Of a stretch of 38,615 nt of DNA, positions 1-38,615 are shown one piece after another. The notes beneath the pieces were generated by a model. It made no database searches, was not told where the DNA came from, and was given only the letters and a program-made list of their open reading frames with translations. The position numbers and the translations under genes are program-made. The DNA comes from Tepidibacillus decaturensis (lineage in GTDB: Bacteria > Bacillota > Bacilli > Tepidibacillales > Tepidibacillaceae). How positions within the stretch are numbered: position 1 is the first letter of the stretch; each line of letters begins with the position of its first letter. The stretch is taken from positions 2,817,280 to 2,855,894 of the forward strand of contig NZ_LSKU01000001.1 in assembly GCF_001561915.1 (NCBI RefSeq), given 5' to 3'.

Positions 1-49
1 TAGGTGGCGGGTAGTTCACAATCTACTTCAAATGCCTAAGGAGTTTTTT

Positions 50-661
50 ATGAGTGAGCACTATTATACCCAAAGTCCAAATGTTGCCCATGATGAAAGA
101 TGGTTTAAAGCTAATTTTTATAATAAAATCTTTACATTCAAAACAGACGCAGGGGTTTTCTCAAAACAAAGAGTTGATTTTGGCACTTCCTTATTAATAG
201 AAACTGTCAAACTCTCAAATCATAAAAAAATATTAGATATGGGTTGTGGTTATGGACCAGTAGGAATTACGATTGCTTCGCTATTAGATCATGGTTATGT
301 TCTTTTCGTAGATATTAATGAAAGAGCGATTAATCTCACAAAGGAAAATATTCGCCTAAACCAGTCATTAATCAATCAGCAGGTTTCATTAGAAGTCAAA
401 CATAGTAATGGTTTCGATCATATAGATGAAAAGAACTTCGATTTAATTATGTTAAATCCTCCAATAAGAGCAGGTAAATCCGTTGTATTTGAACTATTCG
501 AGGGTGCCTTTAACCATTTACGTGAAGGTGGGGAGTTTTGGATCGTCATACAAAAAAAGCAGGGTGCACCTTCAGCCACCAACAAACTGAATACCTTATT
601 TTCATCGGTAGAAATTGTAGCACGTAGTAAAGGATATTATATTATCAAGAATACGAAATAA
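50..661 (+). CDS. ybxB: Class I SAM-dependent methyltransferase, RsmC-like (YbxB)
   Basis: Predicted cytoplasmic methyltransferase of 203 residues, related to RsmC-type 16S rRNA guanine-N2 methyltransferases. The SAM-binding glycine loop DMGCGYGP is at residues 63-70 and the amino-methyltransferase motif NPPI is at about 136-139. It has a single methyltransferase-small domain and lacks the extra N-terminal half of E. coli RsmC. I start it at the ATG at 50, with TAAGGAG at 37-43 seven bases upstream; the in-frame ATG at 32 lies before that site. As in Bacillus it stands directly upstream of rpoB, where the rplL-rpoB interval lies. The substrate is inferred from the family and has not been shown. 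Confidence 0.85.
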   Translation: MSEHYYTQSPNVAHDERWFKANFYNKIFTFKTDAGVFSKQRVDFGTSLLIETVKLSNHKKILDMGCGYGPVGITIASLLDHGYVLFVDINERAINLTKENIRLNQSLINQQVSLEVKHSNGFDHIDEKNFDLIMLNPPIRAGKSVVFELFEGAFNHLREGGEFWIVIQKKQGAPSATNKLNTLFSSVEIVARSKGYYIIKNTK

Positions 662-675
662 ATGAATTTCAAGGC

Positions 676-704
676 TTGACTACATATTTCGTTTGTGGTA
701 ATAT
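676..704 (+). promoter_or_regulatory. Sigma-A promoter of rpoB
   Basis: TTGACT (676-681), 17-base spacer, TAATAT (699-704), with TGG just before the -10 box as an extended -10. The start point would be near 711, giving a leader of about 180 bases before the rpoB TTG. It lies 15 bases after the ybxB stop. Confidence 0.75.
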
Positions 705-820
705 TACAAAATGCTAAGTTAGAAAATTTCTGTCAATCATCTTATACAATAATTTTTACATAGATGAGAATGGATTTATTAAAAAATGGAAAGAAATCAA
801 TAATATAATAAGTTGAATAA

Positions 821-852
821 AAATGAGGTTATCTAACCCATTTTTCTTTTTG
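821..852 (+). terminator. Terminator-like hairpin in the rpoB leader
   Basis: AAATG-A-GGTT (821-830, one bulged A) pairs with AACCCATTT (835-843). The loop is about four bases, and the run TTTTTCTTTTT (841-851) follows. It lies downstream of the predicted rpoB promoter and 40 bases before the rpoB start. It could end ybxB readthrough, or attenuate rpoB transcription. Confidence 0.55.
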
Positions 853-891
853 TTTGCATTTCAAAACACTGGTCTTAAGGGGTGAAAAGAC

Positions 892-3800
892 TTGGCGGGT
901 CATCTTGTACAGTTAGGCCGAAGACAACGTAGAAGTTATGCTAGAATCAAAGAGGTATTGGAGGTACCTAATCTTATTGAAGTCCAAAAAAAGTCTTATG
1001 ATTGGTTTTTGGATGTCGGGCTAAGGGAGATGTTTAAAGATATCTCTCCTATTCAGGACTTTACAGGGAATTTAATTTTAGAGTTCTTCGATTATAGTTT
1101 AGGAGAACCCAAGTATTCTGTAGACGACTCCAAAGAGCGAGATGTAACTTATGCTGCACCACTAAGAGTAAAAGTGCGTTTGATTAACAAGGAAACTGGT
1201 GAAGTAAAAGAACAAGAAGTTTTTATGGGAGACTTCCCGCTAATGACGGACACCGGAACATTTATTATCAACGGAGCAGAGAGGGTTATTGTCAGTCAAT
1301 TAGTTCGCTCCCCTAGTGTTTATTTTAGCACAAAAGTTGACAAAAACGGTAAAAAGGCTTTCACTTCCACTGTGATTCCTAACCGTGGTGCTTGGCTAGA
1401 ATTAGAAACTGATGCTAAAGATGTGATTTATGTTCGAATTGATCGGACTAGAAAGCTACCAGTTACTGTACTTTTGCGGGCATTAGGATTTGGGACAGAC
1501 GCTGAGATCATCGATTTGTTAGGTGATAATGAATATATAAGAAATACCTTAGACAAAGATAATACAGATTCCACTGAGAAAGCGTTAATTGAAATCTACG
1601 AGCGTCTACGCCCTGGAGAACCACCTACTGTTGAAAATGCAAAAAGTTTATTAGTTTCAAGATTCTTTGATCCAAAAAGATATGATTTGGCTGAAGTTGG
1701 CCGATATAAAGTAAATAAAAAGCTTCATATTAAAAACAGGTTATTTAATCAACGACTAGCTGAAACGCTTGTTGACCCAGAAACAGGGGAAATTATTGCA
1801 GAAGCTGGCCAAGTGATTGATCGAAGATTATTAGATAAAATTTTGCCTTTCCTTGAAAATGGTGTTAATTATATTGAATTAGAACCAAGGGGTGGAGTTG
1901 TAGAAGAAACCATTCCTTTACAATCGATCAATATTTTTTCACCAATAGAAGATGGTAAAGTAATCAAAGTAATCTCAAATCGCATCATTGACAAATCGAT
2001 AAAACATATTACACCAGCAGATATTATAGCCTCTATAAGCTACTTTATTGATTTGTTATATGGGGTAGGGGATACAGATGATATTGACCATCTTGGTAAT
2101 AGACGCTTACGTTCAGTAGGAGAATTATTACAAAACCAATTCCGAATTGGATTATCAAGAATGGAGAGAGTCGTTCGCGAAAGAATGTCGATTCAAGACG
2201 CGAATATGATTACCCCTCAAGCTCTTATTAATATAAGACCAGTGATAGCTGCGATTAAAGAGTTCTTTGGTAGTAGTCAGTTATCACAATTTATGGACCA
2301 AACTAATCCATTGGCAGAGTTAACACATAAAAGGCGTTTAAGTGCCTTAGGCCCTGGAGGTTTAACAAGAGAAAGGGCTGGGTTTGAAGTTCGTGACGTT
2401 CACCACTCACATTATGGCAGAATGTGTCCGATTGAAACGCCAGAGGGTCCTAACATTGGTTTAATCAACTCTTTATCAAGTTATGCAAGAGTAAATGAAT
2501 ATGGTTTTATTGAAACTCCTTATCGAAAAGTAGATCCTGAAACTCATCGCGTTACTGATCAAATTGTATATTTAACTGCAGATGAGGAAGATAACTATGT
2601 TGTTGCTCAAGCAAATGCGAAGTTAGATGATGAGGGTAACTTCCTAGAAGATGAAGTTGTTGCTAGATACAAAAATGAAAACCTGATTGTACCAAAAGAA
2701 CGTGTAGACTTTATGGATGTATCTCCAAAACAGGTTGTTTCTGTGGCAACTGCAATGATTCCATTCTTGGAAAATGATGACTCAAACCGTGCCTTGATGG
2801 GTTCTAACATGCAGCGCCAAGCTGTTCCGTTATTAGTACCTGAAGCACCATTGGTCGGAACTGGAATGGAGCATAAGGCAGCCAAAGATTCTGGTGTTTG
2901 TATTGTTGCAAAGCAAGACGGTATTGTAGAGCGTGTAGATGCACGTGAAATATGGATTCGTGAACAAAAAGAGATTGATGGCAGGGTTATTAGTGGAGAT
3001 ATTGTAAAATATAAACTTCATAAATTCATGCGTTCTAACCAAGGAACATGTATTAATCAAAGGCCTATTGTTCGTAAAGGAGATGTAATAAAAGCTGGCG
3101 ACATTATTGCCGATGGTCCTTCTACTGAAATGGGAGAAATTGCGCTTGGTAGGAATGTTGTAGTTGCCTTTATGACATGGGAAGGTTATAACTACGAGGA
3201 TGCGATCCTTCTAAGTGAAAAACTAGTCAAAGAGGATGTTTACACCTCAATCCATATCGAAGAATACGAGTCAGAGGCAAGAGATACAAAACTTGGGCCT
3301 GAAGAAATCACTAGGGATATTCCCAATGTCGGTGAAGAAGCTTTAAAGAATTTAGACGAGCGTGGGATTATTCGAATTGGAGCTGAGGTACGACCTGGCG
3401 ATATCCTAGTCGGAAAAGTAACTCCTAAAGGGGTAACAGAATTAACAGCTGAAGAGAGATTACTACATGCAATTTTTGGTGAAAAGGCGCGTGAAGTAAG
3501 AGACACCTCTTTAAGAGTGCCTCATGGACAAGATGGGATCATTGTCGACGTTAAAGTATTTACTCGAGAGAATGGAGACGAACTACCTCCAGGTGTAAAT
3601 CAGTTGGTACGTGTCTATATCGCTCAAAAACGGAAAATTTCTCAAGGGGATAAAATGGCTGGACGACATGGTAATAAGGGGGTTATCGCCCGAGTACTAC
3701 CTGAAGAAGATATGCCATTTTTACCAGACGGAAGACCTGTTGAGATTGTATTAAATCCATTAGGTGTTCCGTCAAGGATGAACATCGGGCAGGTATTAGA

Positions 3801-4425
3801 AGTCCACCTTGGTTGGGCTGCAAAAGCATTAGGGATTCATGTTGCGACACCGGTCTTTGATGGTGCAAGAGAAAATGATGTTTTTGATGCTCTTGAAGAA
3901 GCTGGATTCTCAAGGGACGGAAAGACGATTCTTTATGATGGTAGAACGGGAGAGCCGTTCGAAAGAACAGTAACCGTTGGTGTGATGTATATGATCAAAT
4001 TAGCGCACATGGTTGATGATAAGATTCATGCTCGTTCAACTGGTCCATATTCTTTAGTTACACAACAGCCATTAGGTGGTAAAGCGCAATTTGGTGGACA
4101 ACGTTTTGGTGAAATGGAAGTTTGGGCACTTGAAGCCTATGGAGCGGCCTATACACTACAAGAAATTCTAACCGTAAAATCAGATGATGTAGTTGGTCGT
4201 GTTAAAACTTATGAATCTATCGTAAAAGGGGAGAATGTTCCTGAACCAGGAGTTCCTGAATCCTTTAAAGTATTGATCAAAGAGCTACAAAGCTTAGGAA
4301 TGGACGTGAAGATTCTTTCCGAAAACGAAGAAGAGATTGAAATGAAAGAACTTGATGATGAAGATGATCATCACACTGAAAAACTAACATTAAATCTTGA
4401 AGGAAATGAAGAATACGTCGACTAG
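892..4425 (+). CDS. rpoB: DNA-directed RNA polymerase subunit beta
   Basis: Beta subunit of core RNA polymerase, 1177 residues, which with beta-prime forms the catalytic cleft. It is nearly collinear with Bacillus RpoB over its whole length. The rifampicin pocket at residues 460-486 carries the usual drug-sensitive residues D469, H479 and S484 (E. coli D516, H526, S531). The beta-subunit motif [12 protein letters not shown] is present around residue 920. The C-terminus is an acidic tail after the conserved [14 protein letters not shown] segment. The TTG start at 892 is supported by AAGGGGTG at 878-885 and by the usual N-terminus ([17 protein letters not shown]). It is followed 35 bases later by rpoC and is probably driven by the promoter at 676-704. 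Confidence 0.98.
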
Positions 4426-4460
4426 AACGACTGGTTTGAATAATAAGGGAGGTATGCCCT

Positions 4461-7400
4461 TTGTTGGATGTGAACAATTTTGAATTTATGAAAATCGGTC
4501 TAGCTTCTCCTGAAAAAATCCGTTCTTGGTCTCATGGGGAAGTAAAGAAACCGGAAACGATTAACTATCGAACATTAAAGCCAGAAAAAGAAGGTTTATT
4601 CTGCGAAAAAATCTTTGGTCCTACAAAAGACTGGGAATGTCATTGTGGGAAATATAAACGAGTGCGATACAAAGGTGTTGTCTGCGACCGATGCGGAGTT
4701 GAAGTTACTCGTTCAAAAGTTCGTCGAGAGAGAATGGGGCATATTGAATTAGCAGCCCCAGTATCACATATTTGGTATTTTAAAGGAATCCCAAGCCGAA
4801 TGGGCTTAGTACTTGATATGTCACCCCGAGCATTAGAAGAAGTTATATACTTTGCTTCTTATGTAGTTACAGACCCTGGAGAGACACCTCTAGAGAAAAA
4901 ACAACTACTTTCTGAAAAAGAATACCGAACTTATCGAGAGAAATATGGCCCTTCCTTCCAAGCAGGAATGGGGGCTGAAGCGATTAAAAAGCTTCTTGAA
5001 GAGATCGACTTAGATAAAGAAGTTGATTTTCTGAAGGAAGAATTAAAAACGGCTCAAGGTCAAAAAAGAAATCGAATCATTAAAAGATTAGAAATTCTTG
5101 AGTCATTTAGAATATCTGGTAATGTTCCTTCTTGGATGGTATTAGATGTCTTACCGGTTATTCCTCCAGAATTACGTCCAATGGTACAGTTAGATGGAGG
5201 TCGTTTTGCTACATCAGATTTAAACGACTTGTATCGTCGAGTGATCAACCGAAATAACCGTTTAAAAAGACTACTAGATTTAGGAGCACCTGATATCATC
5301 GTTCAAAACGAAAAGAGAATGCTTCAAGAGGCAGTAGATGCTTTAATCGATAACGGTCGTAGGGGAAGACCTGTTACAGGTCCTGGGAATCGTCCTTTAA
5401 AATCTTTGAGTCATATGCTTAAAGGTAAACAAGGTCGCTTCCGTCAAAATCTTTTAGGTAAGAGGGTAGACTACTCAGGACGTTCAGTTATCGTTGTTGG
5501 ACCAAACCTTAAAATGTATCAATGTGGTTTGCCAAAAGAAATGGCGCTTGAACTCTTTAAACCCTTTGTGATGAAAGAACTTGTTAGCAAAGGCATCGCA
5601 CATAACATTAAAAGTGCGAAGAGAAAAGTGGAACGAGTTAGCCCTGAGGTATGGGACGTTTTAGAAGAAGTTATTAAAGAGCATCCTGTATTACTGAACC
5701 GTGCCCCTACTTTACACAGGTTAGGAATTCAAGCATTTGAACCTACATTGGTTGAAGGGCGCGCAATTAAGTTGCATCCTTTGGTCTGTACTGCTTATAA
5801 CGCTGACTTTGATGGGGATCAAATGGCTGTTCACGTCCCTCTTTCTGCTGAAGCACAAGCAGAAGCAAGATTACTAATGCTAGCAGCAAATAACATACTG
5901 AACCCGAAAGATGGAAAACCTGTTGTTACCCCTTCTCAGGATATGGTACTAGGTTGTTATTATCTAACTATTGAGACAGAAGGTGACAAAGGGGAAGGAA
6001 TGATCTTTCATAGTCCAGATGAGGCTATTGCAGCTTACCAAAATGGATATGCGACACTTCAGGCAAGGGTTGCAATACCTGTAAAAGCGTTAAAGAAAAC
6101 GTCGTTTACTGAGAAACAACAAAAGGCACTCCTTGTCACTACAATAGGGAAAATTATTTTTAATGAAATTTTCCCGCCAGAATTTCCTTATATCAATGCA
6201 CCTACAAAAGAAAATTTAATTGAAGGTACTCCTGACGATTACTTTATCTATGATAAAGGGGTTAATATACGCGAATTTATTAAAAACATACCAAACCGTG
6301 GTGCAGTGAAAAAAGGTTATCTAGGTTCAATCATTGCCGAAGTATTTAGACGTTTTCATACAACACAAACCTCGATTATCCTTGATAGAATAAAGGAACT
6401 TGGATTCACCTATTCTACAAAAGCAGGTATTACTATTGCAGTATCAGATGTTATCGTACCAAAAGAAAAAGATCAGATTCTGCGCGACGCAGAAGAGAAG
6501 GTTCAAAATGTAATTAAACAATATCGTCGTGGTTTAATTACAGAAGATGAGCGGTATGATCGTGTTATTTCGATATGGAGTAAAGCCAAGGATGATTTAA
6601 CAGAGGTTCTAATGGATTCTTTAGACCGTTCTAACTCCATTTATATGATGGCGAATTCAGGTGCACGTGGTAACGTTTCACAGATTACTCAGCTAGCAGG
6701 TATGCGTGGACTTATGGCGGCACCATCAGGTCGAATTATCGAATTACCGATTAAATCGAATTTCCGTGAAGGACTAACTGTGTTAGAGTACTTTATCTCA
6801 ACACACGGTGCTAGAAAGGGTCTAGCGGATACAGCTTTACGTACTGCTGACTCAGGTTATTTAACCCGTCGTTTGGTTGACGTCGCACAAGACGTGATCG
6901 TACGTGAAGAAGATTGCGGAACGGATAAGGGATTATTTGTAAAGAATATCGAAGATGGAAACGAAGTGATCGAAAACCTTTACGATCGAATTGTAGGTAG
7001 ATATTCACTTGAAACCATTCGTCATCCAGAAACTGATGAAGTCATTGTTCAACGAAATGAATTGATTGATGAGGAAAAAGCAGAAAAAATTACAGCTGCC
7101 AAAATCAGAGGCCTATCTATTCGTTCAGTACTAAGTTGTAGAACAAGACATGGTGTATGTAAAAAATGTTATGGACGAAACCTTGCGACTGGTAAAATAG
7201 TCGAAATTGGGGAAGCAGTAGGAACAATTGCAGCCCAATCGATCGGTGAACCAGGTACTCAGTTGACCATGAGAACCTTCCATACTGGAGGGGTTGCTGG
7301 AGACGATATTACACAAGGTCTACCACGTATTCAAGAATTATTTGAAGCACGGAATCCAAAAGGGCAAGCAGTTATTACCGAAATAGATGGTATCGTAACA

Positions 7401-8072
7401 GATATTCGAGACGGGAAAGACCGTCGTGAAATAGAAGTTACTGGTGAAACAGAAGTAAAAGTTTATGCTGTACCATTTGGATCTAGAATTAAAGTTTCAG
7501 TCAATTCTCAAGTTGATGCTGGAGATGAATTAACTGAGGGTTCTGTTGATCCAAAAGAAATGCTAAGGGTTAAAGGCTTACGAGGGGTTCAAAACTATAT
7601 TTTACAAGAAGTTCAAAGAGTATATCGTTTACAAGGTGTAGAAATCAACGATAAACACATTGAAATCATGGTAAGACAAATGCTACGTAAAGTACGGGTA
7701 ATTGAGAATGGTGGAACAGATCTACTTCCAGGATCAATGGTAGATGTTCATGAATATGAAGAAGCAAACAAGCATGCCTTTATGAATGGAAAAGACCCAG
7801 CTATTGCAAGGCCAGTCTTACTTGGAATCACAAAAGCCTCCCTTGAAACAGATTCATTTTTATCTGCTGCATCTTTCCAAGAAACGACACGTGTGCTAAC
7901 TGAAGCAGCAATTAAAGGAAAGATCGATAAGCTATTAGGTCTTAAGGAGAATGTGATTATCGGTAAACTAATCCCAGCAGGAACGGGATTATCTAAATAT
8001 CGAAACATTCGTATCAAAAAAGCAGAGCCTTTAGTTGTTGAGGAACCAGAAGTAGTAAAAATTGAATCATAA
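4461..8072 (+). CDS. rpoC: DNA-directed RNA polymerase subunit beta-prime
   Basis: Catalytic beta-prime subunit, 1203 residues. The N-terminal zinc site is C60, C62, C75 and C78. The absolutely conserved NADFDGD motif, whose three Asp hold the active-site magnesium, is at residues 447-453. The second zinc cluster near residues 890-900 contains [10 protein letters not shown], and the trigger-loop region [16 protein letters not shown] follows. The start is TTG at 4461 or the adjacent TTG at 4464, after GGGAGG; the conserved LDVNNFE start fits either. It is co-transcribed with rpoB, and no terminator is seen after it: the next promoter begins seven bases past the stop. Confidence 0.98.
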
Positions 8073-8078
8073 AAAGAA

Positions 8079-8107
8079 TTGACATTTTAAGTTGATGGTG
8101 ATAATAT
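8079..8107 (+). promoter_or_regulatory. Near-consensus sigma-A promoter of the str operon
   Basis: TTGACA (8079-8084), exactly 17 bases, TAATAT (8102-8107), preceded by TGA as an extended -10. It begins seven bases after the rpoC stop. The predicted start is near 8114, about 35 bases before ybxF. This is the strongest-looking promoter in the window, as expected for ribosomal protein and elongation factor genes. Confidence 0.85.
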
Positions 8108-8148
8108 TTTTAAGTGTGCGTAAATCCTGTACTTTGGAGGATGTAAAA

Positions 8149-8400
8149 ATGTCTTATGAAAAAGTAAAACAGGCAAAGCACTTATCTATAGGACTGAAAC
8201 AAACACTAAAAGCCATTGAGCAAAATCTTGCTCAAGAGATCATAATTGCGAAGGATGCCGATAAACGTCTAACTTCGAAGGTGATTCAGTTTGGTGCTGA
8301 AAAAAACCTCATCGTCACATATGTTGATTCAATGAAGCAACTAGGTAAAGCCTCTGGAATTGAAGTAGGGGCTGCAGCTGTTGCTATTTTGAAAGATTAA
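8149..8400 (+). CDS. ybxF: L7Ae-family kink-turn RNA-binding ribosomal protein (YbxF)
   Basis: Small L7Ae/L30e/S12e-fold protein of 83 residues. The Bacillus homologue YbxF binds kink-turn RNA and associates with ribosomes. The C-terminal family pattern SMKQLGKASGIEVGAAAVAI is well kept, and the N-terminal SYEKVKQAK block matches Bacillus. I start at ATG 8149, eight bases after GGAGG at 8136-8140; an upstream in-frame start at 8092 lies inside the promoter/leader and is rejected. It is the first gene of the str operon, followed by a long hairpin before rpsL. Its physiological RNA target is not known from sequence. Confidence 0.88.
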   Translation: MSYEKVKQAKHLSIGLKQTLKAIEQNLAQEIIIAKDADKRLTSKVIQFGAEKNLIVTYVDSMKQLGKASGIEVGAAAVAILKD

Positions 8401-8402
8401 AG

Positions 8403-8461
8403 TTGCAAGATAAACATCAAGTTGCTTATGTGACTTTGATGTTTGTCATGCAATTTATTTT
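8403..8461 (+). promoter_or_regulatory. Very long inverted repeat between ybxF and rpsL
   Basis: Three bases after the ybxF stop, 8403-8425 can pair almost continuously with 8430-8453 around the four-base loop TTAT. The only interruptions are one A-A mismatch (8408/8448), a bulged T at 8436 and a few G-T pairs. TTTATTTT (8454-8461) follows. It could be a leaky terminator/attenuator that tunes rpsL-tuf against ybxF, or a double-strand RNase processing site. Confidence 0.7.
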
Positions 8462-8518
8462 GAGGTTTTTTGAACCGCCTGGATCTGTGGGCTTAAATAT
8501 GCGGAAGGAGGTGGCAGT

Positions 8519-8938
8519 ATGCCAACAATTAACCAACTCGTTCGTAAGGGAAGAGAGAAAAAGGTTGTTAAATCAAAATCTCCAGCTTTGCAAAAAGGTT
8601 ATAATAGCTTTAAAAAAGAGCAAACAAATCAAAACTCCCCTCAAAAACGTGGAGTATGTACTCGTGTGGGTACAATGACGCCTAAAAAACCAAACTCTGC
8701 TCTTCGTAAATATGCGCGTGTGCGTTTATCAAACGGGATCGAGGTAACGGCATATATTCCTGGTATCGGTCATAACTTGCAAGAGCATAGTGTTGTTCTT
8801 GTTCGTGGTGGACGTGTTAAGGACTTACCTGGGGTTCGTTATCATATCGTTCGTGGCGCTTTAGATACCGCTGGTGTTCAAAATCGTCTACAAGGCCGTT
8901 CTAAATATGGTACAAAGCGTCCAAAAGAGAAGAAATAA
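8519..8938 (+). CDS. rpsL: 30S ribosomal protein S12
   Basis: S12, 139 residues, lies at the decoding centre and helps check codon-anticodon pairing. The universal [11 protein letters not shown] block is at residues 54-64. Its lysines K56/K57 are the unmutated form of the streptomycin-resistance site (E. coli K42/K43). The second site, [11 protein letters not shown], is also unaltered, so ribosomal streptomycin sensitivity is expected. The ATG at 8519 follows GGAAGGAGGTGG. It is second in the str operon, 43 bases before rpsG, and is preceded by the long hairpin at 8403-8461. Confidence 0.98.
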
Positions 8939-8981
8939 TGTATTGATGGTATAAATAACGAAGAAAAAGGAGGGAGACGGA

Positions 8982-9452
8982 ATGCCACGTAAAGGTCCTG
9001 TACCTCGTAGAGATGTATTGCCTGATCCAATTTATAATAGTAAATTAGTAACTCGTCTAATTAACCGTATGATGGTTGATGGTAAAAAAAGTGTAGCCCA
9101 AAACATCTTATATAGTGCATTTGACATTGTAAGAGATCGTACTGGTAAAGATCCTATGGAAGTGTTTGATCAAGCATTAAAAAATATTATGCCTGTTCTT
9201 GAAGTTAAAGCACGCCGTGTTGGTGGCGCGAACTACCAAGTTCCAGTTGAAGTTAAACCAGAACGTCGCACAACATTAGGGTTACGTTGGCTAGTAAACT
9301 ATTCACGCCTTCGTGGAGAAAAGACCATGGAAGAGCGTTTGGCTGCTGAAATTTTAGATGCAGCAAACAACACTGGTGCTTCTGTGAAGAAACGTGAAGA
9401 TACTCATAAAATGGCTGAAGCAAATAAAGCTTTTGCGCACTATCGTTGGTAA
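8982..9452 (+). CDS. rpsG: 30S ribosomal protein S7
   Basis: S7, 156 residues, is the primary assembly protein of the 30S head and contacts E-site tRNA and the 3' major domain of 16S rRNA. It begins [20 protein letters not shown] and ends with the conserved [11 protein letters not shown], the usual Bacillus length. The SD AAGGAGGGAG precedes the ATG. It lies between rpsL (43 bases before) and fusA (33 bases after). In E. coli S7 represses the str operon; no similar site is evident here. Confidence 0.97.
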
Positions 9453-9485
9453 TCTAACAAAACGAACTAGAAAGGAGAAAATAAT

Positions 9486-11561
9486 ATGGCAAGAGAATTC
9501 TCCTTACAAAATACTCGTAATATTGGGATCATGGCTCATATTGATGCGGGTAAAACTACAACAACTGAGCGTATTCTTTACTATACCGGTCGTACCCATA
9601 AAATCGGAGAAGTGCATGAAGGCGCTGCAACGATGGACTGGATGGAACAAGAACAAGAACGCGGCATCACCATTACTTCTGCTGCTACAACTGCTCAGTG
9701 GAAAGGTCACCGAATCAATATTATTGATACCCCAGGACACGTAGACTTTACAGTAGAAGTTGAACGTTCTTTACGCGTATTGGATGGAGCTGTAACAGTA
9801 CTTGATGCAAAAAGCGGTGTTGAACCCCAAACTGAAACCGTTTGGAGACAAGCTACGACTTATGGAGTACCACGTATTGTCTATGTAAACAAAATGGATA
9901 TACTTGGTGCAGATTACCTAAAGTCAGTACAAACGATTCATGACCGTTTACAAGCAAAGGCTGTTCCAATTCAATTACCGATTGGGGCAGAAGATCAATT
10001 TCAAGGTATTATCGACTTGATTGATATGGTTGCCTATTATTATTTAGATGATCTAGGCACACGTTCAGAACAGCGTGAAATTCCAGCAGAATACAAGGAA
10101 TTAGCTGAAGAATGGAGAACAAAGTTAATCGAATCTGTTGCAGAGCTTGATGAAGATTTGATGATGAAGTATCTTGAAGGAGAAGAATTCACAAAAGAAG
10201 AGATTAAAGCTGGTCTTCGTAAGGGAACAATCAATGTAGAGATTTTCCCTGTACTATGTGGTTCTTCATATAAAAACAAAGGTGTTCAGCTTATGCTTGA
10301 TGCTGTCGTTGATTACCTACCATCTCCACTTGATATTCCAGCGATTAAGGGACACTTGGAAGATGAAACCGAGGCTGAGAGACATGCAGATGATAGTGAA
10401 CCATTTTCTGCATTAGCATTCAAAATCATGACTGACCCTTATGTTGGTAAACTTACTTTCTTCCGTGTATACTCTGGTACGCTAAACTCTGGTTCCTATG
10501 TATTAAACTCTACAAAAGGGAAACGCGAACGTATCGGTCGTATCCTGCAAATGCATGCAAACCATAGAGAAGAGATCAGTACCGTTTATGCCGGGGATAT
10601 CGCTGCAGCTGTCGGTCTTAAAGATACGACAACTGGTGATACGCTCTGTGATGAAAAATCTCCAATCATTTTGGAATCAATGGTATTCCCAGAACCAGTT
10701 ATTCGTCTTTCTGTGGAACCAAAAACAAAAGCTGACCAAGATAAAATGGGTCTAGCTTTAGCTAAATTAGCAGAAGAAGATCCAACATTTAAGACTCATA
10801 CAGATGAAGAAACTGGACAAACCATTATTGCTGGTATGGGTGAATTGCATCTAGATATCATCGTAGACCGTTTACGTCGAGAGTTTAAAGTTGAAGCAAA
10901 TGTAGGTGCTCCTCAAGTGGCATACAAAGAAACCATTCGTAAACCTGCGAAGGTTGAAGGTAAATTTGTTCGTCAATCTGGTGGTCGCGGACAATATGGT
11001 CACGTCTGGATTGAATTTGAACCACTTGAACCAGGCCAAGGTTTTATTTTTGAAAATAAAATCGTTGGTGGGGTCGTTCCTAAAGAATATATCCCTGCGG
11101 TTCAGGCTGGTATTGAGGAGTCCATGCAAAATGGTATGCTAGCAGGTTATCCTGTTATAGATCTAAAAGCAACCATTGTTGACGGATCTTACCATGATGT
11201 TGACTCTTCTGAAATGGCATTTAAGATTGCTGGTTCTATGGCATTAAAAGCTGCAAAATCAAAATGTGATCCTGTTCTTCTAGAACCTGTAATGAAAGTT
11301 GAAGTTACTGTTCCAGAAGAATATATGGGCGATGTAATGGGTGATCTCAACTCCCGTCGTGGTCGTATTGAAGGAATGGAAGCTGCTTCAGGAGCCCAAA
11401 ATATTCGTGCAATGGTTCCATTAGCAGAGATGTTTGGTTATGCAACTGCACTTCGTTCACGTACTCAAGGTCGTGGTAATTATTCCATGCACTTTGACCA
11501 TTATGAAGAAGTTCCAAAGAGCATTGCTGAGACTGTCATTGCTAAAAATAAGGGTGAATAA
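9486..11561 (+). CDS. fusA: Elongation factor G
   Basis: GTPase of 691 residues that drives translocation of tRNA and mRNA on the ribosome and assists subunit recycling with RRF. The P-loop AHIDAGKTT is at residues 17-25, followed by switch motifs RGITI and DTPGHVDF and the guanine-specificity motif NKMD. Domains II to V follow at normal length, with domain IV containing [18 protein letters not shown] precedes the ATG at 9486. It sits in the str operon between rpsG and tuf. No fusidic acid resistance change was looked for systematically. Confidence 0.98.
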
Positions 11562-11589
11562 TTTCTTGTATTAAAACCACATAGAATTT

Positions 11590-11622
11590 TACCTGCAGAT
11601 TTTTCTGCGGGTACCTTTCTTT
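11590..11622 (+). terminator. Hairpin in the fusA-tuf gap (weak terminator or attenuator)
   Basis: TACCTGCAG (11590-11598) pairs with CTGCGGGTA (11605-11613), nine pairs with one G-T, across a six-base loop. It is followed by CCTTTCTTT. The pyrimidine tail is interrupted by C, so any termination is likely partial. No convincing separate tuf promoter was found between 11562 and 11654. Confidence 0.5.
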
Positions 11623-11654
11623 AAATAAATATATACTTAAGGAGGATTATTAAA

Positions 11655-12845
11655 ATGGCAAAAGCAAAATTTGAACGTACTAAACCACACGTTAACATTG
11701 GTACGATTGGACACGTTGACCATGGTAAAACTACTCTAACAGCTGCAATTACTACTGTATTATCTAAAACAGGTGGTGCGCAAGCTACTGCTTATGATCA
11801 AATCGACAAAGCTCCAGAAGAGCGCGAACGCGGTATCACTATCTCAACTGCACACGTTGAGTATGAAACTGCAAATCGTCACTATGCACACGTTGACTGC
11901 CCTGGACACGCTGACTATGTTAAAAACATGATCACTGGTGCTGCACAAATGGACGGAGCCATCCTAGTAGTTTCTGCTGCTGATGGTCCAATGCCACAAA
12001 CCCGTGAACACATTCTTCTTTCTCGTCAAGTAGGTGTACCATACATCGTTGTATTCATGAACAAAGTTGACATGGTAGACGACGAAGAACTATTAGAATT
12101 AGTTGAAATGGAAATTCGTGATCTTCTATCTGAATATGAATTCCCAGGCGACGACATTCCAGTTGTTAAAGGTTCTGCATTAAAAGCATTAGAAAATCCA
12201 GACAGTGAATGGGCTAATGCAATTCATGAATTAATGGCTGCAGTTGACGAATATGTTCCAACTCCAGAGCGTGATACTGACAAACCTTTCTTAATGCCTG
12301 TTGAGGATGTATTCTCCATTACAGGTCGTGGTACTGTTGCAACAGGTCGTGTTGAGCGTGGTACTGTTAAAGTTCAAGATGAAGTTGAAATCGTTGGTAT
12401 TCATGAAGAGACTAAAAAGTCTGTTGTTACTGGGGTAGAAATGTTCCGCAAGCTTCTAGACCAAGCACAAGCTGGTGACAATATCGGTGCTTTATTACGC
12501 GGTGTTGATCGTAAAGAGATCGAGCGTGGACAAGTATTAGCAAAGCCAGGTTCTGTTAAACCTCATACTACATTCAAAGCAGAAGTTTATATCTTAACAA
12601 AAGAAGAAGGTGGACGTCACACTCCATTCTTTAATGGATACCGTCCTCAATTCTATTTCCGTACAACTGACGTAACTGGTGTTATCAAATTACCAGAAGG
12701 TACAGAAATGGTTATGCCTGGAGATAACATTACTATGGATGTTGAACTAATTGCTCCTATCGCTATTGAAGAAGGTACACGCTTCGCTATTCGTGAAGGT
12801 GGACGTACTGTTGGTGCTGGAGTTGTAGCTTCTATTTCTAAGTAA
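11655..12845 (+). CDS. tuf: Elongation factor Tu
   Basis: EF-Tu, 396 residues, carries aminoacyl-tRNA to the ribosomal A site as a GTP complex. The P-loop GHVDHGKT is at residues 19-26, DCPGHADY at about 81-88 and NKVD at about 136-139, followed by the two beta-barrel domains. The SD AAGGAGG ends about nine bases before the ATG. Codon use is rich in favoured codons, as expected for a very highly expressed gene. It closes the str operon and is followed by a strong terminator. Confidence 0.99.
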
Positions 12846-12860
12846 TAACATCTTAAAATA

Positions 12861-12889
12861 AAAGGGCCTCAATTGAGGCTCTTTTTTTC
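12861..12889 (+). terminator. Rho-independent terminator after tuf
   Basis: GGGCCTC (12864-12870), loop AATT, GAGGCTC (12875-12881), then a run of T to 12888. Flanking A/T pairs extend the stem. It sits 15 bases after the tuf stop and ends the str operon. Confidence 0.9.
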
Positions 12890-12907
12890 TGAGGTGGGGG
12901 ATATAAA

Positions 12908-13096
12908 ATGAATTCTGATAAACCCAGCCAAATAAAATTAGCCATTGCTTTATTCATAGGAATCATCGCCGTCTCTTCATCCGCAATATTAGTAAAACAA
13001 ACAACAGCTCCCTCTTCAATCATTGCTACTTATCGGATGATGTTTACTGTTTTTATTATGATCATTCCAACGTTTTTTTTCATTTTCAAGAGATGA
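12908..13096 (+). CDS. N-terminal piece of the split EamA permease
   Basis: Sixty-two residues with two hydrophobic helices (about 10-28 and 40-60) ending FFFIFKR. It starts at an ATG after GAGGTGGGGG. Alone it is too short for an EamA transporter. Its TGA overlaps the ATG of the next frame as ATGA. See the combined entry at 12908-13797. Confidence 0.55.
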   Translation: MNSDKPSQIKLAIALFIGIIAVSSSAILVKQTTAPSSIIATYRMMFTVFIMIIPTFFFIFKR

Positions 13097-13797
13097 AGAA
13101 GTTGCAGAAGAAAGATTACCTATACTCTTTTTTATCAGGACTTTTTCTGGCATTTCACTTTATTACATGGTTTGAATCACTAAAGTATACTTCTATTGCA
13201 AGCTCAGTCGTATTGGTTACGATGTCACCCATCTTCTCAATGATCGGAGAATCTATATTTTTTAAAAAGAGATATCCCTTACTTTCTATATTAGGTAGCC
13301 TTGTTTCAATTATCGGAGGCATTTTGATCGGCCTTGGAGATTTTCGTATCAGCGGAAAAGCACTTTTGGGTGATCTACTTGCATTGTTAGGTGCACTTAT
13401 GGTGACAGTTTATTGGCTGTTTGGGCAAAAAGTAAGAACAAGATTAACATTACTTCCCTACACATTATTAGTCTATGGTTCTTCAACGATCATTTTGGTG
13501 ATTTACTCGCTTTCTTTTCACTATTCATTTACTCAATACGAAAAAACAGACTGGATCGTTTTCATTGCCTTAGCTGTGATACCCAATATCCTAGGTCATA
13601 CGTTATTTAATTGGGCAATTAAATATACGAATGCTACAACGATTTCAATGGTATTGTTAGGGGAACCAATCGGCGCCTCAATTCTAGCAGCCTTGATATA
13701 CAAAGAAGCACCCACCCTAATACAGATCATTGGTGGATTGATTATCCTCCTTGGTCTATATGTTTTTCAACGTTATCAAATCGTTCAAAATAATTAA
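13093..13797 (+). CDS. C-terminal piece of the split EamA permease
   Basis: Frame of 234 residues carrying the remaining helices of an EamA/DMT transporter: LFLAFHFITWFESLKYTSIA and later helices, including the second EamA repeat around LLGDLLALLGALMVTVYWLFG. The ATG at 13093 lacks a good SD and depends on coupling to the preceding frame through ATGA, so independent function is doubtful. The substrate is unknown; family members move small metabolites or amino acids. Confidence 0.6.
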   Translation: MKKLQKKDYLYSFLSGLFLAFHFITWFESLKYTSIASSVVLVTMSPIFSMIGESIFFKKRYPLLSILGSLVSIIGGILIGLGDFRISGKALLGDLLALLGALMVTVYWLFGQKVRTRLTLLPYTLLVYGSSTIILVIYSLSFHYSFTQYEKTDWIVFIALAVIPNILGHTLFNWAIKYTNATTISMVLLGEPIGASILAALIYKEAPTLIQIIGGLIILLGLYVFQRYQIVQNN

Positions 13798-13810
13798 TTG
13801 AAAATAAAAC

Positions 13811-13839
13811 TTGCATAATTAGACTCTTTTTTATATAAT
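13811..13839 (+). promoter_or_regulatory. Sigma-A promoter of the S10 operon
   Basis: TTGCAT (13811-13816), 17 bases, TATAAT (13834-13839). The start is expected near 13846, giving a leader of about 130 bases before rpsJ. It is the only strong promoter seen upstream of the S10-spc-alpha gene run. Confidence 0.8.
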
Positions 13840-13869
13840 ATTTATCGTTGGTCAAAGGACTGCGATGAG

Positions 13870-13928
13870 GTAGAAGGTTGCTGACACACCCGGCCCCTTT
13901 GCCATGGATGTGAGCAGGAAATTTCTAC
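13870..13928 (+). promoter_or_regulatory. Structured leader hairpin upstream of rpsJ
   Basis: GTAGAA (13870-13875) pairs with TTCTAC (13923-13928). CTG (13881-13883) pairs with CAG (13915-13917). CACA (13885-13888) pairs with TGTG (13909-13912), CC (13890-13891) with GG (13906-13907), and GGC (13892-13894) with GCC (13901-13903), closed by loop CCCTTT. This is an imperfect long hairpin with internal loops and no T run, so it is not a terminator. It lies in the leader between promoter and SD. A role in control of the ribosomal operon is inferred. Confidence 0.65.
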
Positions 13929-13974
13929 TGAGAAACTGTCCGTTAATAAAATGGGCGAGAAGGAGGGAATTTAA

Positions 13975-14283
<309 letters not shown>

Positions 14284-14322
14284 TGAGAAAATGTGTTGAA
14301 ATAGATATAGGAGGTGGCAAAT

Positions 14323-14955
14323 ATGGCCAAAGGAATCTTAGGGAAAAAACTAGGAATGACACAAGTTTTTACTCCTGAAGGCAATGTAGTACCAGTTACT
14401 GTAGTGCAAGCAGGCCCTTGTGTTGTTCTTCAAAAAAAAGACCTTGCAAATGACGGTTATGAAGCTGTTCAATTAGGTTTCGATGATCAAAAGGAATTCC
14501 GTGCAAATAAACCAGAGCTAGGTCATGCAAAAAAAGCTGGCACAGCACCTAAGCGCTTCATAAAAGAAATCCGTGGCATGTCTATGGATGTCGCTGTAGG
14601 ACAAGAAATCAAGGCTGACTTATTTGCTGAAGGTGAGATGGTTGACGTAACAGGAACAACAAAAGGTAAAGGTTTTGCTGGTTCCATTAAAAGACACAAT
14701 CAATCTCGTGGACCAATGGCGCACGGATCACGTTATCACAGACGCCCAGGTTCTATGGGAGCAATTGCTCCAAACCGAGTATTGAAAGGAAAACCATTGC
14801 CAGGACGTATGGGTACAGACCAAGTAACAATTCAGAACCTTGAAATTGTAAAAGTGGATACAGATCGTAACGTTATCCTTGTAAAAGGTTCTATTCCTGG
14901 TCCAAAAAATAGTTATGTTGTCATTAAAGAAACAGTAAAAAATGCAGGTAAGTAA
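14323..14955 (+). CDS. rplC: 50S ribosomal protein L3
   Basis: L3, 210 residues, is an early assembly protein whose loop reaches toward the peptidyl transferase centre. It begins [15 protein letters not shown] and has the conserved central segment [14 protein letters not shown] use ATG 14323, eight bases after AGGAGG; an in-frame GTG at 14314 overlaps that SD and cannot be the start. It lies 39 bases after rpsJ and 26 before rplD. Confidence 0.98.
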
Positions 14956-14981
14956 GTTGTTGTAGGAAAGGAGGATTCGCT

Positions 14982-15605
14982 ATGCCAAAAGTAGCTCTAT
15001 ATAATGTAAATGGTGCTCAAATAGGAGAAATCGAGTTATCTGACGCTGTCTTTGGAATAAAACCTAATGAGTCAGTACTACATGATGCTGTTGTCATGCA
15101 ACAAGCGTCTTTACGTCAGGGAACTCACAAAGTTAAAGGTCGTTCTGAAGTGCGTGGTGGTGGTCGTAAGCCATGGCGTCAAAAAGGGACAGGACGTGCA
15201 CGCCAAGGAAGTATTCGTGCTCCACAATGGGTTGGTGGTGGTACAGTTTTTGGTCCAACACCAAGAAGTTATGCGTACAAACTTCCTAAAAAAGTTCGCC
15301 GTTTAGCGTTAAAATCAGCACTTTCCAGTAAAGTTTTAGATAGTCAAATCATCGTATTGGATGAAATTGTATTATCTGCACCAAAGACAAAGGAAATGGC
15401 TGGCATCTTAAATAATTTAAAAGTAGATCGTAAAGCATTAATCGTTGATAAAGATTACAATGATGTTTTGGCATTATCAACACGTAATATTCCAGGGGTT
15501 AAATTCGTATCTGCTGAAGGTGTCAATGTTGTTGATATCTTAAAACATGATAAGTTGATCATGACGAAAGAGGCAGTGGCGAAAGTAGAGGAGGTGCTTG
15601 CGTAA
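14982..15605 (+). CDS. rplD: 50S ribosomal protein L4
   Basis: L4, 207 residues, has a long basic loop lining the nascent-chain tunnel, seen here as the segment with [19 protein letters not shown]. Macrolide-resistance changes fall in this loop; it looks wild type. In E. coli L4 represses the S10 operon, but that mechanism is not assumed here. The stop overlaps the rplW start (TAATG), indicating coupled translation. Confidence 0.98.
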
Positions 15606-15892
15606 TGAAAAATCCTCGCGATATCATTAAGCGCCCAGTTGTTACTGAAAGAACAAGTGATTTAATGGCAGAAAATAAATATGTATTTGAAGTAGATATG
15701 CGTTCAAACAAGACAGAGATCAAATCTGCGATCGAAAGTATTTTTGGAGTTAAAGTTGCTAAAGTAAACACCATTAAAATGCCTGCAAAACCTAAACGCT
15801 ATGGTCGTTTTAGTGGATATACATCTGCTTGGAAGAAAGCAGTTGTTACATTAAAAGAAGATAGCAAACCAATCGAAATTTTTGAAGTTTAA
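15605..15892 (+). CDS. rplW: 50S ribosomal protein L23
   Basis: L23, 95 residues, lies at the tunnel exit and docks trigger factor and SRP. It begins [19 protein letters not shown] and has the typical [17 protein letters not shown] and [18 protein letters not shown] blocks. Its ATG overlaps the rplD stop by one base, and GAGGAGG inside the rplD end serves as SD. It lies 26 bases before rplB. Confidence 0.97.
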
Positions 15893-15918
15893 TTCATCAG
15901 TGAAGGAGGGAAAACACA

Positions 15919-16749
15919 ATGGCAATCAAAAAATATAAACCAACTTCAGCTGGCCGTCGCGGAATGTCAGTGTTAACTTTTGAAGAAATCACCACAGACA
16001 AACCAGAAAAATCCTTGCTAGCGCCTTTAAACAAGAATGCTGGACGTAATAATCAAGGGAAAATTACTGTACGTCATCAAGGTGGCGGTCATAAACGTAA
16101 ATATCGTATCATTGATTTTAAACGTAACAAAGATAATGTGATTGGACGCGTAGCGACGATTGAATACGATCCAAACCGCTCAGCAAATATTGCTTTAATC
16201 AATTATGCTGACGGTGAAAAAAGATATATTCTTGCACCTTTAGGATTAAAGGTTGGCGATCAAATTGAATCTGGTCCAAATGCAGATATTAAAATTGGGA
16301 ATGCACTTCCACTTGAAAACATCCCAGTAGGTACAGTCATTCATAATATTGAGCTAAAGCCTGGAAAAGGTGGACAATTAGCTCGTGCTGCTGGTGCTGA
16401 AGCACAATTACTAGGTAAAGATGGAGACTACGCAATCATTCGCCTTGGCTCTGGCGAGGTGCGCATGATTCGTAAAGAATGCCGTGCAACTGTTGGTCAA
16501 GTAGGTAACTTAGATCATGAAAACGTAACGATCGGTAAAGCTGGACGTTCACGCTGGTTAGGTAAAAGACCTACTGTTCGTGGGGTTGTTATGAATCCTA
16601 ACGATCACCCACACGGTGGTGGAGAAGGTAAAGCTCCTATCGGACGTAAATCACCTGTATCTCCTTGGGGTAAACCAACATTGGGTTACAAAACTCGTAA
16701 GAAAAATAAAGCATCTGATAAATATATTGTACGTCGTCGTAAGAAGTAA
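15919..16749 (+). CDS. rplB: 50S ribosomal protein L2
   Basis: L2, 276 residues, is one of the most conserved large-subunit proteins. It is needed for subunit joining and supports the peptidyl transferase centre. It begins [18 protein letters not shown]. The C-terminal [13 protein letters not shown] loop has H230, matching the conserved histidine of the family. The basic tail ends KYIVRRRKK. The SD GAAGGAGGG precedes the ATG. It is fifth in the S10 operon. Confidence 0.98.
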
Positions 16750-16793
16750 TATGTCAATTGCCACTATTCTTCATCTCGAAGGGAGGTTTATGT

Positions 16794-17072
16794 ATGGGGC
16801 GTAGTTTAAAAAAAGGACCTTTTGTAGATGATCATCTAATGAAAAAGGTCGTTGAAATGAACGAAAAAAATGAAAAGAAAGTGATCAAAACTTGGTCTCG
16901 TCGTTCTACTATTTTCCCTGATTTTGTTGGACACACAATTGCCGTGTATGATGGAAGGAAACATGTACCAGTCTATGTGACTGAGGATATGGTTGGTCAT
17001 AAGTTAGGTGAATTTGCACCTACACGTACTTTCAAAGGACATGCTGGCGATGATAAGAAAACCAAGCGCTAA
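16794..17072 (+). CDS. rpsS: 30S ribosomal protein S19
   Basis: S19, 92 residues, is a 30S head protein in complex with S13 that takes part in the A-site finger bridge. It begins [14 protein letters not shown] and contains the conserved [22 protein letters not shown] and [12 protein letters not shown]. The ATG at 16794 follows GGGAGG and gives exactly the Bacillus length; an in-frame ATG at 16758 has no SD and adds a non-conserved extension. Confidence 0.97.
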
Positions 17073-17097
17073 TTGAGTTGAGAGGAGGTTTACGTTC

Positions 17098-17439
17098 ATG
17101 CAAGCAAAAGCTGTAGCCAGATACGTGCGGATTGCTCCTCGCAAGGTAAGTCTTGTATTAGATCTTATTCGGGGCAAAAAAGTTGGAGAAGCAATTGCAA
17201 TTCTTCGCCATACGCCAAAAGCAGCTTCTCCAGTTATTGAAAAAGTGTTAAACTCTGCGATTGCGAATGCAGAGCATAATTATAATATGAATGTTGAAGA
17301 ACTAGTGGTTAGTGAAGCATATGCAAATCAAGGTCCTACCTTGAAACGTTTTCGTCCAAGAGCTATGGGACGTGCAAGTCGTATCAATAAGCGTACGAGT
17401 CATATCACTGTTGTATTAACGGAAAAAAAGGAGGGATAA
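17098..17439 (+). CDS. rplV: 50S ribosomal protein L22
   Basis: L22, 113 residues, has a beta-hairpin that reaches into the exit tunnel near the macrolide site. It begins [26 protein letters not shown]. The hairpin segment [20 protein letters not shown] appears intact, with no resistance-type insertion or deletion. The SD AGAGGAGG precedes the ATG. The stop is three bases before the rpsC GTG. Confidence 0.98.
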
Positions 17440-17442
17440 AGC

Positions 17443-18105
17443 GTGGGTCAAAAGGTTAATCCAAATGGACTTCGTGTAGGAATTATACGCGACTGGGATT
17501 CAAAATGGTATGCAGGTAAAGATTATGCTGATCTTTTACTTGAAGATATCAAAATTCGTGAATTCTTAAAGAAACGCCTTTATGATGCTGCAGTTCCTCA
17601 AATTGAAATTGAAAGAGCTGCAAATCGTTTGAATATTACCATTCATACTGCAAAACCTGGTATGGTTATTGGTAAAGGTGGAGCAGAAGTAGAAGTTCTT
17701 CGTCAACAGTTAAGCAAGATGACTGGTAAAAAGGTTCATATCAATATTAGTGAAGTTAAAAACGCAGACGTCAATGCAACATTAGTTGCTGAAAATATTG
17801 CACAACAATTAGAGCGTCGTATTTCTTTCCGCCGCGCTATGAAACAAGCGATTCAACGTACAATGCGTGCCGGCGCTAAAGGAATTAAGACTCAAGTAAG
17901 TGGACGTTTAGGTGGGGCTGAAATTGCTCGTAGTGAAGGTTATAGTGAGGGAACTGTTCCTCTTCATACACTTCGTGCAGATATTGACTACGGTACTGCA
18001 GAGGCACATACAACCTATGGACGTCTAGGAGTAAAAGTTTGGATTTATCGCGGAGATGTTCTTCCTGTTGCGAAGAATAGAGAAACAAAGGAAGGAGGCA
18101 GATAA
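17443..18105 (+). CDS. rpsC: 30S ribosomal protein S3
   Basis: S3, 220 residues, forms part of the mRNA entry site and contributes to helicase activity there. The N-terminal KH domain contains the GKGG loop at residues 77-80 in [12 protein letters not shown]. The C-terminal domain has [13 protein letters not shown]. It uses a GTG start at 17443 after GGAGGG. It is tightly packed between rplV (3 bases) and rplP (2 bases), which suggests coupled translation. Confidence 0.98.
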
Positions 18106-18107
18106 TT

Positions 18108-18542
18108 ATGTTGATGCCAAAACGTGTAAAACATCGTAAAGAACATCGTGGAAAAATGCGTGGTCGCGCTAAAGGCGGCACAGAGATAGCTTTCGGTGAA
18201 TACGGATTACAGGCATTAGAACCAGCATGGGTAACGAATCGTCAAATTGAAGCAGCTCGTATTGCAATGACACGTTATATTAAGCGTGGCGGTAAAGTAT
18301 GGATTAAGATTTTCCCTTCAAAACCAGTTACTCAAAAACCGCTTGAAGTTCGTATGGGTAGTGGTAAAGGTTCTCCAGAAAAATGGGTAGCGGTTGTAAA
18401 ACCTGGTAAAGTTATGTTTGAATTAGCTGGTGTCTCTGAAGAAGTAGCACGTGAAGCTATGCGTCTGGCATCCCATAAGCTGCCAATTAAGACTAAGTTT
18501 ATTAAGCGTGAAGAAGTGGGTGGTGACGCAAATGAAAGCTAA
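18108..18542 (+). CDS. rplP: 50S ribosomal protein L16
   Basis: L16, 144 residues, lies near the A site and helps position aminoacyl-tRNA. It begins [20 protein letters not shown] and contains [20 protein letters not shown] and the [10 protein letters not shown] block. The length equals the Bacillus protein. GGAGG precedes the ATG at 18108; the second ATG at 18114 would remove conserved residues. The 3' end overlaps rpmC by 11 bases. Confidence 0.98.
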
Positions 18543-18732
18543 TGAGTTAAGAAATATGACCACTGCTGAAATAGAACAAAAAATCAATTCTTTAAAAGAA
18601 GAATTATTCAACCTCCGATTTCAATTGGCAACAGGTCAATTAGAAACTCCAACGCGCATTTCAGAAGTGCGCAAAGCGATCGCACGTGCGAAAACTGTTT
18701 TGCGTGAAAGAGAATTAGGGATCAGTAAATAA
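18532..18732 (+). CDS. rpmC: 50S ribosomal protein L29
   Basis: L29, 66 residues, is a helical-hairpin protein at the tunnel exit beside L23. It is recognised by [20 protein letters not shown] followed by [19 protein letters not shown]. The start at ATG 18532 matches the family N-terminus and overlaps the rplP end; a longer in-frame reading from 18451 is internal to rplP and is rejected. The SD is weak (GTGGGTGGTG), fitting translational coupling to rplP. Confidence 0.96.
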
Positions 18733-18752
18733 TCCTGAAAGGAGGTTATCAA

Positions 18753-19016
18753 ATGTCAGAGCGTAATCAACGTAAAGTACAAATAGGTAAAGTTGTTAGT
18801 GACAAAATGGATAAAACCATCGTCGTTGCTGTTGAAACTTATAAAAAGCATTCATTATACGGAAAACGTATTAAATACACCAAAAAATTTAAAGCTCATG
18901 ATGAAAACAATCAAGCGAAAATTGGCGATATTGTTAAAATTATGGAAACAAGACCATTATCCAAAGATAAGCGTTGGAGATTAGTTGAGGTTGTTGAAGA
19001 AGCTGTAATTATCTAA
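18753..19016 (+). CDS. rpsQ: 30S ribosomal protein S17
   Basis: S17, 87 residues, is an OB-fold primary binder of the 16S rRNA 5' domain. It begins [21 protein letters not shown] and contains [19 protein letters not shown] and the [17 protein letters not shown] block. The SD GAAAGGAGG precedes the ATG by about six bases. It sits 20 bases after rpmC and closes the part that corresponds to the E. coli S10 operon; no terminator follows. Confidence 0.97.
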
Positions 19017-19059
19017 TAAACTGTATATTTACTCATGTTCCGGAAGGAGGGACTATTCA

Positions 19060-19428
19060 ATGATTCAACCACAAACGTTATTACAAGTAGCAGATAACTC
19101 CGGTGCTAAAAAACTAATGGCTATCAAAGTATTAGGTGGTTCTCATCGTAAATTTGCTAATATTGGTGACGTTATTGTTTGTTCGGTAAAAGAAGCGACA
19201 CCAGGAGGCGTTGTCAAGAAAGGTGACGTAGTTAAGGCGGTTATTGTTCGTTCTACTCGTGGTGTTCGTCGTAATGATGGATCTTATATCCGATTTGATG
19301 AGAATGCGGCTGTTATTGTCAAAGATGATAAAAGTCCTCGTGGAACTCGTATTTTTGGTCCAGTAGCACGTGAGCTGCGTGAAAAGGACTTTATGAAAAT
19401 TATTTCTCTAGCTCCAGAGGTTATCTAA
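19060..19428 (+). CDS. rplN: 50S ribosomal protein L14
   Basis: L14, 122 residues, lies at the subunit interface with L19 and is the docking point of the silencing factor RsfS. It begins [21 protein letters not shown] and contains [20 protein letters not shown] and [13 protein letters not shown]. The SD GGAAGGAGGG precedes the ATG. It is the first gene of the part corresponding to E. coli spc. No promoter is evident in the 43-base gap, so S10 and spc look continuous. Confidence 0.98.
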
Positions 19429-19465
19429 ATATCCTAAGGGAATTGTTTTAAAAGGAGGTGCTTTT

Positions 19466-19801
19466 ATGAAATCCTCAAAAAATAAACTTCATGTTAAAAA
19501 AGGCGATACAGTTATTGTTATTAGTGGTAAGGATAAGGGTAAAAAAGGTCGTATTTTAGAAGCTTTTCCAAAAGAAGGACGTGTACTTGTTGAAGGTGTA
19601 AATATTGTTAAGAAACATACACGCCCATCTCAAGCAAACCCAAATGGCGGCTTTGTATCTCAAGAAGCTCCAATTCATTCTTCAAATGTGATGTTAGTTG
19701 ACCCTAAAACCGGTGAAGTAACAAGAGTTGGGCATAAAATTTTAGCTAATGGTAAAAAAGTGCGTATTGCTAAAAAGTCTGGCGAAGAGTTAGATAAGTA
19801 G
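19466..19801 (+). CDS. rplX: 50S ribosomal protein L24
   Basis: L24, 111 residues, is an assembly-initiating 50S protein near the tunnel exit. The KOW motif is in [23 protein letters not shown]. The core matches Bacillus L24 through [23 protein letters not shown]. The N-terminus carries about eight extra residues (KSSKNKLH) compared with the Bacillus form as I recall it; the ATG at 19466 is well placed after AAAGGAGG. Confidence 0.96.
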
Positions 19802-19827
19802 TCAGGTGAAGAAGGGAGGCAAAAACA

Positions 19828-20370
19828 ATGGCAGCAAGATTACAAGAAAAATATAGTAAAGAAGTTGTTCCTGCATTGATGCAAAAATTCAACTACGCTT
19901 CTGTGATGCAGGTACCACGTGTAGAGAAAGTAGTAATCAATATGGGTGTTGGTGATGCCGTTCAAAACCCAAAGGTTTTAGATAGTGCTGTTGCTGACTT
20001 AGAGTTAATCTCTGGTCAAAAACCTGTTGTAACTCGTGCAAAAAAATCTATTGCTGGATTTAAATTACGTGAAGGGATGCCTATTGGTGTAAAAGTAACT
20101 CTTCGCGGTGAACGTATGTACCATTTTATCGACAAGTTATTTAATGTGTCATTACCACGTGTGCGTGACTTCCGTGGAGTATCCAATAAAGCTTTTGACG
20201 GTCGTGGGAACTATACATTAGGTTTAAAAGAACAATTGGTTTTCCCGGAAATTGAATATGATAAGATCGATAAAATTCGTGGAATGGATATTGTATTTGT
20301 TACAACTGCAAATACTGATGAAGAAGCTCATGAGTTATTAAATCAGTTAGGAATGCCTTTTGCAAAATAA
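19828..20370 (+). CDS. rplE: 50S ribosomal protein L5
   Basis: L5, 180 residues, binds 5S rRNA and touches P-site tRNA. It begins [20 protein letters not shown]. The characteristic segments are [37 protein letters not shown] and the C-terminal [19 protein letters not shown]. The SD AAGGGAGG precedes the ATG. It lies between rplX and rpsN in the spc part. Confidence 0.98.
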
Positions 20371-20386
20371 GTGATCTTAAATTTGA

Positions 20387-20584
<198 letters not shown>

Positions 20585-20613
20585 AACCTAGTTAGGGAAG
20601 GAGGTTTTTCGTT

Positions 20614-21012
20614 ATGGCGATGACAGATCCAATTGCAGATATGCTAACTCGTATTCGAAATGCAAATATTGTTCGTCATGAAATCGTTGAAGTACCAGCA
20701 TCCAAAATCAAAAGAGATATTGCCGAAATTTTAAAACGTGAAGGATTTATCCGTGATGCTGAATTTGTTGAAGATAATAAACAAGGGATCATCCGTTTAT
20801 TTTTAAAGTACGGTTCAAATAATGAGCGTGTAATTACTGGATTAAAACGTATTAGTAAACCAGGTTTGCGTGTTTACGCAAAGAGTAACGAAATTCCTAA
20901 AGTGCTTGGTGGATTAGGAATAGCGATTCTTTCAACACCACAAGGCGTCTTAACTGATAAAGAAGCCCGCAAAGCCCAAGTTGGTGGAGAAGTTTTAGCG
21001 TACATCTGGTAA
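20614..21012 (+). CDS. rpsH: 30S ribosomal protein S8
   Basis: S8, 132 residues, binds helix 21 of 16S rRNA and organises the 30S platform. It begins [21 protein letters not shown] and contains the C-terminal [22 protein letters not shown]. In E. coli S8 represses spc translation at L5; no such site is claimed here. The SD GGAAGGAGG precedes the ATG at 20614; a second ATG at 20620 is less well placed. Confidence 0.98.
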
Positions 21013-21041
21013 TCAACTCAAATCCGATTGGGGGTGTAACA

Positions 21042-21578
21042 ATGTCTCGTATTGGTAAAAAACCGATTGAAATTCCATCAGGTGTAGAAATTACAAATGA
21101 TAAAAACATTTTGACTGTTAAAGGGCCAAAAGGAACTTTAACAAAATCATTTCATAAAGATATCAAGATTGTTATTCAAGATAATCAACTAACTGTTGAA
21201 CGCCCATCTGATAACAAACTACACCGTGCCTTACATGGTACTACTCGTAGTATTATCAATAACATGGTTGAGGGTGTAACCAAAGGATATGAAAAGACTT
21301 TAGAATTAGTTGGTGTAGGTTACCGTGCAGCAAAGTCTGGTAATAAGGTAACATTGAATGTAGGTTATTCACATCCTGTTGAAGTATTCCCTGAAGAAGG
21401 AATTGATTTAGAAGTTCCTGCACAAAACAAAGTGGTTGTAAAAGGAATCGATAAAGAGCGTGTTGGTGAGATGGCTGCAAAGATCCGCTCAATCCGTGAA
21501 CCTGAACCTTATAAAGGAAAAGGGATTAAATACGAAAATGAACGTATTCGTCGTAAAGTTGGTAAGACAGGTAAGTAA
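21042..21578 (+). CDS. rplF: 50S ribosomal protein L6
   Basis: L6, 178 residues, has two related domains and sits near the factor-binding site. It begins [16 protein letters not shown]. The C-terminal signature is [19 protein letters not shown]. The SD GGGGGTG precedes the ATG at 21042. It lies between rpsH (29 bases) and rplR. Confidence 0.98.
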
Positions 21579-21638
21579 TTTCTTGTATAAACGACTTAGC
21601 AATAGAACTTTCGTTCAAACGAAGGGAGTGAATTGAAG

Positions 21639-22007
21639 TTGATTAACAAACAAGATAAAAATAAAATACGTAAAAGAAGACACTTACGCATTCGCAAGAA
21701 TATTGTTGGAACAGCAGAGCGTCCTCGTTTAAACGTATTTCGCTCATCTAAAAACATTTATGCTCAATTGATTGATGATGTAACTGGAACAACTCTAGTT
21801 TCTGCATCCACTTTAGATAAAGAACTTAGCGGTGAAATTAAAAACGGCGGAAATATTGAAGCTGCTAAATTAGTTGGTGAACTAGTAGCTAAACGTGCTG
21901 TTGAAAAAGGTTATGTTTCAGTAGTATTTGATCGTGGTGGTTATCTATATCATGGAAGAATTAAAGCTTTAGCTGAATCTGCGCGTGAGGCAGGGCTTCA
22001 GTTTTAA
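21639..22007 (+). CDS. rplR: 50S ribosomal protein L18
   Basis: L18, about 122 residues, binds 5S rRNA with L5. It has a basic N-terminus, then [28 protein letters not shown] and the C-terminal [22 protein letters not shown]. The start is one of two in-frame TTG codons, 21633 or 21639, after GAAGGGAGTG. I prefer 21639 because family members begin M-I-x-K and spacing is better. The 60-base gap before it is the longest in the spc block and shows nothing clear. Confidence 0.95.
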
Positions 22008-22030
22008 TCGGATACGAAGGAGGGAAAAAG

Positions 22031-22528
22031 ATGCGAATTGACCCAAATACCCTTGATCTACAAGAGAAAGTGGTTCACATCAATCGAGTAGCTAAAGTTG
22101 TTAAAGGTGGACGCCGCTTTAGCTTTAGTGCATTGGTTGTCGTTGGTGATAAAAATGGTTGGGTAGGTGCTGGTATTGGTAAAGCTAGTGAAGTGCCAGA
22201 TGCTATCCGCAAAGGAATTGAAGATGCAAAGAAAAACCTAATTCATATACCATTAACTAGCAAAACAATTCCACATCCTATTACAGGAATTTTCGGTGCA
22301 GGTAAAGTGTTATTAAAACCTGCTTCTGAAGGTACTGGAGTAATTGCTGGTGGACCTGTTCGTGCAGTACTTGAGTTAGCAGGAATTGAAGACATCTTAA
22401 GTAAATCTTTAGGTTCTTCAAATTCAATCAATATGGTTCATGCCACAATTGATGGTTTGAAACGTTTAAAACGCGTTGAAGAGGTTGCTAAATTACGTGG
22501 TAAATCGATCGAAGAACTGTTAGGATAA
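22031..22528 (+). CDS. rpsE: 30S ribosomal protein S5
   Basis: S5, 165 residues, helps decoding accuracy and is part of the mRNA entry site. The double-stranded RNA-binding domain spans [20 protein letters not shown]. The spectinomycin-loop region ([10 protein letters not shown]) looks unchanged. It also has the [20 protein letters not shown] block. The SD AAGGAGGG precedes the ATG. It lies between rplR and rpmD. Confidence 0.98.
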
Positions 22529-22540
22529 GGAGGGATTATG

Positions 22541-22729
22541 ATGGAGAAAAAATTACAAATCACCCTCAAACGTAGCGTTATAGGTCGTCCTGAATCACAA
22601 AGAGTAGTCGTTCGTACTTTGGGATTACGTAAAGTTAACCAAACAGTTATTCATAATGATAATCCTGCGATTCGTGGGATGGTTAACAAAGTAAAGCATT
22701 TACTTGATGTAGTTGAAGTAGAAGCGTAA
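22541..22729 (+). CDS. rpmD: 50S ribosomal protein L30
   Basis: L30, about 62 residues, begins [20 protein letters not shown] and contains [23 protein letters not shown], both typical. The start is either ATG 22538 or ATG 22541; the second has better spacing from AAGGAGGG (22527-22534). It is placed between rpsE and rplO as in Bacillus. Confidence 0.96.
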
Positions 22730-22760
22730 TAACATGCTTTAAGATAGAGGAGGTGCTACC

Positions 22761-23201
22761 ATGAAGTTACATGAACTTAAACCAGTGAAAGGTGCGCGTC
22801 ATACACGCAAACGTGTAGGACGTGGAACTAGTTCTGGAACGGGTAAAACGGCTGGACGTGGTCATAAAGGTCAAAATGCACGTTCCGGTGGTGGTGTACG
22901 CCCTGGTTTTGAAGGTGGTCAAAACCCATTATACCGTCGTTTACCAAAGCGAGGATTTAATAATCCAACTCGCAAAGAATACTCTATAATCAATTTAGAT
23001 CTTCTTAATAACTTTGAAGACGGTACTGTAGTTACTCCAGAGTTATTGACTGAAAAAGGGTATGTAAAACAAGTAAAAGATGGCATTAAGGTTCTTGGCA
23101 ACGGAGAATTGACTGTAAAACTAACAGTAAAAGCAAATAAGTTTTCAGAAACTGCTGTTAAGAAAATTGCTGCTGCAGGCGGTACAACTGAGGTGATCTA
23201 A
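22761..23201 (+). CDS. rplO: 50S ribosomal protein L15
   Basis: L15, 146 residues, is a late-binding 50S protein with a long Gly/Arg-rich N-terminal extension ([19 protein letters not shown]) threading through rRNA and a globular C-terminal domain. It begins [20 protein letters not shown]. The SD GAGGAGG precedes the ATG. The stop overlaps the secY start (TAATG), so secY translation is probably coupled to it. Confidence 0.98.
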
Positions 23202-24493
23202 TGTTTAATACGATCTCCAACATATTTAGGGTAAACGACTTGCGTAAGAAGATCATTTTTACTCTTCTTATGCTAGTCGTGTTCCGTATTGGAAGTTTTA
23301 TTCCAGTACCAAATATCAATGCTGATGCGTTAACTGCTTTAACTGAAAGAGATATTTTTGGTTTCTTAAATACTTTTTCTGGTGGAGCATTACGTAATTT
23401 TTCTATTTTTGCAATGGGTATCATGCCTTATATTACAGCGTCAATCATTGTCCAACTATTAACTATGGATGTTGTACCTAAATTTGTTGAGTGGGCAAAA
23501 GAAGGAGAAACAGGACGTAGAAAATTAGCTCAAGTTACCCGTTATGGCACGATTGTACTAGGGTTGATCCAATCTATTGGATTATCGATTGGTTTTAACA
23601 ATATTTATCCAGGTTTAGTCATCGATCCAAGTTTCACAACTTATGCTCTTATTGCCATTACGCTAACCGCAGGAACTGCTTTCTTAATGTGGCTTGGTGA
23701 GCAAATCACAGAAAATGGTATTGGCAACGGGATTTCCATTATCATTTTTGCAGGTATCATTGCGGGGATTCCTGATGGAATCTATGCCATTTATGATACC
23801 CAATTTAAAGGGGCTACAGATCAGTTATTCCTTAATATTATTAAGTTACTATTGATCTTGTTAGTCATTCTTCTCATTGTTGTTGGCGTTATTTATGTTC
23901 AACAAGGAATTAGAAAGATTCCAGTTCATTATGCAAAACGTGTTGTAGGTAGAAAAATGTACGGTGGCCAATCCAGCCACATTCCTTTTAAAGTTAACTC
24001 AGCTGGAGTTATTCCGGTCATCTTTGCGCTTTCTCTACTCATGTTTCCATCAACGATCGCAAGTTTTTGGCCAAACAATGGTATAGCTCAGTGGTTTATC
24101 AAACACTTTAACTATGCTGATCCATTTGGAATGTTTCTTTATGTGATATTGATTATTGGATTTACCTATTTCTATACATTCGTACAAATCAATCCAATAC
24201 AAATGGCAGAGAATATGAAGAAGAATGGTGGTTATATTCCAGGGATTAGACCAGGAAAGGCAACTTCCACCTATATTTCTAAAGTGTTAAACCGAATCAC
24301 TTTAGCTGGATCTATTTTTTTAGCAGCTGTTGCTATCTTACCAGTCATCTTTACTGCTGCAACAACTTTACCTCAATCTGTAAGGATTGGTGGAACTTCA
24401 TTACTCATCGTTATTGGTGTAGCGCTTGATACAATGAAGCAAATTGAAACACAACTGATCAAGCGTCATTATGATGGCTTTATTAAAAAGTAA
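23201..24493 (+). CDS. secY: Preprotein translocase subunit SecY
   Basis: SecY, 430 residues with ten predicted membrane helices, is the protein-conducting channel of the Sec pathway in the cytoplasmic membrane. It opens FNTISNIFRVNDLRKKIIFT. Visible signatures are helix 1 FRIGSFIPVPNI, the plug/helix 2 region FSGGALRNFSIFAMGIMPYI and the SecA/ribosome-contacting loop with GIRPGKATSTYI. It overlaps rplO by one base and is followed 30 bases later by adk. Keeping it inside the spc operon ties translocase supply to ribosome synthesis. Confidence 0.98.
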   Translation: MFNTISNIFRVNDLRKKIIFTLLMLVVFRIGSFIPVPNINADALTALTERDIFGFLNTFSGGALRNFSIFAMGIMPYITASIIVQLLTMDVVPKFVEWAKEGETGRRKLAQVTRYGTIVLGLIQSIGLSIGFNNIYPGLVIDPSFTTYALIAITLTAGTAFLMWLGEQITENGIGNGISIIIFAGIIAGIPDGIYAIYDTQFKGATDQLFLNIIKLLLILLVILLIVVGVIYVQQGIRKIPVHYAKRVVGRKMYGGQSSHIPFKVNSAGVIPVIFALSLLMFPSTIASFWPNNGIAQWFIKHFNYADPFGMFLYVILIIGFTYFYTFVQINPIQMAENMKKNGGYIPGIRPGKATSTYISKVLNRITLAGSIFLAAVAILPVIFTAATTLPQSVRIGGTSLLIVIGVALDTMKQIETQLIKRHYDGFIKK

Positions 24494-24499
24494 AAATAG

Positions 24500-25173
<674 letters not shown>

Positions 25174-25174
<1 letters not shown>

Positions 25175-25917
25175 TGATTATACGTAAATCCGATTTTGAG
25201 ATTGACCTGATGCGAATTGCTGGACGAATTGTTGCAGAGACTCATCAAGTTTTAAAAGAGGCAATTCGCCCTGGAATTACAACAAAAGAACTTGACCATA
25301 TTGCAGAAGAATTCATTCGCAGTAAAGGAGCCATTCCTTCTTTCTTAGGTTATGGAGGATTTCCAGCAAGTATATGTACTTCTGTAAATGATGAATTGGT
25401 TCATGGTATTCCAAGTGATCGTGTATTAAAAGAAGGAGATATCATTAGTATTGATATCGGGGCAGAATACAAGGGATATCATGGTGATTCTGCTTGGACT
25501 TATCCTGTTGGGAAGATCTCTGACGAAGCAGATCGATTATTGAAAGTTACAGAAGAATCATTATATAAAGGACTGGAAAAGGCTACTCCAGCCTATAGAT
25601 TATCTGATATATCGCACGCTATTCAAGAACATGTAGAGGCTTTTGGTTACTCTATTGTTAGGGAATATGTTGGTCATGGAGTTGGACAGAATCTACACGA
25701 AGATCCACAAGTTCCTAATTATGGCCCACCCAATCGAGGTCCTATACTAAAGCCAGGGATGGCATTAGCGATTGAGCCGATGGTAAATATGGGAAAGCGA
25801 TATGTTAAAACATTAGCTGATCGCTGGACTGTAGTTACTGAAGATCATTCATTATGTGCTCATTTTGAGCACACGATTATCATTACAGAGTCTGGTCATG
25901 AAATTTTGACGAAATGA
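25174..25917 (+). CDS. map: Methionine aminopeptidase, type I
   Basis: Removes the initiator methionine from new proteins. It has 247 residues, single domain, with no N-terminal zinc-finger extension. The five metal ligands are D94, D105, H168, E201 and E232, with substrate-contacting H77. Each is offset by three from E. coli numbering. Translation is coupled to adk (TAATG) and to the next gene (ATGA). Confidence 0.97.
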
Positions 25918-25928
25918 TGGGTGAAGTG

Positions 25929-26240
25929 ATGATAAAAGAACAGCCTTTATTAAATATAGGTGAAATCGTTGAGATTTTAACAGGACGCGAAAAAGGGAAA
26001 TACGGGGTTATTATTGGGAAAGAAAACGATCGGTATATATTCATTGCAGATGGTGATAAACGTAAGTTTGACCAACCAAAAAGGAAAAACATTCGCCATA
26101 TACGAGCAACTGGGTATATTTCTAAAGAAATAGTAGATTCTCTAGATAAAAACGGCAAAGTGACAAATGCAAAATTACGATATGTCTTGCAGGATTATCT
26201 TTCAAACCGCTTGCCTTTGGATGAAGAGAAAGGAGAATGA
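25929..26240 (+). CDS. KOW-domain RNA-binding protein (L14e-like)
   Basis: Small protein of about 103 residues. The N-terminal KOW-type motif is [19 protein letters not shown], followed by a basic stretch ([16 protein letters not shown]) and a helical C-terminus. Similar genes stand between map and infA in many Bacillales and are annotated as KOW-domain or L14e-like; the exact function is not established. The start is uncertain: ATG 25914 overlaps the map stop, while ATG 25929 follows GGGTGA, which I prefer. Its stop overlaps an ATG just before infA. Confidence 0.8.
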
Positions 26241-26242
26241 AA

Positions 26243-26606
<364 letters not shown>

Positions 26607-26624
26607 TTCAAGGAGGTGTGTTAA

Positions 26625-26993
26625 ATGGCACGTATTGCAGGTGTAGACTTACCTCGTGATAAACGAGTAGAAGTTGCATTAACCTATATTTATGGTATTG
26701 GTATTCAAACATCCAAAAAACTTTTAACTGAAACAAGAATCAATCCAGATACTAGAGTACGTGATTTAACAGAAGATGAAGTAGCAAAATTACGTGAAAT
26801 TATCGACAAAAACGTTAAGGTTGAGGGAGATCTGCGACGTGAGGTGGCTCTTAATATTAAGCGCCTAATTGAAATTGGTTCATATCGAGGCATTCGTCAT
26901 CGTCGTGGATTACCTGTCCGTGGTCAAAAATCTAAAACCAATGCACGTACACGTAAAGGTCCACGTCGTACCGTAGCGAACAAGAAGAAGTAA
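26625..26993 (+). CDS. rpsM: 30S ribosomal protein S13
   Basis: S13, 122 residues, is a head protein contacting P-site tRNA and bridging to the 50S. It begins [21 protein letters not shown], has [16 protein letters not shown], and ends with the basic tail [16 protein letters not shown]. The SD AAGGAGGTG precedes the ATG. It lies 14 bases before rpsK. Confidence 0.98.
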
Positions 26994-27007
26994 GGAGGGA
27001 TGACGAA

Positions 27008-27403
27008 ATGGCTACAAGAAAAACCACAACTCGTACAAAAAGGCGCGATCGTAAAAATATTGAGTCAGGAGTAGCACATATTAAGTCTACTTTTAACAAC
27101 ACCATTGTTACCATCACTGATACACATGGTAATGCAATTTCTTGGAGTAGTGCAGGTGCACTTGGGTTTAAAGGTTCAAGAAAAAGTACCCCTTTTGCTG
27201 CACAAATGGCTGCTGAAGCAGCTGCCAAAACAGCAATGGAGCATGGCATGAAAACTGTTGAAGTATTAGTTAAAGGTCCTGGTGCTGGACGTGAGGCAGC
27301 TATTCGCTCCTTACAAGCAGCTGGACTAGAGGTTAATATGATTAAAGATGTCACGCCGATACCTCATAACGGTTGCCGTCCACCAAAACGTCGTCGTGTC
27401 TAG
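27008..27403 (+). CDS. rpsK: 30S ribosomal protein S11
   Basis: S11, 131 residues, sits on the platform near the E site and the mRNA exit. It contains [20 protein letters not shown] and the C-terminal [20 protein letters not shown] signature. The SD AAGGAGGG precedes the ATG. It is followed by an unusually long 212-base gap before rpoA. Confidence 0.98.
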
Positions 27404-27435
27404 TGATATTTTTACCAATAGATGTATAGATTGCC

Positions 27436-27464
27436 TGAACATGTGAATAATAGAATGGTAAGAT
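27436..27464 (+). promoter_or_regulatory. Possible extended -10 promoter upstream of rpoA
   Basis: TGAACA (27436-27441), 17 bases, TAAGAT (27459-27464), with TGG directly before the -10. Each box matches the sigma-A consensus at four of six positions, helped by the extended -10. The start would be near 27471. It would add rpoA-rplQ transcription to that from upstream. Confidence 0.35.
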
Positions 27465-27563
27465 AGGGTAAGTATGTACTCTCTCAACTAGATCTACTTA
27501 TTTTAGAACATGGTTAGGTTAATAAACGGTACCACCGATTGTTCTTTTTTGGTACCTTACCCT
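27465..27563 (+). promoter_or_regulatory. Competing inverted repeats in the rpsK-rpoA gap
   Basis: AGGGTAAG (27465-27472) is a perfect complement of CTTACCCT (27556-27563). GGTACC occurs at 27528-27533 and 27551-27556 and is self-complementary. A different fold pairs AGAACA (27505-27510) with TGTTCT (27540-27545) and TGGT with ACCA, and ends in a T run at 27543-27550. The two folds share bases, so they exclude each other, as in an attenuator. The rest of the 212-base gap shows only the rpoA SD. Confidence 0.5.
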
Positions 27564-27615
27564 CGAATATCGTGGTTGCCATTGAAATGGACGTTTTGAA
27601 GGAGGGTTTAGATAA

Positions 27616-28560
27616 ATGATCGAAATCGAAAAGCCTAGAATTGAAGTCGTAGAAATTAATTCAGAATCTACTTACGGGAAAATTGTAGTAGAGCCTTTAG
27701 AACGAGGATATGGTACAACACTTGGTAATTCTCTAAGACGAATTCTTCTTTCTTCTTTGCCAGGTGCTGCTGTAACCTCTATTCAAATCGATGGTGTTCT
27801 TCATGAATTTTCTACAATTCCTGGTGTCGTTGAAGATACATCAGAGATTATATTAAACCTTAAGAAGCTTTCCTTAAAGATTCACTCTGATGAAGAGAAA
27901 GTTCTTGAAATTGATGTTGATGGTGGTGGGGATATCACTGCTGCTGATATTCGTGCAGATAGTGATGTTGAGATTCTAAACCCTGATCTTCATATTGCTA
28001 CGGTCGATGAAAATTCAAGATTTCATATGAGAATTCATGCGAACCGTGGTCGTGGTTATGTTCCAGCGGACAGGAATAAAAGGGAAGATCAACCGATTGG
28101 AGTTATTCCAGTCGATTCCATTTATACTCCGATTACAAGGGTTAATTATACAGTAGATAACACTCGTGTAGGTCAGGTTACAAACTATGATAAGTTAACT
28201 TTAGAAGTATGGACTGATGGCAGTATTCATCCTGAAGAGGCTGTTAGTTTAGGAGCAAAGATCTTAACAGAACATCTCAATTTATTCGTTGGCTTAACTG
28301 AAGAAGCAAAAGAAGCGGAAATTATGGTGGAAAAAGAAGAAGACCAAAAAGAAAAGGTTCTTGAGATGACCATTGAAGAATTGGATCTTTCTGTTCGTTC
28401 CTATAACTGCTTGAAACGTGCTGGTATCAATACCGTGCAGGAATTAACTACGAAAACAGAAGAAGATATGATGAAGGTCCGTAATCTTGGGCGCAAATCA
28501 CTGGAAGAAGTTCAACAAAAGTTGCTTGAACTTGGACTTGAACTTAAAAAAGAAGAGTAG
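27616..28560 (+). CDS. rpoA: DNA-directed RNA polymerase subunit alpha
   Basis: Alpha subunit, 314 residues, is the scaffold for core assembly and the contact point for UP elements and activators. The N-terminal dimerisation domain (about 1-230) contains [20 protein letters not shown]. An acidic linker ([10 protein letters not shown]) leads to the C-terminal DNA-binding domain, about 246-314, with [17 protein letters not shown] and [22 protein letters not shown] precedes the ATG. It is co-directional with rpsK and rplQ and may have extra control in the gap upstream. Confidence 0.98.
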
Positions 28561-28592
28561 AATTTGTGAACTGAATAAAGGAGGGACAAGGG

Positions 28593-28958
28593 ATGGCATA
28601 CGCAAAACTTGGTCGTAATTCAGCAGCACGTAAGGCACTGTTCCGTGATCTCGTGACTGATTTAATTATTAATGAACGTATTGAAACCACTGAATCAAAG
28701 GCGAAGGAAGTTCGTTCAATTGCTGAAAAATTGATTACTCTTGCAAAACGTGGCGATTTACATGCAAGACGTCAAGTTGCAGAATATGTTCGAAAAGAAG
28801 TAGCTGATCGTGAAAGTGGTCAGGATGCAGTTCAAAAACTATTTAGTGAAATTGCTCCTCGATTTGCTGAACGTCAAGGGGGATATACACGTATTTTAAA
28901 GATTGGGCCTCGCCGCGGGGACGCAGCACCTATGGTATATTTAGAATTAGTAGAATAA
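28593..28958 (+). CDS. rplQ: 50S ribosomal protein L17
   Basis: L17, 121 residues, is a surface 50S protein. It begins [23 protein letters not shown] and contains the family block [17 protein letters not shown] and the C-terminal [19 protein letters not shown]. The SD AAAGGAGGG precedes the ATG. It is the last gene of the S10-spc-alpha run and is followed by a strong terminator. Confidence 0.98.
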
Positions 28959-28976
28959 TGATGAAAGAAAAGGGTG

Positions 28977-29017
28977 AGGGCAGAATCATTTGATTCTGAT
29001 TCAATGCCCTTTTTTCT
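28977..29017 (+). terminator. Rho-independent terminator after rplQ
   Basis: AGGGCAGAATCA (28977-28988) pairs with TGATTC (28997-29002) and TGCCCT (29005-29010), with two bulged A. TTTTTC follows. It ends the ribosomal supercluster 19 bases after rplQ. The ecfA1 start is about 40 bases downstream. Confidence 0.9.
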
Positions 29018-29058
29018 TTATGATTTTAGAAAGTTTTTTTACTTTGGAGGCAGAAAAC

Positions 29059-29886
29059 ATGCAACCAATCATCCAACTTAGGAATCTTTCCTTTCAGTAT
29101 AAGAATGCAGAAAGGGTATTAAACAATTTAACTACAAATCTTTTTGAGGGACAGTTTATCACGATATTAGGCCCAAATGGTTCTGGAAAGTCTACATTAG
29201 CTAAATGTCTAAATGGAATATTACATCCTACAGATGGCGTAGTGATCGTAGACCAAATCGATACAAAAAATGAGGATTTGATTTGGCATATTAGGCAACA
29301 TGTTGGGGTTGTCTTTCAAAACCCTGATAATCAAATTGTCGCAAGTACGGTCGAAGAAGATGTTGCTTTTGGGTTAGAAAATCAGGGGATCGAATCAAGT
29401 GCAATGGCCAAAAGGGTTGAAGATGCTTTACAGAAGGTGAATCTAGAAGAATATAAACACACAGAACCTCACCATCTTTCTGGAGGCCAAAAACAAAAAG
29501 TAGCGATTGCTGGCATCATTGCGATGAAACCTAAAGTGATTATCTTTGATGAAGCGACATCCATGCTTGATCCAATAGGAAGAGCCGAAGTCCTCAAAGT
29601 GGCAAAACAATTAAATGAGGAAGAAGGAATTACCATTCTTCATATTACTCATTTTGTTCAAGAAGCCTTATTGGCTGATCGGATTCTCATCATGGATCGA
29701 GGATATATAATTGCAGATGGATCCCCTAAAGAGATTTTGTCTAAAAAAGATCTTTTGGAAGAAACAGGGTTAGATGTACCGATTGCCGTTGATTTAGCTC
29801 ATAGACTTAAAGAAAAAGGATATTCATTTCATACCGATCTTGTGAGAGAAGAGGAGTTTATTGAGGCATTATGGACATTACGTTAA
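29059..29886 (+). CDS. ecfA1: ECF transporter ATPase EcfA1
   Basis: ATP-binding subunit, 275 residues, of the energy-coupling factor module shared by vitamin and metal uptake systems; it lies on the cytoplasmic face. Walker A GPNGSGKST is at 38-46, the Q-loop FQNPDNQ at 86-92, signature LSGGQ at 140-144, and Walker B IIFDEATS at 161-168. The ATG at 29059 follows GGAGG; an upstream in-frame start at 28990 lies inside the terminator and is rejected. It overlaps ecfA2 by 16 bases. No promoter of its own was recognised. Confidence 0.94.
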   Translation: MQPIIQLRNLSFQYKNAERVLNNLTTNLFEGQFITILGPNGSGKSTLAKCLNGILHPTDGVVIVDQIDTKNEDLIWHIRQHVGVVFQNPDNQIVASTVEEDVAFGLENQGIESSAMAKRVEDALQKVNLEEYKHTEPHHLSGGQKQKVAIAGIIAMKPKVIIFDEATSMLDPIGRAEVLKVAKQLNEEEGITILHITHFVQEALLADRILIMDRGYIIADGSPKEILSKKDLLEETGLDVPIAVDLAHRLKEKGYSFHTDLVREEEFIEALWTLR

Positions 29887-30737
29887 AAGATGTTTCTGTC
29901 ACTTATATGAAAAATACTCCTTTTGAGAAAATTGCTTTACAAGAAGTAAATCTAACGATAAAGAGCGGATCGATCATTGGTGTTATCGGACATACTGGAT
30001 CAGGTAAGTCGACACTGATTCAACTGATAAGTGGACTCATCCTTCCCACAAATGGAACAATCAAAGTAGGAGATTTAGCGTGGTCATCCAAAAGGAAAAA
30101 TCTATCACTAATTAGGAATAAGATTGGGGTGGTTTTTCAATACCCTGAACATCAATTATTTGAAGAAAGCGTTGAAAAGGATATTTCTTTTGCACTCCGA
30201 AATTTTGACTTTCCAGAGGAGCTTATAGCAATACGTGTAAAAGAAGCAATGAAACAAGTAGGACTAGACTATGAACAATTTGCAAAACGTTCCCCTTTTG
30301 AACTAAGTGGGGGACAAATGAGAAGAGTTGCAATCGCAGGAGTCATTGCCTTTCAACCTAAAATATTAATCTTAGATGAGCCAACTGCTGGTTTAGATCC
30401 AAAAGGGCGAAAAGAAATTCTCAACATGATTAAAGAATTACATCAGTCCAGAGAAATGACAACAATCTTGGTTTCACATAGTATGGATGATATTGCAAAT
30501 ATGGTTGAACGTCTTATTGTGTTGAATCAAGGAAAGATCATATTAGAGGGAACCCCTAAGGAAATTTTTAAGGAAGAAGAACGTTTACAGCAAATAGGCC
30601 TAGATATTCCTGATATCACGAAATTTATTCAACGATTAAACCAGAAAATAAATCCGCCTATCCCCCTTGATTGTTTTTCTAGGGAAGAATTAGAAGAATA
30701 TTTAATCGATTGGCTATTGAAGGGGAAAAAAGTATGA
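29871..30737 (+). CDS. ecfA2: ECF transporter ATPase EcfA2
   Basis: Second ATPase of the ECF module, 288 residues, pairing with EcfA1. Walker A GHTGSGKST is at 40-48, the Q-loop FQYPEHQ at 89-95, LSGGQ at 145-149, and Walker B ILDEPT at 167-172. The C-terminal helical region after about 240 is the ECF-ATPase-type dimerisation extension. The start lies inside the end of ecfA1, and the stop overlaps the ecfT ATG (ATGA), so all three are translationally coupled. Confidence 0.94.
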   Translation: MDITLKDVSVTYMKNTPFEKIALQEVNLTIKSGSIIGVIGHTGSGKSTLIQLISGLILPTNGTIKVGDLAWSSKRKNLSLIRNKIGVVFQYPEHQLFEESVEKDISFALRNFDFPEELIAIRVKEAMKQVGLDYEQFAKRSPFELSGGQMRRVAIAGVIAFQPKILILDEPTAGLDPKGRKEILNMIKELHQSREMTTILVSHSMDDIANMVERLIVLNQGKIILEGTPKEIFKEEERLQQIGLDIPDITKFIQRLNQKINPPIPLDCFSREELEEYLIDWLLKGKKV

Positions 30738-31531
30738 GTCTATCTCAATACATGATTATCGGACAATTCATACCGAATCAATCATTTTTACATCGACTTG
30801 ATCCAAGATCAAAGCTTATTTTTACGTTTTTATTTATTATCCTTGTTTTTCTTGCCAAGGATCTAACAAGCTATTTCGTTCTCATCTTAACTATTTTATC
30901 AGGAGTTATTCTTTCACGTATTCCTTTCTCTTATTATTTTAAAGGATTACTCCCTATCTTTTGGATGATTATATTAACGATTATTCTCCATCTATCCATG
31001 ACAAAAGGGGGTAACCTTTTATTTCAGTGGCACTGGTTAACCATTTATGAAGAGGGGGTAAAACAAGCGATTTATATTTCGATAAGATTGCTTCTTCTTG
31101 TCTTAACTGCGACTATTTTAACCTTAACCACATCTCCGATAGATTTAACTATGGGACTTGAAAGGTTGATGTATCCTTTCACTTTTTTAAAGGTACCTGT
31201 ACATGAATTGGCTTTAATGATGTCTATATCACTTCGCTTTATTCCAACTTTACTTGATGAAACAGACAAAATTATAAAAGCCCAAACAGCCAGAGGCGCA
31301 AATTTTGAATCTGGTCCAATTCATAAACGAGTAAGAAATATGGTGGCAATCATCATTCCATTATTTATCAGTGCATTTAAACGTGCAGATGAATTAGCAA
31401 TTGCTATGGAGGCCAGAGGCTATCGAGGTGGAAAAGGTAGAACAAGGTTAAGAGTGTCTGTATTTACATGGAGGGATCTTTTACTTATGTTCATTTTCCT
31501 TTTCCTATTTATTTTAATGATAACAGTTTGA
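30734..31531 (+). CDS. ecfT: ECF transporter transmembrane protein EcfT
   Basis: Membrane subunit of the ECF module, 265 residues, which couples ATP hydrolysis to a substrate-binding S component. Several hydrophobic helices flank a cytoplasmic region with the two Ala-Arg-Gly coupling motifs, at 186-188 (AQTARGANF) and 227-229 (AMEARGYRG). The ATG at 30734 overlaps the ecfA2 stop. No S component lies nearby, as expected for a group II module that serves unlinked S components. Confidence 0.94.
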   Translation: MSLSQYMIIGQFIPNQSFLHRLDPRSKLIFTFLFIILVFLAKDLTSYFVLILTILSGVILSRIPFSYYFKGLLPIFWMIILTIILHLSMTKGGNLLFQWHWLTIYEEGVKQAIYISIRLLLLVLTATILTLTTSPIDLTMGLERLMYPFTFLKVPVHELALMMSISLRFIPTLLDETDKIIKAQTARGANFESGPIHKRVRNMVAIIIPLFISAFKRADELAIAMEARGYRGGKGRTRLRVSVFTWRDLLLMFIFLFLFILMITV

Positions 31532-31542
31532 GGGGTTTTTAG

Positions 31543-32286
31543 ATGGAAGAAATAAAGAATATTAAACTAGAAGTTAGTTATGATGGGACAGCTTTCCATG
31601 GGTTTCAAGTCCAACCAAATCAACGAACGATACAAGGAGAATTAGAAGATGCATTGCAAAGACTGACTAACCAACCAGTTAAGATTATTGGATCGGGAAG
31701 AACAGATGCAGGAGTACATGCAAAAAAACAAGTTTGTAATTTTAAGATTAACCACTCGATGCCCTTATCTAAATGGCCTGTTGCACTAAATGCTCTTTTG
31801 CCAGAAGATATTGTTGTCAATTCTGCTAGTGAGGTCCCATTAGAATTTCATTCTCGGTTTGACGTAAGACAAAAGACATACAGATATTCTATCTATCATC
31901 ATACATACGTAAACATATTTCGCCGGCATTATACCTGGCATTATCCATACCCACTGGATGTGGAAAAAATGAAAGCAGTAAGCAAAGTATTTATAGGGGA
32001 ACATGATTTTACTGCTTTTTCTTCAGCAAAAACCACTGTCGAAAATAAAGTAAGGAAAATTTATGCCGCAGATCTTTGGAAGAAGGAAAATGAAATCTAT
32101 TTTCAGATTACAGGTAATGGTTTTTTGTATAATATGGTTCGAATCGTGGTGGGAACATTGGTTGAGGTCGGCAGAAATAAAATGGATCCAGAAGAAGTAA
32201 TGGAACTTTTCGAAAAAAAGAATCGATCATTAGCAGGTTTAACAGCGCCAGCAAAGGGACTTACACTTTGGGATGTCCAATATTAG
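31543..32286 (+). CDS. truA: tRNA pseudouridine(38-40) synthase TruA
   Basis: Converts uridines 38-40 of the tRNA anticodon arm to pseudouridine. It has 247 residues. The catalytic aspartate is D55 in GSGRTDAGVHA, and the family blocks VSYDGTAFHGFQVQPN and GNGFLYNMVRIVVGTL are present. It follows ecfT by 11 bases in the same direction and precedes rplM, as in Bacillus. No terminator was seen between it and the rplM promoter. Confidence 0.97.
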   Translation: MEEIKNIKLEVSYDGTAFHGFQVQPNQRTIQGELEDALQRLTNQPVKIIGSGRTDAGVHAKKQVCNFKINHSMPLSKWPVALNALLPEDIVVNSASEVPLEFHSRFDVRQKTYRYSIYHHTYVNIFRRHYTWHYPYPLDVEKMKAVSKVFIGEHDFTAFSSAKTTVENKVRKIYAADLWKKENEIYFQITGNGFLYNMVRIVVGTLVEVGRNKMDPEEVMELFEKKNRSLAGLTAPAKGLTLWDVQY

Positions 32287-32312
32287 ACAACAGAACCTCG
32301 CGTATAAAATCC

Positions 32313-32341
32313 TTGACTCTTATGATTGAGTATAGTATTAT
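32313..32341 (+). promoter_or_regulatory. Sigma-A promoter of rplM-rpsI
   Basis: TTGACT (32313-32318), 17 bases, TATTAT (32336-32341). The start is expected near 32348, about 105 bases before rplM. Confidence 0.75.
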
Positions 32342-32350
32342 ATTCTTTGG

Positions 32351-32385
32351 TATTTTAAAACCCACTAGCCCCGGGTCTTAAAATA
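32351..32385 (+). promoter_or_regulatory. L13-leader-like RNA hairpin upstream of rplM
   Basis: TATTTTAA (32351-32358) pairs with TTAAAATA (32378-32385), and inside it CCC (32361-32363) with GGG (32373-32375). It lies at the 5' end of the predicted rplM transcript. Position and shape fit the L13 leader family described in low-GC Gram-positives, thought to bind L13 for feedback control. Family membership is inferred from memory of its position and sequence. Confidence 0.6.
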
Positions 32386-32452
32386 AAATCAGAACAACTA
32401 TGAATTTGTATAATGGATAAAGATGATTTGTAATAGATTAGGAGGGAAAACG

Positions 32453-32890
32453 ATGCGTACCACATACATGGCAAAACCTAACGAAGTTGAACGTAAATGG
32501 TACATTATCGACGCTGAAGGTAAAACACTTGGTCGCTTAGCTACTGAAGCTGCAACAATCCTTCGCGGTAAACATAAACCACAATTTACTCCACACGTAG
32601 ATACGGGAGATTTTGTAATCATTATTAATGCTGGTAAAGTTGAATTAACCGGTAAGAAGATGCAAAGCAAAAAATACTACCGTCATTCAGGTTATCCAGG
32701 TGGTTTAAAAGTAACAGTTGCTGCTGATATGGTTAAGAATAAACCAGAACAAATGATTGAACTTGCGGTAAAAGGTATGTTACCAAAAGGTTCATTAGGT
32801 CGTAAACAAGGTATGAAATTAAAAGTTTATGCTGGATCAGAACATCCACATCAAGCACAACAACCAGAAGTTTGGGAAATTAGAGGCTAA
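32453..32890 (+). CDS. rplM: 50S ribosomal protein L13
   Basis: L13, 145 residues, is an early 50S assembly protein. The diagnostic blocks are [35 protein letters not shown] and [11 protein letters not shown]. The ATG at 32453 follows GGAGGG and gives the Bacillus length and [10 protein letters not shown]-terminus; an in-frame ATG at 32423 lies upstream of the SD. It is the first gene of a two-gene operon with rpsI, with its own promoter and leader hairpin. Confidence 0.98.
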
Positions 32891-32906
32891 TAAGGAGGTT
32901 TAGCTT

Positions 32907-33299
32907 GTGGCACAAGTTCAATACTATGGTACAGGTCGTCGTAAGCATTCTGTAGCCCGTGTACGTTTGGTACCTGGGGACGGTCAAATCATTATCAATA
33001 AACGCAATTTAGATGATTATTTTGGCTTAGAAACATTAAAATTAATTGTAAAACAACCATTGGTTGCAACAGATACAACCAATGCCTATGATGTTTTAGT
33101 AAATGTTCGAGGTGGCGGATTTACTGGTCAAGCGGGAGCGATTCGTCATGGAATCGCTAGGGCATTATTAAAAGTAGATTCTCAGTATCGCCCTACATTA
33201 AAGAAGGCAGGATTTTTAACTCGTGATCCACGTATGAAAGAGCGTAAAAAATACGGTCTCAAAGCTGCTCGTCGTGCACCACAATTCTCTAAACGTTAA
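32907..33299 (+). CDS. rpsI: 30S ribosomal protein S9
   Basis: S9, 130 residues, has a C-terminal tail that touches P-site tRNA, here ending APQFSKR with the universal Lys-Arg terminus. It begins [20 protein letters not shown]. It uses a GTG start at 32907 after AAGGAGG. It lies 16 bases after rplM and is followed by a terminator. Confidence 0.98.
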
Positions 33300-33313
33300 T
33301 TTTTTTCGATTTC

Positions 33314-33348
33314 AAAAGCACTCATTTTTTTGGGTGCTTTTCTTTTTT
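33314..33348 (+). terminator. Rho-independent terminator after rpsI
   Basis: AAAAGCACTC (33314-33323) pairs with GGGTGCTTTT (33332-33341), ten pairs with one G-T, followed by CTTTTTT. It ends rplM-rpsI. Its T run directly touches the -35 region of the cwlD promoter. Confidence 0.92.
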
Positions 33349-33378
33349 GTCATAAACCCCTAACTCGTCCCATACATT
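33349..33378 (+). promoter_or_regulatory. Sigma-E-type sporulation promoter of cwlD
   Basis: GTCATAAA (33349-33356), 14 bases, CATACATT (33371-33378). The -10 matches the mother-cell sigma-E consensus CATACANT and the -35 is close to GTCATATT, with the right spacing. The start would be about 30 bases before cwlD. Mother-cell expression of cwlD is known in B. subtilis. Confidence 0.75.
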
Positions 33379-33413
33379 ATGAAAGGGAAGAAAGATAGCA
33401 AGGGGGAAAATCG

Positions 33414-34127
33414 ATGTTGAAAATGAAAATCGTAAGCTTTATTTTAGCACTTGTTTTGCTAATTACAATCATGTTGTATGATGTGCCTATAAATGATTCA
33501 TGGTCTGTATGGTCCCTTCCGTTATCAGGTAAAATCCTTATTTTAGATGCTGGACATGGTGGCCCTGATGGAGGTGCAGTCAGTAAAGATGGTATCGTTG
33601 AAAAGGATATCACCCTGAAAATCACAAAATATCTACAGGATTATTTAAATGAGGCTGGAGCATTAGTGATCATGACAAGAGAATCAGATGTTGATTTGGC
33701 AGATGAACATACAAGAGGAATCGCTAATCGAAAACTTGAGGATCTACAAAATAGAGTGAGATTAACGAATGATAGTGATGCAGACTTTTTTATTAGTATT
33801 CATTTAAATAGTATTCCTTCAGAAAAATGGCATGGGGCACAAACCTTTTATTATCCAATTCGAAGTGAAAATGAACAAATGTCTAGGTTAATCCAAGAGC
33901 AATTAAGGATCAACCTAAAAAATACAGATCGTGTTGCCCTACCCCGTAACGATATTATGGTATTAAAATATGCGAATATTCCGTCTACCATGGTAGAGGT
34001 TGGATTCTTATCAAATCCTACAGAAGCAGCTTTATTAAATCAAACAGAATACCAGCAGAAAATCGCTTTCGCTATTTATCAGGGAATATTAAGATACTAT
34101 TCAGGTGATGACGTTCCTGCAGAATAA
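33414..34127 (+). CDS. cwlD: N-acetylmuramoyl-L-alanine amidase CwlD (spore cortex)
   Basis: Zinc amidase of the Amidase_3 family, 237 residues. It removes peptide side chains so that muramic delta-lactam can form in the spore cortex, which germination enzymes need. An N-terminal signal/anchor helix (about 5-22) targets it outside the membrane. Zinc and catalytic residues are visible as H48 (DAGHGG), E63, H130 (SIHLNS) and E195 (MVEVGFLSNP). The SD AGGGGG precedes ATG 33414. A sigma-E-type promoter stands upstream. Confidence 0.92.
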   Translation: MLKMKIVSFILALVLLITIMLYDVPINDSWSVWSLPLSGKILILDAGHGGPDGGAVSKDGIVEKDITLKITKYLQDYLNEAGALVIMTRESDVDLADEHTRGIANRKLEDLQNRVRLTNDSDADFFISIHLNSIPSEKWHGAQTFYYPIRSENEQMSRLIQEQLRINLKNTDRVALPRNDIMVLKYANIPSTMVEVGFLSNPTEAALLNQTEYQQKIAFAIYQGILRYYSGDDVPAE

Positions 34128-34156
34128 AAATCACTCACTACGAGGGGAATATTTTA

Positions 34157-34165
34157 TGCTATAAT
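34157..34165 (+). promoter_or_regulatory. Extended -10 promoter upstream of salA
   Basis: TGCTATAAT (34157-34165) is a perfect extended -10 with a perfect TATAAT. The -35 region is poor. The start would be near 34172, about 40 bases before salA. It would allow vegetative expression apart from cwlD. Confidence 0.65.
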
Positions 34166-34211
34166 AAAGTTTGTACTATGAAAAACTGTAAAAGTAAAGC
34201 GGGGTGCCAAC

Positions 34212-35285
34212 ATGATTACAAAGGAACAAATCCTTGAGGCCTTAAAAGGCGTTGAAGATCCAGAGATCCATCGAAGTGTTGTTGAACTTGATATGGTGCG
34301 CAACATCGAAATAAATGAGGATCATGTTCGGTTAGAGATTGTATTAACCATACAAGGATGTCCATTAAAGGCAACAATTGGACAAGATGTCGAAAAAGCA
34401 TTAAAGGCAATCGGTGCAAAAGAAGTAGATTTGACATTCGGCTCAATGACTGATGAGGAAAGAGCTGCTCTAGCAGAAAAATTACATGGAAATAAGAATA
34501 CGGTTTCATTAAATCCGCAAAAAGGTTCACCATTATTAGCTCCTGATTCTAAGACGAAATTTATCGCAGTCACGAGTGGTAAAGGTGGGGTAGGGAAATC
34601 AACTGTTTCCGTTAATTTAGCAGTTGCTTTGGCAAGAACCGGAAAGAAAGTTGGATTAATTGATGCTGATATCTATGGCTTTAGCGTGCCTGACATGATG
34701 GGGATTGAATTTAGACCTACTGTAATTGATAACGTGATTTTGCCAGTAGAACGTTTTGGAGTTAGGGTCATGTCGATGGGATTTTTCGTTGAGGACAATA
34801 CACCTGTTATTTGGCGTGGGCCTATGCTTGGTAAAATGTTGAAGAACTTTTTCGAAGAAGTCCATTGGGGAGAGTTAGATTATCTTGTCTTAGACTTGCC
34901 ACCAGGTACAGGTGATATGGCATTAGATGTGCATAGTACCATTCCCCAAAGTAAAGAAATTATTGTAACTACACCTCATGCTACAGCAGCATTTGTGGCA
35001 GCTAGAGCAGGCACAATGGCTTTAAAAACAAATCATGAAATTATTGGTGTAGTAGAAAACATGTCTTATTTTGAATGTGAATCAGGCAAAAGGGAATATA
35101 TCTTTGGAAAAGATGGCGGAAGGAAACTTGCCGAAGAATTAAATACCGAATTGATTGCACAAATCCCAATTGGGGCACCTGACCGTGAAGACGAGGAAGA
35201 ATTTGCTCCATCTGTCTATCCTCAGGGAAGTGTTACTGGAGAAATCTATCAACAATTGGCTCAAAAAATAATTGAAAAAGCGTAA
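34212..35285 (+). CDS. salA: Mrp/ApbC-family P-loop ATPase, SalA-like
   Basis: Cytoplasmic protein of 357 residues. An N-terminal MIP18/DUF59 domain (about 1-80) is followed by a Mrp/NBP35 ATPase domain with deviant Walker A SGKGGVGKST at 122-131 and DLPPGTGD later. Mrp proteins usually carry Fe-S clusters, but the C-terminal CxxC is not present: only C289 is seen in YFECESGKREY. That matches the Bacillus SalA branch, a regulator linked to control of scoC and protease genes. Position between cwlD and gerD supports salA. The SD GGGGTG precedes the ATG. Confidence 0.88.
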   Translation: MITKEQILEALKGVEDPEIHRSVVELDMVRNIEINEDHVRLEIVLTIQGCPLKATIGQDVEKALKAIGAKEVDLTFGSMTDEERAALAEKLHGNKNTVSLNPQKGSPLLAPDSKTKFIAVTSGKGGVGKSTVSVNLAVALARTGKKVGLIDADIYGFSVPDMMGIEFRPTVIDNVILPVERFGVRVMSMGFFVEDNTPVIWRGPMLGKMLKNFFEEVHWGELDYLVLDLPPGTGDMALDVHSTIPQSKEIIVTTPHATAAFVAARAGTMALKTNHEIIGVVENMSYFECESGKREYIFGKDGGRKLAEELNTELIAQIPIGAPDREDEEEFAPSVYPQGSVTGEIYQQLAQKIIEKA

Positions 35286-35304
35286 TATTGTATTCGCTAT
35301 GTAG

Positions 35305-35343
35305 AGGCCTTCTACCCAAACGTTTAGTTAGAAGGCCTTTTAT
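35305..35343 (+). terminator. Terminator after salA, facing gerD
   Basis: AGGCCTTCTA (35305-35314) is a perfect complement of TAGAAGGCCT (35329-35338), with a 14-base loop and TTTT after it. It separates salA from the convergent gerD gene. Confidence 0.85.
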
Positions 35344-35354
35344 ATTTTATTCAC

Positions 35355-35993
35355 TTACTGGGATTGTTCTTCACCAGTTTTTCCTGTATCTTCTTTTTTC
35401 TTACCCTTCTCTTTTTCAGGTTTTAAAGCTTCCTCATTTGCTTTTTCCATCAATTTAAGCAAATCATCTTGGAACATAGGACTTTCTAAAGAATCTTTGA
35501 TAACAAGCATCATTTGCCGACGATATGCATTTGATTTCATTACATCCATTATCATTTTTTCAAATTCAGGGTCTTTCATTGTTTCAATAACCATTTTCCG
35601 ATAATCAGGGTCTTTCATTAAATCCTTTAAAATTTTCTCATTTTCCTTTTTAAGTGTCTTTCCTAATTCAGAGGCGAATTTGGGATCTTCATACATCTTT
35701 TTCAATTTTGCTTTATTCTCAGGGGATAAAACTTCATTTTGGATAATTTTCTGAACATCATTAGTGTTTAAGGTCATTTTCTTTTTCGTTTCTTGGTCAT
35801 TAAGAGCCTCTGCAACAGCTTTTTTGCCATCCTCTGTTTGCAGAATATCCACTACCATTTGTTTTAATTCTTTATAATTGGGCATTGAGGAAGACTCAGA
35901 TTTTCGAAAAGCATTACAACCGCTTAATAAGATTAAAGTTATGAGTAAAAAGGTAAAATAGGTGTAAATTTTATAATATCTATGAGTGACCAA
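35355..35993 (-). CDS. gerD: Spore germination lipoprotein GerD
   Basis: Lipoprotein of 212 residues, inner spore membrane in Bacillus, needed for clustering of germinant receptors and fast nutrient germination. Signal peptide with lipobox LSGC, lipidated Cys at 26. The conserved N-terminal segment is ELKQMVVDILQTEDGKKAV, then repeated helical units of the type KDPDYRKM and KDPEFEKM. It ends with a charged, probably disordered tail rich in Lys, Glu and Gln. It uses a TTG start at 35993, six bases after AGGAGGGG. Orientation opposite to salA is as in Bacillus. Confidence 0.9.
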   Translation of the reverse strand: MVTHRYYKIYTYFTFLLITLILLSGCNAFRKSESSSMPNYKELKQMVVDILQTEDGKKAVAEALNDQETKKKMTLNTNDVQKIIQNEVLSPENKAKLKKMYEDPKFASELGKTLKKENEKILKDLMKDPDYRKMVIETMKDPEFEKMIMDVMKSNAYRRQMMLVIKDSLESPMFQDDLLKLMEKANEEALKPEKEKGKKKEDTGKTGEEQSQ

Positions 35994-36025
35994 AACCCAC
36001 CCCTCCTAATCGTATCCTTACCTAA

Positions 36026-36056
36026 TAATATGCCTTAAAAGCTAAAATTTTATGAA
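36026..36056 (-). promoter_or_regulatory. Sigma-G-like promoter of gerD
   Basis: Reading the minus strand: TTCATA (36056-36051), 18 bases, CATATTA (36032-36026). This resembles the forespore sigma-G pattern (TGMATA-like, 17-18, CATNMTA). The start would fall about ten bases before the gerD SD. gerD is sigma-G dependent in B. subtilis. Confidence 0.45.
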
Positions 36057-36093
36057 AAAAAAATATTGTAGAAAGAGGTTGGTGAAAAAAGAA

Positions 36094-36510
36094 ATGGACA
36101 AAGAAAATGAGAAAAATTTATCACAAGTTGAAGATGATTTTCTTCTAGAAACCATGCATCAAATCGAAAAAAGAACAGGAATCGAAAGAATAATAGCAAA
36201 CGATAATAAAGTGTTTTTTGATAAAGAAAAGGCTAATTTATTAGGCCAAAACCTAGGAAATATACTATATACATATAGGTTCGACGAGTTGAAGCATTCC
36301 TCAATTATGAAAAAAATAAAAGAAAATCTGAAGGATCATAGGGTTCAACTAGTGGTCTTACATGCAGAACTTAATCCTACATTCATAGTAGAAATGATGA
36401 AAGAGGTTAAAGAGCGAGGATTAGAAATGTCTGTAGTTAGCGACCAAGAATTTAAAGGAGACATTGGTTTGGTGTTAGCAAAGAAAGCCCAAAGTGATGA
36501 TTCGTTTTGA
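36094..36510 (+). CDS. YueI-like (DUF1694) protein, tentative
   Basis: Soluble protein of about 138 residues, highly charged, with no membrane segment. The C-terminal part (FKGDIGLVLAKKA) and the alternating helix/strand pattern resemble the YueI/DUF1694 family, which has an L7Ae-like fold; this match is from memory and is tentative. The function is unknown. The start is uncertain: ATG 36094 has GGTGA eight bases upstream, while the in-frame ATG at 36052 has no SD and overlaps the gerD promoter. It occupies the place between gerD and pdaB where B. subtilis has kbaA, but it is not KbaA, which is a membrane protein. Confidence 0.6.
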   Translation: MDKENEKNLSQVEDDFLLETMHQIEKRTGIERIIANDNKVFFDKEKANLLGQNLGNILYTYRFDELKHSSIMKKIKENLKDHRVQLVVLHAELNPTFIVEMMKEVKERGLEMSVVSDQEFKGDIGLVLAKKAQSDDSF

Positions 36511-36566
36511 AGCATATTCTCATACTGCGTGGCTCACGAAGAAAAAAGAAGGTTATATTTTACCAT

Positions 36567-36603
36567 TAAAAAAGACGAAAGCTAGACCTACGTGTCTAGC
36601 TTT
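36567..36603 (-). terminator. Terminator after pdaB (minus strand)
   Basis: AAAGCTAGAC (36578-36587) and GTCTAGCTTT (36594-36603) form a perfect ten-pair stem with a six-base loop. On the minus strand it is followed by CGTC and a long T run (36573-36567), so it mainly ends pdaB. It could also stop plus-strand transcripts poorly. Confidence 0.75.
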
Positions 36604-36607
36604 AACC

Positions 36608-37372
36608 CTATTCAACTTCAGTTGAATTAATTTTTGCATTAGAAATAAGTTCAGAAACAGTTACAAACGTATAACCTTGCTTTTTTAAATTTTCAATAAT
36701 GATGGGTAAAGCTTCAATAGATTGCTTTGCTGAATCACTAGCATGCATTAAAATGATATCTCCGGGATGCACTCTTTCTGTTACTCTTTTGACAATTTCG
36801 TTTACGCCCGGTTTCATCCAATCTCTTGAATCTGTATCCCATTGAACTACAGTATAGCCTAAACGATCGGCAATTCTTAAAACTCGCTTATCAAAATCTC
36901 CATTTGGTGTACGAATTAAAGTTGGTTTTTGCCCAGTAAGGTTTTCTAAAATCGATTCTGCTTTTAGAATTTGACTTTCAATCTCTTGATCAGTCAACTC
37001 ACTATAATTTACATGTTTGTGGCCATGACTTCCAATCTCATAACCGCTATCAGCTATTCTTTTTACAATGTCTTGATGTTTTTCGCTCCATGGTGAGGAT
37101 AAAAAGAAGGTGACTTTACCTTTTAGTCCTTGTTGGTCTAAGATATTTAAGATAGGAACAGGAACTTCTTCACCCCAACTAATATCAAAGGTTAAAGCAA
37201 CTTGTTTATTTTTTGTATTTACACTATAAAGTGCTTTTGGGTCGTCACTGTTGGTAAAGACAGTAATGCTTTCCTTTTCAGTATATACAATCCCTATGGT
37301 AAAAAGGAATGCGGTAAGAACAACTAAAAATTGTTTAACCTTTTTTCCGCTTAAAACCCATATAATTTTCAT
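36608..37372 (-). CDS. pdaB: Polysaccharide deacetylase family sporulation protein PdaB
   Basis: NodB-fold protein of 254 residues needed for stable spores in Bacillus. It has an N-terminal anchor helix (about 14-30) and a NodB domain from about 57. Motif 1 is TFDISWG (61-67), lacking the second Asp of classical TFDD. Motif 2 is SHGHKH (115-120) with H116 and H120 in the HxxxH arrangement. Motif 3 is RTPNG (154-158), motif 4 DTDSRDW (179-185) and motif 5 LMHAS (208-212). GGAGGT lies eight bases before the ATG at 37372. Whether it is an active deacetylase is unclear; muramic acid lactam formation by PdaA is a separate step. Confidence 0.9.
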   Translation of the reverse strand: MKIIWVLSGKKVKQFLVVLTAFLFTIGIVYTEKESITVFTNSDDPKALYSVNTKNKQVALTFDISWGEEVPVPILNILDQQGLKGKVTFFLSSPWSEKHQDIVKRIADSGYEIGSHGHKHVNYSELTDQEIESQILKAESILENLTGQKPTLIRTPNGDFDKRVLRIADRLGYTVVQWDTDSRDWMKPGVNEIVKRVTERVHPGDIILMHASDSAKQSIEALPIIIENLKKQGYTFVTVSELISNAKINSTEVE

Positions 37373-37409
37373 TTTTTTTCACCTCCAATGATAGGTTGTT
37401 TCATATACA

Positions 37410-37437
37410 TATATATGCATGTGAGACAAGGATATGC
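37410..37437 (-). promoter_or_regulatory. Possible sigma-E-like promoter of pdaB
   Basis: Reading the minus strand: GCATATC (37437-37431), 13 bases, CATATATA (37417-37410). The -10 resembles CATACANT and spacing is within one base of the cwlD promoter. The region is AT-rich and partly palindromic, so the match is weak evidence. Confidence 0.35.
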
Positions 37438-37510
37438 TTAACCTTTAAATGAAGAAAAAATGGAATAAATATGATATGATAAAAATTAGAAGGTAGAGGG
37501 AGTGTTCCAA

Positions 37511-38134
37511 ATGTTTAAATTATTTTGGGCTGCAATAATTGAGAATAAGAAAAACATAAAATTGGCTAGTCTTATATTTTTCATGAGTTTGTTGGTTGGA
37601 TATTTTTTTATTGATCAGAATAATGCTTACATACAAACTCTTATTAAACAATTGCAGAATATTGTTGGAGAAATCAAAGAAAAGGATAGTGTATTTTATA
37701 TGATTTACACTATTTTTGTTAATAATATGAGACTTGCATTCTTGATGATTTCCCTAGGTATTTTATTTGGAATCTATCCAATGTTTCTCTTATTTATGAA
37801 TGGTTTATTTATTGGATATATCTTAAAAAGTTTACTGGAAGCCGGTCAAACGATTCGTTTTGCAATATTGGGGATTTTACCACATGGAATCCTGGAATTA
37901 CCAGCTATTATCATTGCAGCAGCATTTGGAATGAAGTTAGGTTTTGCTTTTTTTCATGCAAGTGTTGAGGTGTTTAAAAGGCAGGAAAGAAAGTATAACT
38001 TCTTGTATCTTTGGCACACAATAAAACAAATCTTTTATATCCTAATAGGGCTAGTTGCCATTTTGTTTGTAGCAGCAATCATCGAGAGTACTTTAACAGG
38101 ATACTTGTTGACAAACCTATCTAATCTTAATTAA
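37511..38134 (+). CDS. SpoIIM-family (DUF95) membrane protein
   Basis: Polytopic membrane protein of about 207 residues with around five hydrophobic segments. It carries the DUF95/SpoIIM signature ILPHGILELPAIIIAAAFG near the middle, after a GILFGIYPMFLLFMNGLFIG helix. True SpoIIM takes part in septal peptidoglycan removal during engulfment; whether this copy is the orthologue or a paralogue cannot be told here. ATG 37511 is nine bases after AGGGA; an in-frame GTG at 37502 abuts the SD and is unlikely. It diverges from pdaB. No clear promoter is seen in the 138-base gap beyond the AT-rich stretch. Confidence 0.75.
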   Translation: MFKLFWAAIIENKKNIKLASLIFFMSLLVGYFFIDQNNAYIQTLIKQLQNIVGEIKEKDSVFYMIYTIFVNNMRLAFLMISLGILFGIYPMFLLFMNGLFIGYILKSLLEAGQTIRFAILGILPHGILELPAIIIAAAFGMKLGFAFFHASVEVFKRQERKYNFLYLWHTIKQIFYILIGLVAILFVAAIIESTLTGYLLTNLSNLN

Positions 38135-38160
38135 ATTTATTGTTATGAGGTGATAAAAAT

Positions 38161-38583
38161 ATGAAAATGAATGTTGCTTGGAAAGGGAATATGGCTTTTG
38201 AGGGCACTGGACAATCAGGGCACTCCGTCTTATTAGATGCTGCTCCTCAAGTAGGAGGAGAAAACAAAGGGCCAAGACCGATGGAAACCGTACTTATTGG
38301 TTTAGGTGGATGTACAGGAATGGATGTTGTTTCTATTCTTAAGAAAATGCGCCAAGATATTGAGACCTTTGATATGGAAATTGATGCTGAAAGAGCAGAA
38401 GAACATCCAAAAAGATTTACAAAAATACACATCAATTACAAATTAACAGGTCCAAACCTTGTAGAAGAGAAAGTTAGAAAAGCCGTTAAGCTTACACAAG
38501 AAACTTATTGTTCAGTATCCAAATCTTTAAATGCTCAAATTACTGCTAGCTTTGAAATAAATGGCGAGAAATACGATCTATAG
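38161..38583 (+). CDS. OsmC/Ohr-family peroxiredoxin-like protein
   Basis: Protein of 140 residues of the OsmC family, which reduces organic hydroperoxides through two cysteines. The expected pair is present: C51 in LGGCTGMDV and C117 in ETYCSVSKSL. The general layout (N-terminal beta-sheet, PMETVLIGLGGC helix, C-terminal TYCSVS) fits the YhfA-like subgroup rather than Ohr. GAGGTGA precedes the ATG by about seven bases. It follows the SpoIIM-family gene by 26 bases and may be co-transcribed. It ends 32 bases before the window edge. Confidence 0.85.
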   Translation: MKMNVAWKGNMAFEGTGQSGHSVLLDAAPQVGGENKGPRPMETVLIGLGGCTGMDVVSILKKMRQDIETFDMEIDAERAEEHPKRFTKIHINYKLTGPNLVEEKVRKAVKLTQETYCSVSKSLNAQITASFEINGEKYDL

Positions 38584-38615
38584 ACAAAACCATAAAAAAA
38601 TACCCTATTTTTAGG

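Follow-up and report, generated by a model that had tools for sequence, protein, structure and literature searches.

A predicted sigma-F-class promoter ahead of rpoA–rplQ in the long rpsK–rpoA gap of Tepidibacillus decaturensis, probably the scar of a lost rpsD

Layout of the gap between rpsK and rpoA

The window, that is, the whole stretch of 38,615 nucleotides analysed here, contains an S10-spc-alpha run in which rpsK is followed by rpoA and then by rplQ. According to the ORF coordinates, 212 bases separate rpsK from rpoA, as against about 55 bases or less in the remaining gaps of the run, so that the gap is indeed unusually long, as the initial annotation had remarked. The repeats named in it were also found. 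AGGGTAAG and CTTACCCT (the long stem) lie 83 bases apart, two GGTACC sites occupy 27528–27533 and 27551–27556, and AGAACA and TGTTCT (the inner stem) are both in place; the run of six T said to follow TGTTCT consists of five more T, and six is reached by counting the last T of TGTTCT itself. As a measure of chance, inverted pairs of at least 6 nt number fifteen within 261 nt. The features of the gap and its flanking genes are collected in Table 1.

Table 1. Features in and around the rpsK–rpoA gap (positions counted from the first base of the window)
Feature	Position	Strand	Basis or remark
rpsK (S11), gene before the gap	27008–27403	+	ORF, PPKRRRV end
CAAAACGTC, last rpsK codons, exact complement of GACGTTTTG	27384–27392	+	9-nt inverted pair
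GTATA, predicted -35 box, sigma-F-type	27424–27428	+	conserved two-box motif; same layout before spoIIR
GTGAATAATA, predicted -10 box, 14 bases past the -35 box	27443–27452	+	22.9 bits, window family left out
ATGGTAAGATAG, putative decayed start of lost rpsD (ATGGCAAGATAT where rpsD is kept)	27455–27466	+	alignment with operon rpsD starts
Predicted transcription start of the rpoA–rplQ transcript	27458–27461	+	inferred from the -10 position
Long stem, 5′ arm AGGGTAAG	27465–27472	+	kept in 4/4 family genomes
Inner stem, 5′ arm AGAACA	27505–27510	+	one compensatory change, in G002
Inner stem, 3′ arm TGTTCT	27540–27545	+	T run after TGTTCT not conserved
Long stem, 3′ arm CTTACCCT	27556–27563	+	overlaps ACCCTC, alternative partner of the rpoA ribosome site
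GACGTTTTG, rpoA-side strand of the 9-nt pair	27590–27598	+	exact complement of CAAAACGTC
GACGTTTTGAAGGAGGG, conserved element with the rpoA ribosome-binding site	27590–27606	+	Bacilli comparison
GACGUUUU, rpoA-side segment facing the rpsK PPKRR codons in the proposed pairing
rpoA (RNA polymerase alpha)	27616–28560	+	ORF
rplQ (L17), second gene of the predicted short transcript	28593–28958	+	ORF

The two-box element and its probable sigma factor

The regions downstream of rpsK were compared in about 190 Bacilli genomes and 80 named contigs. Recurring near the 5′ end of the gap are GTWTA and TGTSNATAATGG at an almost constant spacing. The consensus boxes are GTWTA and GNNNANANT, about 14–16 bases apart, and the window fits them with GTATA-N14-GTGAATAATA. 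When the site was scored with matrices trained without the family being scored (cut-off at least 6 bits), that of the window outscored every other on either strand of the 38.6 kb (22.9 bits; the next reached 14.5), and its score was attained by none of 2000 shuffles. A pattern search for GACGTTTTGAAGGAGG across the genomes, with two mismatches allowed, gave no matches above the control level. A sigma-A promoter was also considered and rejected, the consensus scan of the + strand of the gap having found none. The initial annotation had placed a possible extended -10 promoter ahead of the folds. A promoter is predicted at the gap start, but the nearest string of the extended -10 kind, TGGTAAGAT at 27456–27464, has not been conserved in the relatives and looks like the remnant of an rpsD start, and it was discarded.

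The distribution of the element follows that of sigG, which was counted as present at E < 1e-90; in the remaining genomes the hits, of 1e-35 to 1e-43, are due to other sigma factors. With sigG as the sole forespore sigma marker, and in related rather than independent genomes, the two-box site was found under leave-one-family-out scoring in 138 of 149 Bacilli genomes with sigG and in none of the 41 that lack it. Counted by family, the figures are 49/50 and 0/11. Two families, whose names are inferred from named loci, contain both states. In the Paenibacillaceae-like f4 the site occurs in 9/9 sigG-bearing and 0/5 sigG-lacking genomes; in the Planococcaceae-like f3, where the version of the spore formers is weaker, it passes in 8/17 and 0/14, respectively. 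The sigG-bearing genomes under the cut-off are two of f25 and nine Planococcaceae, and most of the f3 gaps among them read, by eye, G[AT]TT[AG]-N15-GNNNANANTG. Losses of sigG within Paenibacillaceae and Planococcaceae go together with absence of the element, and the window genome possesses both sigG and spoIIR. As a separate observation, one genome of the f3 genus g7 (L258 of G047) has a diverged sigG (E 3e-97) and a gap without the promoter, and sigG is missing from two of its genus mates; sporulation may be degenerating in this genus.

The same element is met upstream of spoIIR. The matrix built from rpoA gaps matches the spoIIR upstream regions of 21/25 genomes, or 22/23 (median 18.4 bits) with the window family left out, while elsewhere it matches gpr in 4/25, SASP genes in 3/29 and shuffles in about 3%. 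Promoters of sigG, itself a forespore-controlled gene, score low with this matrix (5/24), and in about half of the genomes they have the same layout, GCATAAA-N11-AGGAGATACTG. A matrix made from spoIIR only, seeded solely from GYWTA, the consensus -35 pattern of sigma-F, separates the rpoA gaps of genomes with sigG (median 13.4 bits) from those of genomes without it (median -2.5 bits; p ~1e-17). The window family reaches no more than about 5 bits with it, and the box spacing in that family is 14, not 15.

It has been reported that SpoIIR is made under sigma-F and that the sigma-F promoter of csfB carries GTATA (PMC4383634). The sigma-G promoter class was tried and set aside, since the SASP genes do not match the rpoA-gap matrix. 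Because it matches spoIIR promoters and rarely those of SASP genes, the two-box element is assigned to the sigma-F class as a predicted promoter; sigma-F rather than sigma-G is most likely its user, and sigma-G may use it as well. The likeness to the forespore promoters of spoIIR and csfB in Bacillus lies in the GTWTA box, the interval of 14–15 bases, the GNNNANANT box and the match of spoIIR to the same matrix. The difference is that the element of the window lies within a ribosomal operon, ahead of the genes for a housekeeping subunit of RNA polymerase and for a ribosomal protein.

Origin of the gap and proposed function

Seven families carry an rpsD of the zinc-binding type (CRLCRREG) after rpsK, and there the two-box element overlaps the rpsD start: the sequence runs GTATAAT...AGGAGGTGTCAATACTAGAATGGCAAGATATAC, and the -10 box falls in the interval from the ribosome site to the ATG. 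At 27442–27466 the window reads TGTGAATAATAGAATGGTAAGATAG, i.e., the -10 box and then what appears to be a decayed rpsD start, M-V-R-stop. The sole rpsD of the window genome above the family cut-off is 1.1 Mb away and belongs to the type without zinc cysteines, and no element-like sequence was found upstream of it. The simplest history of the gap would be that the rpsD of the operon was lost and the promoter stayed. G016, which has both rpsD types (C42:17129-17725 and C19:5454-6071), one in the ribosomal operon and one elsewhere, appears to represent a transition from one arrangement to the other. In the families with rpsD (loci L407, L409 and L410), about 13 bases, more than usual, separate the ribosome site from the rpsD ATG, and the -10 box lies between them; since a sigma-F transcript would begin there at or after the ATG, no normal rpsD translation would be expected from it.

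In E. coli, S4 controls the alpha operon. The resemblance consists in the neighbouring positions of rpsD and rpoA and in control at the level of the operon, whereas the gap of the window has no rpsD, no recognised S4 site and no Rfam match.

Taken as a whole, the gap is probably the scar of a lost rpsD of the zinc type, holding a predicted sigma-F-class promoter for rpoA–rplQ. The zinc-type gene would have disappeared from between rpsK and rpoA, and the remaining gap would have stayed long because the forespore promoter sits in it. During growth, rpoA and rplQ would be transcribed by read-through from the ribosomal operon. In early sporulation, RNA polymerase with sigma-F would start a second transcript near 27460 containing only rpoA and rplQ, by which alpha and L17 would be supplied to the forespore. 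That the promoter is used, where its transcript starts and what the forespore gains are inferred from the sequence comparison. A study of B. subtilis placed the sole start of the rpoA unit upstream of infA, which counts against a promoter in the gap (PMC4495994). In the searchable literature no paper ties rpoA or rplQ to sigma-F; older papers or SubtiWiki may already record the promoter. Strong read-through from the ribosomal operon would mask its output, and such a promoter would therefore be easily overlooked in expression studies. If the proposal is true, nearly all Bacilli that form spores would include alpha and L17 in their early forespore programme, a point relevant to the renewal of the transcription machinery in the forespore, and a sporulation promoter would have outlived the gene whose start overlapped it.

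Other readings of the gap

The best surviving alternative is translational coupling: the 3′ end of rpsK would pair with GACGUUUUGAAGGAGGG and keep the rpoA ribosome site hidden as long as translation of rpsK is incomplete, and a short transcript would be free of this lock. The two 9-nt strands are exactly complementary, CCNCC can extend the pairing of CAAAACGTC and GACGTTTTG onto the ribosome site, and a pairing probability of 0.99 is predicted in the read-through RNA. GACGTTTTGAAGGAGGG is present across Bacilli where rpoA directly follows rpsK, including members of Planococcaceae and Paenibacillaceae that do not sporulate, and staphylococcal and lactic genomes have an altered form of it; it was not found where rpsD stands between rpsK and rpoA. 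Out of 61 windows, the one at the C-terminal end of rpsK shows the highest complementarity in 164/181 genomes, which are related to one another, and with the ribosome-site core left out it is still the best in 62 of 119 distinct pairs. However, synonymous changes in rpsK are mostly uncompensated (25 of 27 C-A mismatches at one position), and both strands are conserved for other reasons. Coupling is given somewhat less than an even chance, and the pairing is a plausible candidate coupling device, secondary to the promoter. It resembles known intercistronic coupling in that the end of the upstream gene can pair with the downstream ribosome site, and differs in that the covariation is weak and the pairing is a predicted one.

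Coupling could also operate jointly with the sigma-F-class promoter. A start near 27460 lies past rpsK, so the rpsK strand would be missing from the short transcript. It is then conceivable, though rather doubtful, that one scar serves two modes of rpoA expression: a read-through mRNA in which the 3′ end of rpsK would lock the rpoA ribosome site until S11 is translated, and a transcript made under sigma-F, from a promoter inherited from the start region of the lost rpsD, on which alpha would be translated freely in the forespore.

A translational switch in the window's family is judged unlikely. The family comparison comprised the window genome and G002, G003 and G004, with gap identities of 78–83%. 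In these four genomes CUUACCCUC has two partners, AGGGUAAG or GAGGGU of the rpoA ribosome site. ACCCUC would mask this site, and AGGGUAAG, if a factor were to favour the long stem, would free it by pairing with those bases instead. Such competing pairings would affect translation, as read from four genomes with almost no covariation. All three segments are kept in the four genomes, and the masked state is favoured in the predicted short transcript (0.73); on the other side, the long stem has a probability of only about 0.02, no factor is known, no Rfam model matches and the reading rests on these four genomes. The ACCCTC/GAGGGT pairing never varies among them, so its conservation says nothing for or against the switch.

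It is improbable that the two boxes belong to an RNA motif, or are no more than the remains of a decaying rpsD, rather than a promoter. Short stems can be drawn by eye round the boxes in several families and the -10 box overlaps the old rpsD start, but the same element stands before spoIIR, its loss follows that of sigG, the -35 box lies outside rpsD, and standalone rpsD genes lack the element. The near-fixed spacing, the link with sigG and the spoIIR match together fit a DNA element better than an RNA motif.

Least probable by far is the transcription attenuator or antiterminator of rpoA–rplQ put forward in the initial annotation, with two mutually exclusive folds and a T run: the named repeats exist, but AGAACA/TGTTCT lies within the loop of AGGGTAAG/CTTACCCT and shares no bases with it, so that the two stems are nested and compatible and do not compete, while the terminator scan found none within the gap, the fold energy is unremarkable (z = -1.3 against shuffles), and no such stems were seen in the gaps of other families. 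The fold that does conflict is the GGTACC pairing, which crosses the inner stem and shares one base (27556) with the long stem. Among the four family genomes the long stem is paired in 100% of cells, one position varying as G-U, A-U and G-C, and the inner stem in 92%, with a single compensatory change. For the GGTACC pairing the figure is 82%, with zero compensatory changes; neither this pairing nor the T run is kept, and the GGTACC hairpin was rejected although the energy model favours it. What stands of the earlier account is that the gap is special, is relevant to rpoA and rplQ and has a promoter predicted at its start; the type of promoter and the mechanism appear to be other than claimed. 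With the leader RNAs of ribosomal protein genes in Firmicutes the gap has in common a structured region ahead of a gene pair of a ribosomal operon, whereas it has no Rfam match and its structure is not common to families. Part of the folded structure may be genuine in the window's family, though it makes no attenuator.

Two further arrangements were observed in other families. In two Paenibacillaceae gaps (L213 of G314, a genome without sigG, and L037) the stem GTAGTATA/TATACTAC is kept and the -10 box is lost; since the stem outlasts the box, it seems to act apart from the promoter. In five Bacillaceae-like loci (L047, L054, L186, L195 and L196) the gap opens with TTTCTGTATA, which can pair with a TATACAGAAA further downstream, so that the promoter boxes would be enclosed between them.
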